A stretch of 64,000 nucleotides of DNA from Propionimicrobium lymphophilum DSM 4903. GTDB lineage: Bacteria > Actinomycetota > Actinomycetes > Propionibacteriales > Propionibacteriaceae. Shown one piece after another: positions 1-64,000 of the stretch. Location: NCBI RefSeq assembly GCF_000423485.1, contig NZ_KE384026.1, positions 357,583 through 421,582 of the forward strand. Reading direction: 5' to 3'. Position numbers and translations under genes: made by a program. The number at the start of each line of letters is the position of its first letter. Position 1 is the stretch's first letter. The notes below the pieces were generated by a model. It was given only the letters and a program-made list of their open reading frames with translations. It ran no database searches and was not told the DNA's origin.

Positions 1-940
1 CGCCGATTTCCTCAGCAATTGCTACGGGATCTTGATCAGCGCATAGCGCAGCCAAATTAACCAGATTAGATACCTCAGGACGGTTCTTCGGGTCGAAAGT
101 GATGTGACGTTCGGAATCGGTGACGGCCTTCTTGATCCGTTTAGCGGTCTCGTCAGAGCTCATGCCGATCTCAATCGTGTTTCCATGAGACTTGCTCATC
201 TTTTTACCGTCGAGACCGAGAATGCTTGAAGCCCCGCTCAGCAAAGCCTCCGGAGACGGAAATACTGGCTTGTCTTTATCAACACGACCGTAACGCTCAT
301 CAAATCTACGAGCGATCACGCGAGCCTGTTCCAGGTGAGGCAACTGGTCTTTGCCTACAGGCACCAAATTTGCCTTGCAAAACAGGATGTCTGCCGCCTG
401 ATGGACCGGATAGGTGAGCAAAAGACCGCTCATCGGACGACCGCCAGTCGCCTCGTGTTCAGACTTCACAGTTGGGTTGCGGTAGAGCTCCGAGTCTGTG
501 ACGACAGACAAGAAAGGAAGCATCAACTGGTTAAGAGCCGGCACTGCAGAGTGCGTGAAGATAGTGCTCTTGTCAGGGTCGATCCCGACTGCTATGTAGT
601 TAGCAAGCGCCGAGTAGACACGGTCCTTGATAGGGCCGACGCCATCGCGGTCTGTAATAACCTGGTAATCAGCAATCAGTACAAAGCTCTCGACACCCGC
701 GTTTTGAAGACGCACGCGATTAGCGAGCGAACCAAAATAGTGCCCAATGTGCAGCTCACCGGTTGGCCTGTCGCCCGTTAGCATTCGGTATTTTTCAGGA
801 TTAACTGAGAGGTCGTCCTCAATTGCCTTGCTGCGAGACAAGCTAGCCTGTAAAGAAGCCTCAGAAGTCGAATCAGCCAGGTTTTTTTCCACGCTATCTT
901 CGGTAATTGGCTCTTTGTTATCTTTGTACTGATCTGTCAT
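1..940 (-). CDS. trpS: tryptophan--tRNA ligase (3' end outside window)
   Basis: Class I aminoacyl-tRNA synthetase that charges tRNA-Trp in the cytoplasm. The visible 313 residues run from the start codon past the active-site signatures. The HIGH-type motif is in TGDRPTGELHIGHYFGS (around residues 55-72), the substrate-binding GKDQLPHLEQAR stretch follows, and KMSKS lies near residue 250. A hydrophilic leader of about 45 residues precedes the catalytic core, as in some actinobacterial TrpS proteins. The ATG at 938-940 is preceded on the minus strand by TAGAAT and 7 nt, so the mRNA is probably leaderless. The gene runs off the left edge and the C-terminal tRNA-binding part is not seen. Confidence 0.95.
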   Translation of the reverse strand, partial: MTDQYKDNKEPITEDSVEKNLADSTSEASLQASLSRSKAIEDDLSVNPEKYRMLTGDRPTGELHIGHYFGSLANRVRLQNAGVESFVLIADYQVITDRDGVGPIKDRVYSALANYIAVGIDPDKSTIFTHSAVPALNQLMLPFLSVVTDSELYRNPTVKSEHEATGGRPMSGLLLTYPVHQAADILFCKANLVPVGKDQLPHLEQARVIARRFDERYGRVDKDKPVFPSPEALLSGASSILGLDGKKMSKSHGNTIEIGMSSDETAKRIKKAVTDSERHITFDPKNRPEVSNLVNLAALCADQDPVAIAEEIG

Positions 941-947
941 GGCAATC

Positions 948-953
948 ATTCTA
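948..953 (-). promoter_or_regulatory. -10 element of trpS, leaderless arrangement
   Basis: TAGAAT on the minus strand matches TATAAT at five of six bases and ends 7 nt before the trpS ATG, so transcription would begin at or next to the start codon. It overlaps the stop codon of the upstream PHP gene. No convincing -35 was found. Confidence 0.5.
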
Positions 954-1811
954 GAGCACAGAGATTTTTCCGCCATGACTGCGGATTCGAGTCACCAACC
1001 CCTGCAGAGCGCTATGCCTTGTGGTCTCGCTGCCTAAGGCGTGACCGATCTTGCCGGTGCCGTGATAGTCGCTTCCACCAGTGCGCATCAGGCCAAGTCG
1101 ATGCCCGAGTTGCCAAAGAAGATCCCTGCTCACGTTATCTTGGTCCGGGTGGTCGACCTCTATCCCGTCCAAGCCATTTTCCAGCGTCAATTTTTCGATG
1201 AGTTCGGTACTGATATTTTCACCTCTGCCCTTAATAAGTGGGTGAGCCAAAACAGCTGCCCCGCCAGCAGAATGGACAAGATCAATAGCCTTTTCGACAG
1301 GAATTTCGTAGCGTCCCACGTAAGCGGGTTTGCCGTAGGCGAGATACTTTTCAAAGGCCTCATTGCGATGCTTCACATAGCCCGCTGTGACCATTGCGTC
1401 GGCCACATGGGGCCTACCTATAGAATTGCCTGCTGCCTTTTCCTGAACGTCCTCAACTGAGATCTTTATACCCTCTTCGGTTAGCTTTGAAACGATCTGA
1501 GGGATGCGCTCTTGGCGGCTTTTCAGGCACTTGCTTAACTCTCCGAGCAAATCAGCATTGTGAATGTCAGTACCGTAGCCAAGCAGGTGAACCGAATCTT
1601 CTCCCGAGCAAGCACTTATTTCAATTCCGGGGATGACTCTGACGCCAATGCGCCTGCCCATCTCCATGGCCTCGGATAAACCGTCGAAAGTGTCATGATC
1701 GCAAAGTGCTACAACGCCGACACCGGCTTTCTGCGCATTAGCAACAAGCATGGTTGGCGTGTCGGTGCCATCGGAAAACGTTGAGTGTGTATGTAAGTCG
1801 ATTTTCATCAT
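951..1811 (-). CDS. PHP-domain metal-dependent phosphoesterase
   Basis: A 286-residue protein of the TrpH/YciV-type PHP family, whose known members are 3',5'-nucleoside bisphosphate phosphatases or 5'-3' exonucleases. It begins MKIDLHTHSTFSDG, the first metal-binding HxH motif, followed by CDHDTF, IEIS, VLAHP and GGSDYHG near the C-terminus, so the expected metal ligands are present. The start at 1811 (ATGATG) overlaps the stop of the upstream gene as ATGA, which indicates translational coupling; the next ATG at 1808 is equally possible. A longer reading back to 1889 would read through the upstream gene without family support. The exact substrate is not deducible. Confidence 0.88.
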   Translation of the reverse strand: MMKIDLHTHSTFSDGTDTPTMLVANAQKAGVGVVALCDHDTFDGLSEAMEMGRRIGVRVIPGIEISACSGEDSVHLLGYGTDIHNADLLGELSKCLKSRQERIPQIVSKLTEEGIKISVEDVQEKAAGNSIGRPHVADAMVTAGYVKHRNEAFEKYLAYGKPAYVGRYEIPVEKAIDLVHSAGGAAVLAHPLIKGRGENISTELIEKLTLENGLDGIEVDHPDQDNVSRDLLWQLGHRLGLMRTGGSDYHGTGKIGHALGSETTRHSALQGLVTRIRSHGGKISVL

Positions 1812-3529
1812 TGTCCCCCAGTAACATTTTCGAACCTGAAGCTTGCCTCTAACGCAGACATAAATTTTTGCCTGTCGCCATAAGGCCACTCTTCGATTCT
1901 AGAGACTCCTGCGGGCAGGCTCAGCCCGAAGTCATAGACAACCGCCGGTTTTCCTCTCAATTTCACCTTGAACGGAAATTCATCGACGATATCGACGCCA
2001 AACCCAACTAGTTCAGGGACTAATTCGGAGAGCTTCATTTCGGCACCGACACGGAATATCTTCAACCGGAAGTCGACACCGTTTTGTGGAGGGATTGGCT
2101 GATAAATTAGCAGGCCTAAATCATCGGAATTTTGTATTTTGTTAAACTCCGCCAAATCTGTCACCGCTTCCAACGGCGTGTATGCCTCTTTATAGGCATC
2201 TGAGAAATCAATCCCCCTAGCGGATGAGGGGAATCTTTCCGCGATCTCAGCAAACCGATCCGACCAGCTTCTAGTTGCGTGCTTAATAGAATTTTCTAGT
2301 CTTGTCGGATCTACATGAGGTAGTTGTCTGCCCTCTTCGACTCGCAGGCTTATGTAAACGCGAGCTAGAACGGATTCGCTAACCAAAAGGCTCCACTCAA
2401 CTTCTTTAGCTCCTGTTGCAGCCTTCAGCACTTCGATCATCTTTTCTCGAACCGTCGTGTTATAACGGTCCCGAGGAAAGTAAATGACGGCAGTCAGCAT
2501 CCGCCCCCAGCGCCCTCTACGCAAGAACATTCTTAGCTCTCTGCGCTCCTCCGGTTGTCCCACCTGAGCCAAGATCGGATACAGTTCTTTCGGAGTTGCC
2601 CTAAGCAGTTCCTCGCGAGGGAAAGTCTCCATCGCTGCGAGCAGACTCCTCCCGGCGAAAGACTCTGGGTCGTATTTCAGTTCCTCCATCATCTTGTTGG
2701 ACTTTTGCGCGAGCAACGGCACATTAAAAATTGACTCCGAGTACGCCGTGGAAGTCAGGAGCCCCAAGAACCTGTGTTCTCCTATGACCTTTCCCTGAGA
2801 AAAGATCCTTACCCCAAAGTAATCGAGGTATCCCCCTCGCCTGATCCTTGACCGTTCTGAATCCTTAGTTACGATCAATTCCTCGGGATCTTCGCCGGGA
2901 AGTAGCGAAGCATGGAAACGCCTTGTAGCTCTAACCACATCGTTGAGAATTCCCAATCCGTTCGATCTTGGCCAGAAAGCCCCAGTGTCAGTAATTCGAT
3001 AAGTCTGGGAGCCTACAGGCAGAAAATGGCTCGGGTCAGAAAGCCAAATCAGCATCTGCCTGGTCGTTTCCTGCTGCGCAGACTCAGCAACCTGACGAAT
3101 GTTTTCGCGCATCTGTTCCATGTCGTTGCTGACGATGGTTAGATCGTCCAGAGCCAATTTGAGCTTGCGCTCTAACCCAGGGAGAGTTTCATCGGTAGGC
3201 ACGCCTAGGGGGCTCAAGAGATCTAGCCTTACCCAGGATTCCCGACTGGCTTTCTCGGCGTTCTTACCAAACGCAGTTATTAGACCTTTTTCGTTACGCG
3301 TCACCCAAGGCCGAGGATGCGATAGTCCTCTATTTAAAAAACCTAGGCTGTTGGCAATCTGCAGTATCGTCTCCACGATAAAAGGGCGGTCTGCTGTTAT
3401 CACTTGGACTGTAACATGGGCACTAGCGTCTAAGCTGCCTTGGCGAACTCTGATGAGAGTTTGGTCTGGCTGGCGCGCAATTTCTTCGAATTCGGCAAGA
3501 TCTTCCGGAAATCGAGTCTCGCTAGGCAT
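1808..3529 (-). CDS. NAD-glutamate dehydrogenase N-terminal regulatory region only, no catalytic domain
   Basis: The 573 residues resemble the N-terminal part of the large (about 1600-residue) L_180-type NAD-glutamate dehydrogenase. An ACT-like start (HVTVQVITADRPFIVETIL, residues about 37-57) leads into a middle section with FLRRGRWGRML and YFPRDRYNT. A last ACT-like segment follows (FRLKIFRVG, LVPELVGFGVDIVDEFPF, about 490-530), then a short helix where the catalytic region would begin. The frame then stops, and a PHP gene follows in ATGA overlap, so no dehydrogenase domain is encoded. The start has a good AGGAG site. The frame is open throughout, so this looks like a maintained stand-alone regulatory protein rather than debris. 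Function is unknown. Confidence 0.75.
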   Translation of the reverse strand: MPSETRFPEDLAEFEEIARQPDQTLIRVRQGSLDASAHVTVQVITADRPFIVETILQIANSLGFLNRGLSHPRPWVTRNEKGLITAFGKNAEKASRESWVRLDLLSPLGVPTDETLPGLERKLKLALDDLTIVSNDMEQMRENIRQVAESAQQETTRQMLIWLSDPSHFLPVGSQTYRITDTGAFWPRSNGLGILNDVVRATRRFHASLLPGEDPEELIVTKDSERSRIRRGGYLDYFGVRIFSQGKVIGEHRFLGLLTSTAYSESIFNVPLLAQKSNKMMEELKYDPESFAGRSLLAAMETFPREELLRATPKELYPILAQVGQPEERRELRMFLRRGRWGRMLTAVIYFPRDRYNTTVREKMIEVLKAATGAKEVEWSLLVSESVLARVYISLRVEEGRQLPHVDPTRLENSIKHATRSWSDRFAEIAERFPSSARGIDFSDAYKEAYTPLEAVTDLAEFNKIQNSDDLGLLIYQPIPPQNGVDFRLKIFRVGAEMKLSELVPELVGFGVDIVDEFPFKVKLRGKPAVVYDFGLSLPAGVSRIEEWPYGDRQKFMSALEASFRFENVTGGQ

Positions 3530-3597
3530 TAAGGAATCTCCTGAGTTGATCAGACGCGTTGATTAGTACCTGCTGCCTGAAATGGCATCATGTATGT

Positions 3598-4062
3598 ATG
3601 CGAATTACATCACGTCACGAATTTGCTGCAAGCTCACAGGCCGTCTACGCAATGCTAAGGGATAAAAATTTCCTAAGTAAGGTAGCCGAAATGGCAGGAG
3701 CAGATAGCTCTGAAGTCACCGAAGACGATTCAGAAGTCACCCTGAGAGCAGGCATTGCTGCCCCAAGTAAAGCGCAAAAATTCGTAGGGCAAAGCATCAA
3801 CCTCAAGATGGTCGCTACCTGGAGCGATCTAATCGACGGTAGAGCAGAAGCAGATCTATCTTCCACCGTGGAAAACATGCCCGCCACTTTAACGGGTAAA
3901 GCTCTCCTAAGAGGAAACGAGAAACTCACAGTTGTCGATTATGAATGCGACTTCACGGTAAGCGTTCCACTTCTGAGCAAAAAAATCGAGGAAACTGCTT
4001 CACCTTACGTTATGAGAGTGATCGATAAACAGCAGGAAGTCGGAAAAGAGTGGCTCAGCTAA
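3598..4062 (+). CDS. DUF2505 family protein (SRPBCC-like)
   Basis: A 154-residue cytoplasmic protein. It begins MRITSRHEFAAS, followed by alternating beta-strand and helix segments ending in a long C-terminal helix (around VMRVIDKQQEVGKEWL). This is the pattern of actinobacterial DUF2505 proteins, thought to adopt a START/SRPBCC lipid-binding fold. I chose the ATG at 3598 because the upstream in-frame residues (starting near 3559) do not look like the family. No clear ribosome-binding site is seen. The gene converges on the next one and their stop codons overlap. Function is unknown in the family. Confidence 0.7.
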   Translation: MRITSRHEFAASSQAVYAMLRDKNFLSKVAEMAGADSSEVTEDDSEVTLRAGIAAPSKAQKFVGQSINLKMVATWSDLIDGRAEADLSSTVENMPATLTGKALLRGNEKLTVVDYECDFTVSVPLLSKKIEETASPYVMRVIDKQQEVGKEWLS

Positions 4063-4511
4063 ATTTCGCTGAGCGTGTGCCAGGCCAAATCATGACTAGA
4101 CATAAATTCCTGCGCGGCTTGCCAGGCATCGTCGAGTTCTAGACCGGCCATTTCCTCTAGCAGACTTCTAGGGGCTTCCTGGTCATCGGAAAACCAAGAG
4201 ACGACCGCTTTAGCCGAAATATTAGAAACGGTTACTCCCCCGTTTTCTGCTTCTGACCCTTCGGAAAGTTTTGCTTTCGAAGCGTCGATAACCGCTATCA
4301 GTCTCTCACCGTATTTGGCCAGCGCCCAGACGCCAGCCACCTGCAAGGCAGCTAACTCTGCTTCTTCTTGAGACTCTTTGTAGTCGCCGATTCCGAAGGT
4401 ATCTTTCAAGGGTCCGTTCGCTACAAAAGCCTGAACCGCGCCATTGAGGCTCCCCGAATCAGAAAGTTCATCCAGTTGGGCACGGCTGACAGGCACGAAA
4501 ACTAAATCCAC
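4059..4511 (-). CDS. DUF6912-like conserved actinobacterial protein
   Basis: A 150-residue acidic protein resembling the actinobacterial family that begins with a short beta strand (here VDLVFVPVSRAQLDEL). An Ala/Glu-rich helix follows (EEAELAALQVAGVWALAKY), then a strand (RLIAVIDA), and the protein ends in SHDLAWHTLSEI. I prefer the GTG at 4511 because the family starts directly with this strand; a TTG at 4529 would add six residues. Its stop overlaps the stop of the convergent DUF2505 gene, and the shared end carries a perfect GCTCAGC/GCTGAGC inverted repeat (4053-4075). No function can be assigned. Confidence 0.6.
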   Translation of the reverse strand: MDLVFVPVSRAQLDELSDSGSLNGAVQAFVANGPLKDTFGIGDYKESQEEAELAALQVAGVWALAKYGERLIAVIDASKAKLSEGSEAENGGVTVSNISAKAVVSWFSDDQEAPRSLLEEMAGLELDDAWQAAQEFMSSHDLAWHTLSEI

Positions 4512-4561
4512 ACATATAGTTTTCCACAATTTCTAAAAACCCGAGGTCCGGATAGCCAAGT

Positions 4562-4605
4562 AACAAAACAAGTGGCCAGCCGACTACTTCCGGTCGACTG
4601 GCCAC
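4562..4605 (-). terminator. intrinsic terminator of secA
   Basis: A near-perfect inverted repeat (GTGGCCAGCCGAC against GGTCGACTGGCCAC) lies about 20 nt past the secA stop. On the minus strand it is followed by TTGTTTTGTT, the usual hairpin plus T-rich tail. Confidence 0.8.
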
Positions 4606-4622
4606 ATCATTGCTTTGGTCAG

Positions 4623-7346
4623 CTAGCCACGATTACGGCCGTGGCACTTTTTGTACTTCTTTCCAGAACCACAAGGGCATGGATCATTACGTCCTACCTG
4701 GTCTGCCTCGGTTGAAACAACCTGCCTATTAGATTCTTCTTCAGAACCATCCTCAGAAGGCGCCGAGTATCGCAAATGTTCGTTCTTCTTGGCAGGAGCC
4801 TGCTGTGCCTCGGCTTTTTCATCTGAGGAGCTTTCCTCAGCCACAGCAGCTTCATTCTCTTGATTCTGCTTAACGAGACCATCCAGCGGCTGGTTCAACA
4901 AGAACTGAACGACCTCAGCGTAGAAGCCTTCACGCATCTGGTCGAACATGAGTGCGCCTTCGCGTTGGTACTCGACGAGTGGATCGCGCTGAGCCATCGC
5001 CCTAAGACCGATGCCTTCACGCAGGTAATCCATCTCGTAGAGGTGCTCACGCCACTTTCTATCAAGGACGAAAAGCCAAACCGTACGCTCGAAGTCTCGC
5101 ATGTTTTCTTCGCCGAGAAGAGCCTCGCGTTCCTTGTAGACGCGACGCGCATCTTCGCGGAAAGCCTCAACCAGTTCGTCAGCGTCATCGACTTCTTCGA
5201 AGTTTTCTTTGACCAGACCAACAGGGTAAAGCTGGTTCATCGCCTGCCACAGACCGTCGATGTCCCAATCATCTGCGAAGCCCTGCGTGTAGCGCTCGAT
5301 GCCTGCGCCGATGATTTTGTCGGTGACCTCTTCTAGGGTGTCCGACAATTCTGCACCAGCGAGAACCTTGCGGCGATCGCCGTAGATGGCGTGCCTCTGA
5401 CGGTTCATGACGTCGTCGTAGCGAAGAACATTCTTACGAATTTCGAAGTTCTGGGCTTCCAGTTGCTTCTGAGCGCTCTCGATTGCCCTGGAAATCATCT
5501 TCATCTCAATGGGCTCATCATCCGGCACATTCAGACGAAGTAACGCGTTTTCAACAGCGTCAGGCTTGAACAAACGCAGCAGATCGTCTTGCAAGCTCAA
5601 GAAGAAGCGGCTCTCACCCGGGTCACCCTGACGGCCAGAACGTCCGCGCAGCTGGTTATCGATTCGCCTGGACTCGTGACGCTCAGAACCGATTACGACA
5701 AGACCACCGAGCTCCACGACCTCGTCGTGTTCTGCCTCAACCTGCTTCTCGAGAACAGGAAGAAGCTCTCGCATCGCTGCTTCGTATTCTTCCGCATCCT
5801 CGACGGGATCCAAGCCACGCTCTTTAAGCTTCTCGGTAGCAATGAATTCGGGGTTACCGCCAAGCATGATGTCAGTACCACGGCCGGCCATGTTCGTGGC
5901 TACAGTAACAGCACCCTTCCTACCGGCTTCAGCGACAATTGCAGCCTCACGCTTGTGGTGCTTAGCATTCAAAACCTGGTGCGCAATGCCAGCAATTTTC
6001 AGACGACGGGATAGCTCCTCCGACTTATTGACTGATGCAGTACCGAGAAGAATCGGCTGGCCAGTATCGTGAATCCGCTTGACGAGCTTCACGATCGCGT
6101 TGTACTTGGCGTCCTCTGTCCGATAGATCTTGTCGTCATAATCCTTGCGGATCATCTCTTTGTTGGTTGGAATGACCAGGACACCCAGACCATAAATCTT
6201 CTGGAACTCGGACTCTTCAGTCTTTGCAGTACCCGTCATGCCCGAAAGCTTTGTATACATGCGGAAGTAATTCTGAAGCGTAATCGTCGCCAAGGTCTGA
6301 TACTCATCCTTGATTTCGACGTGTTCCTTAGCCTCTAGAGCCTGGTGCAAACCTTCGTTGTAGCGACGCCCCTCGAGGGTACGACCGGTGTGCTCATCGA
6401 CGATCAAAACCTCGTTGTTCGACACGACGTAGTCTTTGTCGCGGTGGAAGAGTTCCTTAGCCCTGATTGCGTTGTTCAGGTAACCGATAAGCGGCGTGTT
6501 AGCCGACTCGTAAAGGTTGTCGATGCCGAGCATGTCCTCGGTCTTCTCGATTCCTGGTGCGAGAATAGCGATCGTGCGCTTCTTCTCATCAACCTCATAG
6601 TCTTCATCGCGAGTCAAACGGAGAGCGAGATTCGCGAAAGCCGGATACCACTGCTTGTTTTCGGTGGCAGGGCCAGAAATGATCAACGGCGTTCGGGCCT
6701 CATCGATCAGAATCGAGTCGACCTCATCCACGATCGCGAAGTAGTGGCCGCGCTGAACCAGATCTTCTGGGGTCATGGCCATGTTGTCACGAAGGTAGTC
6801 AAAGCCGAACTCGTTGTTAGTTCCGTACGTGATGTCTGCGTTGTATGCGACTCGACGCTCAGCAGGGGTCATGTTCGAGAGGATCACGCCCACGGTCAGA
6901 CCAAGGAAATGGTGAACACGTCCCATCTGTTCGGACTGGTATTCGGCAAGGTAATCGTTAACGGTAACGACGTGCACGCCCTTACCAGTAAGTGCGTTCA
7001 AGTAGCTAGGCATCAGCGCGACGATAGTTTTACCTTCACCGGTCTTCATCTCGGCGATGTTGCACATGTGAAGGGCTGCACCACCCATTAGCTGTACGTC
7101 GAATGGGCGTTTACCCAGAACTCGCTTACATGCCTCACGGACAGTCGCGAACGCTTCGATCAGAATGTCATCTAAAGTTTCGCCTTCCTCAAGACGCTTC
7201 TTGAATTCAGCGGTCTGGCCACGAAGTTCTTCATCGCTCATAGCGATGTAGTCATCTTCGATGCTGGTGACCTGGTTGGCGATCTTTTCGAGCTTTTTGA
7301 GCACTCGACCTTCGCCGAAGTTAAGTAGGCGATCTATAACGCTCAC
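4623..7346 (-). CDS. secA: preprotein translocase motor ATPase SecA
   Basis: The ATPase that drives secretory proteins through SecYEG. At 907 residues it has normal SecA1 length. Visible parts are the Walker A region MKTGEGKTI (about residue 105), the [19 protein letters not shown]-box region, the [11 protein letters not shown] linker, [15 protein letters not shown] (nucleotide-binding domain 2), and the helical scaffold with [10 protein letters not shown]-terminal zinc tail, [18 protein letters not shown], is thought to contact ribosomes or SecB. Translation starts at GTG 7346 after GGGGAT. No second secA is seen in the window. Confidence 0.98.
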
Positions 7347-7398
7347 GTGTTATCCCCTGTTATTAATAGTATTTCAACATAACGATAGTATCCGAACA

Positions 7399-7435
7399 GC
7401 ATGATCGGCCAACCTTATTGGCTGGCCGATCATGC
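7399..7435 (-). terminator. 13-bp inverted repeat between hpf and secA, possible terminator
   Basis: A perfect 13-bp inverted repeat (GCATGATCGGCCA / TGGCCGATCATGC) with an 11-nt loop lies about 60 nt past the hpf stop and 53 nt before secA. It lacks a T tract on either side, so it could also be a structure in the secA leader. Confidence 0.5.
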
Positions 7436-7493
7436 AACCTGTTTCGATCAGTGTGTAACTACGTCATGATTCACTAGTCTTAATGGACTCAGA

Positions 7494-8138
7494 CTAAGAG
7501 TTTGCCTTAGTTACGGAACCATCAACGTTTAGATGAATAACGCCGTAATTGTAAGCCTTACGACGGTAAACGACACTTGGCTGCAGCGTCTGCTCATCTA
7601 CGTACAAGAAGAAGTCGTGGCCGACCAGTTCCATCTCGTCCAAGGCCTGCTCTAGAGTCAATGGCTGAGTATCGAAAACCTTCTCTCGAACGACGAGTGG
7701 GCCATCTCCGGTTACCTCTATGCCGGCAACAGTCTTTGTTTCCGGTTCGTTGGAGATTTCTTCTTCTGGCTTTTTCAGTAGCCCCAGATCTAGAGGTACT
7801 GTGGCCAGGCTTCTTGCTTCGCGGAGTCCACGATTGTGCTTACGCCTGTCCGCCGCCCTTCTAAGCTGGGTCATCAACTTATCTTCTGCGCGATCCATTG
7901 CGGTGCGCTTGTCTGCTGCCTGAGCGGAGGCACGGATAACCGGACCCTTTCCTCTGAGGGTAATCTCGCAGCGAATATCATCTTCGGGGTCGCCCTTGGC
8001 GGGATGCGCCGTGAATTCAACCTCGACTCGGATCACACGATCTTTCAACTTGCTGATCGAATCGGTTAATCGCTCACTTATCTGCTCACGAAGTTCGTCC
8101 GTAATTGTGCAGTGACGTCCAGTGATGGTGACTTCCAT
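7494..8138 (-). CDS. hpf: ribosome hibernation promoting factor, long form
   Basis: A 214-residue long-type HPF that dimerises 70S ribosomes into inactive 100S particles. The N-terminal domain (MEVTITGRHCTITDELREQI, S30AE fold, about 1-105) binds at the decoding centre. A charged linker (about 105-150) follows, and the C-terminal dimerisation domain contains PLTLEQALDEMELVGHDFF and YRRKAYNYGVIHL. The ATG has a strong TAGGAGGATGAC site. A promoter-like TTGTTA-16-TAATTA lies upstream. Stress or stationary-phase expression is expected from the family, not visible here. Confidence 0.95.
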   Translation of the reverse strand: MEVTITGRHCTITDELREQISERLTDSISKLKDRVIRVEVEFTAHPAKGDPEDDIRCEITLRGKGPVIRASAQAADKRTAMDRAEDKLMTQLRRAADRRKHNRGLREARSLATVPLDLGLLKKPEEEISNEPETKTVAGIEVTGDGPLVVREKVFDTQPLTLEQALDEMELVGHDFFLYVDEQTLQPSVVYRRKAYNYGVIHLNVDGSVTKANS

Positions 8139-8185
8139 GTCATCCTCCTAGGTAGTGGCGGACTAATTAGTGGCTTTAAACCGCT

Positions 8186-8213
8186 TAATTAGAAGTTACC
8201 GCTTTGTTAACAA
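8186..8213 (-). promoter_or_regulatory. probable hpf promoter
   Basis: On the minus strand TTGTTA (8208-8213), a 16-nt spacer and TAATTA (8186-8191) resemble a housekeeping sigma promoter. It would give a leader of about 40 nt before hpf. It overlaps the last bases around the comFC end. Confidence 0.4.
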
Positions 8214-8217
8214 TTTT

Positions 8218-8913
8218 TCATGGAAAATTTGGTAGTCGTAAACCCGTAGATGCAATAGTCACAGCCTGTTCACAAGAAATTTTTGCATCTCCAAGAGCAC
8301 GTTTAGCTTCCCTCAGTGTGGCCCCAGTAGTAACGACATCATCGAAAAGAAGCACGGGCATGTTAAAACCTGAACGTGCTCTCATCGTGTTTTTCTGAGC
8401 TGATGAACGGCTACTTTTATTACGTCCGATCTGGTCTCCCGCAGCCCGGCATCGTTCTAACAAACGCAAAGCTTTGCAACCAGTTATCGAAGAAATTTCT
8501 TTCGCCAACGAATATGTATGGTCGTAGCCGCGTCTTCGCACAGCTGCTGGATCTGAGGGGATCGGACAGAAGATCGCGCTTTTATCTATTTCTAGCTTCT
8601 CCGCGACGAGCCTTGCCAGCGGTTTCTTCAACCAAAATCCAGACCGATTCTTATGCACCAAAATCAGTCGATTAACAGGCTCCTTATATTCGCAAGCAGC
8701 GCTCACACTCAGATCACCAAGCAGATTCCTATTAATCACGGGCTGGGCGAAAGCGTTAGCTAGGCACTCATGGCAGATTCCTAACCCGGGCAATCCGCAT
8801 CCGGGACACGCAGAACCTAAAAATAGATCTGCGGCACCTTCCAAAATATTCTTTACAAGACACAATGCTCGTTCTGATTGACTCACATGTTCATCTTTGT
8901 TGTAAAAAACCAA
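8218..8913 (-). CDS. comFC: ComF family phosphoribosyltransferase-like protein
   Basis: A 231-residue ComFC homologue. Two CxxC-type pairs near the N-terminus (CPGCGLPGLGICHEC, about 38-52) form the zinc motif typical of the family. The C-terminal half has the PRPP-binding signature LLFDDVVTTGATLREA (about 188-203). ComFC is needed for DNA uptake in naturally competent bacteria, but most actinobacteria carry it without known competence, so the role here is open. It is divergent from the DivIVA-like gene, with start sites about 95 nt apart. Confidence 0.85.
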   Translation of the reverse strand: MVFYNKDEHVSQSERALCLVKNILEGAADLFLGSACPGCGLPGLGICHECLANAFAQPVINRNLLGDLSVSAACEYKEPVNRLILVHKNRSGFWLKKPLARLVAEKLEIDKSAIFCPIPSDPAAVRRRGYDHTYSLAKEISSITGCKALRLLERCRAAGDQIGRNKSSRSSAQKNTMRARSGFNMPVLLFDDVVTTGATLREAKRALGDAKISCEQAVTIASTGLRLPNFP

Positions 8914-8994
8914 AATGTTCCCTGGAAGAACATCGGTTATTTATTTTTTCACCAGGTGCGCGGCAAGTATCTCAGGCAAATTCGCAGGTCTCCC

Positions 8995-9000
8995 TATAAT
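8995..9000 (+). promoter_or_regulatory. -10 element of the DivIVA-like gene, leaderless
   Basis: A perfect TATAAT ends 7 nt before the ATG at 9008, so the transcript should begin at the start codon. This decides the start and removes 31 residues of upstream open frame. No strong -35 is seen. Confidence 0.7.
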
Positions 9001-9007
9001 TAAGCGC

Positions 9008-10459
9008 ATGGCGACTAACGATGAGCAGCCCAATTACGAAGTCTCGGAAGAAACCGACATGACCGGGCTCAACTTGTTCGATGAGCGAGCCAGCGCCGCT
9101 GGCAGCTTTCCACACGCGATGCTTGGATACGACCGCACCGCAGTTGACACCTATGTCAGGGATGTAGAACAACAAGTCTCGACACTGCGTCAGCTGACTC
9201 GACATCTACGTCGAGAGCTTTCGATCACGCAGTCTTCTCAGGGTGAAACCGACTTCAGCCGGCTAGGCGCTCACGCCACTTCGATTCTTCGTTCCGCTGA
9301 AACCCAGGCCGAAGATCTTGTTGCAAAGGCTGGATTAGAAGCAGAGCGAATTCGTGAAGAGGGACGCCGCAACGCTTCAGACCTCAGGGCTAACGCGCAA
9401 AGTGAGGCAGACGACATTCGGGTTTCCACCGCGGAAGATCTTCGCAAGACCCGAGAAAAATTAGATGCCGATGTTCAAGCAGCTCGAGAAAGCGCTCAAG
9501 TCGAATCGGCCAGCATTGTCACCGCTGCGCGTCAGCAGGCCGAAACGATCGTCTCTGAGGCAAATCACAAAGCGCATCTGGCTCTGACAGAGGCCAAGGC
9601 AACGGCTAGACAGCTAACCGCCGCAGCCGAGCAAGAAGCGGCTCAAAAAACTTTAGAAACCGAAGCGGCTGCTTCCACTACTCTTAGTGATGCCGAAGCA
9701 ACAGCCAACAGAACCCTGCAGCAGGTCAGGACGGTTGCCGATTCGATGCTTGCTGAAGCAGAAAATAATGCTCACAAAACTCTTAGCCTCGCCGATCAAG
9801 AAGCAAAAAAGACCGTTTCTCAGGCACGAGCTAACGCAGACGCGATCATGGCTACCGCCGATAACGATGCACAGAGCAGGTTAGCAACGGCAAAGGAAGA
9901 AGCCTCTAAGACCCTAGCCGAAGCCCATCAGGCAGCAAGCGAACAATTAGCCAAAGCTAACGAAGGAGCCTCCAGCATTAAGGAAGAGGTCGAGAAGATC
10001 CTTTCAGATGCTCGTCAACAGGCAGAGAAAGCCACTGCTATTGTCGTCGAGCATACAGAACAGGCAGCAGCTATTAGAGCCGATGCGATCAAGGAAGCCG
10101 ATGAGGCCCGTGCACGTGCAGCTAGCGAGAGCGAGGCGCAGTTAGCTTCGGCTCATCGCCAATCTGCGATGCTTCGTGAGCGTCTCGAGCAACAATTTGA
10201 ATGGCGCAAGGAACAGCTGCAGCGAGAGATAAACGTTTTGATTGGCAGGAAGAAGTCGATCATTGGTCAGCTCGAAGCACTGCAACAGGTTGGTCTCGAA
10301 TCGCTCAATGACTTCCCCGACGATGATCCGTTCCCCGAGGTCGAACTACCCGATCGACCTGCAGACGACGAAAAATGGCTAGCAGATGGCCAGCCTGAGC
10401 AGACTCTCGTAGTCGACGACGAGAAAACAAAAATTTTGAAAACCGACAAGAAGAAATAA
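9008..10459 (+). CDS. DivIVA/Scy-like coiled-coil protein with hendecad repeats
   Basis: A 483-residue acidic, Ala-rich protein. The N-terminal part has a DivIVA-like motif (GYDRTAVDTYVRDVEQQV, about residues 40-57). From about residue 93 to 320 it is made of 11-residue units of the type LxxAxxxAxxT, for example LAEAENNAHKT, LSLADQEAKKT and LATAKEEASKT. Hendecad repeats are known from the Streptomyces cytoskeletal proteins Scy and FilP, which act with DivIVA at cell poles. A basic stretch (EWRKEQLQREINVLIGRKKS) and an acidic tail follow. It is probably a polar growth or cell-shape scaffold. The start is set by the perfect -10 seven nt upstream. The nearest alternative family is Wag31/DivIVA itself. 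Confidence 0.8.
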   Translation: MATNDEQPNYEVSEETDMTGLNLFDERASAAGSFPHAMLGYDRTAVDTYVRDVEQQVSTLRQLTRHLRRELSITQSSQGETDFSRLGAHATSILRSAETQAEDLVAKAGLEAERIREEGRRNASDLRANAQSEADDIRVSTAEDLRKTREKLDADVQAARESAQVESASIVTAARQQAETIVSEANHKAHLALTEAKATARQLTAAAEQEAAQKTLETEAAASTTLSDAEATANRTLQQVRTVADSMLAEAENNAHKTLSLADQEAKKTVSQARANADAIMATADNDAQSRLATAKEEASKTLAEAHQAASEQLAKANEGASSIKEEVEKILSDARQQAEKATAIVVEHTEQAAAIRADAIKEADEARARAASESEAQLASAHRQSAMLRERLEQQFEWRKEQLQREINVLIGRKKSIIGQLEALQQVGLESLNDFPDDDPFPEVELPDRPADDEKWLADGQPEQTLVVDDEKTKILKTDKKK

Positions 10460-10508
10460 CACATAAATATTTTGGCTGGCCATGTTGGCCAGCCAAAACA
10501 TTTATGTG
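10460..10508. terminator. bidirectional terminator
   Basis: A long inverted repeat lies between two convergent genes: CACATAAAT...TTGGCTGGCC, loop ATGTT, then GGCCAGCCAA...ATTTATGTG. Its flanks are A/T-rich on both sides, so it can end transcription from either direction. Confidence 0.8.
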
Positions 10509-10510
10509 CG

Positions 10511-11716
10511 CTAACTATGCTTTGCTGCCCATGCATCAGGAATATAGATGCAGTTTGGATCTGCCGCCATATAGTCGCCTGTCATGGCGTATGCGGTTGC
10601 TCGTGATCCCCCGCATATCCTATTGAAACCGCATGCTCCGCACTTGCCCTCAAACTGATCGGGGCTTCTAAGGTCCTTCATCACTTTGGTTTCCCGATAC
10701 AGTTCGTCGAAAGGATTCTCTCGAATATTTCCCACCGCAATTGGGAGGAATCCAGATGGGCAAACGTTCCCCTCGTGATCTACGAACGCGAAACCAGATC
10801 CAGAGTTGATGGCCATCGGAGGACGAGGAGTTCGCGGATTTGGCGCATGCTCGCCCATGATTCTGGCCGTCTCATTAGTCAGCCAGTGGTACAGCTCGCC
10901 ACGTTCCGCTGGTCGAGCTAATTCCTCCGGAGGAACACCGGCATCAGCTGCGTCTGCTCGCTGAATCGCTATCCTGCGGTACTGCGGAGCCTCTGTAGTT
11001 TTAATAGCAATCCGGTCGGAAACGTCATGCTGCCAGTGCATGACGTCCTCCCTTTCTGAGGGGTTGAGCATCTGAAGATGAGAACCTCTACCAGTCGGGA
11101 CCAGCATGAAGGTGTACCACATGAAAGCATTTAGGTCTATGGCATTTTTTAGCATCTGAGGGGCTTCGTGAATGTTCCCCTTAGTCAGAGTCGTGTTGAT
11201 CTGGAGCCTGAAACCAACCTCGTTAATAATCTTGGTTGCCTCGACTGTCTTTTCAAATGTTCCAGCGAAACCACGAAAGGCGTCATGCGTCTTAGCAGAT
11301 GCACCATCCAATGAAACGCTCATCGCCTTACCACCGGCTTTCCGCAAGGCGACTAGACGTTCCTTAGTGAAGAGAGGCGTAACAGATGGCGAAATTGAGA
11401 TGTGCAGGCCAAGATCAGTGCCGTACTGGACAAGTTCGACGAGATCTTGTCGCTCGAAGCAGTCACCACCTGTGAACACGACCATCGGTCGTGGCTTTTC
11501 GTAACTTGCTAGTTGCTCAAGCAGGTTCTTTCCTTCAGCATTGGAGAGCTGTCTGGGTGACGGGCGATGCTGAGCTTCCGCACGACAGTGTTTGCAGACC
11601 AGCTGGCAAGCACGAGTCACCTCCCAAATAACCATGAAGGGCTTTTTGTTGATGTCGTGTTTAATTTTTCTGACGACAGGCCCGTGTCCACCATGCAAAT
11701 GTCCGGGATGTGGCAC
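10511..11716 (-). CDS. radical SAM/SPASM domain protein (TIGR04053-like)
   Basis: A 401-residue radical SAM enzyme. The CxxxCxxC cluster motif is in TRACQLVCKHCRAE (about residues 35-48), TGGD follows, and a SPASM region lies at the C-terminus (CGACGFNRICGGSRATAYA and a later Cys in DPNC) to hold auxiliary iron-sulphur clusters. The overall pattern is like the TIGR04053/BA_1875 group, which is related to the haem-pathway enzymes AhbC/AhbD; a haem or peptide-modifying role is inference only. The His-rich start (MPHPGHLHGGHG) is unusual. The GTG start follows GAGGAG. It is the last gene of the pfl group, 78 nt after pflA. Confidence 0.85.
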   Translation of the reverse strand: MPHPGHLHGGHGPVVRKIKHDINKKPFMVIWEVTRACQLVCKHCRAEAQHRPSPRQLSNAEGKNLLEQLASYEKPRPMVVFTGGDCFERQDLVELVQYGTDLGLHISISPSVTPLFTKERLVALRKAGGKAMSVSLDGASAKTHDAFRGFAGTFEKTVEATKIINEVGFRLQINTTLTKGNIHEAPQMLKNAIDLNAFMWYTFMLVPTGRGSHLQMLNPSEREDVMHWQHDVSDRIAIKTTEAPQYRRIAIQRADAADAGVPPEELARPAERGELYHWLTNETARIMGEHAPNPRTPRPPMAINSGSGFAFVDHEGNVCPSGFLPIAVGNIRENPFDELYRETKVMKDLRSPDQFEGKCGACGFNRICGGSRATAYAMTGDYMAADPNCIYIPDAWAAKHS

Positions 11717-11794
11717 AAAATCTCCTCTCCAGTCAAAACGACTCTAACGCCACACGCTACGAGACACCGCGTCGCGCTTAGTGAGTGCTAAGAA

Positions 11795-12601
11795 TCAGTA
11801 AACGGTAAGACCCATCGATCTGAGAATCTCGCGAGCTTTTTCGGCATCTTCCTTACTCGGCGGCTCGACGTTTTCAAGTTGATAGTCGTAGCCCAGATCT
11901 GACCATTTATCTCGCGCCATTTGATGGAACGGCAGCAATTCGACGCGTTCGACATTCGACCAGCGCTGGATAATCTTGCCAACTTCGCGGATATTTTCCG
12001 GGTTGTCGGTCCATCCAGGCAGGAGCACAAATCTGATCCAAACGGCCTTATTGGTCGCAGCTAGCCGATCTCCAAAGGCGACGGTCGGCGCCAGCTTAGC
12101 TTTAGTCACCTTTTCATAGGTGGCTTCATCGCCGCTCTTGACGTCTAGCAACACCAGATCAATATCTGCCAGCATCTGATCGCTTATGTTCACGCCCAGA
12201 TAGCCAGACGTGTCGATCGTGGTATGGATACCGTTTTCCTTGGCGAATCGCAGCAGCCTCGCTAGAAACGCCGGCTGCATAGCCGGCTCTCCACCAGAAA
12301 AAGTCACTCCACCCTTTGATGCCTTGAAAACTGGCCTATACCTGAGTAGTAGCTTTTCGATGTCTTCGGCGAGAACAGGTTTGCCGTCGCGCATCTTAAA
12401 CGTGTCTGGGTTGTGACAATAGACACAGCGCAACGGGCAGCCATTGAAAAATACTGTCAACCTCGTGCCTGGTCCATCTACAGCGGTAACGAGCTCCCAG
12501 GAATGGATCGACCCTATTTCGCCATTCCTTACCGCCTTGTGATGCTCTTCCCGGCTCATCTGTGGAGCGTCCTGGACACCTGCTAAACCAGCACCGGTCA
12601 T
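11795..12601 (-). CDS. pflA: pyruvate formate-lyase activating enzyme
   Basis: Radical SAM activase that installs the glycyl radical on pyruvate formate-lyase under anaerobic conditions. The cluster motif CPLRCVYCHNPD lies in a core beginning GSIHSWELVTAVDGPGTR, followed by TFSGGEP and later DVKSGDE. I give the ATG at 12601 (268 residues). The open frame continues to a TTG at 12724 directly after the preceding stop, but that extra 41-residue stretch contains a perfect 12-bp terminator hairpin and has no family likeness. No good ribosome site precedes 12601, so the start is uncertain. The gene sits downstream of the two PFL subunit genes. Confidence 0.85.
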   Translation of the reverse strand: MTGAGLAGVQDAPQMSREEHHKAVRNGEIGSIHSWELVTAVDGPGTRLTVFFNGCPLRCVYCHNPDTFKMRDGKPVLAEDIEKLLLRYRPVFKASKGGVTFSGGEPAMQPAFLARLLRFAKENGIHTTIDTSGYLGVNISDQMLADIDLVLLDVKSGDEATYEKVTKAKLAPTVAFGDRLAATNKAVWIRFVLLPGWTDNPENIREVGKIIQRWSNVERVELLPFHQMARDKWSDLGYDYQLENVEPPSKEDAEKAREILRSMGLTVY

Positions 12602-12661
12602 TCGTGGAACATCAATTTCGCTTCTTTCGGGACGATACTCCCCCGTGGATCCTTCGCCAGC

Positions 12662-12697
12662 AAAAACGGAGGTCGTACGAGATTCCTCGTACGACCT
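12662..12697 (-). terminator. strong intrinsic terminator between pfl subunit genes and pflA
   Basis: A perfect 12-bp inverted repeat (AGGTCGTACGAG / CTCGTACGACCT) with a 4-nt loop. On the minus strand it is followed after three bases by TTTTT. It lies about 30 nt past the stop of the glycyl-radical subunit gene and inside the longest possible pflA frame. Confidence 0.75.
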
Positions 12698-12725
12698 TTC
12701 GTTTGTTACCTCATTGGTAGCCAAA

Positions 12726-12977
12726 TTACATTCCCTGGTGGAAAGTACGCGAGATTACGTCCAGCTGCTGTTCACGAGTCAGCTTGACGAAGTTAACAGC
12801 GTAACCGGATACACGAACGGTCAACTGCGGATACTTCTCGGGGTGCTCCATGGCGTCCTCAAGAGTCTCCTTGTTCAGAACGTTGATGTTCGCGTGGTAG
12901 AGGCCTTTGCCGCCGTTCTCGATCGGACGGCTAGCCTTCATGGAAGCAAGACGCTCGTCAAAAGTCTTGATAGTCAT
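12726..12977 (-). CDS. glycyl-radical subunit of a split pyruvate formate-lyase (GrcA-like)
   Basis: An 83-residue protein equal to the C-terminal glycyl-radical domain of [23 protein letters not shown] leads into RVSGYAV, where the Gly carries the radical, then [16 protein letters not shown] at the end. E. coli GrcA (YfiD) is a spare copy for damaged full-length PFL. Here the neighbouring pflB lacks this domain altogether, so this is presumably an essential subunit. The ATG is preceded by TAGGAG, which overlaps the pflB stop codon, so translation is coupled and this is not a sequencing frameshift. Confidence 0.92.
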
Positions 12978-12986
12978 ATTTTTCTC

Positions 12987-15080
12987 CTAATCTTTTGGAA
13001 TGAAGCCAGCATCCATGATGCCGACAAGGTTGGTGATCTGTTCCTCTTCGGTCTTACCGAGAGAAGAAGGAACGATGGTGTTGGTTAGAGAGATGCCATC
13101 TAGAGCATCGTTGTAGTCGAGCTTTCCGACAGAAAGCATGGATGCAAGCATTCCGTGCGTATCAGCACCGTTCTCGGGGTTGGCACCCGGAGCGAAGGGA
13201 GTTCCAGCCTCGTGACCGGACGGGAAGGCGCCGGTCGCCTTGCCGTAAACGACGTTTGACGTGATCGTCAGTACCGACTGAGTCGGAATGGCGTCGCGGT
13301 ACATCGGGATTGCCTTAATCTTGCTCATGATCGTATGGACGATCGTGGCGGCAATATCATCGACGCGATCATCATCGTTTCCGTAGCGTGGGAAATCGCC
13401 CTCAGTGCGGTAGTCGACGATCAAACCGGTTTCATCACGAACGGGGTAAACCTTCGCGTACTTAATAGCCGAGAAGGAATCTGCAACAATCGAAAGACCT
13501 GCGATGCCGCAACCCATGGTCCTGACGATTTCAGGATCGTGCAGTGCCATTTCGACAGACTCGTATGCGTAGCGGTCGTGGCAGTAGTGGATGATATTCA
13601 GAGCCTCTACATAGGTTCCGACGACCCAATCGAGCATCCGCTCGTACTTATCCCATACCACGTCGAAGTCCAGCGGACCGTCGCCCTGGATTGGCTCGAA
13701 CTCACCAACCGGGGTGATCTGCTTTCCACTCATCTCGTCACGGCCGCCATTGATCGCATATAGCAGCGACTTTGCGGAGTTAACTCGAGCGCCGAAAAAC
13801 TGCATCTGCTTTCCAACTCGCATCGGAGATACGCAGCAAGCAATCGCAGCATCGTCACCCCAGTGAGCTCGAATCTGCTCGTCGGATTCGTACTGGACGG
13901 AAGAGGTGTCGATCGAAGTCTTGGCACAGAAATTCTTGTACCCTTCCGGAAGCTCGGGGCTCCAGAAAATCGTGATGTTCGGCTCAGGAGCAGGCCCAAG
14001 GTTAGCCAAGGTCTGCAAGAGACGGAACGAAGTCTTAGTGACCAGAGTGCGGCCGTCTTCGCCGAAACCAGCGTCAGACCAAGTGGCCCAATAAGGATCC
14101 CCAGAGAAGATCTGATCGTATGCTTCCGTACGCAGGAATCGAACGATCCTTAGTTTGATGACAAGCGCATCGATGATCTCCTGAGCTCCAGCCTCATCCA
14201 AGATTCCATTCTTGAAGTCACGCTCAAAGTAGATGTCGAAGAACGCGGAAAGACGTCCGATCGACATTGCCGCGCCATCTTGAGATTTAACCGATGCCAG
14301 GTAGCCGAAGTATGTCCACTGGACGGCTTCCTGAGCAGTCTTAGCGGGCACCGAGATGTCAAAGCCGTAATCGGCTGCCATCTTCTTAAGCTTCTTCAGA
14401 GCCTTGATCTGCTCCGAGTGCTCCTCGCGGAACCTAGCCCAGTGCTCAGAGAAGGGCTTATCAGCAACGGATTCCTTGTCCGCCTGCTTCCACTCAATCA
14501 GCTTGTCGATGCCGTAAAGGGCAACACGACGGTAGTCGCCAATAATGCGGCCACGTCCGTATGCGTCAGGCAGACCGGTAATGATGTGGGAAGAACGTGC
14601 GGCGCGAATTCGAGGGGTGTAGATATCGAAAACTGCGTCGTTGTGCGTCTTGCGGTACTTAGTGAAGATCTCCTTCACGCGAGGGTTTACCTCTTTACCC
14701 GCCTCCTTAATTGCGGTTTCGACCATACGCCAACCGCCATTAGGCATCATCGCGCGCTTAAGAGGCGTGTCGGTCTGAAGACCAACGATTACGTCATCAT
14801 CTTCGCTGATGTAGCCGGGCTTGAAAGCATCGATGTCGGCCGGAGTATCGGTGTCAACATCATAAACGCGCCTCTTGCGTTCCACGCTGAGATAGTTACT
14901 ATCCAGAGTTTCCCAGAGTCGCTTGGTCTTATCGGTGGGGCCGGCGAGGAAAGAATCGTCGCCCTCATATGGCTTGTAGTTCTTCTGGATGAAGTCTCGA
15001 ACGTCGATCTCCGACGCCCAGTGACCTGTTACGAAGCCTTCCCAGCCAGGCTGGGTCTGCTTTTCAAGTGTCTCGGACAC
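12987..15080 (-). CDS. pflB: pyruvate formate-lyase catalytic core lacking the glycyl-radical domain
   Basis: Formate C-acetyltransferase core, 697 residues against about 760 in E. coli. The catalytic cysteine pair is present in AIACCVSPMRVGKQ, along with other conserved parts such as GLPDAYGRGRIIGDYRR and GHEAGTPFAPGANP. The frame stops after NLVGIMDAGFIPKD, exactly where the usual enzyme continues into its C-terminal radical domain. That domain is encoded by the next gene. Start is GTG at 15080 with GAGGAG upstream. The 198-nt upstream region is AT-rich and likely holds the promoter. The reaction is pyruvate plus CoA to acetyl-CoA and formate. Confidence 0.95.
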   Translation of the reverse strand: MSETLEKQTQPGWEGFVTGHWASEIDVRDFIQKNYKPYEGDDSFLAGPTDKTKRLWETLDSNYLSVERKRRVYDVDTDTPADIDAFKPGYISEDDDVIVGLQTDTPLKRAMMPNGGWRMVETAIKEAGKEVNPRVKEIFTKYRKTHNDAVFDIYTPRIRAARSSHIITGLPDAYGRGRIIGDYRRVALYGIDKLIEWKQADKESVADKPFSEHWARFREEHSEQIKALKKLKKMAADYGFDISVPAKTAQEAVQWTYFGYLASVKSQDGAAMSIGRLSAFFDIYFERDFKNGILDEAGAQEIIDALVIKLRIVRFLRTEAYDQIFSGDPYWATWSDAGFGEDGRTLVTKTSFRLLQTLANLGPAPEPNITIFWSPELPEGYKNFCAKTSIDTSSVQYESDEQIRAHWGDDAAIACCVSPMRVGKQMQFFGARVNSAKSLLYAINGGRDEMSGKQITPVGEFEPIQGDGPLDFDVVWDKYERMLDWVVGTYVEALNIIHYCHDRYAYESVEMALHDPEIVRTMGCGIAGLSIVADSFSAIKYAKVYPVRDETGLIVDYRTEGDFPRYGNDDDRVDDIAATIVHTIMSKIKAIPMYRDAIPTQSVLTITSNVVYGKATGAFPSGHEAGTPFAPGANPENGADTHGMLASMLSVGKLDYNDALDGISLTNTIVPSSLGKTEEEQITNLVGIMDAGFIPKD

Positions 15081-15278
15081 CTAGCACTCCTCGTAATAGA
15101 TATTAATTAGTTGTGTGGTAGAAGTTTCTCATTATGAGATAACGCGTGTCTAGCCACGATGGAAATACGGCAGATATTGTCTATCGTTGCCAGACAGAGA
15201 CAGATTAGCCCTTTTTAGGCAATTTCGCCCATCTCACATATTAGAATAAAAAATGAACACACCTACCCACGACTGGAG

Positions 15279-15986
15279 CTAAAAAAGACGGTCCTCAGAG
15301 TGGTCCATTCCACGCAAAGCGTCGTAATCTACAGTCACGCATTTAATGCCACGATCTTGCGCCAATGTTACGGCCTGCGGCTTAATCAGCTGGGCAGCAA
15401 ATACTCCTTTGACCTCTCCAAGAAGCGGATCCCGATTCATCAATTCCAGGTATCTGGTCAGCTGCTCAACGCCATCTATTTCCCCGCGACGCTTAACCTC
15501 GACAGCCACATAAGCGCCTTCTGAATTGCGGCACAAAAGATCGACAGGACCGATTGCGGTGGGATATTCACGACGCACCGTGGTCCAGCCTTCGCCAAAG
15601 GTTTCTGGGTTCTCGGCTAGAAGTGCCTGTAGGTGGGCTTCGACTCCATCTTTTTGTAGACCAGGATCGATTCCGAGTTCGACGCTTTCGTCTAGATAGA
15701 TTTCACCTACGCCGATTTTTAGGGTGTCCCCGGAATTGGAACTAACAGTCCAGATCTCATTTACAGATTTATTCATCTGGGCTGCAGCCTGTTCGTCGTC
15801 CTTAGGATCAGAAACAGACATTGTGCACGGCGCGCTTAGCCAGTTGAGCGGCTTGTAGGCTCGGTCATCGGCGTGTATAGAAACCGAACCGTCAGCCTTG
15901 ATCATTATCAATCGCTTGCTCATGGGCAGGTGAGCTGTGAGCTTACCCGCGTAATCAACTTGGCAATCAGCAATTACTAAACGCAC
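15279..15986 (-). CDS. nucS: mismatch-specific endonuclease NucS (EndoMS)
   Basis: A 235-residue nuclease of the NucS/EndoMS family, which provides mismatch repair in actinobacteria lacking MutS/MutL. The N-terminal dimerisation/DNA-binding domain ([16 protein letters not shown]) precedes a RecB-like catalytic core with [17 protein letters not shown] and QLTRYLE. The final SEDRLF fits the sliding-clamp-binding tail. The GTG start directly follows GGTTTA with no Shine-Dalgarno site. Its presence predicts an absence of MutSL in this genome, which cannot be checked here. Confidence 0.93.
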
Positions 15987-16017
15987 TAAACCAGGTTAGC
16001 GCACCGCACAATGAGAG

Positions 16018-17304
16018 TTAACCCTCCTGCTTTTCGGTGCTGCGCTTAATAGCTGCAGGAGATTCAGCGAAGTCGCCGATGATTCCAGCCGCAGATTTAG
16101 GCCAAGCCATATACCTGACCGCTATGTTCAAAAGCGCAGAGACACGGTTGCGCCCCCCAAGCAAGGTCATCAGGTGGACGATAACCCACGCTGCCCAAGC
16201 CAGGAATCCAGTCATCTTTATCCCGTTTGGCAGTTCGACAACAGCAGCATTCCTGCCGATAGTCGCCATGATGCCCTTGTCGTGGTAGGTAAAATCTTCG
16301 AGCGCTGAGCCTTCTTCTTGCGCGGCAATGTTCTTCGCCACCAACTCGCCCATCTGAATTGCCGGCTGAGCAAGCTGCGGGGAAGGATTCGACTCGCACA
16401 ATGCGGCATCGCCAGCCGCAAAGATGTCATCATGACCTACAACAGTTAGGTCGGGATTGATCAAGATACGACCGCCACGCCCCTGAGGCAACCCCCAGTT
16501 GCTGACAATTGGATGAGCTCCAACGCCTGAAGCCCAAACAACAATGTCGGATTCCAGCGAAGTGCCATCGGCAAAATCCACATGGTCTGGGTGCACCTCT
16601 TGCACAGCGCTGCCAAGCCTCACATCGACGCCTAGCTTGGACAACGCGCGCTTTGTGTAGCGCTGCAGTCTCCGGTTGAATGGGCCAAGCAGCCTATCTG
16701 TCATTTCGACGAGCACGACGTGGAAGCTGTCCACTCCGATTTCCGGGAAGAGCTCAGGCAATGCTTGCGTCTTCAACTCTGCAAGGGCTCCAGCCGTTTC
16801 TACGCCGGTAGGCCCACCACCAACGACGACCGCAGTAAATTTCTTGTTCGGATCGCGCTCGGCTGCCATCAGTTCCAGCCCCGAGAACACAATGTCACGG
16901 ACCTCTAGAGCTTTCTTGCGTGTATAGATCAGCTTGGTATTTTCAGCCGCACCTTTAACACCGAAATAGTTGGCGCCAACACCAGGGCAGACAATTAGCT
17001 TGTCGTAGCTAATGGGCTTACCGCGGCTGACGATTACCTGCTTATTCTCGGAATCGATGGCCGTAACCGTGGCTCTTCTGAAACTAAGCAGATTAGTCTT
17101 GTCATTCGATGCCCACCTTCTCAAAGAATAAGTGACATCACCCGGGTTCAAACCAGCTGTTGCAACCTGATAAAGCAACGGCTGGAAGGTGGTGTAGGCG
17201 TGCCTATCGATAACTGTTACTTCATGGTCTATTCTGGTCAGTTCGCGGGCCGCGTGTAGGCCAGCAAACCCTCCGCCAATAATTACAACATGGGATTTCG
17301 TCAC
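16018..17304 (-). CDS. ndh: type II NADH dehydrogenase
   Basis: A single-subunit, non-proton-pumping NADH:quinone oxidoreductase, 428 residues. It has an N-terminal FAD-binding Rossmann motif (VVIIGGGFAGLHAA), a second dinucleotide motif for NADH (AVVVGGGPTGVETAGAL, near residue 165), and GDAALC for the flavin. A C-terminal segment (MTGFLAWAAWVIVHLMTLLG) provides the membrane anchor, so it acts at the inner face of the membrane. I chose GTG 17304 because an AT-rich -10-like AATAAT ends 7 nt upstream (leaderless); the track start at 17340 adds 12 residues. It would recycle NADH for the quinone pool. Confidence 0.93.
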   Translation of the reverse strand: MTKSHVVIIGGGFAGLHAARELTRIDHEVTVIDRHAYTTFQPLLYQVATAGLNPGDVTYSLRRWASNDKTNLLSFRRATVTAIDSENKQVIVSRGKPISYDKLIVCPGVGANYFGVKGAAENTKLIYTRKKALEVRDIVFSGLELMAAERDPNKKFTAVVVGGGPTGVETAGALAELKTQALPELFPEIGVDSFHVVLVEMTDRLLGPFNRRLQRYTKRALSKLGVDVRLGSAVQEVHPDHVDFADGTSLESDIVVWASGVGAHPIVSNWGLPQGRGGRILINPDLTVVGHDDIFAAGDAALCESNPSPQLAQPAIQMGELVAKNIAAQEEGSALEDFTYHDKGIMATIGRNAAVVELPNGIKMTGFLAWAAWVIVHLMTLLGGRNRVSALLNIAVRYMAWPKSAAGIIGDFAESPAAIKRSTEKQEG

Positions 17305-17417
17305 ATCCCTAATTATTACAGGGCAATAAAATATGTCCATTTACCGTTGCTACTCGTAACAAAACTCTCTGCAGCATAAATAAAACGCTTCGAACAGATG
17401 AAGACATGCTGAGCGGA

Positions 17418-17423
17418 TATTGT
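17418..17423 (+). promoter_or_regulatory. -10-like element, leaderless start
   Basis: TATTGT ends 7 nt before the GTG at 17431, the same spacing as at the DivIVA-like gene and trpS. Confidence 0.4.
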
Positions 17424-17430
17424 TGGGTAT

Positions 17431-17706
17431 GTGGCTCGTAGAACTAATAAGTACTCCAGGCCGTTTAGGCCGCTTTCGCTAGGGACGACTCAAACCACGA
17501 CAACAAAATCAGACGGTAAGTGGATTATGAGGCCAACCAGGCAAGGTAAAAGTGAAAAGACCTATATTTGTCCCGGATGCAACCAGGACATCCTCGCAGG
17601 AGTCGCACACTTAGTCGTATGGCCACATACTCCTCCTATCGGATCTTCCTCAGGCCTCGACCATCGCAGGCATTGGCATAAGACATGCTGGGAAAGAAAA
17701 CTATGA
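17431..17706 (+). CDS. small actinobacterial protein with putative zinc site
   Basis: A 91-residue basic protein. A disordered, Arg/Thr-rich N-terminal part is followed by YICPGCNQDI (CxxC) and a distal HRRHWHKTCW, together a plausible C2HC zinc site. It matches a family common in actinobacteria that is often labelled ATP/GTP-binding protein without evidence. The start is GTG with a -10-like element 7 nt upstream. Its stop overlaps the next gene's start as ATGA, so the two are co-translated. Confidence 0.7.
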   Translation: MARRTNKYSRPFRPLSLGTTQTTTTKSDGKWIMRPTRQGKSEKTYICPGCNQDILAGVAHLVVWPHTPPIGSSSGLDHRRHWHKTCWERKL

Positions 17707-18503
17707 CGCTTTTCCACACGACTATCGGCGCTGGGCCGCAAAAGTTAGTATTCCTTCATGGTCTTTTCGGACAAGGGAAAAACTTCGGTCAGATAGCCAA
17801 AAACATTTCCGATCTAGCAACCGTCTATTTAGTCGACTTACCAGATCATGGAAGATCCCCTTGGACTGCTGAGGTCAGCTACGACAACTACGTCAACTTA
17901 GTGGCAGAAAAATTGGTCGAGTTGGGTGCGGAAAAATCCCCGCTAAACCTGGTTGGGCACTCCTTAGGTGGACGAATCGCAATGCTGGTTGCCCTTGCCC
18001 ACCCTAATTTGATCTCACGCCTTGGTGTGCTGGATATGTCTCCAGGAGAACGCTTCGATGTAGACTTATACGTTAAATATGCCACCTCGATGCTCAGTAT
18101 CGACCTGAACTCGCTCGAAAGTCGAGCTCAGGCATCGAAGTTCTTAGAACCATTCATTCCTGATGCGATGGTCCGCAATTTTTTGCTACAAAACTTGCAC
18201 CGCGACGCAGATTCGGCGACGGGGTGGAGATGGCTGCCCAACATCAGGCCGCTCAAGGACCAGATGCAGAATTTCAATGACTGGCCCGATATCACTAATA
18301 AACGCTTCCTAGGTCCGAGCGAATTCATCGCAGCCGGACAGTCCAATTACATTACAAGAAGAGATCTACCGAAAATCTATCGTCTCTTCCCTGCAGTTGG
18401 CATAGAGGTAGTCATGCAGGCTGGTCACTGGGTTCATGCCGAGTCCCCCGAACGCGTAACTACAGCGATGCGAAGACTCCTAAAACGCAGGTTATGGCGC
18501 TGA
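17703..18503 (+). CDS. alpha/beta hydrolase
   Basis: A 266-residue alpha/beta-hydrolase fold enzyme. It has an HGLFGQGKNF oxyanion region, the nucleophile elbow GHSLGG (near residue 88), an acidic residue region after VLDMSPG, and the catalytic His in QAGHWVHAE near the C-terminus. It is of the YbfF/esterase-like or MenH-like group; the substrate cannot be told. ATG 17703 overlaps the preceding stop (ATGA). Confidence 0.85.
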   Translation: MTLFHTTIGAGPQKLVFLHGLFGQGKNFGQIAKNISDLATVYLVDLPDHGRSPWTAEVSYDNYVNLVAEKLVELGAEKSPLNLVGHSLGGRIAMLVALAHPNLISRLGVLDMSPGERFDVDLYVKYATSMLSIDLNSLESRAQASKFLEPFIPDAMVRNFLLQNLHRDADSATGWRWLPNIRPLKDQMQNFNDWPDITNKRFLGPSEFIAAGQSNYITRRDLPKIYRLFPAVGIEVVMQAGHWVHAESPERVTTAMRRLLKRRLWR

Positions 18504-18518
18504 ATGTAGGATCTAGGC

Positions 18519-19151
18519 ATGGTTAACCTCACCAAGATCTATACCCGCACAGGTGACGCCGGGAATACCCGACTCTCAAACAACGAAGTTGCGAGCAAAA
18601 CTGACTCAAGAGTTGAGGCATACGGATGTGTAGATGAAGCCAACTGCGCCATCGGCATTGCCCTCAGCCTGCCCGAACAGCTAGCTCCCGGAATAACTGA
18701 AGAAATTCGTGAAGCCCTTGGAATAGTTCAAAACGAGCTCTTTGACGTCGGTGCTGATCTATCCAATCCCGTAACCCCGAACCCAAAATGGGAGCCGTTG
18801 CGCGTTATCCAATCGTCAATCGACAGGTTGGAGAAATACTGCGACGAGTTCAACGAAGGCATTGAGAATCTTCGTTCCTTCATCTTGCCTGGCGGAGGCT
18901 TAGCCGCTGCTCAGATGCATGTTTGCCGTACCACAGTCAGAAAAGCGGAGAGGGCGGCCTGGCGTGCTGCAGAGGATTACGGCCTCGAGGAAGAAGGAAC
19001 CGAACCAAGCGGAGGTATTAATCCGCTCGCAATCAAGTACTTGAACAGATTAAGCGACCTCTTCTTCATTCTCGCTCGCAAAGTGTGCGCTAACGAGCAC
19101 AAAGAAGAAGTGCTGTGGCTTCCCGGTGGAGAACGAAACCCCAACGCATGA
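18519..19151 (+). CDS. PduO-type cob(I)alamin adenosyltransferase
   Basis: A 210-residue enzyme that transfers adenosyl from ATP to cob(I)alamin to make coenzyme B12. The N-terminal ATP-binding motif KIYTRTGDAGNTRLSNN is slightly diverged from the usual TGDxGTTxL. It is followed by RVEAYGCVDEANCAIG and the C-terminal CRTTVRKAERAAWRA motif with LNRLSDLFF. It implies a B12-dependent enzyme elsewhere. The same gene sits near the atp cluster in Mycobacterium. Confidence 0.93.
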   Translation: MVNLTKIYTRTGDAGNTRLSNNEVASKTDSRVEAYGCVDEANCAIGIALSLPEQLAPGITEEIREALGIVQNELFDVGADLSNPVTPNPKWEPLRVIQSSIDRLEKYCDEFNEGIENLRSFILPGGGLAAAQMHVCRTTVRKAERAAWRAAEDYGLEEEGTEPSGGINPLAIKYLNRLSDLFFILARKVCANEHKEEVLWLPGGERNPNA

Positions 19152-19153
19152 TC

Positions 19154-19179
19154 TTGTGGCCGCCTTCTGACGGCCACAA
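19154..19179. terminator. hairpin between convergent genes
   Basis: TTGTGGCCG and CGGCCACAA form a 9-bp stem directly after the adenosyltransferase stop and before the stop of the convergent wall hydrolase. The T tract is weak. Confidence 0.55.
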
Positions 19180-19180
19180 A

Positions 19181-20485
19181 TTACCTAGCGTTCGGCAGCC
19201 AAACGCTAGACCAGCCAATCATTGGTTCGCCCCAAGCTACGGTTGGAGTAGAAATAGGCATGAGCCCTACCCCGCCGTTTGCGCCGTTAGACCAAACCAT
19301 TCCGTTACCAGCGTAAAGAGCCACGTGCCCGTACGGGTTGCCGGCCGGCCACCCATTGTAGAAAACTAGCGCGCCCACTGGGATATCTCCGCCGGTATGC
19401 ATTTGGCCGGCTGCCTGGATGTCGTTAGCGGCCAACTGAGCGCTCATCGTGCCCGAGGTAGAGTAACCATACATATTGGCGACAAGTGCGAGGCATAGTC
19501 CCTCGAATCCGGGGTTACCATTGAGCGCTTGCGCATTTGCCAGAGCTTGCTGCACACTAACCGGAGGTATCTGACCCGGAGCAATATTGGTTGTTACCCA
19601 ATCGCCTACTGCTTGCGCCGCAGTCCTATTTGCTCTTTGCCTAGCTGCCTCGGCTTCTGCCGCTAATTTTCGATCCCGCTCAGAGATCTCAGCAGATAAT
19701 TTCTGCGATCGCGCCTTCAACTCCTCGTTATCGGAGACGGCAGCCGCAAGCAGCTTTGAAGCTGCATCATAGGAATCTTTGACTGCCTGAAGTTTTTCGT
19801 TAAACGAATCTGCGGCCTGTCTAGCTTCAGCGGCGATCGATTGAGTATTTACTAGAGAAGCAACTGCAGAATCCCTAGCACTTTGAGCCACGCCCTTGGC
19901 CTCTTCCATCTCTTTTTGACGCGCTTCAAGCTTTTTCAGTGAATTTTCGTATTCAGTAAGTTTTTTATCCGTCGAACCAGCCACATTTTTGGCCCACTGT
20001 GCACGTTTCGCAAGATCGCTGCTGTTCTGGCTGCTGAAAAAGATAGATATGCCAGAGAGAGTGGATTTCCGCTGTAATTCACTCCTAGCTGCTTCGCCGA
20101 CTAGCTTCTTCTGCTCCTCGACCTCGGCCTTAGCAGAATCGACCGCAGCGACGGACTTTTCGAAATCATGCTGCGCTTTTTGCAACGCTGCCTGTGCATC
20201 ATCGGCTTCACTCTGGGCAGCTTCCATACGCTTCAGGGACTCAGCTACCTTGATTCTGGCTTCGTCTAAATCTTTTTGAGCAGCATTAACGTCGAGGTCT
20301 GCCTTTTCGAGGCTAGATGTATGCTCGTCGATGGTACTTTGCGATGCAGCAATCTTCTGCTTAACAGCGGCCAACTCGTCGTCGAGGGTATCCGCCTGAG
20401 CAGGCAAAACAGACGCGCCCGCGCTGATGGAAATGCCAACCAATATGGACGCGGCAGTAATCTTTAGCTTTTTTTGGAATATCAC
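19181..20485 (-). CDS. secreted coiled-coil peptidoglycan hydrolase (CHAP or NlpC/P60-like)
   Basis: A 434-residue exported protein. A signal peptide (KKLKITAASILVGISISAG, cleaved near VLPAQADT) is followed by a long coiled coil (about 35-320, with an STLSGISIFFSS break). A C-terminal papain-like domain has Cys in EGLCLALVANMYGY and His in GHVALYAGNGMVWSNG. The layout is like RipA/CwlO-type hydrolases controlled by FtsEX. The domain lacks the usual YxWGG lead-in, so it may be CHAP rather than NlpC/P60. I chose GTG 20485 because the signal peptide then starts at the N-terminus; the longer frame adds 42 unlikely residues. Confidence 0.82.
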   Translation of the reverse strand: MIFQKKLKITAASILVGISISAGASVLPAQADTLDDELAAVKQKIAASQSTIDEHTSSLEKADLDVNAAQKDLDEARIKVAESLKRMEAAQSEADDAQAALQKAQHDFEKSVAAVDSAKAEVEEQKKLVGEAARSELQRKSTLSGISIFFSSQNSSDLAKRAQWAKNVAGSTDKKLTEYENSLKKLEARQKEMEEAKGVAQSARDSAVASLVNTQSIAAEARQAADSFNEKLQAVKDSYDAASKLLAAAVSDNEELKARSQKLSAEISERDRKLAAEAEAARQRANRTAAQAVGDWVTTNIAPGQIPPVSVQQALANAQALNGNPGFEGLCLALVANMYGYSTSGTMSAQLAANDIQAAGQMHTGGDIPVGALVFYNGWPAGNPYGHVALYAGNGMVWSNGANGGVGLMPISTPTVAWGEPMIGWSSVWLPNAR

Positions 20486-20582
20486 AAGACCGCTTTCAAC
20501 GTATTTATTTTGATACAAGGTAACAAACCTTACTTTGCGATTCTTAAGATATTTCAAGTTCGAGTCAAGAGACTCGCCGAGA

Positions 20583-21017
20583 TCAAATGATAAAGCCAGG
20601 TTTATCTCCACCGGGTGGAGCAGCTTCTATCCAGCTGTTCAAGCCCAACCGAGATCCAAAACTAAGCGCAAGCTGCCACTTGTTGCTCTTATCACCCACC
20701 GGCTGATCGGATATCAGATCGATAATCTGTGCCTCCGGTATAGAACCGATCTGCGAGGTGATTTCTTCAACCCGACTTATTGAAATTCTGCTCCTGGAAA
20801 AGATCAGCTTAGGCCTCATCCCAAGACCCAAAACCGGATACCAAAGTAGCATCGGGCCATTGTAATGGGCTAAGCCATGCCGCCACCGTTTTTCGCCACT
20901 CGGTCGGACGGAACAGCTGAAAGCGAGCTTGTTACTCGCCAGCAAACGAGCACGGAACAGGATTGCAATAACGACAAGCAGAGCTAGCAACGCTATTGCA
21001 ATCACTATCCACCTCAT
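20583..21017 (-). CDS. DUF2550 membrane-anchored protein
   Basis: A 144-residue protein with one N-terminal membrane helix (MRWIVIAIALLALLVVIAIL), then a beta-rich domain (WRHGLAHYNGPMLLWYPV, RPKLIFSRSRISI) and QLALSFGSRLGLNSWIEAAPPG. It matches DUF2550, which follows atpC in many actinobacteria including M. tuberculosis (Rv1312). It lies 6 nt past atpC and is likely co-transcribed. The function is unknown; it could be an accessory to ATP synthase or the envelope. Confidence 0.85.
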   Translation of the reverse strand: MRWIVIAIALLALLVVIAILFRARLLASNKLAFSCSVRPSGEKRWRHGLAHYNGPMLLWYPVLGLGMRPKLIFSRSRISISRVEEITSQIGSIPEAQIIDLISDQPVGDKSNKWQLALSFGSRLGLNSWIEAAPPGGDKPGFII

Positions 21018-21023
21018 CGCCTA

Positions 21024-21436
21024 TTAATCGTTCTTTCCGGCCCATTTACGAGCTGCACGAAGCTGGGAAACATACTTGTCGTACTCCATACGCTCCTGAT
21101 TAGTGGCGTGGCCGTTGTTGATCCTGCGGTACAGGGAAGCCTTGCCCTTCTCAGCCTCTTCGACGCTAATGTATTTAGCCAACTCGCCGTAAGGGCAAAT
21201 CAGGGAAACACGGTTCTTGAAGATAGAGACGAATCCGCCTGAAATAGCGAAAATTTCTCGCTCCCCTTGAACTGTCAGCACTTCGGCCGCCTGCGGGGCA
21301 AGGATAGCCATCAGCGGTTCGTGCCCCGAGAGGATACCAAGGTCACCTTCGGTAGTGCGGACGACAACGCTTGTGGCTTCTCCTTCCCACACTGGCGAGT
21401 CGTTTGAAACGACTCGAACATTAAGCGGTTCAGCCA

Positions 21437-21437
<1 letters not shown>
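21024..21437 (-). CDS. atpC: ATP synthase epsilon subunit
   Basis: A 137-residue F1 central-stalk subunit. The N-terminal beta-sandwich (LNVRVVSNDSPVWEGEATSVV, GILSGHEPLMAIL) is intact and the C-terminal helical part is short. Its start overlaps the atpD stop by one base. Confidence 0.95.
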
Positions 21438-22909
<1,472 letters not shown>

Positions 22910-23863
22910 TCAGTTCTCCTGTCCATCAGAAAGCGCGTCAGCACCACTGACGATTTCTGTAATTTCCTGTGTGATCTCACCTTGACGAGCCTGGTTAGCC
23001 TGTCGAGTCAGATCGTTGATTAGTTGCTTCGCGTTATCCGTTGCAGAGTGCATCGCCTGCTGGCGGGAAGCCAGTTCAGAGGCAGCCGATTCACGAAGCA
23101 TAAATTTAATTGTGTCGATGATGTACATCGGCGTTAAGGCGTCAAGCACCGTTTCAGCATCGGGCTCGAATGAGTACTCAGGAACTATTCCCTTAGCGTC
23201 ATCCCCCGTCCCGATTCTTTGAGACTGAAGCAACTCGTCGAATGTATCGTCCTCGTCATCGGCATCGACTATGAGCAGAGGCAACAGACGAACGATCCGG
23301 GTCTGCTGGCTAACAAGAGACTTAAACTGCGTGTATACAATGTGCACCTCATCGATACCGTCTTTAGCGGAACCGTCGAGGAAACGTTTCATTAGCAGTT
23401 CACCGATTTGTTCTGCGTGCTCGTAGCGTGGATCCTCGCTGAATCCTTCCCAAGATCCAGCGAGTTCTACTTCGCGGTACTCGAAATATTCACGCGCCTT
23501 GCGACCACAAGTATAGATATCCGTCTCGATACCCTCGGCATTAAGACGGCCCAAGATCTTCTCAGCTGCCTTGTTGATGTTGCTCGGATAACCGCCGGCA
23601 AGACCGCGATCTGAACTGATCACCAAAAGCGCGGAACGATTCCTCTGCTTGTGTTCTGAGTTAAGTGGGTGGTCTGTATCGCTGAAAGCAGCGACAGCGG
23701 AGACAGCGCGGCGCAACTCAAGCGTGTACTCCTCAGCGCCGACAGCCTTCCGTTCAGCCCTGGTCACCCGCGAAGCTGCGATCATCTCCATGGCACGAGT
23801 GATTTTCATCGTCGTGGACACAGAATTTCTGCGTTCCCGCAGTTCGCGCAACGTGGCAGCCAT
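22910..23863 (-). CDS. atpG: ATP synthase gamma subunit
   Basis: Central rotor shaft of F1, 317 residues, somewhat longer than the about 290 of E. coli. The N-terminal helix LRELRERRNSVSTTMKITRAM and the C-terminal coiled-coil (NAKQLINDLTRQANQARQ, EITEIVSGA) are conserved. An acidic insertion (DADDEDDTFDELLQSQ) at about residues 200-215 is the sort of loop found in actinobacterial gamma subunits, where it damps ATP hydrolysis in mycobacteria. That role here is inference. Confidence 0.97.
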   Translation of the reverse strand: MAATLRELRERRNSVSTTMKITRAMEMIAASRVTRAERKAVGAEEYTLELRRAVSAVAAFSDTDHPLNSEHKQRNRSALLVISSDRGLAGGYPSNINKAAEKILGRLNAEGIETDIYTCGRKAREYFEYREVELAGSWEGFSEDPRYEHAEQIGELLMKRFLDGSAKDGIDEVHIVYTQFKSLVSQQTRIVRLLPLLIVDADDEDDTFDELLQSQRIGTGDDAKGIVPEYSFEPDAETVLDALTPMYIIDTIKFMLRESAASELASRQQAMHSATDNAKQLINDLTRQANQARQGEITQEITEIVSGADALSDGQEN

Positions 23864-23866
23864 TTA

Positions 23867-25495
23867 CTAACCCCGCTTCTGCTTGGTAATAACCTGCTGG
23901 CTAATAGGAGCTTCCTCGTCCTGATCAGCATCACCGATCAGCGATTGTCCATCAGCAGTCCGATAGGTTTGCTGGAAAGATTCGATGTTGTTCTCAAGCT
24001 CGGCTTCGATATCAGCGCTAAGCTCTCCGGTCTCATCGATCTTCTTCAAAATGTCGGTGTCGTGTTCTAGGTAGTCCCAAAATTGCTTCTCAAAGCGAAG
24101 GACATCTTCGACTGGAACGATATCGAGGTGGCCGTGCGTACCCATCCAAATCGACACGACTTGTTTAGCCATAGGAACCGGAGAGAACTGTCCCTGACGG
24201 AGCAGCTCAGTCAAGCGAGCTCCGCGTTCAAGCTGCTTCTTAGAAGCATCGTCCAGATCGGAAGCAAACATAGCGAAGGCTTCCATGTCTCGGTACTGGG
24301 CAAGTGAAATCTTGAGAGTGCCCGAGACCTTACGCATAGCTTTAGTCTGCGCAGAACCGCCGACACGAGACACGGAGATGCCAACGTCAATCGCGGGCCT
24401 CTGGTTTGCGTTGAATAGGTCTGACTGCAAGAAGATCTGTCCGTCGGTGATAGAAATCACGTTCGTAGGAATGTAGGCCGATACGTCGTTTGCCTTAGTC
24501 TCGACGATCGGCAGGCCCGTCATCGAGCCGCCGCCCATCTTGTCGGATAGCTTTGCGCAACGCTCGAGCAACCTTGAGTGTAAGTAGAAAACGTCACCGG
24601 GGTACGCTTCACGGCCCGGCGGTCGACGAAGCAGCAGAGACATGGCACGATATGCCTCGGCCTGCTTGCTAAGGTCATCGAACACGATGAGCACGTGACG
24701 GCCCTGATACATCCAGTGCTGACCAATAGCCGATCCAGCGTAGGGAGCGATGTACTTATAACCGGCTGGATCGGAAGCAGGAGCGTTAACGATTACGGTG
24801 TAATCCATCGCGCCTGCCTTCTCAAGCTGAGCTCGCACCTCAGCAACAGTCGTATTCTTTTGACCGACTGCGACGTAGATGCAAAGAACCTGCTTCTTAG
24901 GATCTCCGCTTTCCCAGTTGGCTCGCTGATTGATGATGGTATCGATTGCGAGAGCAGTCTTGCCGGTCTTACGGTCGCCAATGATCAGCTGACGCTGTCC
25001 CCTGCCAACTGGCGTCATGGAGTCGACAGCCTTCAAACCAGTCATCAATGGTTCACGGACCTCTTGACGGTCCATAACGCCTGCAGCCTGTAGCTCCAAC
25101 GGGCGACTTTCTTCACTGCTGATCGGGCCCTTGCCATCGAGCGGCTCGCCCATGGCGTTTACGACGCGTCCGAGGTATCCGTCGCCCACCGGAACACTAA
25201 GCACCGAACCGGTGCCGCGAACTGTGGAACCTTCATCGATTCCCTCGGATTCGCCCAAAACGACCACACCGATTTCGCGCAAGTCAAGGTTCAGCGCGAT
25301 GCCTAACGTGCCGTTCTCGAAACAAAGCAGCTCGTTCGCCATCGCAGACGGTAGTCCCTCGACTTTAGCGATGCCGTCACCCGAAGAGATAACCCTGCCG
25401 ACCTCTTCCTTGGTGCTGGCAGATGGGGCGTAGTTCGATACGAACTTATCGAGCGCATCTTTAATTTCATCGGGACTAATCTTTAGTTCCGCCAT
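23867..25495 (-). CDS. atpA: ATP synthase alpha subunit
   Basis: Non-catalytic nucleotide-binding F1 subunit, 542 residues. It has Walker [14 protein letters not shown], the VYVAVGQK-type [11 protein letters not shown], the [20 protein letters not shown] region and [14 protein letters not shown]. The C-terminal tail (about 30 residues after TYRTADG) is longer than in E. coli and is acidic then basic. Mycobacterial alpha also has a C-terminal extension that limits ATP hydrolysis, though the sequences need not be homologous. Confidence 0.98.
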
Positions 25496-25554
25496 GACTT
25501 GCTCTCCATGTAACTAGTTTTTGATTTTGTCGTGTCTGCTGAGGTCATCTTGAC

Positions 25555-26370
25555 TCAGCTTTCTTCATTTAAGCTTTGAACCGCGTGCTCAGCTTCGTTC
25601 AGTTTCGCTCTTATAGTTCCGTCGATGACTTCGTCGCCGATCTCAACGCGAACTCCTCCGATTACCTCTGGATCGATTATCTCCAGTAGATCAGTTGGAC
25701 GCTCATAGAGCCTTTCCAAACTCAGACTCAGCGATTGACGCTGCCGATCGCTCAATGGCTTGGCTACAGTCGCCAATGCTAACTGCCGTCCTCGGATGTC
25801 CGCAGAAGCAGTAGCATAGCTCCTCAGATTCTCTGAGAAAGCCACGCTACCGAAAACAACCGAATTGATGGCTCGCCTTGCAAGCAGAGAAACCGTCTCT
25901 GGAGAGCCACTAGGCACCAGTTCTGAGATAAGATCTCTACGCGCATCAAGATCAATCGTCTGATCAGTGATGGTAGCCATTAACTCTGGGCTATTTATGA
26001 CTGCTCGAGAAAGCGCGGCGAGTTGTTGAGTTATCTCGTCAATATCTGCTTCAGAACACCGAAGTTGAACTCTAAGCGCCTGGACCTCTAGGGCAGCCAA
26101 GGCCTCGCGAGGGTCGTTCCAGTTAACGGTAAGTGCAGCATCTAGGATTTCGCAGGCGGGCTCCCCTAGATTTTCGCTGAATATCTGTTTCGCAAGACCG
26201 CGACGATTTTCCAACGAACCGTTGCTATCAAACAAGCCACGACAAAGCTGCGGATTGTCGATCAGTAAATCAACCAATCCGAATAATTCTGCGCCCGTAG
26301 AAGCCTCAGCAGTTACCTTGTCGCAACTCTGAATCAAAGCCTGTGCCTGGTTCGAAATCGCTACACTCAT
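25555..26370 (-). CDS. atpH: ATP synthase delta subunit
   Basis: Peripheral-stalk subunit, 271 residues, longer than E. coli (177) but usual for actinomycetes. The conserved OSCP signature is at the C-terminus (IDPEVIGGVRVEIGDEVIDGTIRAKL). It abuts atpF (stop and start adjoining). Unlike in mycobacteria, it is not fused to a b-type subunit. Confidence 0.95.
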   Translation of the reverse strand: MSVAISNQAQALIQSCDKVTAEASTGAELFGLVDLLIDNPQLCRGLFDSNGSLENRRGLAKQIFSENLGEPACEILDAALTVNWNDPREALAALEVQALRVQLRCSEADIDEITQQLAALSRAVINSPELMATITDQTIDLDARRDLISELVPSGSPETVSLLARRAINSVVFGSVAFSENLRSYATASADIRGRQLALATVAKPLSDRQRQSLSLSLERLYERPTDLLEIIDPEVIGGVRVEIGDEVIDGTIRAKLNEAEHAVQSLNEES

Positions 26371-26904
<534 letters not shown>

Positions 26905-26915
26905 TTAGGGACCTA

Positions 26916-27137
26916 CTAGCGAGCGATGAAGGCAAGAACGAAGCCCAGAATGGCCAACGCCTCAACCACTGCGAAGCCGATGTAAACAGCGCTCATCATG
27001 GCGCCACGGGCCTCAGGCTGACGAGCAATGCCGTTAATCACCGAAGCGAAGATCCAAGCAACGCCGAGGCCCGGGCCGATGGTGGCGATTGCGTAGCCCA
27101 GCACGTTGATCGAGCCAGTCAACTCCATTGGGGTCAT
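26916..27137 (-). CDS. atpE: ATP synthase c subunit
   Basis: A 73-residue proteolipid with two membrane helices and the polar loop ARQPEARG. The ion-carrying acidic residue is Glu59 in AVVEALAILGF. The residue after it is Ala, so the Na+-type ES/ET pattern is missing and H+ coupling is expected. The N-terminal helix has the usual Gly-rich IGPGLGVAW. Confidence 0.97.
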   Translation of the reverse strand: MTPMELTGSINVLGYAIATIGPGLGVAWIFASVINGIARQPEARGAMMSAVYIGFAVVEALAILGFVLAFIAR

Positions 27138-27160
27138 TACTTTTTCCTTTCAAATTCCAA

Positions 27161-27952
27161 TCAGTGGGTTTCACTAACCGAAGACGAAATATATTGTGCG
27201 GCCAAAATTGTGAAGATGTACGCCTGCAGGTAGCCGATAAACAGCTCAAGGCACATCATCACAAGACTAAAAACGATTGAGAAGAAACCCGCAAAGTTGT
27301 ATGCGATGTTTCCGGAGTATGTAAGTAGGAATGCGCCACCAAGCGTGAAAACCATTACCGCTAGGTGCCCGGCGAACATGTTCGCAAAAAGTCGAACAGC
27401 CAGAGTCAGCGGCCGAGTGACGAAGTTAGATATGAACTCGATTGGCACGATGATGAAAGCAAGGAACCACGGAACACCTTCCGGGATTAGTGCCTTCTTC
27501 AAATAACCGATACCGTGCTGCTTGAAACCTGCCCCGACATAGGCAATGAAAATAAACGCAACTACACCCCACACGTAACCGATATTCGAGAATGTCGGGA
27601 ACATGAAGAAGAAAAATTCGCCAAACCAGTTGTTCAACAGGATGAAGGTGAATATGCCCACGAGCAAGCCGATATAACGGCGGAAATCCGGGCCCATGAT
27701 GTCGCGACCAACACCGTTTCGAATGTAGTTATAAACGCTTTCCGCGAAGAACTGACCCTTGCCTGGAACTATTTTCAAGTTTCGGCTGGATAGCCCCCAG
27801 AAGAGGAAAACCAGAACCGCTGCGATAAAAATCTGCAGCATTGGTTTGTTAAGCCAATCGATGCCGAATAGACCGTCGAACTTGAAGTCATCGCTACCTG
27901 GCGTCTTGAATTCGCCTTGAGCAGGCAGAGGAAGCTGCATAAATATGCTCAT
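27161..27952 (-). CDS. atpB: ATP synthase a subunit
   Basis: Proton-channel subunit, 263 residues and five or more membrane helices. The essential Arg is in LAVRLFANMFAGHLAVMVF, and the last helices contain LELFIGYLQAYIFTILAAQYI. The N-terminal part with FKFDGLFGIDWLNKPM lies outside the membrane. It is the first of the eight structural genes. Confidence 0.96.
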   Translation of the reverse strand: MSIFMQLPLPAQGEFKTPGSDDFKFDGLFGIDWLNKPMLQIFIAAVLVFLFWGLSSRNLKIVPGKGQFFAESVYNYIRNGVGRDIMGPDFRRYIGLLVGIFTFILLNNWFGEFFFFMFPTFSNIGYVWGVVAFIFIAYVGAGFKQHGIGYLKKALIPEGVPWFLAFIIVPIEFISNFVTRPLTLAVRLFANMFAGHLAVMVFTLGGAFLLTYSGNIAYNFAGFFSIVFSLVMMCLELFIGYLQAYIFTILAAQYISSSVSETH

Positions 27953-28027
27953 AACAGACCTCCGGTCTTGCTCGTCACTTGTACCTCTTCTGCCATCATC
28001 TCATCTAACGCTTGTCTGCAAAAAGTT

Positions 28028-28261
28028 CTAGCGGACATATTTCTTTACAACCAAATAAATACTGCACGCAAGTCCAAAAACGATACCGAGCGGCGTCAAC
28101 CACTTTGTACCGAGCTTCGCATCCAACAACCAACCTAAGGCGCCATAGCAAATAATTCCAGCTAGCAGATACGAAAAAATACGCATTCCGTTGTCCGAAT
28201 ATCCAGACCCAGTGCTTTGATCTGTTTCTTGTTCGAACTCTTCGTATTCTTTACTCATCAT
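28028..28261 (-). CDS. small membrane protein upstream of atpB (AtpZ/AtpI-like)
   Basis: A 77-residue protein with an acidic N-terminal head and two membrane helices (IFSYLLAGIICYGALGWLLD and LTPLGIVFGLACSIYLVVK). Length, position and the GWLLDxxLGT turn fit the AtpZ/AtpI-type accessory proteins thought to assist c-ring assembly or Mg2+ supply. Confidence 0.75.
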   Translation of the reverse strand: MMSKEYEEFEQETDQSTGSGYSDNGMRIFSYLLAGIICYGALGWLLDAKLGTKWLTPLGIVFGLACSIYLVVKKYVR

Positions 28262-28272
28262 CCTGCTTCGGC

Positions 28273-28740
28273 CTAACGGGGTGTGTCGCTGCCAGAAGTC
28301 TGCCCACAGGCTTCCGCGACGTCTCGCTTAGCCTTATATGGCGCGTCGTAAACCGGAATACGTGCTCTCGAATGACCGATCAGCAAGCCGGTTAACCACG
28401 AGATCAGAGTAGCCAAAGCACCTATAACTAACCAAATCGGTTCGATGTTTAAATATCTGCCTACTGCCCAAAAAGAAATACCTACGAATACAAATCTCAG
28501 GACAAGACCGATCATGGTCACTGAGAAACCAAAGCCTAGGTTGGATCTTGTCAGGGAAAACGTAGAGATCAACTGCCCCGAAAAGAAAAATACCAACACC
28601 ACTGCCCCGCCCGTGAGCGAGCCGAGTGCCCCATCGGTTCCGGAAATAAAGACCCCAAGCAAGCAAACGACAAGAAGTGTGACTAACGATGACACAAGAG
28701 CCGTCATAGTTAATTTCTTTTGCCAGTTCACAGACTTCAT
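28273..28740 (-). CDS. ATP synthase I-like membrane protein
   Basis: A 155-residue protein with four membrane helices, in the place of M. tuberculosis Rv1303 ahead of the atp genes. A short basic start (MKSVNWQKKLTM) leads into helices including GALGSLTGGAVVLVFFFSGQ and PIWLVIGALATLISWLTGLL. A polar tail ends the protein. I use the ATG at 28740, since the nine earlier residues in the frame (MICGCFLDR) look spurious. It probably helps F1Fo assembly, by analogy only. Confidence 0.7.
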   Translation of the reverse strand: MKSVNWQKKLTMTALVSSLVTLLVVCLLGVFISGTDGALGSLTGGAVVLVFFFSGQLISTFSLTRSNLGFGFSVTMIGLVLRFVFVGISFWAVGRYLNIEPIWLVIGALATLISWLTGLLIGHSRARIPVYDAPYKAKRDVAEACGQTSGSDTPR

Positions 28741-28779
28741 CCTATCTAGAAAGCAGCCACAGATCACTCTGGATAATGA

Positions 28780-29901
28780 CTATGTACCAGCGGCAGGTAG
28801 CGGGAGTTTTGCGAGCTTTCGCAGTACGAAGTACGTGACCAACAATGCCAACAGCCAAACAAGCACAACGACAAATAGTGCAGCCAAATTTCTCATTAAC
28901 CCAGCGAAAACGACTCCATAAGCGATTAGCGCTGTCCAAACGTACATAATCAGAACGGCCTTGATTGTCGACCTGCTCCGCCTGACTAGCCTGTGATGCA
29001 GGTGTTGCTTGTCAGCTTCAAACCACCACTGGCCTCGCATGGTTCGTCGAATATAAGCAAGCGTCATATCGCCGATCGGCAGTGCCATGATCGCAAAAGG
29101 CAGCATGATCGGCAACCAGTTGGGAAGTAAGCCACCGCGTGATGCATCAACAGTGCTGGCATCGATTTGTCCGGTAAGAGATAGGGATGAACAAGCCAGA
29201 AGAAGGCCGAGCAGCATTGAGCCCGTATCCCCCATAAAAAGCTTGGCTCGATAGAAATTGTGTGGCAGGAAGCCAAAACAAATTCCAGTTGTAGTTACTG
29301 CTATAAGGCTAGATGTTGTAGCAACGACGAAGTTTTGTTCCCTAGCCAATACGTACGTGTAGACAAATAGTGCGGACGCACCGATACCCACGACGCCAGC
29401 GGCCAACCCGTCTAAGCCATCGACGATATTGATTGCATTCACACAGATAAAAATGAACACCACTGTGATCAGAATCGAAGTTGCCTGGTCAAGAGCAATG
29501 ATCTGGCTAGGAAGCGATATCCAATACATTCGCACGCCATTGAGCACTGCCACGCTTGCAGCCAAAACCTGACCCGCAATTTTAGCTACCGCTGGCAGCT
29601 CGATGAGGTCGTCTACGACCCCAACTAAACAGATCACTAGAGCAGCAGCCACGATTCCCCAAGAATCTTGGGTGATAACTTGCCTATGCCCGAGAAACGG
29701 CATCCTAGAAGCAACTAAGACTCCGATGACTAACCCACCCAGCATGGCAAGGCCGCCTAGATAGGGCGTTGGCACTGTGTGCACATCCCTTGAACGGACC
29801 TTGGCCATTGCGCCGGTGCGTATCGCAAGACGCCTAGCAGGAGCCGCAAATAGATAAGTTGCTGCGGCCGAGACTAGTAGGACAAGTAAGTATTCGCGCA
29901 C
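28780..29901 (-). CDS. wecA: undecaprenyl/decaprenyl-phosphate sugar-1-phosphate transferase (WecA/MraY family)
   Basis: Polytopic enzyme of 373 residues that transfers a sugar-1-phosphate, typically GlcNAc-1-P, to a polyprenyl phosphate to start wall-polymer synthesis. The catalytic acidic motif is in NIVDGLDGLAAG, with MGDTGSMLLGLL downstream and the cytoplasmic HLHHRL histidine motif. In mycobacteria the same gene position holds wecA/rfe, which starts arabinogalactan linkage-unit synthesis. Confidence 0.9.
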   Translation of the reverse strand: MREYLLVLLVSAAATYLFAAPARRLAIRTGAMAKVRSRDVHTVPTPYLGGLAMLGGLVIGVLVASRMPFLGHRQVITQDSWGIVAAALVICLVGVVDDLIELPAVAKIAGQVLAASVAVLNGVRMYWISLPSQIIALDQATSILITVVFIFICVNAINIVDGLDGLAAGVVGIGASALFVYTYVLAREQNFVVATTSSLIAVTTTGICFGFLPHNFYRAKLFMGDTGSMLLGLLLACSSLSLTGQIDASTVDASRGGLLPNWLPIMLPFAIMALPIGDMTLAYIRRTMRGQWWFEADKQHLHHRLVRRSRSTIKAVLIMYVWTALIAYGVVFAGLMRNLAALFVVVLVWLLALLVTYFVLRKLAKLPLPAAGT

Positions 29902-29904
29902 TGT

Positions 29905-30558
29905 TTAATCCGCAAAATCCGTCTGGCGAGCATCCAGGTTAGGAGCATACTTGCGAAGCTGATCGACGCTAATCGCGCCTAGGCGAATAAGCTCGCCCTC
30001 CGGGTTGTCGACGAAGTTCACGATTGTCGAGGGAACGGGGCCAGGAGTCGGTCCGCCATCTAGGTAAACAGCTACTGAGTCACCCAGCTGGCGCATTGCG
30101 TCCTCTACGTTGGTAGCGGAAGGCTGACCGGAAATATTCGCACTGCTGACAGCCAAAGGGCCCGTAATTCGCAGCAAGTCCCTAGCGTCGTCGCTGTCGG
30201 GCACTCGTACAGCGATGGTGCCGTGTGTCCTGCCAAGATCCATTCGTAGATCCGTAGCCACTTTAAGAATGACCGTTAGAGCTCCAGGCCAATAGTGCTT
30301 GACTAATTTTTTTGCCGCCTTAGGAACGTTTTGAACCATCGCAGGGAGAGTTTCCGGCTCAGCAATTAGAACGGGAGGTGGCATATCACGTCCGCGATGT
30401 TTTGCGTTCAGCAGTCTTTGCACTGCTGAAGCAGAAAAAGCATCTGCGCCAATTCCGTAAACGGTATCTGTAGGCAAAACTATGCATCTACCCTGCTTAA
30501 TCGCTTTAGTAGCGACGCTTAGGGACTCGTTTTTGCCCTTTTTCAGATCCAGTTTCAT
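29905..30558 (-). CDS. threonylcarbamoyl-AMP synthase
   Basis: A 217-residue Sua5/YrdC/YwlC protein that makes threonylcarbamoyl-AMP for the t6A37 modification of ANN-decoding tRNAs. The YrdC core motifs are present: GRCIVLPTDTVYGIGADA, KHRGRDMPPPVLI, RVPDSDDARDLL and SSANISGQ. Its ATG overlaps the end of prmC by 4 nt. Confidence 0.93.
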   Translation of the reverse strand: MKLDLKKGKNESLSVATKAIKQGRCIVLPTDTVYGIGADAFSASAVQRLLNAKHRGRDMPPPVLIAEPETLPAMVQNVPKAAKKLVKHYWPGALTVILKVATDLRMDLGRTHGTIAVRVPDSDDARDLLRITGPLAVSSANISGQPSATNVEDAMRQLGDSVAVYLDGGPTPGPVPSTIVNFVDNPEGELIRLGAISVDQLRKYAPNLDARQTDFAD

Positions 30559-31445
30559 TTTTCTATCCCGGTTCGCTTAGCAGTCAGGAATCTAGGCCTA
30601 CGAGTCAGATCATCGTGATCTTCAACATCGGTAAACCTTCCGTCCGACAATGCTAGTTCAAGTACCGCGTTACGTTGATCGTCACCATGCTCAAAAACCA
30701 ATTTTCCGCCTTCCTTAAGAAGGAAAGCAGCAACCGGAAGGAGCGCCCTAATAGCATCGAGTCCGTCTTCTCCGCTGAACAGCGCGATTTCCGGGTCAGC
30801 AAGCACATCGGCAGATAAACTATCGACCTCAGAATCCGGGATGTATGGCGGGTTAGACACCACGACATCGAGTTTGCCAGCAAGGTCAGGCCTAAGTTTC
30901 GGTAAATCAGAAAAATCGCTTTCGATTATTTCGACGCTGGTCTCAGAGAGGTTCGAGCGTAGGTACTTTGCAGCGTCTTTACTTATTTCGACGGCAAAGA
31001 CGCGAGATCCAGGCACTTCTAAAGCAATCGACTTCGCTATTATGCCGCTGCCGGCACCAAGATCAGCCGCTGCAGGAGCTCGATTACCCTTTTTGATCTC
31101 GTCCTTGCAAGCTGCTATCGCCCAACCAGCCACGATCTCTGTTTCGGGTCTCGGAACTAATACACCGGGCCCGACTTCAACCTCAGTATGCCTGAACCAC
31201 GCTTTGCCCAAGATATGTTGCAAAGGAGCGCCCTCGGCTCGTTTTTTAACGTATCCAAAAAACTTCTCGATAGTCGCGTCATCTATGGTTCGCACGGTTG
31301 CGAGGCCAAGCGGATCTAGGCCCGTCGCATGTTGCATGAGCTGCCTGGCATCAGCCTGGGGAGATAAACTGTTTCCTTCGGCCAACACGTAAGCAGCCAT
31401 ATTTATCAAAGTCTTGGGCCGATTGGATTTCGGCCAATCAGGCAT
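30555..31445 (-). CDS. prmC: release factor glutamine methyltransferase
   Basis: Methylates the Gln of the GGQ motif of release factors; 296 residues. The SAM-binding site is in ADLGAGSGIIAKSIA and the Gln-binding signature is VVSNPPYIPDSEV. It overlaps prfA by one base, so enzyme and substrate are made together. Confidence 0.95.
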   Translation of the reverse strand: MPDWPKSNRPKTLINMAAYVLAEGNSLSPQADARQLMQHATGLDPLGLATVRTIDDATIEKFFGYVKKRAEGAPLQHILGKAWFRHTEVEVGPGVLVPRPETEIVAGWAIAACKDEIKKGNRAPAAADLGAGSGIIAKSIALEVPGSRVFAVEISKDAAKYLRSNLSETSVEIIESDFSDLPKLRPDLAGKLDVVVSNPPYIPDSEVDSLSADVLADPEIALFSGEDGLDAIRALLPVAAFLLKEGGKLVFEHGDDQRNAVLELALSDGRFTDVEDHDDLTRRPRFLTAKRTGIEK

Positions 31446-32518
31446 TATTTCTCACCAACGTGCTGAAGACGTTCCTTCAGGTCTGCTTCCTGAAGCGCTG
31501 AAATGAGTGGTTCTAATTCGCCGGTTAGGACTTGATCGAGGTTATGAGCCTTGAACCCAATTCGGTGATCAGTAATCCTGTTCTCAGGCCAGTTATAGGT
31601 GCGGATACGCTCAGAACGGTCGACAGTGCGGACCTGGGAATGACGGGCGTCTGCCGCCTGAGCAGCGTTTTCCATCTCTTGCTGGGCAACAAGACGTGCA
31701 CGAAGAATGCGCATGGCCTGCTCACGGTTCTGCAACTGGCTGCGCTCGTCCTGGCAGGTAACGACGATTCCGGTCGGCAGGTGCGTGATTCGCACTGCGG
31801 AGTCAGTAGTGTTTACGCCCTGACCACCCTTACCCGAAGAGCGATAAACGTCGATCCGAAGATCCGAATCATTAATCTCAATCTCATCGGGTTCCACATC
31901 GGGCATGACCAGCACACCGGCTGCAGATGTGTGAATACGACCTTGAGATTCGGTGACCGGAACACGCTGGACTCGGTGGACTCCACCCTCAAACTTAAGC
32001 ACACCATACGGAGCGTTACTGGGATCGTTATCCTTAGCGCGGAACGCGACGGTCACTGATTTGTAGCCGCCCAGATCTGTCTGCTCCGATTCAAGCATTT
32101 CCGTCTTCCAACCTCGGTGTTCCGCGTAGCGGAGATACATGTTTAAGAGGTCGCCAGCGAAAAGCGCAGACTCTTCACCACCTTCACCCGACTGGATCTC
32201 CATGATGGCGTCGTTAGCATCATTGGGATCTCTCGGAGCGAGGAGCTCAGTCAATTTGCTCTCGATTTCGGAGAGTTCTTCGCTGAGTCTTTCGGCTTCA
32301 GCAGCGAATTCGGGGTCGTCGTCGGCCAGCTCTTTCGCCGCATCCAGGTCGGCTATTAAACGCTCATGAGCATCCAATGCCTTGATGATAGGGCCAAGTT
32401 GAGCAAAACGACGGCCCACCTTGCGCGACTTTGACGCATCAGACATGACCTCGGGATCAGCCATCTGCGCGGTGACCTCGCGGTATTCGTCTCGTAGTCC
32501 TTCTGCCTGCTCAAACAT
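31445..32518 (-). CDS. prfA: peptide chain release factor 1
   Basis: A 357-residue class I release factor for UAA/UAG codons. The GGQ loop is in [16 protein letters not shown] and the codon-recognition area follows in [12 protein letters not shown]. The ATG follows TTTAGGAG. It is separated from the upstream rpmE by a strong terminator, so it needs its own promoter or read-through; no clear promoter was found. Confidence 0.97.
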
Positions 32519-32551
32519 TTATTGGCTCCTAAAGACTTCATTCAAGCTGAT

Positions 32552-32601
32552 TAAACAAAATTACGGGCGCCGGACAGAGTAACCCTGCCGACGCCCGTAA
32601 T
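32552..32601 (-). terminator. intrinsic terminator of rpmE
   Basis: ATTACGGGCG and CGCCCGTAAT pair in a stem extended by a partly paired CCGGC/GCCG section. On the minus strand the stem is followed by TTTTGTTT. It begins 6 nt past the rpmE stop. Confidence 0.85.
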
Positions 32602-32606
32602 AAAAG

Positions 32607-32822
32607 CTATTTAGCGTTCTTCTTACCGTAGCGGCGCTCGAAGCGTGCGACACGACCACCGGTGTCGAGGATCTTCTGCTTACCGGTGTAGAACGGGTGG
32701 CAAGCCGAGCAAACATCGGCGCTCATTACGTCACCTTCGAAGGTGCTACGAGTCTCGAACTGGTTGCCACAAGTGCACACCACCTTAACGGTGTGGTACT
32801 CGGGGTGAATACCCTGCTTCAT
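32607..32822 (-). CDS. rpmE: ribosomal protein bL31, zinc-binding form
   Basis: A 71-residue 50S protein. It starts [16 protein letters not shown] and keeps the zinc ligands CTCGN and CSACHPF (C+ type), so a zinc-free paralogue may exist elsewhere. I use ATG 32822, which follows CAGGAGAAATAAA; the 11 upstream residues in frame are not part of the family. In Streptomyces the gene belongs to the sigma-R regulon; here I see a TTGCGA-18-TAAATA promoter-like pair instead. Confidence 0.96.
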
Positions 32823-32940
32823 TTTATTTCTCCTGTCTAGTCGCCGGGTCGCCAAACGAATAAAGGCGTGAACCGGAACCGAAGGTTAATGCTATCGCAA
32901 GTATTTACGCTTACGCGAATTACCGTCGCAATCGAATTTC

Positions 32941-34626
32941 TTAATCGTTATTAGCGGTAGTCCTGCTGATCAAAACCAAAAACTCAGCGTTGTTATGAGT
33001 CTTTCGCATCTGCTTCAGCAATGTCTCCAATGCCTGCTGGTCGTCAAGACCCGAGAGAACCCTGCGCAGCTTCCAGATGATGTCTAGCTCTTGCTTCGAA
33101 GTAAGCAAGTCTTCTCGCCTAGTGCCAGAGGCCTCAACGTTAATCGCCGGGAAAACTCGCTTATCCGCAAGCTGCCTGCTGAGTCGCAGCTCCATGTTTC
33201 CGGTTCCCTTGAATTCCTCGAAAATGACATCGTCCATCTTTGAGCCGGTCTCGACCAGAGCCGTAGCAAGGATGGTTAACGATCCACCATTTTCTATGTT
33301 TCGGGCGGCACCGAAGAACTTCTTGGGCGGATAAAGCGCAGCTGAGTCGACGCCACCAGAAAGGATTCGGCCGGATGCAGGAGCCGATAGGTTGTACGCC
33401 CTACCTAAGCGGGTAATTCCGTCTAGAAGAATCACCACGTCTTTACCGAGCTCCACCATTCTTTTCGCGCGTTCAATTGCCAATTCGGCAATTGTCGTGT
33501 GATCGGAAGCGGGACGGTCGAAAGTCGAGGCTATTACCTCGCCCGAGGTCGTCCGTTGAAAATCCGTCACTTCCTCAGGACGCTCGTCAACCAAAACGAC
33601 CATCAAGTGAACTTCTGGGTTGTTACGCGTGATGGCGTTGGCAATGGTCTGCATCGCCATGGTTTTTCCGGCTTTAGGAGGGCTGACCAAAAGACCGCGC
33701 TGGCCCTTACCGATTGGAGAAATCAAATCGATGATACGGCCAGCAAGCTCGTTCTGGCTCGTCTCCATCCGCAATCTTTCCTGCGGATAAAGCGGAGTCA
33801 GCTTATTGAACTCCGGTCGGTCTGCCATCTTCTCTGGGGAAACACCGTTAATAGTGTCGATGCGTACGAGGGGGCTGAATTTTTCCTTACGCTCCCCTTC
33901 TCGCTGCTGACGGATCGCTCCGGACACTACATCGCCCTTGCGCAGATTGTTCTTGCGAACCATCGACATGGAAACGTAAGCATCCTGAGGGCTAGGAAGA
34001 TATCCCTGGGTGCGCACGAATGCGTAGTTATCAAGAACATCAAGGATGCCCTTAACATCGACCAAAACGTCGTCTTCACGAATGGTTTCGTCTACCCTAG
34101 AATCGTTCCGCGACCGTCTGTTCTGCCTATCGCGTTGTCGGCGGTGGCGAGACCTGCGGCCACCACCCTCGTGATTTGACTGATCGTCACGCCTAAACTG
34201 TTTTTCGGACCTTTCAGACTTCTGCTGATTGCTGGCGCGCTTGGCTTTGCGCTGGCGAAGTCTTTCCTGGACTGCAGGATCCTGGCTCAAAGCATCAAGC
34301 CTGGCACCAATCTCAACGGAAGTATCAGTGCTAGCAGACTGCTCGTTAGAGGATTCTTGAGGTTGGTTCTCTTCAAACAAGGTTCCGTTGGACTCTTCGG
34401 CAGCTTTCTTTGCTGCTCGTTGACGCCTTGACAACTTGGCAGTTTTTTCTAACTGACTGGATGATCCGCCAGAAGGCGCGCCATTGGACTTGATCGCTTC
34501 GATCAACTCAGCCTTGCGCAGCTTTGCCGCGCCTTTAATTCCCATCTGTGATGCGACGCGTTTCAGATCAGCGACGTTCATGGTCGCCAGATTAGATCCT
34601 GGATTGCTCGCGATATTTTCGCTCAC
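32941..34626 (-). CDS. rho: transcription termination factor Rho
   Basis: Hexameric RNA helicase that ends transcription; 561 residues against 419 in E. coli. The N-terminal SAP-like domain (MNVADLKRVASQMGIKG) is followed by a disordered insertion of about 140 residues. This runs from Ser/Glu-rich to strongly basic (RRSRHRRQRDRQNRRSR), as in other actinobacterial Rho proteins. Then come the primary RNA-binding domain (LDNYAFVRTQGYLPSP) and the ATPase with Walker A SPPKAGKTMAMQ and VLVDERPEEVTDF. It is preceded by a leader region of about 320 nt. Confidence 0.97.
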   Translation of the reverse strand: MSENIASNPGSNLATMNVADLKRVASQMGIKGAAKLRKAELIEAIKSNGAPSGGSSSQLEKTAKLSRRQRAAKKAAEESNGTLFEENQPQESSNEQSASTDTSVEIGARLDALSQDPAVQERLRQRKAKRASNQQKSERSEKQFRRDDQSNHEGGGRRSRHRRQRDRQNRRSRNDSRVDETIREDDVLVDVKGILDVLDNYAFVRTQGYLPSPQDAYVSMSMVRKNNLRKGDVVSGAIRQQREGERKEKFSPLVRIDTINGVSPEKMADRPEFNKLTPLYPQERLRMETSQNELAGRIIDLISPIGKGQRGLLVSPPKAGKTMAMQTIANAITRNNPEVHLMVVLVDERPEEVTDFQRTTSGEVIASTFDRPASDHTTIAELAIERAKRMVELGKDVVILLDGITRLGRAYNLSAPASGRILSGGVDSAALYPPKKFFGAARNIENGGSLTILATALVETGSKMDDVIFEEFKGTGNMELRLSRQLADKRVFPAINVEASGTRREDLLTSKQELDIIWKLRRVLSGLDDQQALETLLKQMRKTHNNAEFLVLISRTTANND

Positions 34627-34988
34627 TTAATTGTCCTTTCAAGATCTGCAGCGGATATCAAGTAGCGATACCTAATAACTTTCAAGCCCTTAGTGGGTGA
34701 ATCGAAGCTATTTAAACCCGCAGACCGCAGGCCGAAACTAGATTTTTCTAGCTAATCTTTTGGCGGGAATCGACTTAATAATTCAAAAGTCGGTTGACCC
34801 TATAAGCAATTGGCTCTGAAGTAAGTTAGCGCAAGTGATGAAAACAATAAAAATGGTTTTCAAAATTTCGGCTGATCGAACCCGAGCCTCTTGCTTTGCT
34901 GATTAGCAGAATCGAAATCACCAAACATAGTGACTGCCGATTTCTACTAGTCAGTATAACCCGCTTGGAGAAATATCCCCAACTTCAC
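34627..34988 (-). other. 362-nt non-coding region: probable rho promoter and long leader
   Basis: I see no convincing gene here. On the minus strand TTGGGG-18-TATACT lies at 34953-34982, just past thrH, and a second -10-like TATAGG lies near 34798. Either would give rho an unusually long 5' leader (about 320 or 165 nt). The leader contains short inverted repeats such as CGACTT...AAGTCG and CTAGA...TCTAG. Long, structured leaders fit autogenous control of rho, but that is inference. Confidence 0.45.
34953..34982 (-). promoter_or_regulatory. candidate rho promoter
   Basis: TTGGGG (34977-34982), 18-nt spacer and TATACT (34953-34958) on the minus strand. The -10 matches five of six bases; the -35 matches only its TTG. 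Confidence 0.4.
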
Positions 34989-35597
34989 CTATGACAATTT
35001 TGCGGCAGCCTTCTCGAAGAAGGCACGGAGATCGTCATAATTGTTGGCCACAGGGAACTGCTTGAAGTCATTCGCCACCTGCTTGGACGGCTTGAATAAT
35101 GCTCCCGCATCAGCCTGCCCCAGCATTGTGGTGTCGTTATACGAATCGCCGGTAGCAACGCACTTAAAATTGATGCTTTGCAAAGCCTGTACTGCCTTTT
35201 GTTTCTGATTCGACTGGCGCAGCTTGTACCCAACGATCGAATCATTTTCTACGACGAGGTCGTGGCAGAAAAGAGTTGGGTAATCAAGTTGCCTCATCAA
35301 CGGCCACATGAATTCGTAGTAAGTATCGGAAAGAATAATTACCTGGAAACGTTCACGCAGCCAATCCAAAAATTCCTTTGCGCCCTCAAGCGGCTTGAGC
35401 GTGGAGATGACCTCCTGAATATCGGAGAGCTTAATACCGTGTTCGGCGAGCACCTTTAGACGACCCTTCATCAGTTCGTCATAATCAGGGATCTCTCTGG
35501 TGGTCAGCCCAAGCTCTTCGATGCCTGTTTTATCTGCTACGGCAAGCCAAACTTCCGGGACGAGAACGCCCTCTAGGTCTAAGCAAGCAACGATCAT
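34989..35597 (-). CDS. thrH: bifunctional phosphoserine phosphatase/homoserine phosphotransferase ThrH
   Basis: A 202-residue HAD-superfamily enzyme. The HAD motif I is LDLEGVLVPE (nucleophile Asp near residue 7), with SDTYYEFMWPLMRQL, and ATGDSYNDTTML as the metal motif. This sequence type is ThrH, first studied in Pseudomonas, which can dephosphorylate phosphoserine and phosphorylate homoserine. It overlaps hom by one base, where Mycobacterium has thrC and thrB. Co-translation with homoserine dehydrogenase supports a role on homoserine; a SerB role remains possible. Confidence 0.88.
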   Translation of the reverse strand: MIVACLDLEGVLVPEVWLAVADKTGIEELGLTTREIPDYDELMKGRLKVLAEHGIKLSDIQEVISTLKPLEGAKEFLDWLRERFQVIILSDTYYEFMWPLMRQLDYPTLFCHDLVVENDSIVGYKLRQSNQKQKAVQALQSINFKCVATGDSYNDTTMLGQADAGALFKPSKQVANDFKQFPVANNYDDLRAFFEKAAAKLS

Positions 35598-36892
35598 TAG
35601 CTACCAACCCTTATGAAACTGATGTTGTTCGACACGTAGTCGCTGTCTCGTAGTTCCTTCATGCAGGCTAGAACATCAGCCTCTAGTGCCTCGTGTGTCA
35701 TTAAACCAACCGAGGCGTGATCTCCGGATTCATCAACCGCAACCTGCTCGAGGGAGTAAACAGAAACGTTGTGTTTTGCCAGCGTAGTTGCGACCGAAGC
35801 AAGGACTCCAGCCTCATCGGTTAGATCAAGCGTTAGCTGATAGTGGCAGCGAGTGGAACCCATTTTTGCGATCGGAAGCTTTTTGAAGCCTGCAAGAACG
35901 GGCAAGGAAATACCTGCGACCCTGTTGCGTGCCACCGTCACCAAGTCGCCAACTACAGCGCTTGCTGTCGGCGCTCCGCCTGCGCCCGGGCCCATGAACA
36001 TGAGCTTATCTGCCGCTTCGGCTTCTACCATGATGGCATTGTAGGCGCCAGCGATCGACGCCAGCGGGTGGCTCTTCGGGAGCATTACCGGGTGCACACG
36101 AACGTGGACTTCACCGTCGATTAGCTCTGCCATGGCGAGAAGCTTTACGACGCAATTGGCAGCATGGGCAGCAGAAATCTCTGTCTGGGTAATCTTGGTG
36201 ATTCCCTCGCAATAGACATCACTAATGTTGACCGGCGTGCGGAAAGCCAAGCTAGCGAGAATCGCGGCCTTAGCTGCGGCGTCTGCCCCACCTACGTCAG
36301 CAGTCGGGTCTTGCTCCGCGTAGCCCAATTCTTGGGCCTGCTTCAGCGCGGTTTCATACTCCATCCCCTCCGTGGTCATCTTGTCGAGAATGTAGTTGGT
36401 AGTGCCGTTGACGATTCCAGCAACCTTAGTGATCTTGTCACCAACAAGAGAATCACGCAGCGGACGAATAATAGGTATCGCGCCAGCTACTGCAGCTTCA
36501 AAGTAGACGTCTACGCCCGCCTTATTCGACGCCGAAAAGATCTCTTCACCGAAAGCAGAGAGCAAAGCTTTGTTTCCAGTAACGACAGACTTGCCAGTCT
36601 CAATGGCCTTCATGATCAGGCCCTTGGTTTCGTCGACACCGCCCATCAACTCGACGACGATATCGATGTCTTTCCTTGAGACAAGGCCCATAGTGTCGTC
36701 TGTTAATAGTTCAGAGGGAATGCCGGGACGTTCTTTGGAAACATTTCGTACGGCAACTCCGGCTAGCTCTATTTCGCGACCAGCCCTACGCGCGAATTCT
36801 TCACGCTGCGTCAACAACAGCCTCGCTACTTCACTGCCGACTGTTCCAGCACCAACAAGGGCCACCTTAAGGGGCTTGGATTTTTCACCCAT
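35597..36892 (-). CDS. hom: homoserine dehydrogenase
   Basis: Makes homoserine from aspartate semialdehyde for threonine and methionine; 431 residues. An NAD(P)-binding motif (VALVGAGTVGSEVARLLL) and the catalytic region with GIVNGTTNYIL and GYAEQDPTADVGG are followed by a C-terminal ACT domain (YQLTLDLTDEAGVLASVA) for feedback by threonine. It lies 15 nt after lysA. Confidence 0.96.
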   Translation of the reverse strand: MGEKSKPLKVALVGAGTVGSEVARLLLTQREEFARRAGREIELAGVAVRNVSKERPGIPSELLTDDTMGLVSRKDIDIVVELMGGVDETKGLIMKAIETGKSVVTGNKALLSAFGEEIFSASNKAGVDVYFEAAVAGAIPIIRPLRDSLVGDKITKVAGIVNGTTNYILDKMTTEGMEYETALKQAQELGYAEQDPTADVGGADAAAKAAILASLAFRTPVNISDVYCEGITKITQTEISAAHAANCVVKLLAMAELIDGEVHVRVHPVMLPKSHPLASIAGAYNAIMVEAEAADKLMFMGPGAGGAPTASAVVGDLVTVARNRVAGISLPVLAGFKKLPIAKMGSTRCHYQLTLDLTDEAGVLASVATTLAKHNVSVYSLEQVAVDESGDHASVGLMTHEALEADVLACMKELRDSDYVSNNISFIRVGS

Positions 36893-36907
36893 TAATAAAC
36901 CTTTTCT

Positions 36908-38296
36908 TTACTCGCCTACGTCTAATCTAGCCAGATCAGCAAGAGTTTCACGACGAATCATTGTCTGTAGCCTACCTGCTTTAACAGATACCACCGGAGG
37001 ACGGGGTATGTGGTTGTAGTTACTGGCCATTGCGTAGGAGTAAGCGCCACAGGCAGGAACAGCGATCAGATCGCCAGGAACAATATCTCCAGGTAGATAG
37101 ACATCATGAACGACTATGTCTCCACCCTCGCAGTGTTTTCCGACTACTCTGCACAAGACGGGTTCACAATCGGAAGCTCGGCTGGCAAGCACTGCGGTGT
37201 ATTCTGCCCCGTAAAGTGCAGGCCTGATGTTGTCGCTCATCCCACCGTCGACTGAAACATAGACCCTGCTGCCTTCCTCCAAGTCGACCACTTTGACAGT
37301 GCCTACCTCGTATACTGCAACTCCTGTTGGGCCGACTATCGAGCGACCAGGTTCGATAGACACTCGCGGCAAATCGAGGCTTAGGATTTCGGCTTGTTTT
37401 TTGACGATTCCCTGCAGGTCAGATGCGAGCGACCGAGGAGTGGCAGGCTCGTCTTCATCCGTATAAGCGATACCAAAACCACCGCCTAGATCAAGCTCAG
37501 GTAGCTGAGTGGAAGTGGCATCAGCGAACTGCGCGAGCAGCTTCAGTGTTCGCTTCGCAGCGACCTCAAAACCACTCGTATCGAATATTTGACTACCAAT
37601 ATGAGAATGAACGCCGAGAAGATTTAGCTGCGCAGAATTATGGCACCTAATCATCGCGACCAATGCCTGCCCCGAGGCGATGGAGAAACCAAACTTCTGA
37701 TCCTCATGAGCCGTAGCGATGTAGTCGTGGGTGTGGGCCGATACGCCCGCAGTCACGCGGACCATAACGTTCGCAGTGATGCCAAGCTGCTGAGCGATCT
37801 GCTCTGTTCGAGAGATTTCATAGAAGGAGTCGACGATGATTCGACCGATTCCGTTTTCCAGTGCGAAACGAATCTCGTCAATCGACTTGTTGTTTCCGTG
37901 GAAACCGATCTTCGCAGGGTCAAAATCAGCTCGAAGCGCGGTTTCGATCTCGCCCATAGAGCAGACGTCAAGATTCAAGCTCTCTTCTTTTACCCATCTG
38001 GCAATCGTTTTAGAAAGAAAAGCCTTCCCAGCATAAAAGACGTCCCAACCGTGAAACGCCTCCTTGAATGAGGAAGCCCTGGCGCGAAAATCCTCTTCGT
38101 CAATCAGGTATACCGGCGAGCCGGACTCAGCCACTGCCTCGGAAACGCTTACACCACCAATCGAAAGCATCCCATCGATTCGTTCTGCGGTACGAGGCCA
38201 AATCTTTGGGTTCAAAGCATTCGCGTCCTCTGGCTTAATCAGCCAATCAGGATGAGTTGCTGCTGCTTGTGCATTGGAGGCGCTGATGGTGTGCAT
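36908..38296 (-). CDS. lysA: diaminopimelate decarboxylase
   Basis: PLP enzyme for the last step of lysine synthesis; 462 residues. The PLP lysine is in FYAGKAFLSK, followed by HGNNKS, the GVHSHIGSQ loop, ELDLGGGFGI and EPGRSIVGPTG. The N-terminal 30 residues are longer than in many homologues. It is divergent from tRNA-Arg. A -10-like CAGAAT ends 7 nt before the ATG. Confidence 0.96.
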   Translation of the reverse strand: MHTISASNAQAAATHPDWLIKPEDANALNPKIWPRTAERIDGMLSIGGVSVSEAVAESGSPVYLIDEEDFRARASSFKEAFHGWDVFYAGKAFLSKTIARWVKEESLNLDVCSMGEIETALRADFDPAKIGFHGNNKSIDEIRFALENGIGRIIVDSFYEISRTEQIAQQLGITANVMVRVTAGVSAHTHDYIATAHEDQKFGFSIASGQALVAMIRCHNSAQLNLLGVHSHIGSQIFDTSGFEVAAKRTLKLLAQFADATSTQLPELDLGGGFGIAYTDEDEPATPRSLASDLQGIVKKQAEILSLDLPRVSIEPGRSIVGPTGVAVYEVGTVKVVDLEEGSRVYVSVDGGMSDNIRPALYGAEYTAVLASRASDCEPVLCRVVGKHCEGGDIVVHDVYLPGDIVPGDLIAVPACGAYSYAMASNYNHIPRPPVVSVKAGRLQTMIRRETLADLARLDVGE

Positions 38297-38336
38297 GCTG
38301 AAAATTCTGGCAAAAGAAACCCTGATATTAAAGCCG

Positions 38337-38382
38337 ATGACCGATAATCGGATTTCTGCTGCTATATTTGCTCATCGGTCAT
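38337..38382. promoter_or_regulatory. 9-bp inverted repeat in the lysA/tRNA-Arg intergenic region
   Basis: ATGACCGAT (38337-38345) and ATCGGTCAT (38374-38382) are perfect inverted copies 28 nt apart, between divergent lysA and tRNA-Arg. They could be a paired operator or a hairpin in the lysA leader; nothing in the sequence decides which. Confidence 0.35.
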
Positions 38383-38437
38383 GCGGAAATGATTAGGTTA
38401 TTGTGCCGCTAGGCCTAAAATAGCTTATTAGTTATTT

Positions 38438-38509
38438 GCCCCTATAGCTCAGTGGATAGAGCACCGCCCTCCGGAGGCGGGAGCCGAGGTTCGAATCCTC
38501 GTAGGGGCG
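38438..38509 (+). tRNA. tRNA-Arg (anticodon CCG)
   Basis: Full cloverleaf: acceptor GCCCCTA/TAGGGGC, D arm GCTCAGTGGATAGAGC, anticodon stem CCGCC/GGCGG with CCG at 38471-38473, and T arm with GTTCGAAT. CCA is not encoded. TAAAAT at 38416-38421 is a likely -10. Confidence 0.97.
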
Positions 38510-38554
38510 CTCGCTTCTTTTAACGCAAACTTGACCTGAGCCTCGGGAGGAGCC

Positions 38555-39991
38555 TTGAAGAATCACTCGACTTCTTCTCGGAAAGAATCTTCCGGTTCGA
38601 GGAACTGGGTTCGCCGCTCGGCAGAGTGGTCATTTAGCCAGTTCAGAAAATTCGATCTGCATTCCGGCAGGTCTTTGCTTTTTTTCTGGTTTCTGACCAG
38701 AATTCTGATCTTTGTCATCTGGGTCGTTTTCTCACCGTCCGCTCAAGGTGACGTTCTTTACTACTACCAAGGCATTAACTCACTCTTCACCGGCACCGAC
38801 CCGTCTTTGGTCATGCGGGAATATCCGACACCTGTTTTGTGGATGCTGGCCGTATTTTGGCTGACCGGATTTGGCACCAAGACCGGCTATGTTATTTCTT
38901 TCATCTTCTCCATGGTCGCCCTAGACGCGCTATTTTCTATAAGTCTTTGGCACACAGCTAAACGCCTAGCGCCTCATGCTGTTGCGGCATGGATCGTTTT
39001 TGTTCTCTGCTGTGGTCCCACTATCTACATGCGGTTCGACTTGGTGACCTCTGTGTTTGCTGGCTGGTGCCTGCTCTTCTTGCTCCGCCGACACACAGCA
39101 ATAGCTGGCTGCCTAGCGGCGGTAGGGGCATCAGTTAAATTGTGGCCTGCGCTCCTCTGGCCTGCGCTGTGCGGAGGGCATTGGAGACAGAAGCTGAAGG
39201 CTACTTACAGCTTCGCTTTGACCGGCATAATTGTCGTCGCAGTAAGCCTTCTCTGGGCTGGCTGGGACAGATTAGTCTCTCCCCTTTCATGGCAATCGGG
39301 CAGAGGCCTCCAGGTCGAATCTGTCTGGGCTACGGTCCCAATGCTTTTACGCGCTCTCGGAATTGGCGACTACGCAGTTCTCATTTCCAGGTATCAGGCA
39401 TTCGAGGTATACGGGACCACAGTTAGTTTCTGGACGTCCGCAGCTTCGATAGCCTTCGTAGTTGGAGTGCTACTAGTCTGCGTTTGCTACGGCCTCTGGC
39501 TGCTTCGAGGTCATGGCCACATGATGGAAGCAAGCTATTTCATGCTGCTCGTTATTTTGGTGATGATCGTCACAAATAAAACTTTCAGCCCACAGTACGC
39601 GTTCTGGCTTGGAGGCCCACTTTGTGCGTCTTTCGCCATAATGGGGGCTAGGGCCCCGGGATCGCCTTCTTACGTTATTGACCGGAGAAGGCTATGGATC
39701 ATCACGGCAATGACGATAACGATGACTGCAGCCACCGGTATTGTCTACCCGATTGGGTATGGGCCTCTAGTCCGAGACGGAGGGCTCTCGAGCATCTTCA
39801 GGCTGCCTGTGACCCTCGTTCTGGTATCTAGAAATGTCTTAATTGTGGCGCTACTAGCCGTCATTTTGTATTGGATTTTCAAGGCTGTTTCGCCTAGGGC
39901 TTTCAAGATAGTCCGGGGCGTCAAGACTGACTATCCCACTGTGGCTCTCGAGCCTGTGAAACAACCCAAAAAGCCGGAGGCAGAGTGGTAA
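38555..39991 (+). CDS. GT87-like integral membrane mannosyltransferase (first of tandem pair)
   Basis: A 478-residue polytopic protein with about ten membrane helices, resembling the GT87/DUF2029 polyprenol-phosphate-mannose-dependent transferases of actinobacteria. It has the early DVLYYYQ and EYPTPVLW motifs typical of the family, and conserved WQSGRGLQVES and TNKTFSPQYAFWLGGPL segments. The start is TTG 38555 with GGGAGGAG upstream. It overlaps its paralogue by 7 nt. It probably adds a sugar to a wall glycolipid or polymer; the acceptor is unknown. Confidence 0.75.
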   Translation: MKNHSTSSRKESSGSRNWVRRSAEWSFSQFRKFDLHSGRSLLFFWFLTRILIFVIWVVFSPSAQGDVLYYYQGINSLFTGTDPSLVMREYPTPVLWMLAVFWLTGFGTKTGYVISFIFSMVALDALFSISLWHTAKRLAPHAVAAWIVFVLCCGPTIYMRFDLVTSVFAGWCLLFLLRRHTAIAGCLAAVGASVKLWPALLWPALCGGHWRQKLKATYSFALTGIIVVAVSLLWAGWDRLVSPLSWQSGRGLQVESVWATVPMLLRALGIGDYAVLISRYQAFEVYGTTVSFWTSAASIAFVVGVLLVCVCYGLWLLRGHGHMMEASYFMLLVILVMIVTNKTFSPQYAFWLGGPLCASFAIMGARAPGSPSYVIDRRRLWIITAMTITMTAATGIVYPIGYGPLVRDGGLSSIFRLPVTLVLVSRNVLIVALLAVILYWIFKAVSPRAFKIVRGVKTDYPTVALEPVKQPKKPEAEW

Positions 39992-41250
39992 ATAAGAAGG
40001 CACCCACAAAAATCACTGTCGATGGTGTTTTGATGACGATCTTATGGTCGCTGACTAGGCTGTCGATGCTTTGGATCTGGCTTAACCGAACCAGATTTGT
40101 CGAAGCTGATGTTCATTATTACTTCAACCAGACTGCAGAAGCGATATCGACGAATACGCCCGGACTGGTCGAGTACCCTCCGCCAATTGCCTGGCTCATG
40201 AGGCTGATCTACGCATTGAGCGCAGGCGACTTCACCGCTTTCGAAACAATTTTCGTATTCTTTATTTTGCTTCTCGATGTCACCGTGACAGTTGTTTTGT
40301 GGCGAAAAGATTCATGGCAGTCTGCGACCTATTGGACTCTTTTTGTTTTCTTACTTGGCCCAATAGTTTGGTTCAGGATCGACATGCTGCCCGCAGCAGC
40401 GGTCGTCTTCGCCCTTGTTCTGTTCAAAAGTCAATCGAGACTAGGACAGTTCGGTTCGGGTTTAGCAATCGCGATTGGCGCAGCAACTAAGCTCTGGCCA
40501 GCCCTTCTGCTATCCGGGTTACTTGGCAAGAGTAAAAATGCCGTCCAGCGCTTGAAGGGTTTTCTCGTAGTCGGGCTCGGTCTTGGTTTGAGCTCTTTGC
40601 TAATCGCAGGATGGTCTGGCTCGACCTCAGCCCTGACCTGGCAATCAGATCGTGGCTTGCAAATCGAATCCATTGCCGCAACGCCGGCGATGGCTGACCG
40701 AGCCTTCGGTAACGCCGACAAATACCAGGTGAACATCTCGATCTATAACGCGTGGGAAATTTCGTGGCGCAACGACTCCATTCCTCTACTTTTTAGTTCA
40801 CTCGCGATAGCCGCCGCAGTTTGTTTCGCGATTTATGCGACTGTTCAGCTAATCCATACAGACCGCTCGCTTGAGGGAACTGCCCTTCACACGAAAACTG
40901 TCATTTTGACATTCCTAGCGCTCATCCTCGCCGTGATCATCACAAACAAAACTCTGAGCCCGCAATATATCGTCTGGCTAGGCGGCCCACTGGCTATGCT
41001 GACCCGCTTACCTAAGGGTAAGGGCGGCAGCAAGGCACTCTTTCATATCGGCATTATGGGATTCTTTGTCGCAGCGGGTACTCAGCTCGTTTATCCGATC
41101 ACTTACGCGCAATTACTAATTACTCCGCCCGACAAAATTGCGACGCTCATTCTTGTGTTCAGAAACGCATTATTGGTTTTGATGACCGTCGTGGCGGTTT
41201 ACCTCGCAGCAAAGCGGCTCAATAGCCTCAAAAAGAGGCAAACACAGTAG
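39985..41250 (+). CDS. GT87-like integral membrane mannosyltransferase (second of tandem pair)
   Basis: A 421-residue paralogue of the preceding gene, with the same landmarks in the same order: DVHYYFNQ, EYPPPIAWLM, WQSDRGLQIES and TNKTLSPQYIVWLGGPL. About ten membrane helices end in a basic tail (KRLNSLKKRQTQ). GTG 39985 follows GGAGG and overlaps the first gene's stop, so the pair is translationally coupled. The pair may act in sequence or as a heterodimer. Confidence 0.75.
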   Translation: MVNKKAPTKITVDGVLMTILWSLTRLSMLWIWLNRTRFVEADVHYYFNQTAEAISTNTPGLVEYPPPIAWLMRLIYALSAGDFTAFETIFVFFILLLDVTVTVVLWRKDSWQSATYWTLFVFLLGPIVWFRIDMLPAAAVVFALVLFKSQSRLGQFGSGLAIAIGAATKLWPALLLSGLLGKSKNAVQRLKGFLVVGLGLGLSSLLIAGWSGSTSALTWQSDRGLQIESIAATPAMADRAFGNADKYQVNISIYNAWEISWRNDSIPLLFSSLAIAAAVCFAIYATVQLIHTDRSLEGTALHTKTVILTFLALILAVIITNKTLSPQYIVWLGGPLAMLTRLPKGKGGSKALFHIGIMGFFVAAGTQLVYPITYAQLLITPPDKIATLILVFRNALLVLMTVVAVYLAAKRLNSLKKRQTQ

Positions 41251-41360
41251 CCACGAATTATCTATAACACCTGAAAAACATCCCATAAATATGTACATTT
41301 GATAAGCGTCAAGTGTTCCGCGTTTGCGGGACGATCCAAACCAATACACGAGGTACAGCC

Positions 41361-42221
41361 ATGAGAATGGAACAGATCACTGATTCCATCTCTTTCCATG
41401 GCGAAGGACCAGTCTGGTGGGAGCAGACCAAAGAAATTCGATTTCTTGACATGCTTTCTGGTGACGTGTTAGCGGTTGACAAATCCGGTAACCATAGGCG
41501 GCTGCCGGTTGGCGCAGAAGTTGTCGCGTGCATTCGTCCAAGAAAGAATGGCGGAGCAATAGTCGCGAGAACTAGAGATGTCGCGCTGTGCGAAAATGAA
41601 GATCTAAGCGATCTGAAGACAATAACCGGTGATTTCATCGATGCTTCCAAACGATTCAATGAAGGCGGGTGCGATCCGCACGGCAGGTTCTACATAGGCA
41701 ACATGTCGTGGAAAAAGAAGATCGGCGCTTCTCAGATGTACAGGATTTCTCCGGGAGCTGATTCCCCGGAACCTGTTCTAGACGGTTTGACCACGTCCAA
41801 CGGCATTGCTTTCAGTCCGGATGGGACACTTGCCTATTACAACGACACCGAGACCATGGTCACCTCGGTTTTTGATTACACCTTCGAGGAAGGCCTCCAA
41901 AATCGGCGCGATTTCGTCAGATACCGAGACGGCGAGGGACGTCCTGATGGGCTATGCGTGGACGCCGAAGGTGGAGTCTGGATAGCTATGAACCGTGCTG
42001 GACATATCCGAAGGTACGATCCCGAGGGAAGGCTCAGTGAACGCATTGACCTTCCAGTGACGATGGCAACCGCCGTGGGATTCGGCGGGAATGACCTATC
42101 GATATTATTCGTTACCACCTCCAGAAACGATGTCGCGAATGGCGACGAACCAGCAGCTGGAGCTCTATTTGCAGAAAAAATCGGCGTTAAGGGTCTTGAA
42201 CCTCTGCCGTTTGACGGTTAA
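41361..42221 (+). CDS. SMP-30/gluconolactonase family protein
   Basis: A 286-residue six-bladed beta-propeller lactonase. The metal-binding Glu is in ISFHGEGPVWWEQ, with SNGIAFSPDGTLAYYNDT (Asn and Asp ligands) and GRPDGLCVDAEGGVWIAM. Members hydrolyse sugar lactones such as gluconolactone. I use ATG 41361, which follows GAGGT; the frame is open 16 codons further up without support. Confidence 0.88.
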   Translation: MRMEQITDSISFHGEGPVWWEQTKEIRFLDMLSGDVLAVDKSGNHRRLPVGAEVVACIRPRKNGGAIVARTRDVALCENEDLSDLKTITGDFIDASKRFNEGGCDPHGRFYIGNMSWKKKIGASQMYRISPGADSPEPVLDGLTTSNGIAFSPDGTLAYYNDTETMVTSVFDYTFEEGLQNRRDFVRYRDGEGRPDGLCVDAEGGVWIAMNRAGHIRRYDPEGRLSERIDLPVTMATAVGFGGNDLSILFVTTSRNDVANGDEPAAGALFAEKIGVKGLEPLPFDG

Positions 42222-42320
42222 GTTTGTCTGCTGGTTCGTTTAAACAACGACTGACCCCGAAGCTAAAAAGTTTACCGAGCGGACTAACATTTACCTGATT
42301 TTGAAAAGGAGTCTGACAGT

Positions 42321-42575
42321 ATGGACTGGCGTCACCGCGCAGCATGCCTAACTGAGGATCCCGAGCTATTTTTCCCTATTGGCGTGACTGGCCCAGCCTT
42401 GGCTCAGGTTGAGGAGGCCAAGAAAGTCTGCATGCGCTGCGACGTTCGCGAAGAATGCCTTCAGTGGGCACTCGAGAATGGTCAGGACCATGGAGTTTGG
42501 GGCGGAACTAGCGAAGACGAGCGCAGGTCAATGAAACGACGAGCAGCTCGAACCAAAGGTAGAGGCCGAAATTAA
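42321..42575 (+). CDS. whiB: WhiB family iron-sulphur transcriptional regulator
   Basis: An 84-residue Wbl protein, nearest in form to WhiB1. Four Cys for a [4Fe-4S] cluster (Cys9, then CMRCDVREEC) are followed by the GVWGGTSEDERR turn and a basic DNA-binding tail (KRRAARTKGRG). Such proteins bind the domain 4 of the main sigma factor and respond to nitric oxide or oxygen. AAGGAG lies ahead of the ATG. Confidence 0.95.
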   Translation: MDWRHRAACLTEDPELFFPIGVTGPALAQVEEAKKVCMRCDVREECLQWALENGQDHGVWGGTSEDERRSMKRRAARTKGRGRN

Positions 42576-42580
42576 AAAGC

Positions 42581-42613
42581 TTAAGGCCTTGGAAATAATT
42601 TTCAAGGTCTTAA
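42581..42613 (+). terminator. hairpin after whiB
   Basis: TTAAGGCCTTGGAAA and a near-complementary TTTCAAGGTCTTAA form a long stem just after the whiB stop. There is no clear T run, so it may stabilise the mRNA or terminate weakly. Confidence 0.5.
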
Positions 42614-42688
42614 CTATGCATGGAATTTTGTTCCTAGATAGGTTACCCTTCCCAAAATAATTCATCGTTATTCAAAATCTTCCGTCAC

Positions 42689-44179
42689 TTATCCAAGATC
42701 GATTTTTTTGTGATTGATTGGAATAATTATTCGGGCCGTCGCGCCGTGTTTGAACGGTGACTCCTCCCCCGAATCGACCAACATGAACTCCCCGCCTAGA
42801 TCTTGAATCAGCGTCATTACTATCGACAGCCCTAAAGAATTGGTGTTGTTAATGTCGAAGTTTTCGGGCAGTCCAGCACCATTGTCGATCACCTCTACGA
42901 CTAACTGGTTATCTTTTCGATTCGGTTTCAGAAGTAGCTCCCCACTTCCTGAGTCGAGCCCATGTTCAACACCGTTCTGACAAAGTTCCGTCACAGCGAG
43001 GCTCAAAGAGGTGGCAACTTCGGCAGGCACCATCCCTAACGTGCCGTCGCGCCTGGTAGACACCAGTCCATCAGAGGCGGCAACATCGCCGACCATCGAA
43101 AGAATCCTGTCTGCCACTTCGTCAAAATTAACCACTTCATCGAAACTTTGAGACAAGATCTCGTGAACGGTTGCGATCGATTCGACCCGCCTCATCGCAT
43201 CACGCATTGCTTCCCTGGAAGATTCGCTATCCAGCCTGCGTGACTGCATCCGAAGAAGAGCCGCGACCGTCTGGAGATTATTCTTAACCCTGTGATGAAT
43301 CTCACGGATGATCGCGTCCTTAGTCACTAATTCGCGATCGCGTTCGCGAACCTCTGTGACGTCGCGGCAAAGAACCAGCGTCCTTTCTTTCTCCGCTGTC
43401 TTCAGCGGTACAACCTGAATCTGTAAAGCTGTGTTAGCTGTTTCCAATTCGAAGCTCGCAAGTTGCTTCAAGCCAAGCTTCCAGGGCTCTTCAGCAGAAT
43501 CCCGACCACTGTGCAGCTCGTCGACTCTGCTCAATAGATCTTCGAGATTATCGCCCATCAGGTCCTGAAGAATCCCTAACCTGCGCCAGGCGGAAACGGC
43601 TGTTGGGTTGGCGTATAAGACAAAACCTTTGTCAGAAAGAAGCGTCATCCCGTCTCCCGCCATGGGCGGGTAATAATCCTCGTTGGAGTCGCAAACCGGG
43701 TACTCGCCCCTATAAAGCATTTCCTCAAGAATTTTTGCAATTTCTAAGTATGCGTCTTCAAGGGCGCCGGGTGCGCGAACACCCATCTGGTTCGTGTTTC
43801 GCTCTACAACACCGATAACTTGCCCGTTACGAATGATAGGAATTCCGCATGTATCTACAGGTATTCCTGCATCCATCGAGTGCTCGCTGGTGCGATAAAT
43901 CTCCTGGCTGAAATACGCGGTAGTGACTGGAGATTCGGGATCGTAGTTGATCTCATCACCGACGACCTCCTCCTCGATCGCGGTAGGGCCGGTAGTCGGC
44001 CTGATATGAGCTACTGCCCAGAAGATGTTGTCGTCTTCGGCGTCTGGCACCCACAAAACGAGGTCAGAAAAGCTGGTGTCGGCTAACAGATGCCAATGCT
44101 CTACGAGGCTGACCAGCCAATCGTGATTATCTTTAGAAAGATTCGAGTGTTTTTCCAGCAGCTGCGACATTGAAGACAT
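42689..44179 (-). CDS. pdtaS: PdtaS-like cytosolic histidine kinase
   Basis: A 496-residue soluble sensor kinase without membrane segments. An N-terminal GAF-like domain (about 1-165), a PAS domain (about 180-285) and HisKA_2 with the phospho-acceptor in EIHHRVKNNLQTVAALL (His near residue 300) are followed by an HATPase with TELCQNGVEHGL and VIDNGAGLPE. PdtaS signals to PdtaR, an ANTAR protein that controls transcript elongation. No pdtaR is seen nearby. Confidence 0.9.
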   Translation of the reverse strand: MSSMSQLLEKHSNLSKDNHDWLVSLVEHWHLLADTSFSDLVLWVPDAEDDNIFWAVAHIRPTTGPTAIEEEVVGDEINYDPESPVTTAYFSQEIYRTSEHSMDAGIPVDTCGIPIIRNGQVIGVVERNTNQMGVRAPGALEDAYLEIAKILEEMLYRGEYPVCDSNEDYYPPMAGDGMTLLSDKGFVLYANPTAVSAWRRLGILQDLMGDNLEDLLSRVDELHSGRDSAEEPWKLGLKQLASFELETANTALQIQVVPLKTAEKERTLVLCRDVTEVRERDRELVTKDAIIREIHHRVKNNLQTVAALLRMQSRRLDSESSREAMRDAMRRVESIATVHEILSQSFDEVVNFDEVADRILSMVGDVAASDGLVSTRRDGTLGMVPAEVATSLSLAVTELCQNGVEHGLDSGSGELLLKPNRKDNQLVVEVIDNGAGLPENFDINNTNSLGLSIVMTLIQDLGGEFMLVDSGEESPFKHGATARIIIPINHKKIDLG

Positions 44180-44339
44180 GGAGCCATGCTAGTTATAAAT
44201 GCCTTCAAATCCCACCTGGTGAGGGATTATATGCACAATATTTGGTCGACGAGGAAACGGGTGGCAGAATCGGTTCGATGCGTCGGTTATACTCGTGAGC
44301 CGAAGCAAAAACTTAACAACTAGCGCTTTGGAGGCAACC

Positions 44340-44414
44340 ATGAGCAAACGAGGACGCAAACGCAAGTCTCGTCGCAAGAACTCTGCTAACCACGGCAAAA
44401 GGCCTAACGGTTAA
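44340..44414 (+). CDS. ribosomal protein bL37 (24 residues)
   Basis: Reads MSKRGRKRKSRRKN then SANHGKRPNG, a very basic 24-residue peptide. It matches the actinobacterial 50S protein bL37 first seen in mycobacterial ribosome structures. It is too short for most gene finders. Support is strong: GGAGG lies 5 nt before the ATG, a TATACT -10 lies 47 nt upstream, and a strong terminator follows the stop. Confidence 0.93.
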   Translation: MSKRGRKRKSRRKNSANHGKRPNG

Positions 44415-44421
44415 CTAATAA

Positions 44422-44470
44422 AGGGTTAGGGTCCGAACATTAAGTGTTCAAGGACTCTAACCCTATTTTT
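44422..44470. terminator. terminator of bL37, probably bidirectional
   Basis: AGGGTTAG...GGTCC and GGAC...CTAACCCT pair around an inner GAACA/TGTTC stem, followed by ATTTTTT on the plus strand. It abuts the stop of the convergent rsrA and can serve both. Confidence 0.85.
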
Positions 44471-44751
44471 TATTGTCCCGCACTCCACGTCACATGCAGC
44501 ACGGATAATTTTGCGCGCAGCGTCTTAGGCGCATGGACCTCTCGGCAGCATTTCCTAAGCATGCTGGAGATCAACGCTTCAACGTCGAAGTAGTCCATAC
44601 AATTCTCACAGTTCATGAGATGTTGACGGACCTGGTCTGCCGTTTCTTCGGTCAATTCACCGTGTAAAAATGCATAAACCTTGCTGAGCGCCAGTTCGCA
44701 CTCTAAATCCTGGTTTGACTCGAAACGATTCGTCTTTTGCGGCTCAGACAT
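44470..44751 (-). CDS. rsrA: zinc anti-sigma factor RsrA
   Basis: A 93-residue redox-sensing anti-sigma factor that holds sigma-R inactive until its zinc site is oxidised. The ZAS pattern is complete: Cys near residue 18 (DLECELALSKVYAFLHGEL), then HLMNCENC with the HxxxCxxC core, and further Cys in RKCCREVHAPKTLRAKL. It lies 2 nt after sigR. Confidence 0.95.
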   Translation of the reverse strand: MSEPQKTNRFESNQDLECELALSKVYAFLHGELTEETADQVRQHLMNCENCMDYFDVEALISSMLRKCCREVHAPKTLRAKLSVLHVTWSAGQ

Positions 44752-44753
44752 GT

Positions 44754-45560
44754 TTATTTATCCTCCCCGCCAGATTTATCGGTATCTGTTCTACCGATTC
44801 CCATCTCTGCTGCTCTATCTGCCAAGAGGACACGTAGCTGCTTTCTAGCGCGATTCAGACGAGACATGACAGTTCCGATTGGAGTATCCATGATCTCGGC
44901 AATCTCTTTATACGCAAACCCTTCGACGTCTGCTAACAGGACGACTTCCCTGAATTCCGGAGTAAGCGTCTCTAAGGCATCTAGAATCTCCTGGTCTGGC
45001 ATTCGACCAAGAGCCTCAAGCTCTGCAGAAGGAAGACCATCCGAAGTATGCGAAGCCGCCCTGGCTATCTGCCAGTCCTCGACGTTCTCTGCATCGCTTA
45101 TCTGAGGACGACGTTTAGCCTTTCGGTAAGTGTTGATGTACGAGTTCTTCAGAATCCGATAGAGCCAAGCGCGTAGGTTGGTTCCAGGCTTGAACTGATG
45201 GAAGGAAGCGTACGCCTTTGCGTAAGTATCCTGGACAACGTCTTCGGCGTCTGCAGGATTTCGGGTCATGCGCAAGGCAGCTGCATAGAGCAGATCTACG
45301 TACTCGAGGGCGTCTCTTTCGAACCGTTCGCGACGCTCTTCCTCGGTTTCGTTCTTACGTAAATCCGGTTGCGTAGTCGACTCAGCATCTGAAGTCGAAT
45401 CTGTAGTAGAAGTGACCATCACATCAGAGATTAGCGGTTTAGACTCAATATCGCTCGCCGAATTAGCGTATATCTTCTTACTCTGACGCTCAGCAAGCGG
45501 TCTAACGGCATAGCCCGGCAAAGAACTTGAGCTTTGCGCGAGAACATTTGCTGACTTCAT
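44754..45560 (-). CDS. sigR: ECF sigma factor SigR/SigH with N-terminal extension
   Basis: Thiol-stress sigma factor, 268 residues from the first ATG. Region 2 ([32 protein letters not shown]) begins at about residue 90 and region 4 contains [22 protein letters not shown] and [14 protein letters not shown]. An internal ATG at 45419 would remove 47 residues and leave a normal-length sigma factor. A sigma-R-type promoter lies directly ahead of the upstream ATG, so two isoforms are likely, as in Streptomyces. Its anti-sigma rsrA follows. Confidence 0.95.
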
Positions 45561-45569
45561 ACTGTTTAC

Positions 45570-45594
45570 AACAGCGAATTATTAGATCTATTCC
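45570..45594 (-). promoter_or_regulatory. sigma-R-type autoregulatory promoter of sigR
   Basis: On the minus strand GGAAT (45590-45594), 17 nt, then GTT (45570-45572) matches the sigma-R consensus GGAAT-N18-GTT within one nt of spacing. The ATG at 45560 follows 9 nt later, so the mRNA would be almost leaderless. Confidence 0.75.
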
Positions 45595-45665
45595 TTGGGC
45601 TGGACTAAATCAGTTTTATTTGGCTCAACCGAATCTCGGCTTGCCAAACCTGGTAGAAAAGACTC

Positions 45666-46202
45666 ATGGCACTGCTTCGATTCTTTGGACGCGCACTTTT
45701 CTCTTCGTACTTCGTCGCTGATGGCGTAGGAATGATAACCAGCCCCGACAAGGGCGCTGAGCGAGTAGCGACAACCACCGACCGCATAGTTCCGCTAGTT
45801 CAGCGAGTTCTTCCCGAAGGTGCTTCCGACGCGCTCCCAGAAGACCCCAAAACCTGGTCTAGGATTTTCGGCTGCATGCAGGTAGCTGGTGGCGCTCTGT
45901 ACACGCTTGGTTTAGGACGTCGCTTTGGCGCTCTCTTGCTTGCTATTTCCGCAGTACCAAAGGCACTAAACGCTAGGGACGAAGAGGGCAGTTCTCTTGT
46001 TCCGCTGTCTTTGTTGGGCGCTGCGATCGTTGCAACTCGTGACCGGAACGGAAAGCCTTCGCTCTCTTGGCGGGCAGAACAGGCTCGCAAAGAAGCAGGC
46101 AAGGCTGTAGACCGTAAGGCCGATAAGGTAAATCGTAAGGCTAAGAAGGCAGCCAAAAAGGCCGAAAAGAAGCTAAACAAGACACGCAAGTCTTTTAAAT
46201 AA
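45666..46202 (+). CDS. DoxX family membrane protein
   Basis: A 178-residue protein with a DoxX-type four-helix membrane core (LLRFFGRALFSSYFVADGV, GCMQVAGGALYTLGLGRRFGALL). Its C-terminal 50 residues are mostly Lys, Arg and Ala (for example KKAAKKAEKKLNKTRKSFK) and are probably cytoplasmic. DoxX proteins of mycobacteria work in thiol-stress defence. This one is divergent from sigR, which may be meaningful. Leaderless start possible. Confidence 0.82.
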   Translation: MALLRFFGRALFSSYFVADGVGMITSPDKGAERVATTTDRIVPLVQRVLPEGASDALPEDPKTWSRIFGCMQVAGGALYTLGLGRRFGALLLAISAVPKALNARDEEGSSLVPLSLLGAAIVATRDRNGKPSLSWRAEQARKEAGKAVDRKADKVNRKAKKAAKKAEKKLNKTRKSFK

Positions 46203-46217
46203 TTTAAAGGTAATTTA

Positions 46218-47492
46218 GTGGTTGAAGTTTGGCCCGCGCCCACGCCCGTGGCGACGATCAATGCCGTATGCCCAGTGCCCGGCTCAAAATCAGAATCGAA
46301 TCGTGCATTAGTTCTCGGTGCATTAGGCGATGGACCAAGTAGACTTTCAGGTGTTCTTGAGGCCCGCGATACAGAATTGATGATCGCTGGCCTAAGGCAC
46401 CTCGGAGTTCGCATCCAGCTAGACCACGACGAAGCGGTAGTCACTCCTCCCGAACATTTCGTTCCTGCCAAAATTGATTGTGGTTTAGCCGGAACGGTGG
46501 CTAGATTCCTGCCACCGCTTGCGGCTCTTTCTGGTGGCGAGTGCAGCTTCTTCGGAGATCCCAAGATGAGCGAGCGGCCTATCGCTCCCCTACTCGATGG
46601 GCTCAGGCAGCTAGGAGCATCCTGTTCCAGCGAACATGTCCCCTTTAGCATTTCCGCGCCCGATGGACTTACCGGCCGAGAGGTTCGCATCGACTCTTCT
46701 GGTTCGAGCCAATTCATTTCTGGGCTTTTGCTAAGCGCGGCTCGGTTCCCCAATGGGCTAGTTCTCCATCATGTTGGTGATTCTGTGCCATCGCTGCCTC
46801 ATATAGAGATGAGCGTCTCAATGCTCACCCAACGAGGCGTAAGAGTGTCAAACTCCGGCATGACTTGGACGGTTGAACCCGGCACTATTTCCAGCCTGGA
46901 CCAACGCATCGAACCAGACCTATCGAATGCTGCCGCGTTCTTGCTTGCCGGAGTGATTACCGGTGGTCGCGTCACGGTTCCCGCATGGCCGAGCAAAACT
47001 ACGCAGCCCGGAGACCTGATCCGAGGCGTGCTCGATAAAGTTGGGGCTCACAGCGAACTGACAAAAGACGGGCTTAGCGCTTGGTCTTCCGAAGATTTGT
47101 CTGGCGTAGATCTAGATATGAACTCTGCTAGTGAACTGACTCCGGTTGTCGCCGCGCTGGCAGTCTTTTGTAATGGAACGACGAGGATCACTGGTGTCGG
47201 GCATATCAGAGGCCACGAAACAAACCGCATCGAAGCGATAGTCGACGAACTCAACGCCATTGGCGTCACAGCGTCCGAACTAGCAGATGGAATTCAAATC
47301 GAGGGAATCGGATCGCATGGGTCTTTGAGCCCACGCCGCCCCTTCAAAACCTATGCCGACCATCGAATGGTTCACCTTGGCGCCCTGTTAGCCTTAAAGT
47401 GCTCAAACCTCGAGGTGGAAGATCCCAAGGCTGCCTCTAAGACAATGCCAGATTTTGTCGAGCGCTGGACAAAAATGGTGAATGCCGAATGA
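46218..47492 (+). CDS. aroA: 3-phosphoshikimate 1-carboxyvinyltransferase (EPSP synthase)
   Basis: Sixth step of the shikimate pathway; 424 residues. Family motifs are PGSKSESNRALVLGALG near the start, GLAGTVARFLPP, SSGSSQFISGLLLSAAR and DHRMVHLGALLALK near the end. GTG start at 46218. It overlaps rsgA (ATGA), an arrangement frequent in actinobacteria. Confidence 0.96.
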   Translation: MVEVWPAPTPVATINAVCPVPGSKSESNRALVLGALGDGPSRLSGVLEARDTELMIAGLRHLGVRIQLDHDEAVVTPPEHFVPAKIDCGLAGTVARFLPPLAALSGGECSFFGDPKMSERPIAPLLDGLRQLGASCSSEHVPFSISAPDGLTGREVRIDSSGSSQFISGLLLSAARFPNGLVLHHVGDSVPSLPHIEMSVSMLTQRGVRVSNSGMTWTVEPGTISSLDQRIEPDLSNAAAFLLAGVITGGRVTVPAWPSKTTQPGDLIRGVLDKVGAHSELTKDGLSAWSSEDLSGVDLDMNSASELTPVVAALAVFCNGTTRITGVGHIRGHETNRIEAIVDELNAIGVTASELADGIQIEGIGSHGSLSPRRPFKTYADHRMVHLGALLALKCSNLEVEDPKAASKTMPDFVERWTKMVNAE

Positions 47493-48514
47493 GCCGGAAA
47501 TATGCCGGCCGCAATATTCGCGATTTAGACGTCGACGACTTCAACTTTGGTAGGCCAAAAAAACGTAGCAGGCCCAGGACAAAGGTCAGGCCAGATTACT
47601 CTGATGCAGAGATAGGCAGGGTCATCACGATCGATCGCGGTCGTTACCAGTGCGTGATGGAATCCACCGGGAACCTGGTCATTGCCACTAAGGCAAGGCA
47701 GCTAGGCCGTAAGGGAGTAATCGTTGGAGACAAGGCTCGGGTTGTTGGCGATACTTCTGGGAAAGTTGGTACGCTCGCCCGAATCGTCGAGATCGTCCCA
47801 AGACAAACAGTATTACGCAGGACAGCAGATGACGATAGCCCCCTGGAACGGCCAATCGTCGCCAACGCCGACCAGCTACTGATCGTTACCGCGCTGGCGG
47901 ATCCCCCGCCACGAGAGGGAATGATTGATCGAATTCTGGTTTCCGCTTACGACGCTGGAATGAAGCCGATACTGTGTCTGACCAAGGCGGATCTAGCCAG
48001 CCCACAGCATCTGATTGATACTTACGCTCCCCTAGACCTGACTATCTTCGTAGTTGGGCCGGATGTGGAAATCGACGAACTTCTCGAAGCGCTTGCCGGT
48101 CACGTAACTGTATTCATTGGCCATTCAGGCGTAGGAAAATCGACCCTAATAAATCGGATTGTGCCAAACGCTAATCGTCAGACTGGAAGCGTTAATGAGA
48201 ACACAGGTCGTGGCAGGCACACCTCCACTTCTGCACAAGCGCTCAGGCTTCCCGATTCGGAAGGTTGGGTAATAGACACCCCTGGGGTACGTAGTTTCGG
48301 GTTATCCCACGTTACCCCCGAATCAGTCCTGGCCGCATTCAGCGGACTAGCCGAATACTTGGATCTTTGCCCTCGTGGCTGTACACACGAAACAGGCGAA
48401 AGCGAGTGCGGACTAGACAAAGCGCTACAGGACGAGGCCATAGACGAAAATAGGCTCGTATCATTACGCAGGATCCTCGAGGCGTTGCAGGCAAATGACG
48501 TTCCGGGCAGCTAG
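47489..48514 (+). CDS. rsgA: small ribosomal subunit biogenesis GTPase RsgA
   Basis: Circularly permuted GTPase that checks 30S maturation; 341 residues. An OB fold (VITIDRGRYQCVMESTG) precedes permuted motifs: G4 LTKADL before G1 GHSGVGKSTLINRIVP and G3 DTPGVRSFGL. The C-terminal zinc motif is CPRGCTHETGESECGL. Coupled to aroA by ATGA overlap. Confidence 0.96.
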   Translation: MSRKYAGRNIRDLDVDDFNFGRPKKRSRPRTKVRPDYSDAEIGRVITIDRGRYQCVMESTGNLVIATKARQLGRKGVIVGDKARVVGDTSGKVGTLARIVEIVPRQTVLRRTADDDSPLERPIVANADQLLIVTALADPPPREGMIDRILVSAYDAGMKPILCLTKADLASPQHLIDTYAPLDLTIFVVGPDVEIDELLEALAGHVTVFIGHSGVGKSTLINRIVPNANRQTGSVNENTGRGRHTSTSAQALRLPDSEGWVIDTPGVRSFGLSHVTPESVLAAFSGLAEYLDLCPRGCTHETGESECGLDKALQDEAIDENRLVSLRRILEALQANDVPGS

Positions 48515-48523
48515 CCTGGATTC

Positions 48524-49312
48524 GTGGCTGACTACACTGAAGATATTCGCCTCGCTCATCTGCTTGCAGATAGCGCTGATGCGATCACCGAAGAACGCTT
48601 CCGCGCCCAAGATCTCAAAATCGAGACGAAGCCGGATCACACAGAAGTTACCGATGCTGACCGTAGCGTCGAAAAAACAATACGTTCGATGATTTCGAGC
48701 ACCCGTCCAAGAGATGCAGTGCACGGAGAAGAATTCGAAGATACCGGCTACGGGCCTCGGCGTTGGATCATAGATCCTATTGATGGAACGGCCAACTTCG
48801 TTCGAGGCGTACCCGTCTGGGCTACGCTGATTGGTCTCGAAGTCGAAGGAGAAATGAAGGTTGGTCTGGTTTCCGCACCAATGCTAGGAAAACGCTGGTG
48901 GGCCGGCGAGGGCCTAGGCGCGTGGACCGGCCGTTCGCTGATGAAGGCCGAAAGAATACACGTTTCCGGCATTTCTAGCTTGTCGGATGCGTTTGTTTCT
49001 TACTCCTCACTGCACGGGTGGATCTCATCCGGCCGCGGCCAAGGATTTGTAGACGTGCTAAGGGACGCAGGCAGGACCCGCGCTTTCGGAGACTTCTGGA
49101 GCTACATGCTTGTCGCCGAAGGCGTCGTGGACATCGCCTGTGAGCCAGAACTTTCCCTGCACGATATGGCGGCACTAGACGTAATTGTCCGTGAGGCTGG
49201 AGGCAGGTTCACCAGCATCGACGGTGAAGATGGTCCGTTTGGCCCGGGGGCACTTGCTACGAACGGGATGCTTCACCGAGAGATGCTGGATCGTCTGCGT
49301 CCAACTAGCTAA
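48524..49312 (+). CDS. hisN: histidinol-phosphatase of the inositol monophosphatase family
   Basis: A 262-residue Mg-dependent phosphatase. Metal motifs are HGEEFED and WIIDPIDGTANFVRGVP, with the third Asp in SLHDMAALDVIVREAGG. This type carries out histidinol phosphate removal in actinobacteria. GTG start at 48524, 9 nt after rsgA. It converges on serA with an 8-nt overlap. Confidence 0.88.
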   Translation: MADYTEDIRLAHLLADSADAITEERFRAQDLKIETKPDHTEVTDADRSVEKTIRSMISSTRPRDAVHGEEFEDTGYGPRRWIIDPIDGTANFVRGVPVWATLIGLEVEGEMKVGLVSAPMLGKRWWAGEGLGAWTGRSLMKAERIHVSGISSLSDAFVSYSSLHGWISSGRGQGFVDVLRDAGRTRAFGDFWSYMLVAEGVVDIACEPELSLHDMAALDVIVREAGGRFTSIDGEDGPFGPGALATNGMLHREMLDRLRPTS

Positions 49313-50498
49313 CTTCCCTAACCCTGATGGTGTGAGGAACCTGGGCTAATTCTTCGGTTAGCCCAGGAGTGCTGGCTGTAATGTCCATCACTACGAATCC
49401 GACCTCGCCGATGGTCGATAGCGCCTGGTAAGCAATGTTAGCGTTGTGGTTGCTGAGGATCGAGTTAAGATCCGCCATAACGCCCGGCACGTTGTGGTGG
49501 ATGTGCAGAATCCGGTGGCCAGAAATGGGCTGAACCTGAACCTCAGGCATATTAACGCTCATGGAGGTGTTACCCGTCCTGACGTAGTCGATTAGCTTTC
49601 CGGAAACGTAGCCACCAATATCAGACTGTGCTTCGCGAGTAGATCCACCAACGTGCGGTGTCAAAATCACATTTGGAATGCCCTGAAGCGGGTTAGTGAA
49701 TGGGTCTCCGCTCTTCTTGGGCTCGTTGTGGTAGACGTCGACAGCTGCGCCTGCGATATGTCCTGAGCGCAGGTTCTCGGCTAGAGCTTCCTCGTCTACG
49801 ACGAATCCTCGCGAGAGGTTGAGGAATAGCGAACGCTCCGGCATTAGGGCGAATTCTTTTTCACCGAAAATGTCGTGGTTCTCGTTTCGACCATCGACGT
49901 GGATAGAGACGGTCTCGCTGATGCTGAGCAGTTCTTCTAGGCTATCGCAGCGGTGAGCGTTTCCTAGGGCGAGTTTGTCGGCTACATCGTAGAAGTTGAC
50001 GTTCATACCGAAAGACTCAGCCAGGATAGATAGTTGCGAACCAATATTTCCGTAGCCGATGATGCCGAGCGTGCGGCCACGAACCTCATGGCTGCCGTCG
50101 GCGGACTTCTGCCAGACACCGTTGTGCATCTGTTGGCTCTTGTCGAAGAGCCTGCGGGCCATAACTACGATTTCACCCATCGCGAGTTCGACGACAGAGC
50201 GAGTGTTGGAATATGGAGCGTTGAAGCATACGATTCCACGCTTGGCGGCCGCGTCCAAAGCAATCTGGTTAGTGCCAATGCTGAAGGCTCCGATGGCCAC
50301 CAGTTGCTCTGGCATCTGCTCGATGACATCTGTCGTCAGGTTAGTCCTGGATCGAACACCGACGACATTCACATCCTGAAGAGCCTGAATTAATTCGTCA
50401 CCTTCTAAGGCGCCTTTGCGGTAGTCGACTTCAAATCCGGCGGCTTCGAAAGCGTCAACTGCGGTTTTATCGATGTTCTCTAAAAGTAAAGCCTTCAT
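49305..50498 (-). CDS. serA: D-3-phosphoglycerate dehydrogenase
   Basis: First step of serine synthesis; 397 residues, the shorter type with one C-terminal ACT domain. The NAD-binding motif is LGIIGYGNIGSQLSILAE. Catalytic Arg (SIHVDGRNE region), Glu and His (ILTPHVGGSTREAQ) are present. The ACT domain begins near HRILHIHHNVPGVMADL and is the site of serine feedback in E. coli SerA. It is not the long mycobacterial type. Confidence 0.95.
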   Translation of the reverse strand: MKALLLENIDKTAVDAFEAAGFEVDYRKGALEGDELIQALQDVNVVGVRSRTNLTTDVIEQMPEQLVAIGAFSIGTNQIALDAAAKRGIVCFNAPYSNTRSVVELAMGEIVVMARRLFDKSQQMHNGVWQKSADGSHEVRGRTLGIIGYGNIGSQLSILAESFGMNVNFYDVADKLALGNAHRCDSLEELLSISETVSIHVDGRNENHDIFGEKEFALMPERSLFLNLSRGFVVDEEALAENLRSGHIAGAAVDVYHNEPKKSGDPFTNPLQGIPNVILTPHVGGSTREAQSDIGGYVSGKLIDYVRTGNTSMSVNMPEVQVQPISGHRILHIHHNVPGVMADLNSILSNHNANIAYQALSTIGEVGFVVMDITASTPGLTEELAQVPHTIRVREVS

Positions 50499-50531
50499 GA
50501 CATGAGATTCTAGTAAGAAAACTCTCAGTCG

Positions 50532-51311
50532 CTAATCGACTCTCAAACGTGGGATAGCTGAGAGCAAATTCTTCGTGTATTCTGCCTCCGGCTCGTAAAG
50601 GACTTTCGAGGTATCGCCTGACTCTACGATCTTGCCGTTTCGCATTACTATGACCCTGTCGCAAAGGTATCTGACAACCGCTAAGTCGTGGCTGACGAAT
50701 AGCAGTGTAAGGTTCTCCTGGTCAGCAATGCGGTTCAAAAGGTTAAGCACTTGAGCCCGCACGGAAACGTCCAGCGCTGAAACCGCCTCGTCAGCGATAA
50801 GGACGTCCGGATGTGATGCCAGCGCTCGTGCTATAGCTATTCGTTGGCGCTGTCCACCGCTAAATTCGTGTGGGTATTTGTCTGCATCTGCTGGATCGAG
50901 CTCTACTTGTTCTAGCACTTGTGCACAGCGCGCATCAGGATCATCGGTGATTCCCAGCCTCCCCTTAACCCACGGGGACCTAAGTGCCTCTGTGACGATT
51001 TTGCGAATTTTCATTCGCGGATCAAGCGAGCTGCGCGGATCCTGGAATACGACTTGGACTCTTGCCCGCATCGGAGCCAGCTCGCGCTCTTTTTTGCCGG
51101 TTATCCTTTCATCATCAAGAAAGATTTCGCCGGAAGTGGGTTTGCTTAGTCCCGCGAGCATTCTGATCAGTGTGGATTTGCCGGAACCTGATTCCCCTAC
51201 TATTCCAAGGCGTTCGCCAGCAGCGATATCTAAGCTAACGTCGTCGACAGCGGTAACTTCATTCTTGCCGTGCTTGTAAATTTTTCGCAGGCCACGAGCC
51301 CTATAGATCAT
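50532..51311 (-). CDS. oligopeptide ABC transporter ATPase (OppF/DppF type)
   Basis: A 259-residue ATP-binding subunit. Walker A is GESGSGKSTLIRMLAG, signature HEFSGGQRQRIAIARAL and Walker B DVLIADEAVSALD. ATG 51311 follows GGAGCGG and overlaps the end of the other ATPase gene by 11 nt. Last gene of the transporter operon. Confidence 0.9.
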   Translation of the reverse strand: MIYRARGLRKIYKHGKNEVTAVDDVSLDIAAGERLGIVGESGSGKSTLIRMLAGLSKPTSGEIFLDDERITGKKERELAPMRARVQVVFQDPRSSLDPRMKIRKIVTEALRSPWVKGRLGITDDPDARCAQVLEQVELDPADADKYPHEFSGGQRQRIAIARALASHPDVLIADEAVSALDVSVRAQVLNLLNRIADQENLTLLFVSHDLAVVRYLCDRVIVMRNGKIVESGDTSKVLYEPEAEYTKNLLSAIPRLRVD

Positions 51312-52137
51312 TTCCGCTCCAAAAATCATCCAGAACTCTTAATGGCTGTCCAGGATTGGCGCTAACAAAGTTAGCGGCGGCCAGCAGCCCCTTTGTGTAA
51401 GGGTGCTGAGGATCATTCAAGATTTTTGTCCTTCGTCCGCTTTCCACGATTTCACCCTTGTACATGACCATGAGGTATTCGCAGATCTGCGAGACTACCG
51501 CCAAATCGTGGCTGATGAACAAGCATGCGGCGTTTACCTTAGCAAGTTCTTTATCTAGCAATTTTAAGACTTTATCCTGCACGGTCACATCCAGCGCAGT
51601 GGTGGGTTCGTCACAGATAAGAAGCGAAGGAGCATTAATTAACGCCATTGCGATTAGGACTCGCTGCCGCTGCCCACCGGAAAGCTGATGCGGGTAGCTC
51701 TTAGCGATTCTCTGTGGGTCGGGAAGTCCGGCCTGCTCCAGCATCTGACAAACACGATCAGATGATTTACCTTGTCGCTCAGAGTGGAGCAAAAGAGCCT
51801 CTGCCACCTGCCGCCCAACCTGCATAGTGGGGTCTAGCGCGGTCATGGGCTCCTGGAAAATCATGCCGATTTTGCTGCCCCTGATCGAAGACATCTGCGC
51901 ATCATTTCGATTCGAGAGCTCTACGTCAGCTAGTTTTATGGAGCCCTCGATTGTTGCGTTAGGAGGCAGCAGCTTCATCAAGGCAAGGGCTGTGACGGAC
52001 TTTCCGGATCCTGACTCTCCAATTAGGCCGACTCGCTGACCAGGCCTAATTTCTAAATCGATACCTCGAACCGCTTCTTTGCCTTTGAAGCTAACTCGAA
52101 GATTCCTGACTTCTAATAAGTTCTTGCTTACCATCAC
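51301..52137 (-). CDS. oligopeptide ABC transporter ATPase (OppD/DppD type)
   Basis: A 278-residue ATP-binding subunit pairing with the OppF type. Walker A GESGSGKSVTALALM, signature HQLSGGQRQRVLIAMAL, Walker B LLICDEPTTALDVT, with a C-terminal segment around DPQHPYTKGLLAA typical of peptide/nickel importers. Overlaps the permease gene by 4 nt. Confidence 0.92.
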   Translation of the reverse strand: MMVSKNLLEVRNLRVSFKGKEAVRGIDLEIRPGQRVGLIGESGSGKSVTALALMKLLPPNATIEGSIKLADVELSNRNDAQMSSIRGSKIGMIFQEPMTALDPTMQVGRQVAEALLLHSERQGKSSDRVCQMLEQAGLPDPQRIAKSYPHQLSGGQRQRVLIAMALINAPSLLICDEPTTALDVTVQDKVLKLLDKELAKVNAACLFISHDLAVVSQICEYLMVMYKGEIVESGRRTKILNDPQHPYTKGLLAAANFVSANPGQPLRVLDDFWSGNDL

Positions 52138-52949
52138 TGTCCCTGCTCCCGAAGACGAGGGTCGAGAATCTCACGCAGGCCGTCTCCAAGCAGGTTAAAG
52201 CCGAGAACTGTAATTGCGATAAATATCGCGGGCCATAGCGCAAGGTTTGGTTCAACCAGGATGGACTTCTGCGCATCAAATAGCATCAGGCCCCATGTCG
52301 GGTGGTCTGGGGACGCGCCCAAGCCCAGATAACTCAAAGCTGCCTCAGCAAGAATCGCCAGTGCGAAGCTGACGGACCCCTGAACCATAATCGTAGGAGC
52401 AACGTTGGGCAGAACGTGTGTAAAGATCGAGACGTACCTAGGCGTTCCGCAGGCCCTAGAAGCAACCATGTAGTCCTGGTTAAGCACTTGGAGAGTCGAT
52501 GCGCGAGAAACCCTAGCGAAAGCAGGAATCGACGCTACGCCAATCGCCACCATTGCCGTCCAGGTTGAGCCAGATCCTCTCGCGGCTGCAAGCAAAATCG
52601 CCAAGAGTATCGCAGGAAAGGCGTACATGATGTCCGCAACTCGCATGACAAATCGTTCGAATAGACCGCCTTTAACAGCAGCGATCATACCCATCGGAAC
52701 TCCGATTATGGCGCCAATTCCTACAGAGACGATTCCGACCAGCAGGCATATGCCTGCGCCAGACAAGATCCTGGAGAAGATGTCTCGACCAAAGTCGTCG
52801 GTTCCGAACAGGTGCTGAGCGCTCGGAAGCTGCAATCGGTCTGTCGAGACCTGGGTAGGATCAAACGGCATCCAGAAAAACGAGATTATGCCGAGCAAAA
52901 TCACGATGCCTACCAATACAGCGCCGATATATAAGTTTGCCCTTTTCAC
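52134..52949 (-). CDS. oligopeptide ABC transporter permease (OppC/DppC type)
   Basis: A 271-residue membrane protein with six predicted helices. LFGTDDFGRDIFSRIL at about 48-63 is the family hallmark, and the EAA loop is in SRASTLQVLNQDYMVASRACG. It overlaps neighbours on both sides by 4 nt. Confidence 0.93.
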   Translation of the reverse strand: MKRANLYIGAVLVGIVILLGIISFFWMPFDPTQVSTDRLQLPSAQHLFGTDDFGRDIFSRILSGAGICLLVGIVSVGIGAIIGVPMGMIAAVKGGLFERFVMRVADIMYAFPAILLAILLAAARGSGSTWTAMVAIGVASIPAFARVSRASTLQVLNQDYMVASRACGTPRYVSIFTHVLPNVAPTIMVQGSVSFALAILAEAALSYLGLGASPDHPTWGLMLFDAQKSILVEPNLALWPAIFIAITVLGFNLLGDGLREILDPRLREQGQ

Positions 52950-53941
52950 CGCTCTACCCCCTCGGCTGCTTTTAGTCGGGGATCTAGCAGGTGGTAGATG
53001 ATGTCGACCACCGTGTTAATAATTAGAACCAGCGCAACGAGGATCATCACGACAGATTGCACAACAGGCAGGTCTCTCTGCCCCACGGCAGCGATCAGAT
53101 AGCTACCGAGTCCCGGAAGGCTGAAAACTCGTTCCACAACGATCGAGCCAACAAGCAGGCTAGCTAGCTGGAGCCCTAGCACTGTGATCACCTGAAGACT
53201 GGCATTTCGGATGCCATGCCGGATGATGGCCGGGCGAAACCTCCATCCGACAGCGCGTGCCGTCCGAAAGTAGTCCTGATTGAGTACCTCAACGAATGCC
53301 GATCGAGTGTATCTAGTGAGAATTGCCCCCTGAACCATAGCCAAGGATGCGACCGGCAGAACGAGATTCCTCGCCCACATAAGCGGGTTCGTTCTGAACT
53401 CTATGTACCCGTTTGCTGGCAGCCAGCCGAGCCATACCGCAAACACGATGACGAGCAACAGACCGGCAAGGAAAGCTGGCACTGCCATTCCGAGCTGGCT
53501 GAGTATTGAAACCGCAACACCAGTGGCCTTGTTTCTTCTCGCCGCGGCATACGCCCCTAACGGCAGCGAAATGCCAACAGCAAAAAGCATTCCTAGAATG
53601 ACGAGGCTGAAAGTCACGCCCAGCCTTCTGCCGAGCTGCATGGAAATAGGTTGGCTAGTGAAGATCGAAGACCCCAAATCGCCTTGGAGTAGGCCTCCTA
53701 CCCATGCCAGATAACGTGCCGGCCAAGGCTGATCTAGATTCATCGTCTCACGCAAGGCTGCAACGGAAGTTGGATCAGCGTTTTGGCCGAGGATGACTCC
53801 CGCGACGTCACCCGGGAGCAGGTTGACAAGTAAAAAGACAACTAAAGATGCCGCTACCAGGCTGACGAACAAAGAAAGGATTTTTATTCCTAGCAGCCTG
53901 AGCCTAGAGCCCCAGGTGGCTTTCGCGGTTTGCGCAGACAT
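52946..53941 (-). CDS. oligopeptide ABC transporter permease (OppB/DppB type)
   Basis: A 331-residue membrane protein with six helices and the family motifs LDQPWPARYLAWVGGLLQGDLG and FVEVLNQDYFRTARAVGW (EAA loop). It is longer than usual at the N-terminus by about 15 hydrophilic residues. Confidence 0.93.
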   Translation of the reverse strand: MSAQTAKATWGSRLRLLGIKILSLFVSLVAASLVVFLLVNLLPGDVAGVILGQNADPTSVAALRETMNLDQPWPARYLAWVGGLLQGDLGSSIFTSQPISMQLGRRLGVTFSLVILGMLFAVGISLPLGAYAAARRNKATGVAVSILSQLGMAVPAFLAGLLLVIVFAVWLGWLPANGYIEFRTNPLMWARNLVLPVASLAMVQGAILTRYTRSAFVEVLNQDYFRTARAVGWRFRPAIIRHGIRNASLQVITVLGLQLASLLVGSIVVERVFSLPGLGSYLIAAVGQRDLPVVQSVVMILVALVLIINTVVDIIYHLLDPRLKAAEGVER

Positions 53942-53944
53942 GAG

Positions 53945-55447
53945 TTACTCGTTGATCGCCACGTTCGTCAGATCGAAGCTGAGATTAGTTGCGTTTGAGC
54001 TGATCCCAACAATTTCCGGCTTGGTGACGACCAAGTTGGGCAGCAGCCAAAGGAAATCGGCGCCAGCTTGGTCGGAAATTATCCTTGCGGCCTTCTTCAA
54101 AAGTTCAATCTGCTCTGGCTCTGGAGACTGATCGGCCTGTGCCATGACTTGACGTAGTTCTTCGTTATCGAAGTGCCAGTAGTAGTCGGGGGTCGCGAAA
54201 CGCACGATATCTCGCGGTTCCACGTGCGAAACGATGGTCAGATCGTAGTTCGACTTGACCATAACCTCATCGATCCAGCGCGCTGGAAACTCTAGCTGTT
54301 CGATGTTCAGCGTGATACCGACCTGGGAAAGAACGCTGGAGATGTAAGCGGCAGAGTCAGTGGCATACGGCAGTGTCGGTACGCGCATGGTAAGAGTCAA
54401 GCCGTCACCGTATCCAGCTTCGGCCAGAAGTTCTTTAGCCTTTTCTGGGTTGTAAGGATAAGCATCGGAAAGATCCTCGAACCAAGGCTCGAACGGTGGA
54501 ACCATGGAACCGATCAGCGTTCCTTTTCCTGCCCAAACCGCGTCCAGTAGAGCCTGCCTGTCAATGGCGTAGTTGATTGCCTGACGGACTCTAAGGTCTT
54601 TGAGCGGCTCACGCTGCTGGTTCATTCCAAGAACAACCTCGCCATTGGTGTAGCCCTCTAGCACCTTGTACTGGTCGTTGTTTTCGAACTGTCCGAGAGC
54701 CTGCGGAGCAGTTACATTGCGGATGATGTCGATGCTGCCTGATGCCATCGCATTGTTCATAGCATTCGGGTCGGCAAAATATTTGAAGTTGACGCCGGCA
54801 ACACGAGCTGGGGTACCCCAATATCCAGGATCACGGATGAGCCTGATTTCTTCGCCCTGCAGCCAAGTATCAAGTTTGTAGGGCCCAGATCCGACCGGCT
54901 GTGTTGCCAAGTCGCCAGAGTCAAGCGTCGCAGGGTCATAAATCACGCCGGCGGGGCCAGCCATGCTGTATAGCCAGAAGTTGCTTGGACGCTTCAACTT
55001 GAACTCAACAGTGTCTGAGTCTTTAGCCTCGACAGAATCGACTACTGCCATCTCTTTCTTACGTGTTTTAGAAGTATTCTCGTCGTTGATTATGTAGTTG
55101 ATCGACTTCACTACCGCTTCAGCGTTAACTGGAGCGCCGCTAGAGAACTTTGCCCCGGGGCGTAGCGTGAAGGTGTAAGTCTTGCGATCGCTAGAGATCT
55201 GGTAGTCGCTTGCTAAGAGCTTCTGTAGTTGTCCCTGATCATCTGTACGTACGAGGGTTTGGTAAACGTTATATAGGAGCACCTCAGAGATAGCGGCAGC
55301 ATCATTTGCCGATAAGTCCAACGTGCTTGGTGTGGTATGGGTGCCGACTATAAGAACCCTGTCTTGTGGGGCAACGTTGGAATTAGAGCCACACCCACTT
55401 AAGACTAGGAGCAATGCGACCAGGCACACCAAAGCTTTGCGAAACAT
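53945..55447 (-). CDS. oligopeptide-binding lipoprotein
   Basis: A 500-residue extracytoplasmic solute-binding protein, family 5. A lipoprotein signal (FRKALVCLVALLLVLSGC) has the lipobox LSGC. The domain signature is LVRTDDQGQLQKLLASDYQI, with YTFTLRPGAKFSSGAPVNAE. It binds peptides for the permease genes downstream. I prefer ATG 55447, which follows TTGGAGG closely; ATG 55465 adds six residues. First gene of the operon, with a promoter and palindrome upstream. Confidence 0.93.
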   Translation of the reverse strand: MFRKALVCLVALLLVLSGCGSNSNVAPQDRVLIVGTHTTPSTLDLSANDAAAISEVLLYNVYQTLVRTDDQGQLQKLLASDYQISSDRKTYTFTLRPGAKFSSGAPVNAEAVVKSINYIINDENTSKTRKKEMAVVDSVEAKDSDTVEFKLKRPSNFWLYSMAGPAGVIYDPATLDSGDLATQPVGSGPYKLDTWLQGEEIRLIRDPGYWGTPARVAGVNFKYFADPNAMNNAMASGSIDIIRNVTAPQALGQFENNDQYKVLEGYTNGEVVLGMNQQREPLKDLRVRQAINYAIDRQALLDAVWAGKGTLIGSMVPPFEPWFEDLSDAYPYNPEKAKELLAEAGYGDGLTLTMRVPTLPYATDSAAYISSVLSQVGITLNIEQLEFPARWIDEVMVKSNYDLTIVSHVEPRDIVRFATPDYYWHFDNEELRQVMAQADQSPEPEQIELLKKAARIISDQAGADFLWLLPNLVVTKPEIVGISSNATNLSFDLTNVAINE

Positions 55448-55515
55448 GATCCTCCAAACGCTCATCGCGTATTACACCGACCACCAGGTGATTGTAGTCT
55501 TGGGATAGTTTAGCG

Positions 55516-55530
55516 CCTAACAACGTTAGG
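55516..55530. promoter_or_regulatory. 15-bp palindrome at the transporter promoter, putative operator
   Basis: CCTAACAACGTTAGG has 6-bp arms around a 3-nt centre. It lies directly downstream of the -10 of the peptide transporter promoter, in the start-site region, which is where a repressor would block transcription. Confidence 0.5.
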
Positions 55531-55559
55531 TTATACAGAGAATTCTCACTGCGTCTCAA
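55530..55559 (-). promoter_or_regulatory. promoter of the oligopeptide transporter operon
   Basis: Minus-strand TTGAGA (55554-55559), 18-nt spacer, TATAAC (55530-55535). It is back to back with the tRNA-fMet promoter. Confidence 0.6.
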
Positions 55560-55560
55560 T

Positions 55561-55588
55561 TTTGCATTTTATAAAACATGCCTTATAG
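55561..55588 (+). promoter_or_regulatory. promoter of tRNA-fMet
   Basis: TTGCAT (55561-55566), 16-nt spacer, TATAGT (55583-55588); the tRNA begins 11 nt later. Confidence 0.65.
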
Positions 55589-55599
55589 TTGATCAGACG

Positions 55600-55674
55600 C
55601 CGCGGGGTGGAGCAGTTCGGTAGCTCGCCGGGCTCATAACCCGGAGGTCGCAGGTTCAAATCCTGCCCCCGCTA
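55600..55674 (+). tRNA. initiator tRNA-fMet (anticodon CAT)
   Basis: Full cloverleaf with CAT at 55635-55637. It has initiator traits: an unpaired first acceptor position (C against T) and three G-C pairs at the base of the anticodon stem (GGG/CCC). CCA is not encoded. Confidence 0.97.
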
Positions 55675-55682
55675 CGAAGGGA

Positions 55683-55713
55683 ATTGGGATCTGCAAAGCA
55701 GGTCCCAATTTTT
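55683..55713 (+). terminator. intrinsic terminator of tRNA-fMet
   Basis: ATTGGGA and TCCCAAT form the stem, with an inner CTGC/GCAG pairing, followed by TTTTT. Confidence 0.8.
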
Positions 55714-55824
55714 ATGCTCTTCGACAGATTTACCTAACCACATATAAAGCGCTTCCCTGACACGGAAGAGGTAAAAATCTGAATTGCCGTACAAGCCAGA
55801 AGGCCTAACTAAGCAGACCGCAAG

Positions 55825-56116
55825 GATAATAATCAGTTCTTAATCCCCTTGTTAGACTTGTTGAACTGTTCGGCCATCAAGTCGATATGCTGGGAATCAG
55901 TTCTTAATCCCCTTGTTAGACTTGTGCTTATTTGTATGCATGAAAGATACATGCTGGGAATCAGTTCTTAATCCCCTTGTTAGACTTGCCTGACTATAGG
56001 TGGCATACACAATCTGGCTGGAAATCAGTTCTTAATCCCCTTGTTAGACTTGCCATCCTTTTAGCCAAGTTGAATCTGAAGCTGGGAATCAGTTCTTAAT
56101 CCCCTTGTTAGACTTG
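55825..56116 (+). CRISPR. type II-C CRISPR array, 5 repeats and 4 spacers
   Basis: Repeats of 36 nt at 55825, 55889, 55953, 56017 and 56081 are separated by four 28-nt spacers (55861, 55925, 55989, 56053), a strict 64-nt period. The repeat starts GCTGGGAATCAGTTCT and ends TTGTTAGACTTG. Repeat 4 has one change (G to A at position 6) and repeat 1 has lost its first six bases to GATAAT. The crRNA strand is plus, judged by pairing of the repeat's 5' half with the tracrRNA at 60872 and by likeness to the Corynebacterium diphtheriae Cas9 guide. Each repeat holds an extended -10 (TGTTAGACT) at its end. Confidence 0.97.
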
Positions 56117-56130
56117 AGCAAGGGGATTAA
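56096..56130 (+). repeat. inverted partial copy of the repeat abutting the last CRISPR repeat
   Basis: TTAATCCCCTTG inside repeat 5 (56096-56107) pairs perfectly with CAAGGGGATTAA at 56119-56130 just outside the array. The outside copy continues TTCCC, as the reverse complement of the repeat would if seven bases (GAACTGA) were missing. Confidence 0.75.
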
Positions 56131-56131
56131 T

Positions 56132-56155
56132 TCCCTTGCCAGGGACAATTTTTTT
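56132..56155 (+). terminator. terminator at the right end of the CRISPR array
   Basis: TCCCT and AGGGA form a 5-bp stem with loop TGCC, followed by CAA and seven T. Together with the hairpin just before it, this should stop crRNA transcription before cas2. Confidence 0.65.
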
Positions 56156-56163
56156 GCTTCTTT

Positions 56164-56487
56164 TCAATTAAAAAGTAGCAACTGTTCTGGAGCTTTTTCT
56201 TGTTCCATCTCTATTGCGTTGCAAAATCTGATGGTATTTGCCCATTGGCGATCAGATATATGCATCAACCTAATCTCTCCCTCAGAAGGAACCTGATTCT
56301 TTATTTCGGCTACCTCACGGTTGGTGAGAACGCCGCTGGGAGAATACTTTGCATAGACACTCAGCTGCGTGAACACGAATCCATTGTCAAGGAGCATGTT
56401 CCTGAACTCTGAATATCGCCTGCGCTGCCTCTTCGTCTTTGTTGGTAAGTCGAACATGCATATGCACCACATAGGATCATCTGCCAT
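56164..56487 (-). CDS. cas2: CRISPR-associated protein Cas2
   Basis: A 107-residue ferredoxin-fold partner of Cas1 in spacer acquisition. It starts MADDPMWCICMFDLPTKT, with the conserved Asp in the first strand, then RRRYSEFRNMLLDNGFVFTQ and SVYAKY. ATG 56487 lies 1 nt past the cas1 stop and follows GGGGAGG, so I prefer it over an upstream start at 56514. It is the last cas gene, facing the array. Confidence 0.95.
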   Translation of the reverse strand: MADDPMWCICMFDLPTKTKRQRRRYSEFRNMLLDNGFVFTQLSVYAKYSPSGVLTNREVAEIKNQVPSEGEIRLMHISDRQWANTIRFCNAIEMEQEKAPEQLLLFN

Positions 56488-56488
56488 C

Positions 56489-57388
56489 TCAAGACCTCCC
56501 CTGCCAGGGAACAACCGTTAGTTTCGAAATATCGCCCTCAACGTACTGGCCAAATCTTTGCGCCAGCTCGTCAAACGCTGAGCTAATAGTTCTGCCGTCT
56601 CGTAGGAACTTTCTTGAAGAGGCAGCAACCAAACATTTTCTAACTTCTGGATCCTCAATCGGAGCATCGCAAGGGAGATCAGCTACTGCATCATCAACCG
56701 CAGGCCGGAAAGGTTCGATCAGGTCGTCGACCAAAGAAAAGTTGTTACTTCTATTTCTATGAAAAATGCCGACTGCTGCAGATAGCCCCGCACCTACCAC
56801 TGCCCTAATGCCCAAGCCTCTTAGCACCGTATAGGCATAATCCAGGTGAGCATTTCTGTTAGAAATTCCTTGTCCAGGGATCCGAACAAAATCTTCACTT
56901 CCCCAAAGCGAATGCCAATATATTCTTGCAGCCCTGGCCTCCAAATTATCCGGGTCTCCAGATCGAACTTTGGGAACTAACGCTTCAAGCTGTCTATGGT
57001 CTTGCCTACCTTGGTCTTTCAACACGGCAGCTTGACCAGAAATCTTGGCTTTAATTAATCGGCCCCAGGCATTCTTCTGGCGAGGAACAGACAATTTGGC
57101 CTGAGCCCTGTGCCTTGCTGCTATACGGTTGTGAGTTCCCCATGAGTAAGCAGCGCCTTCGGGTACGCCCTTCCAATCGCAAAAGACGACAGCAATATCT
57201 TGAGAAAATAGCCTGTGCATGGCTGCCGCAGAGAATCTAACTTTTACGCCGACGAGTAATACTGAAACATCTGCCAATGGCAAGTTTGTTGGCTCTAAAT
57301 TGTCTTTTTCTATAAGCAGAGCGCCGCGGGCAGAAGATATCCTTCCCTCCATGAGAGAACAATCAACTACCCGCCAGCGCAAACTCAT
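56489..57388 (-). CDS. cas1: CRISPR-associated endonuclease Cas1
   Basis: Spacer integrase subunit, 299 residues, type II form. The metal-binding Glu is in DNLEARAARIYWHSLWG (near residue 147). The His is in GIFHRNRSNNFSLVDDLIEP (near 207) and the Asp/Glu follow in the same helix. Its ATG overlaps the cas9 stop as TAATG, so the cas genes form one operon. Confidence 0.96.
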   Translation of the reverse strand: MSLRWRVVDCSLMEGRISSARGALLIEKDNLEPTNLPLADVSVLLVGVKVRFSAAAMHRLFSQDIAVVFCDWKGVPEGAAYSWGTHNRIAARHRAQAKLSVPRQKNAWGRLIKAKISGQAAVLKDQGRQDHRQLEALVPKVRSGDPDNLEARAARIYWHSLWGSEDFVRIPGQGISNRNAHLDYAYTVLRGLGIRAVVGAGLSAAVGIFHRNRSNNFSLVDDLIEPFRPAVDDAVADLPCDAPIEDPEVRKCLVAASSRKFLRDGRTISSAFDELAQRFGQYVEGDISKLTVVPWQGRS

Positions 57389-60300
57389 TACGACTCCTTC
57401 AAAGTTACGCTGATCGGTAATCCTGAGTCTGATTTAGTTCTCTCACGACCTAAAGCCGGTCTGCAAATTTTTCTCAAAAAGCTAGCTTTCGAGAACAGCA
57501 AATTAACGGAAGGACGCCACCCTTTATCGCAAATAATGACTTTACTTCCATCATTAAGTGCAACTTTCTCGCTTCCTTCAGCAGCTAATAATCTTGGCCT
57601 GAGTTTAAGTTGCTTGTTCGAGTCGAATCCCGAGACAACCCAGCGATTCGTTTCAGGAAAATCTTTTAACAACTCGCCGATTGCCTTTTGACTGAAATAG
57701 CTATCGCTCAGATCAAGTTCAAGCTCAGACCCAGTCACTAACCAGCCTAGATATTCTGCTTCACCTTTGAGAACGGCTTTTCTTACAGAAGATTCAGCGT
57801 TTCTCATACTTACGCTAGATGGCTTCAGTTCAACGGTGAAAACGTCGTCTGATTTATTTTTCAATAAATCATGGGTAAACACTCGAATCATGCCGTATTT
57901 AGGCTTTTTAGAACCGAATTTATAAATGCGAGCGTGGTGAATAGTGTTTCCGATTTCTGCGTAACCATTTCTCACCGGGATAGCCGCTATCTGTTTTGGC
58001 AAAATCCGCAATTCATCGTTGGCTTCGTAGAAAATATTCTTGACTCTAACTTTTCGTAATTGATTTTCTGGCAGTCCTTCAACCGGATCGAAATCGGACT
58101 GCTGAGTCAGCGCACACCACATTTGTTCTGTAGCGGCCCTGTCAATTTCTTGAAGCGTCCATGAATCGCCCACTCGTTTAGCAGCTAATGGCCGAATTGT
58201 GTCATCGTGCGCTCTTCCGTTACCAACCCTTAGCCGAACATCTTGAGTCACCGGAATGGCATCTTCAGCCAACGCGATATTAAACAACACGAGCATTTGA
58301 TCCATTTGGCGCGACCAACGATCGAAGATATTTCTCGACCCCTCATCACGACCTCTGTAGTTTTTCCAATCCTCAGCCCGACGAGTAATTCTCTGGCTTT
58401 GTTTAATATTTGATCGTTCAGCCAATGTTTTAGCCACAGAAGGCCTCATAAGCGATATTACGGCTGCATCCATCGCATGGTGTCGCCTATCAAAACGAGT
58501 CTTCACGTGGCCATCAATCAGATTTACTTTGCCCTCGAATCCTGTAGCTTTCCTAGCTTCAGCTGTAATAGCACCACGGAATACGGTAACTTTTGTTTCA
58601 GCTCCAACAGATTCGAAGTGTCCCTTAACTCTCGCATGAAGCTCGTTGGCCATCCAAGCAACAGACTCGATGGATCTATTATCGATCTCTTCGTCCGCGC
58701 TTTTCTTTTTCAATCTATTGATGACATCGTTCTGGAAATTCCGTTGTTGCTTTAGTGTAAGACCTTCGTCTTTGATCCAATAACGAACGCGAGCGATAGC
58801 TTCCTTTACGCTTACGCTGGGGATGGTAGTGCTTTCCACCCAAACAGCAAACGGGATATTCGTTTTTGCCCTATTACAACGCACACAAACAGCAACCAGA
58901 TTGTCCCTCGTGTTCGTCGAACCTGGCCCCTTTCTGGGGACTATGTGGTCCATTTCGCAGGACTGATAAGTGATCGGCTCTCCGCAGTAAGCGCACTGAC
59001 AATTCTGCCTACGAACAGAAACATAACGAGTTATGTCGCTTCTTCTCTCAACCATTTGAGAGCCAAGCTTTCTATTTGCTTCGGAAACGACGCGCTGATT
59101 ACGTTCTCTCCTCCGCTTAAGGTCTCTTTCGTACTCTCTAACCTGAGACTCGGAAGTGAAGCCCGATCTGGCGTGTTCGATGTTCACTGACAGAGGAGCG
59201 CCCCACTCACGTTCTGCGGCTAGCAGCCATCGGTTGACAGCCTTAAGAACGCGGTCGACAGCAGGATTTCCGACAGGCTCTCCAATCGGATCACTCGGCG
59301 GCCTCCAGTCGTCAGGCACACCGAATTCAGCTTTCCTAGCCTTGTGAAGTTCTAGAGAATCTGAAATCATTTTTTCTGTCAACCGATCAAGACTATCGAT
59401 GGAATATGCTGCCCTGCCGGCCGGAAGTTTTATTTTGTCTAAATTTTCGAGCTGTTTGTCGCTCAGACTTTCCATTAATTTATTTGCACTATCCGCTCCG
59501 GGAACATCAGGATCTAGTTCGTCGGCATTAGACAAAAGTGTTATCAGAGCGTTCTTCTCTTCAAAGTTTGCTTCTTCCCACCATTCGACTATTGGTTTAA
59601 CCCCGCACTTCGTAACCCTCGAGTGCGTTACATTAACCGGCGGAAAGGACGAAGCGCGCTCACCTTCGGGCGCGAGTTTGGAGGTGCCTTGGAGACATTC
59701 TCGAGGGACATCGAGAATCTCGGCAACATCTCCCCAGGTGATGCCATCAGAATCATCTGGGAGCATTAGAAAATCTATTAACTTAGATTTCTCAGCAGCG
59801 TTTAGCTTGCGTAGCTCTCCATTCTCAGGATCTATCAAACGCATATTTGCAATGACAGAAACAATCCGGAACCTCTGAAAAGACAGATGCGCCTTCTCTG
59901 CTCGAGGTTTATTGTTCTGGCCAGGCAAAGAATCCTTCTTGACTCGTTTACTAGCTGAGCCTTTAGGACTTTCAGCTTTAAATACAAGATCGATCAAGGT
60001 TTTTACGATTTCGTCAGGAATCTCCTGAACCTGCGCAATTTTATGTATCTCGTTCGCGTTATCAGACTGCATCAGTTTCCCGCCGATGATGCCGTCCTTA
60101 GTCTCGCCTTCTACGTTTTCTCCGTCGATGAGTGAGCGCTGACCGTACTTGACGGATGGGGCGCTCCTAAGCCTTTCAGAGGCATTGAAACCAACGTGCG
60201 AAAGCACCTCCGGCAACGTCTCGCCGCCAACGAAAACAGCGCCGGTCTTCTCGCTAACTCTCTTTTTCAGATCCTCGAAAAGATCACTGTCTTCTTGCAC

Positions 60301-60750
60301 ATGGTAGAGGGATTCGATGCGCTCATAAGGATTCTTCCAGCCTCTATGCCTAGCGATATGCCTTAGCGCAATGGATAATTCGCGCTTTTGTTCAGAGGCT
60401 TCAAGCTTCTCCTGTACCAGGAGAAGCCTCGCCTTCCATGGCGCATACGGGTCGGGTAGACTCTCTAGATCGATTATTGGCATGCCTAGCTCGACAAGCT
60501 TTCGATCGAGCTCAGCCAAACGCTTCTTACGACGTCGATAGAGCCTTCTAGTACGACGAGCAAACCCTGCGGAAGCGAGCCTCGTAACTGCGCTTTTAAC
60601 TTTTTCAGGGTCTACTCCAGAATCATGGATCTTAACCATGCTGCTTAGCAGCTTGACTGGCATACCGTTAGCATCAACCTGTAGGGCGCAGAACCCCACA
60701 GAATTTGTTCCTACGTCAATACCAACTTTGTAATCGATCTCATGACTCAT
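57388..60750 (-). CDS. cas9: CRISPR-associated endonuclease Cas9, type II-C
   Basis: RNA-guided DNA endonuclease of 1120 residues. RuvC-I is YKVGIDVGTNSVGF (catalytic Asp12), followed by the Arg-rich bridge helix ARRTRRLYRRRKKRL (about 64-80). RuvC-II is VNIEHARSGF (Glu near 522), and the HNH domain (about 585-640) has CAYC and CVRC zinc pairs around EMDHIVP. RuvC-III is RRHHAMDAAV (about 752). All catalytic residues are present, so it should be active. No csn2 or cas4 is nearby, giving subtype II-C. A TATCAT -10 lies 6 nt before the ATG and there is no ribosome-binding site, so the mRNA is probably leaderless. Confidence 0.97.
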   Translation of the reverse strand: MSHEIDYKVGIDVGTNSVGFCALQVDANGMPVKLLSSMVKIHDSGVDPEKVKSAVTRLASAGFARRTRRLYRRRKKRLAELDRKLVELGMPIIDLESLPDPYAPWKARLLLVQEKLEASEQKRELSIALRHIARHRGWKNPYERIESLYHVQEDSDLFEDLKKRVSEKTGAVFVGGETLPEVLSHVGFNASERLRSAPSVKYGQRSLIDGENVEGETKDGIIGGKLMQSDNANEIHKIAQVQEIPDEIVKTLIDLVFKAESPKGSASKRVKKDSLPGQNNKPRAEKAHLSFQRFRIVSVIANMRLIDPENGELRKLNAAEKSKLIDFLMLPDDSDGITWGDVAEILDVPRECLQGTSKLAPEGERASSFPPVNVTHSRVTKCGVKPIVEWWEEANFEEKNALITLLSNADELDPDVPGADSANKLMESLSDKQLENLDKIKLPAGRAAYSIDSLDRLTEKMISDSLELHKARKAEFGVPDDWRPPSDPIGEPVGNPAVDRVLKAVNRWLLAAEREWGAPLSVNIEHARSGFTSESQVREYERDLKRRRERNQRVVSEANRKLGSQMVERRSDITRYVSVRRQNCQCAYCGEPITYQSCEMDHIVPRKGPGSTNTRDNLVAVCVRCNRAKTNIPFAVWVESTTIPSVSVKEAIARVRYWIKDEGLTLKQQRNFQNDVINRLKKKSADEEIDNRSIESVAWMANELHARVKGHFESVGAETKVTVFRGAITAEARKATGFEGKVNLIDGHVKTRFDRRHHAMDAAVISLMRPSVAKTLAERSNIKQSQRITRRAEDWKNYRGRDEGSRNIFDRWSRQMDQMLVLFNIALAEDAIPVTQDVRLRVGNGRAHDDTIRPLAAKRVGDSWTLQEIDRAATEQMWCALTQQSDFDPVEGLPENQLRKVRVKNIFYEANDELRILPKQIAAIPVRNGYAEIGNTIHHARIYKFGSKKPKYGMIRVFTHDLLKNKSDDVFTVELKPSSVSMRNAESSVRKAVLKGEAEYLGWLVTGSELELDLSDSYFSQKAIGELLKDFPETNRWVVSGFDSNKQLKLRPRLLAAEGSEKVALNDGSKVIICDKGWRPSVNLLFSKASFLRKICRPALGRERTKSDSGLPISVTLKES

Positions 60751-60756
60751 ATTCAG

Positions 60757-60762
60757 ATGATA
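60757..60762 (-). promoter_or_regulatory. -10 element of cas9, leaderless
   Basis: TATCAT on the minus strand matches five of six bases and ends 6 nt before the cas9 ATG. A second AT-rich candidate (TTATAT) lies near 60787. Confidence 0.4.
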
Positions 60763-60808
60763 AGAGACGCAACCGATGATTTTTTATATAACTGCCACAA
60801 ACCAGAAA

Positions 60809-60839
60809 AAGGTAAACCCCTGATTCAGGGTTTTACCTT
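60809..60839. promoter_or_regulatory. 31-bp near-perfect palindrome between cas9 and tracrRNA
   Basis: AAGGTAAACCCCTGA, a central T, and TCAGGGTTTTACCTT are inverted copies with one mismatch in 15. It lies 59 nt ahead of cas9 and about 33 nt ahead of the tracrRNA anti-repeat. It could be an operator, or the 5' hairpin of a longer tracrRNA. Confidence 0.6.
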
Positions 60840-60850
60840 CAAAGAAATTA

Positions 60851-60946
60851 ATGTGATGTTAAACTCAATTCAGAACTGATTCTCAGTAAGAACCTCCACG
60901 TTTGAGGTTCCGAATGCTCCATAGGGCCCCTCGGGGCCCTATTTTT
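60851..60946 (+). ncRNA. tracrRNA
   Basis: AGAACTGATTCTCAGT (60872-60887) is complementary to the first 16 bases of the CRISPR repeat with only G-U wobbles. It is followed by AAG, a nexus hairpin (GAACCTC/GAGGTTC, 60890-60910), the linker CGAATGCTCCA, and an intrinsic terminator (TAGGGCCCC/GGGGCCCTA plus T5, ending 60946). The layout matches the C. diphtheriae tracrRNA closely. The 5' end is uncertain; it may lie further upstream and include the palindrome at 60809. Confidence 0.9.
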
Positions 60947-60971
60947 ATGCTTGCACTTCTAATAAGCCTGG

Positions 60972-62270
60972 TTAGATTTCTTTGAATCCTGCTTCTTTAC
61001 CTTCTACGTTTGCCGAGTAGTCGATCTCGTCATCTCCATCCAAATCCGCTACGACCTCTCGGGTAACGGTCTGTTCAAGCTCAGAATTTTCGATCACCGA
61101 TGCGTCCATCAGCCTGTTTAACTCTTTACGCTCTTTGCGACTCAAATCGTCAGTATCGGGGTTCTCATGCTTGTAGAACAACGACCTGATGCGGACACGA
61201 CGCTCGCTCTCCTTGGAGATCTTCGGACGCTCACGCAAATAAGCGACCACGAGGATGGTGATCAAAACCATCCCTAGGTAGCCGAGAGCGGGATAGATGA
61301 CTCCCATTAGGTCTTGGAACCCGATGAAGCTGACCGCCCAACCAGCAATCGCGGAGATGGTAAAGAAAATCTTGAACTTAACCTGATTTCCAGCGGCCAG
61401 GCGACGGCCCAAGGCGTAAAACATGCCGATACAGGTGTTGTAGATCATGGCGTAGACGATAAACACCACCACATAGCCCATCCAAGGCCTGATGTTCTGA
61501 AACAGAGCCAGCATTGGAACGTCAGTGCCAACCACCTCGTCGACGTTCAAGAAAATAGCCACGGCAACCATCGCTAACAGGCACATGTAAATGATCCCGC
61601 CGAGCATTCCGCCCTTGCCCGTCTCACGAGGATCGAGGTAGTTACCGCCGATAACCAAAACCATCGACACACCTAGGATCAGGGAAAGACCCGCATAGTT
61701 GATGGCAGAAAGCCACCAAGGTGAAACCGGCGCGCTCGCGCTGAATGCGGCTTGATTCAAAACATTGAAATCGAGAGGGAGCTTGGTCATCGAGTAGACG
61801 AATGCACCGATAACAATCACGAACACTAGTGGAGTTAACGTACCGATGACGTTAGTGATCTTTTCGACATCTAGGAAACCGGAGATCAGCACTAACCCGA
61901 GCATCACGGTAGAGCCGATCCAAACTGGCCAATCGAATGCCTGAGCCAGCGTAGATCCTGCTCCGGCAAGCATTACAAATCCAAACGCGAACAAAGTGAC
62001 GATTACTGCCACATCTAGACACTTAGCCACAGTCTTGTGTGCGATAGATGTGAATACCTCGTTATGTTCATCGGCTAGATAGTACGAGCCCAATTGCAAA
62101 ATAACGACGCCCGCAACCGCAATCACCGAACCCGCGATTACCGCACCGATGATGCCAATGGATCCTGCAGATATGAAGTACTGAATGGTTTCCTGACCAG
62201 TTGCGAAACCAGCCCCGACCATCAATCCAATAAATGCGAAAGCTATCGATACCGTTCTTTTAACAGACAA
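60972..62270 (-). CDS. YkvI-like membrane transporter
   Basis: A 432-residue protein with about ten to twelve membrane helices, like the uncharacterised YkvI family (LeuT-type amino acid transporter relatives). It starts KRTVSIAFAFIGLMVGAGFATGQE, a Gly-rich first helix as in such carriers. The last 80 residues are a charged cytoplasmic tail ending in an acidic section (DLDGDDEIDYS), longer than in Bacillus YkvI. The start is TTG 62270 with AGGAG upstream. Its stop faces the tracrRNA terminator. The substrate is unknown. Confidence 0.8.
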   Translation of the reverse strand: MSVKRTVSIAFAFIGLMVGAGFATGQETIQYFISAGSIGIIGAVIAGSVIAVAGVVILQLGSYYLADEHNEVFTSIAHKTVAKCLDVAVIVTLFAFGFVMLAGAGSTLAQAFDWPVWIGSTVMLGLVLISGFLDVEKITNVIGTLTPLVFVIVIGAFVYSMTKLPLDFNVLNQAAFSASAPVSPWWLSAINYAGLSLILGVSMVLVIGGNYLDPRETGKGGMLGGIIYMCLLAMVAVAIFLNVDEVVGTDVPMLALFQNIRPWMGYVVVFIVYAMIYNTCIGMFYALGRRLAAGNQVKFKIFFTISAIAGWAVSFIGFQDLMGVIYPALGYLGMVLITILVVAYLRERPKISKESERRVRIRSLFYKHENPDTDDLSRKERKELNRLMDASVIENSELEQTVTREVVADLDGDDEIDYSANVEGKEAGFKEI

Positions 62271-62358
62271 TATGTGACTCCTATACGGATATCTTCAAAG
62301 TATTCACCCCGAAAGCCGTCATCACACATTACTAACGATAATTAAACGGTTTTCGAGC

Positions 62359-62388
62359 AAAAAAATTGCTCACCTAAAAGGTGAGCAA
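62359..62388 (-). terminator. intrinsic terminator of tRNA-Asn
   Basis: TTGCTCACCT and AGGTGAGCAA form a perfect 10-bp stem with a 3-nt loop; on the minus strand seven T follow. Confidence 0.9.
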
Positions 62389-62439
62389 AATATTGGCCAA
62401 ACAGAACTGAAATTATTCAGATCACTAAGCCTGAGCCTT

Positions 62440-62514
62440 GTGGCTCCCCCGCCTGGATTCGAACCAGGAACCCTCTGATTAACAGTCAGATGCTCTGCCG
62501 TTGAGCTACAGGGG
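62440..62514 (-). tRNA. tRNA-Asn (anticodon GTT)
   Basis: Full cloverleaf on the minus strand: acceptor TCCCCTG/CGGGGGA, anticodon arm CTGACTGTTAATCAG, T loop GGTTCGAATCC, and an encoded CCA at 62440-62442. The other two tRNAs in the window lack CCA. Confidence 0.97.
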
Positions 62515-62590
62515 ATCGCTCGGTGCAGAAAGAAACACTAGCAACATGTTGGCGAAGATTCAAAATCGACCGTTCCGGAGCTTGAACTGC

Positions 62591-63073
62591 CTAGTTGCCG
62601 TACTCCTTCTGAATGAGTTTCGTCTTCTCGATTACACGCTTTTTGACCGCTTCATCTGCAAGATCAGTGGCACCAAGCGCGTAGACCGTCCAAGTTATCT
62701 TGCCGCCGCCGGGCGCGCGACGGCCGGCAATCGTTATTTTTCCGAGACCGTCACCCAGATCGACGTTAGTTTCGGTGATTATCGATGCCCTTATTTTTTC
62801 GGCGAATACGAGGGGAAGATCTCCGGGATCATCTAGCTTTATTCCACCACGAGCGCCGTCAAGCAGTTCCCAAGCTAGAACACCGTTTTTTGCGTCCCAA
62901 GATCCTGACTGGATCTCTTGCCAAGCGATGATGTCCCAACCAACTGAGCCAAGTAACGCAAAGTGATCTTCGAGAATGGCCGCTGTCCCCTTGAGGCCTT
63001 TAGCGGAAACAATGATTCTCGCTTTAGGCAATTTCTCGCGAAGGGCTTGCAGGTCGTCTCGTGATACTTTCAT
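62591..63073 (-). CDS. conserved hypothetical protein
   Basis: A 160-residue protein I do not recognise. It has no signal peptide or membrane helix. It begins with a helix (SRDDLQALREKLPKAR), then alternates strands and loops (IIVSAKGL, GWDIIAWQEIQSG, GVLAWELLDG, KITWTVYALGA). It ends in a charged helix (VKKRVIEKTKLIQKEYG). Gly-rich turns such as RRAPGGGK are present. It lies 24 nt after the sigma-like gene on the same strand and is probably co-transcribed. Confidence 0.65.
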   Translation of the reverse strand: MKVSRDDLQALREKLPKARIIVSAKGLKGTAAILEDHFALLGSVGWDIIAWQEIQSGSWDAKNGVLAWELLDGARGGIKLDDPGDLPLVFAEKIRASIITETNVDLGDGLGKITIAGRRAPGGGKITWTVYALGATDLADEAVKKRVIEKTKLIQKEYGN

Positions 63074-63097
63074 TTGCCTTCCAGTGTCTACCGTTGG

Positions 63098-63895
63098 TTA
63101 CGCGGCTTGTTGAATGTAGCCGCGAAGCTTTCTTAACGCTTTAAGTTCAATTCTACGTACGCTGCTGACGCTCAGTTGCATTTGCTCTGCGATGTAGTTC
63201 CTTGTCCTGCGTTTGCAGCCCAAACCGTAATGCATTCGGACTATCTGATTTTCTTTTTGGGTCAGCACGCTCGACCACCCAGGTGGCAGATCGGGTTTTT
63301 CAATTTTCAGCTCGACAATGTTTTCTGCCATCTCCGGGACAAGCTCAAGGTGCCGTCCTGCGCTCATCACCAAGTGCGCGTAAGCGCCTAGCTTTGCTTC
63401 TCTGGCGAACCTGCCATCTGAGATTGTTTCGTCAGCTTCGGCTTGCCGTCTATTCCATGCTTTTCTTGCCTGCCATATTTTTCGTGCCGCATTAATAGAA
63501 GTATCTAGCTCTCCACAACGTAGCGCAGCAGCTTGTGCCAGAGTCCCATTTATGGTGTTCCAAGCGAAGGTGGTGAATCTATGCCCTTTTGCCCAGTCCC
63601 AGCGTTTGATCGCCTCCCCTAGCCCGATGCACGCCTCTTGCAGCAGCTCGTTGTTCGGCAGTCCTGCTTTTCGAGACCAGTCGTTGGCGAGTTTTGAAGC
63701 CAAAAGCAGGTTGGCTCGGTATAGCGTGGATCTGGCGTCTTCGCCCAGAGCTATGACTGCTTCCAGCAATCCAGTGGGAACCGCACTGCCCGAGTTAAGC
63801 AGGTGTTTTGCATATACGCCTGATTCGAGAGTTTTGGCCAGTTCTATCTCTTCAGGGTGGGTCAGTGGATCTATAGCTAGTTTGCAAATACTCAT
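63098..63895 (-). CDS. atypical sigma-70-like protein
   Basis: A 265-residue protein with two sigma-70-like parts. Residues about 85-125 (LLQEACIGLGEAIKRWDWAK, HRFTTFAWNTINGTLAQA) resemble region 2, the core-binding and -10-melting part. The C-terminus (LTQKENQIVRMHYGLG, YIAEQMQLSVSSVRRIE, KALRKLRGYI) resembles region 4.2 of RpoD-type factors. Region 1.2 is not recognisable, and the stretch between the two parts (QARKAWNRRQAEADE) does not look like a standard region 3. It is neither ECF nor a normal main sigma factor. It may be a diverged alternative sigma factor. Confidence 0.7.
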   Translation of the reverse strand: MSICKLAIDPLTHPEEIELAKTLESGVYAKHLLNSGSAVPTGLLEAVIALGEDARSTLYRANLLLASKLANDWSRKAGLPNNELLQEACIGLGEAIKRWDWAKGHRFTTFAWNTINGTLAQAAALRCGELDTSINAARKIWQARKAWNRRQAEADETISDGRFAREAKLGAYAHLVMSAGRHLELVPEMAENIVELKIEKPDLPPGWSSVLTQKENQIVRMHYGLGCKRRTRNYIAEQMQLSVSSVRRIELKALRKLRGYIQQAA

Positions 63896-63944
63896 GCCCT
63901 AAATTTTGGGCCGCGTGTTGAGCCAAAAACTTAGTTATCCACAG

Positions 63945-64000
63945 CTATTCTTCAACTCCGAGAGACTCAGCCTGGTATCTACGTCTATCGGTTTCGAGAG
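63945..64000 (-). CDS. possible C-terminal end of a protein continuing past the right edge
   Basis: On the minus strand one frame stays open from the window edge for 17 codons and ends LETDRRRYQAESLGVEE before TAG. The composition looks like a protein tail, but the piece is too short to identify. Confidence 0.3.
   Translation of the reverse strand, partial: LETDRRRYQAESLGVEE

Follow-up and report, generated by a model that had tools for sequence, protein, structure and literature searches.

The window analysed here, a 64,000-nucleotide stretch of the Propionimicrobium lymphophilum DSM 4903 genome, contains an uninterrupted 573-codon frame on the minus strand (3529-1808) that begins with ATG and, as read from the sequence, has AGGAG about 8 nt upstream. 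On the basis of Pfam matches, an AlphaFold model and an overlay on 7jsr, its 573-aa product corresponds to the ACT half of the large, 180-kDa NAD-glutamate dehydrogenase (GDH) L-GDH180, here as a stand-alone protein. The TGA stop of this gene overlaps the ATG start of the following gene on the same strand in an ATGA (1808..1811). The following gene (951..1811) codes for a phosphoesterase with a PHP domain, a relative of 3',5'-nucleoside bisphosphate phosphatase / RNase RNM, as assigned from PF02811, sub-cut-off NCBIfam matches and synteny in six relatives. On the other side, a short divergent intergenic region (3530..3600), which carries the AGGAG ribosome-binding site of the ACT half and gave no sigma-70-like match in a promoter scan, is followed on the plus strand by a DUF2505 gene (3601..4062; Pfam and synteny), which marks the GDH locus by its conserved synteny. 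Elsewhere in the window (8915-10459, plus strand) lies a gene for an Ala-rich coiled-coil protein of 514 aa that starts in a DivIVA-like manner (GYDRTAVDTYVRDVEQQV); a ComF-like gene is oriented divergently from it.

Matches above the curated Pfam cut-offs were obtained for GDH_ACT1 (aa 19-102, 34 bits), GDH_HM1 (aa 270-329, 46 bits), GDH_ACT2 (aa 333-423, 87 bits, E=1e-24) and GDH_ACT3 (aa 471-541, 51 bits), which occur in the order found in L-GDH180, also in the 7jsr overlay. HM2 (aa 442-462) is weak, with a sub-threshold GDH_HM2 match, and the first helix of HM3 is located at about aa 550-571. A PAS-type domain is present between ACT1 and HM1 (about aa 103-269); it was placed, with no separate profile score, by the 7jsr overlay and the domain map of the M. 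smegmatis enzyme (PMC8175468). In a phmmer search, M. smegmatis NAD-GDH (7a1d) was matched over residues 19-542 (E=1e-41) and was the only significant sequence match among solved structures. The AlphaFold model, for which 46 homologous halves served as input, had a mean pLDDT of 89.7 and a pTM of 0.83. Its residues 8-567 overlay residues 40-612 of 7jsr (Z 34.1 over 535 residues; Foldseek E=1e-35), a region that comprises ACT*1-PAS-HM1-ACT*2-HM2-ACT*3 and the start of HM3 (PMC8175468).

The domain order, fold and evolutionary family are therefore common to the window protein and the L-GDH180 of M. smegmatis (7JSR/7A1D; PMC8175468), including ACT2 and ACT3, the two domains that make dimer contacts in that enzyme. 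Unlike the M. smegmatis protein, the window protein has neither the catalytic nor the C-terminal domain, and the N-terminal segment before ACT1 is also missing: the M. smegmatis enzyme aligns only from its residue ~40 onwards, and the homolog in the closest relative (G012, see below) has about 60-70 extra N-terminal residues. A further difference is seen at the end of ACT3, where the DERP motif reads DEFP. By offset count, the arginine replaced by Phe is Arg560 of the M. smegmatis enzyme, an interface residue that is absent from the P. aeruginosa enzyme (PMC8175468). An earlier note, made from the sequence alone, had described an open frame with a good ribosome site that matches the ACT-rich N-terminal region of L_180 NAD-GDHs, and both descriptions were confirmed; the profile comparison it proposed gave matches to four GDH profiles and none to PF05088. 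Its statement that the frame stops before the catalytic domain holds as far as PF05088 is concerned, but misses the loss of the N-terminal segment, and the protein ends after the first HM3 helix, short of the exact catalytic boundary.

L-GDH180 enzymes are tetramers held by contacts of ACT2, ACT3 and the C-terminal part, with allostery by amino acids or nucleotides. Two of the features of L-GDH180, PF05088 (the catalytic family) with its substrate and catalytic lysines and the C-terminal helical PF21074, are absent from the window protein. Neither PF05088 nor PF21074 was matched in the gene or anywhere in the 2.04-Mb, 100%-complete assembly. An apparent identity of 67% between the window protein and other sequences in the catalytic region was alignment noise that involved three tail residues only. 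A conventional small GDH of 453 aa was found in both the P. lymphophilum and the G012 genomes and can carry the reaction, which means that both may still dehydrogenate glutamate. However, several relatives whose large enzyme is intact have the small GDH as well, so that having it is not by itself an explanation of the loss.

We compared the locus with those of related organisms. A search at the DNA level gave no close named relative, and a profile scan yielded full-family relatives only, among them Enemella, Granulicoccus, Micropruina and Microlunatus, which confirmed the family as Propionibacteriaceae. The order SecA-DUF6912-DUF2505(divergent)-GDH-PHP(-TrpS) is kept around a full-length GDH in four genomes (G012, G013, G020 and G032), and the core DUF2505-GDH-PHP-TrpS is common to two more (G016 and G011), in which SecA and DUF6912 were outside the stretch compared or unmatched. 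In all six loci the PHP gene begins 8-75 nt from the GDH stop, and the junction in G013 is as tight as that in the window. Since this is an ordinary family GDH locus with the same neighbors, about 1000 codons (the HM3, catalytic and C-terminal domains), counted against G012, were lost in place at the site of the ATGA overlap. The window gene is thus the resident single-copy GDH of the family in a shortened form that, relative to G012, lacks ~1000 codons 3' and some 60-70 codons 5'. Other variations of the large enzyme were also seen in this family: one genome (G024, Propionibacteriaceae) possessed three full-length L-GDH180 paralogues, the active-site motif of the catalytic domain in G016 (L042) is ARCGIRWSD as against the usual ARGGLRWSD, and the catalytic domains of genus g17 scored below most of the family.

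We further checked the occurrence of stand-alone copies in other genomes. ACT2 was present in 115 of the 198 family genomes and in 75 of the 218 genomes of a phylum sample; neither set contained another such copy, and none occurred among the best-scoring matches listed for an order sample in which 299 of 392 genomes carried ACT2. Several short frames were rejected as candidates. In a one-contig genome (G156; L149, G156:C1:3071000-3077500) the gene has a frameshift near codon 1129 with the rest present; both halves of this large GDH are well conserved, which points to either a sequencing error or a fresh pseudogene. Other short frames reflected a gene split into overlapping frames (G650), a contig end (G567) and a disruption near the start of the gene (G109); the remaining short frames of the family, all in fragmented assemblies, were assumed to be contig ends rather than checked one by one. 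Our literature search turned up no relevant report of bacterial GDH/ACT regulators that are inactive or free-standing. The arrangement is accordingly known from one genome with the stand-alone ACT half, the sole such copy seen, and one sister genome with an apparent pseudoenzyme.

This sister genome (G012), the closest relative in our comparison, belongs to another genus, is complete at 2.0 Mb and has the same locus. Phylogenetic analysis placed its GDH as the sister of the window sequence with 100% bootstrap, and the two ACT halves are 53% identical. The G012 gene (L041:6410-11119, minus strand) is an open frame of 1569 codons that differs from the window gene in keeping the HM3, catalytic and C-terminal domains, with full-length matches to PF05088 and PF21074. 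Within its catalytic domain, 48 of the 167 columns that are invariant in 24 other taxa are broken, compared to 0-7 in each of those taxa when scored leave-one-out; in the ACT half, 2 of 34 invariant columns are broken in G012 and likewise 2 of 34 in the window protein. The losses include K818E, K828G (GAKGG changed to GAGGG), N1117K (the Asn of EGGNLG) and most of the GDMxGDVFGNG nucleotide-binding loop. In alignments with the small GDHs 4xgi and 1bvu, the catalytic lysine K828 falls on the lysine of GGAKGG and K818 on that of VKN; in GDH chemistry these conserved lysines have catalytic and substrate-binding roles. The divergence of G012 is seen in its catalytic part, which is 49-51% identical to three references (69% or more in other taxa), whereas its ACT half, at 37-43% identity to the same references, is as similar to them as those of other taxa. 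The catalytic branch of G012 measures 1.22, while none in the rest of the tree exceeds 0.34, and the ratio of catalytic to ACT distance is 1.02 versus 0.31-0.41 in other taxa. With 593 bits across the whole PF05088 profile, it is the lowest-scoring full-coverage match among 149 family genomes. The uninterrupted frame together with the full-length matches gives this protein the look of a pseudoenzyme rather than a pseudogene. We infer that the G012 GDH is without enzyme activity, an apparent pseudoenzyme whose catalytic residues were lost while the frame and fold-level conservation stayed.

The window ACT half has also changed faster than its sister. Its branch is ~1.9-2.1 times as long (0.59 vs 0.28-0.32), and Tajima tests of the window and G012 ACT halves gave chi-square values of 2.1-10.5 depending on the outgroup; the neighboring TrpS, SecA and DUF6912 showed no significant rate asymmetry, and PHP was asymmetric with one of five outgroups. 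Among columns conserved at 75% or more, 31% are changed in the window protein, compared to 18% in G012 and at most 24% in the 24 other taxa. These changes concentrate in ACT1 (12 of 26) and HM1; ACT3 has 6 of 23 such columns changed in the window protein and none in G012, and ACT2, with 5 of 35, shows no acceleration. On the other hand, 32 of the 34 invariant columns are kept, both replacements are conservative (D53E and L172V), and changes at columns conserved at 90% or more are mostly swaps among V, I and L. No stop or frameshift occurs within the 573 codons. A neutral excess of ~0.2 substitutions per site over the sister, a value that we estimated from the above branch lengths scaled by neighboring genes, should have produced about 6 stops, whereas the frame has none (P(0) about 0.003). 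Between the window and G012, pN and pS are 0.32 and 0.84 for the ACT half and 0.32 and 0.91 for PHP; synonymous sites are saturated, which leaves dN/dS against G012 uninformative. A fair reading of these sequence comparisons is that constraint on the window ACT half is loosened but not absent, although, if the truncation is very recent, the evidence would bear on the protein before truncation and not on the stand-alone form. The suggestion in the earlier note that the frame is kept under selection therefore stands in part: the invariant columns and intact frame speak for it, and the long branch and changed columns against it. Of the relaxed selection that it named as counterevidence, the faster branch was found, but the changes at the most conserved columns are mostly conservative and the frame is unbroken.

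On balance, we lean towards the view that the window gene is a GDH remnant in which catalysis was lost, everything downstream of the first HM3 helix, which follows ACT3, was then deleted in place, and the remaining module persists as a non-catalytic sensor. In the simplest reading, catalysis would have been lost in a single event in the common ancestor of G012 and the window lineage, with the sensor half staying constrained while catalysis died in the clade. The dead catalytic part would then have been free for deletion, and would have been removed, in the window lineage only, after activity was gone. The ACT-PAS module may persist because it works without catalysis. It could self-associate through ACT2 and ACT3, the domains in contact in the M. 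smegmatis enzyme, would most likely bind an amino acid or metabolite and change its assembly state on ligand binding, and may act on another protein. The fuller claim, that in this clade the giant NAD-GDH became a pseudoenzyme and later a free ACT-PAS sensor, is more tentative, and we place it somewhat below an even chance.

Several other explanations should be weighed against this reading. Because the genome is a draft of 26 contigs, a catalytic half could in principle exist but be collapsed or mis-assembled; this is extremely improbable, as the gene is internal to a 465-kb contig, synteny with relatives holds on either side of it, stop and start overlap cleanly at the junction, and PF05088 and PF21074 are missing from the whole of the complete assembly. 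The earlier note had also proposed the co-translated PHP phosphoesterase as a special partner, and the ATGA overlap, which places both genes in one transcription unit, would fit a dedicated regulator of this enzyme. However, in each of the six relatives PHP comes directly after a full-length GDH. The coupling is thus ancestral and older than the truncation, the overlap is not evidence of a new partner, and PHP evolves as it does in relatives. The idea of PHP as a special partner is not supported, and we consider such a dedicated regulator very unlikely; as a target of the ACT module, PHP has no better chance than the conventional small GDH or some other enzyme of nitrogen metabolism.

A more serious competitor, to which we give a substantial minority of our belief, is that the gene is a decaying remnant: the enzyme would have become dispensable in a reduced genome with a small GDH, the 3' two-thirds would have been deleted recently, and the rest would be expressed but useless, too young to have acquired a stop. 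The fast branch with its significant Tajima tests, a share of changed conserved columns above that of every other taxon, and the additional loss of the N-terminal segment agree with decay, as do the genome size (2.0 Mb in a family mostly of 2.5-4.5 Mb), the complete loss of the gene in many relatives and the unique occurrence. Decay fits less well with the unbroken frame, the two conservative changes at invariant columns, the V/I/L character of most other changes at strongly conserved positions, the unaccelerated ACT2, the confidently predicted intact fold, and a pN/pS well below 1 that, at saturated synonymous sites, resembles that of the functional neighbor PHP; these points lose force if the truncation is very recent. 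We favor a sensor with a non-catalytic role over a decaying remnant.

Proteins of related design are known. L-GDH115 enzymes keep catalysis and lack the ACT-rich half, whereas the window protein, in the reverse situation, does not have the catalytic core without the long ACT-rich N-terminus that defines them. They represent another natural truncation of the architecture (scheme in PMC8175468), of which the window protein is the complement. Two GDH frames of ~1130 aa, one in G167 (G167:C5:87124-88599), with no ACT2 among the matches listed, and one in G198 (G198:C1:500342-501844), a second copy beside a full-length one, are probably L-GDH115-type enzymes and mirror images of the window gene. 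IlvN/IlvH are free-standing ACT regulatory subunits, i.e., ACT proteins without a catalytic domain, and offer a possible mode of action for the window protein. The aspartate kinase regulatory subunit (2zho) gave a weak single-domain structural match to the window model. Subunits of the 2zho and IlvN/IlvH types bind a known catalytic partner, and in sequence they are not close to the window protein.

Why an L-GDH180 enzyme needs ACT and PAS domains that total more than 600 residues is a question on which the window protein bears. No ligand is named for these domains in the structural study (PMC8175468), and our literature search found no ligand paper for the 2026 cryo-EM entries. The window protein consists of the ACT/PAS domains alone and is small enough to purify and crystallize, which offers a direct route to the ligand. 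With its sister, whose active site is ruined, it forms a natural experiment on whether the giant enzyme has a second, non-catalytic role. Should the gene turn out to be decaying, it would be no more than a common gene loss. If the clade did pass from a pseudoenzyme to a free sensor, L-GDH180 would have a selectable signalling role that is separable from glutamate oxidation.
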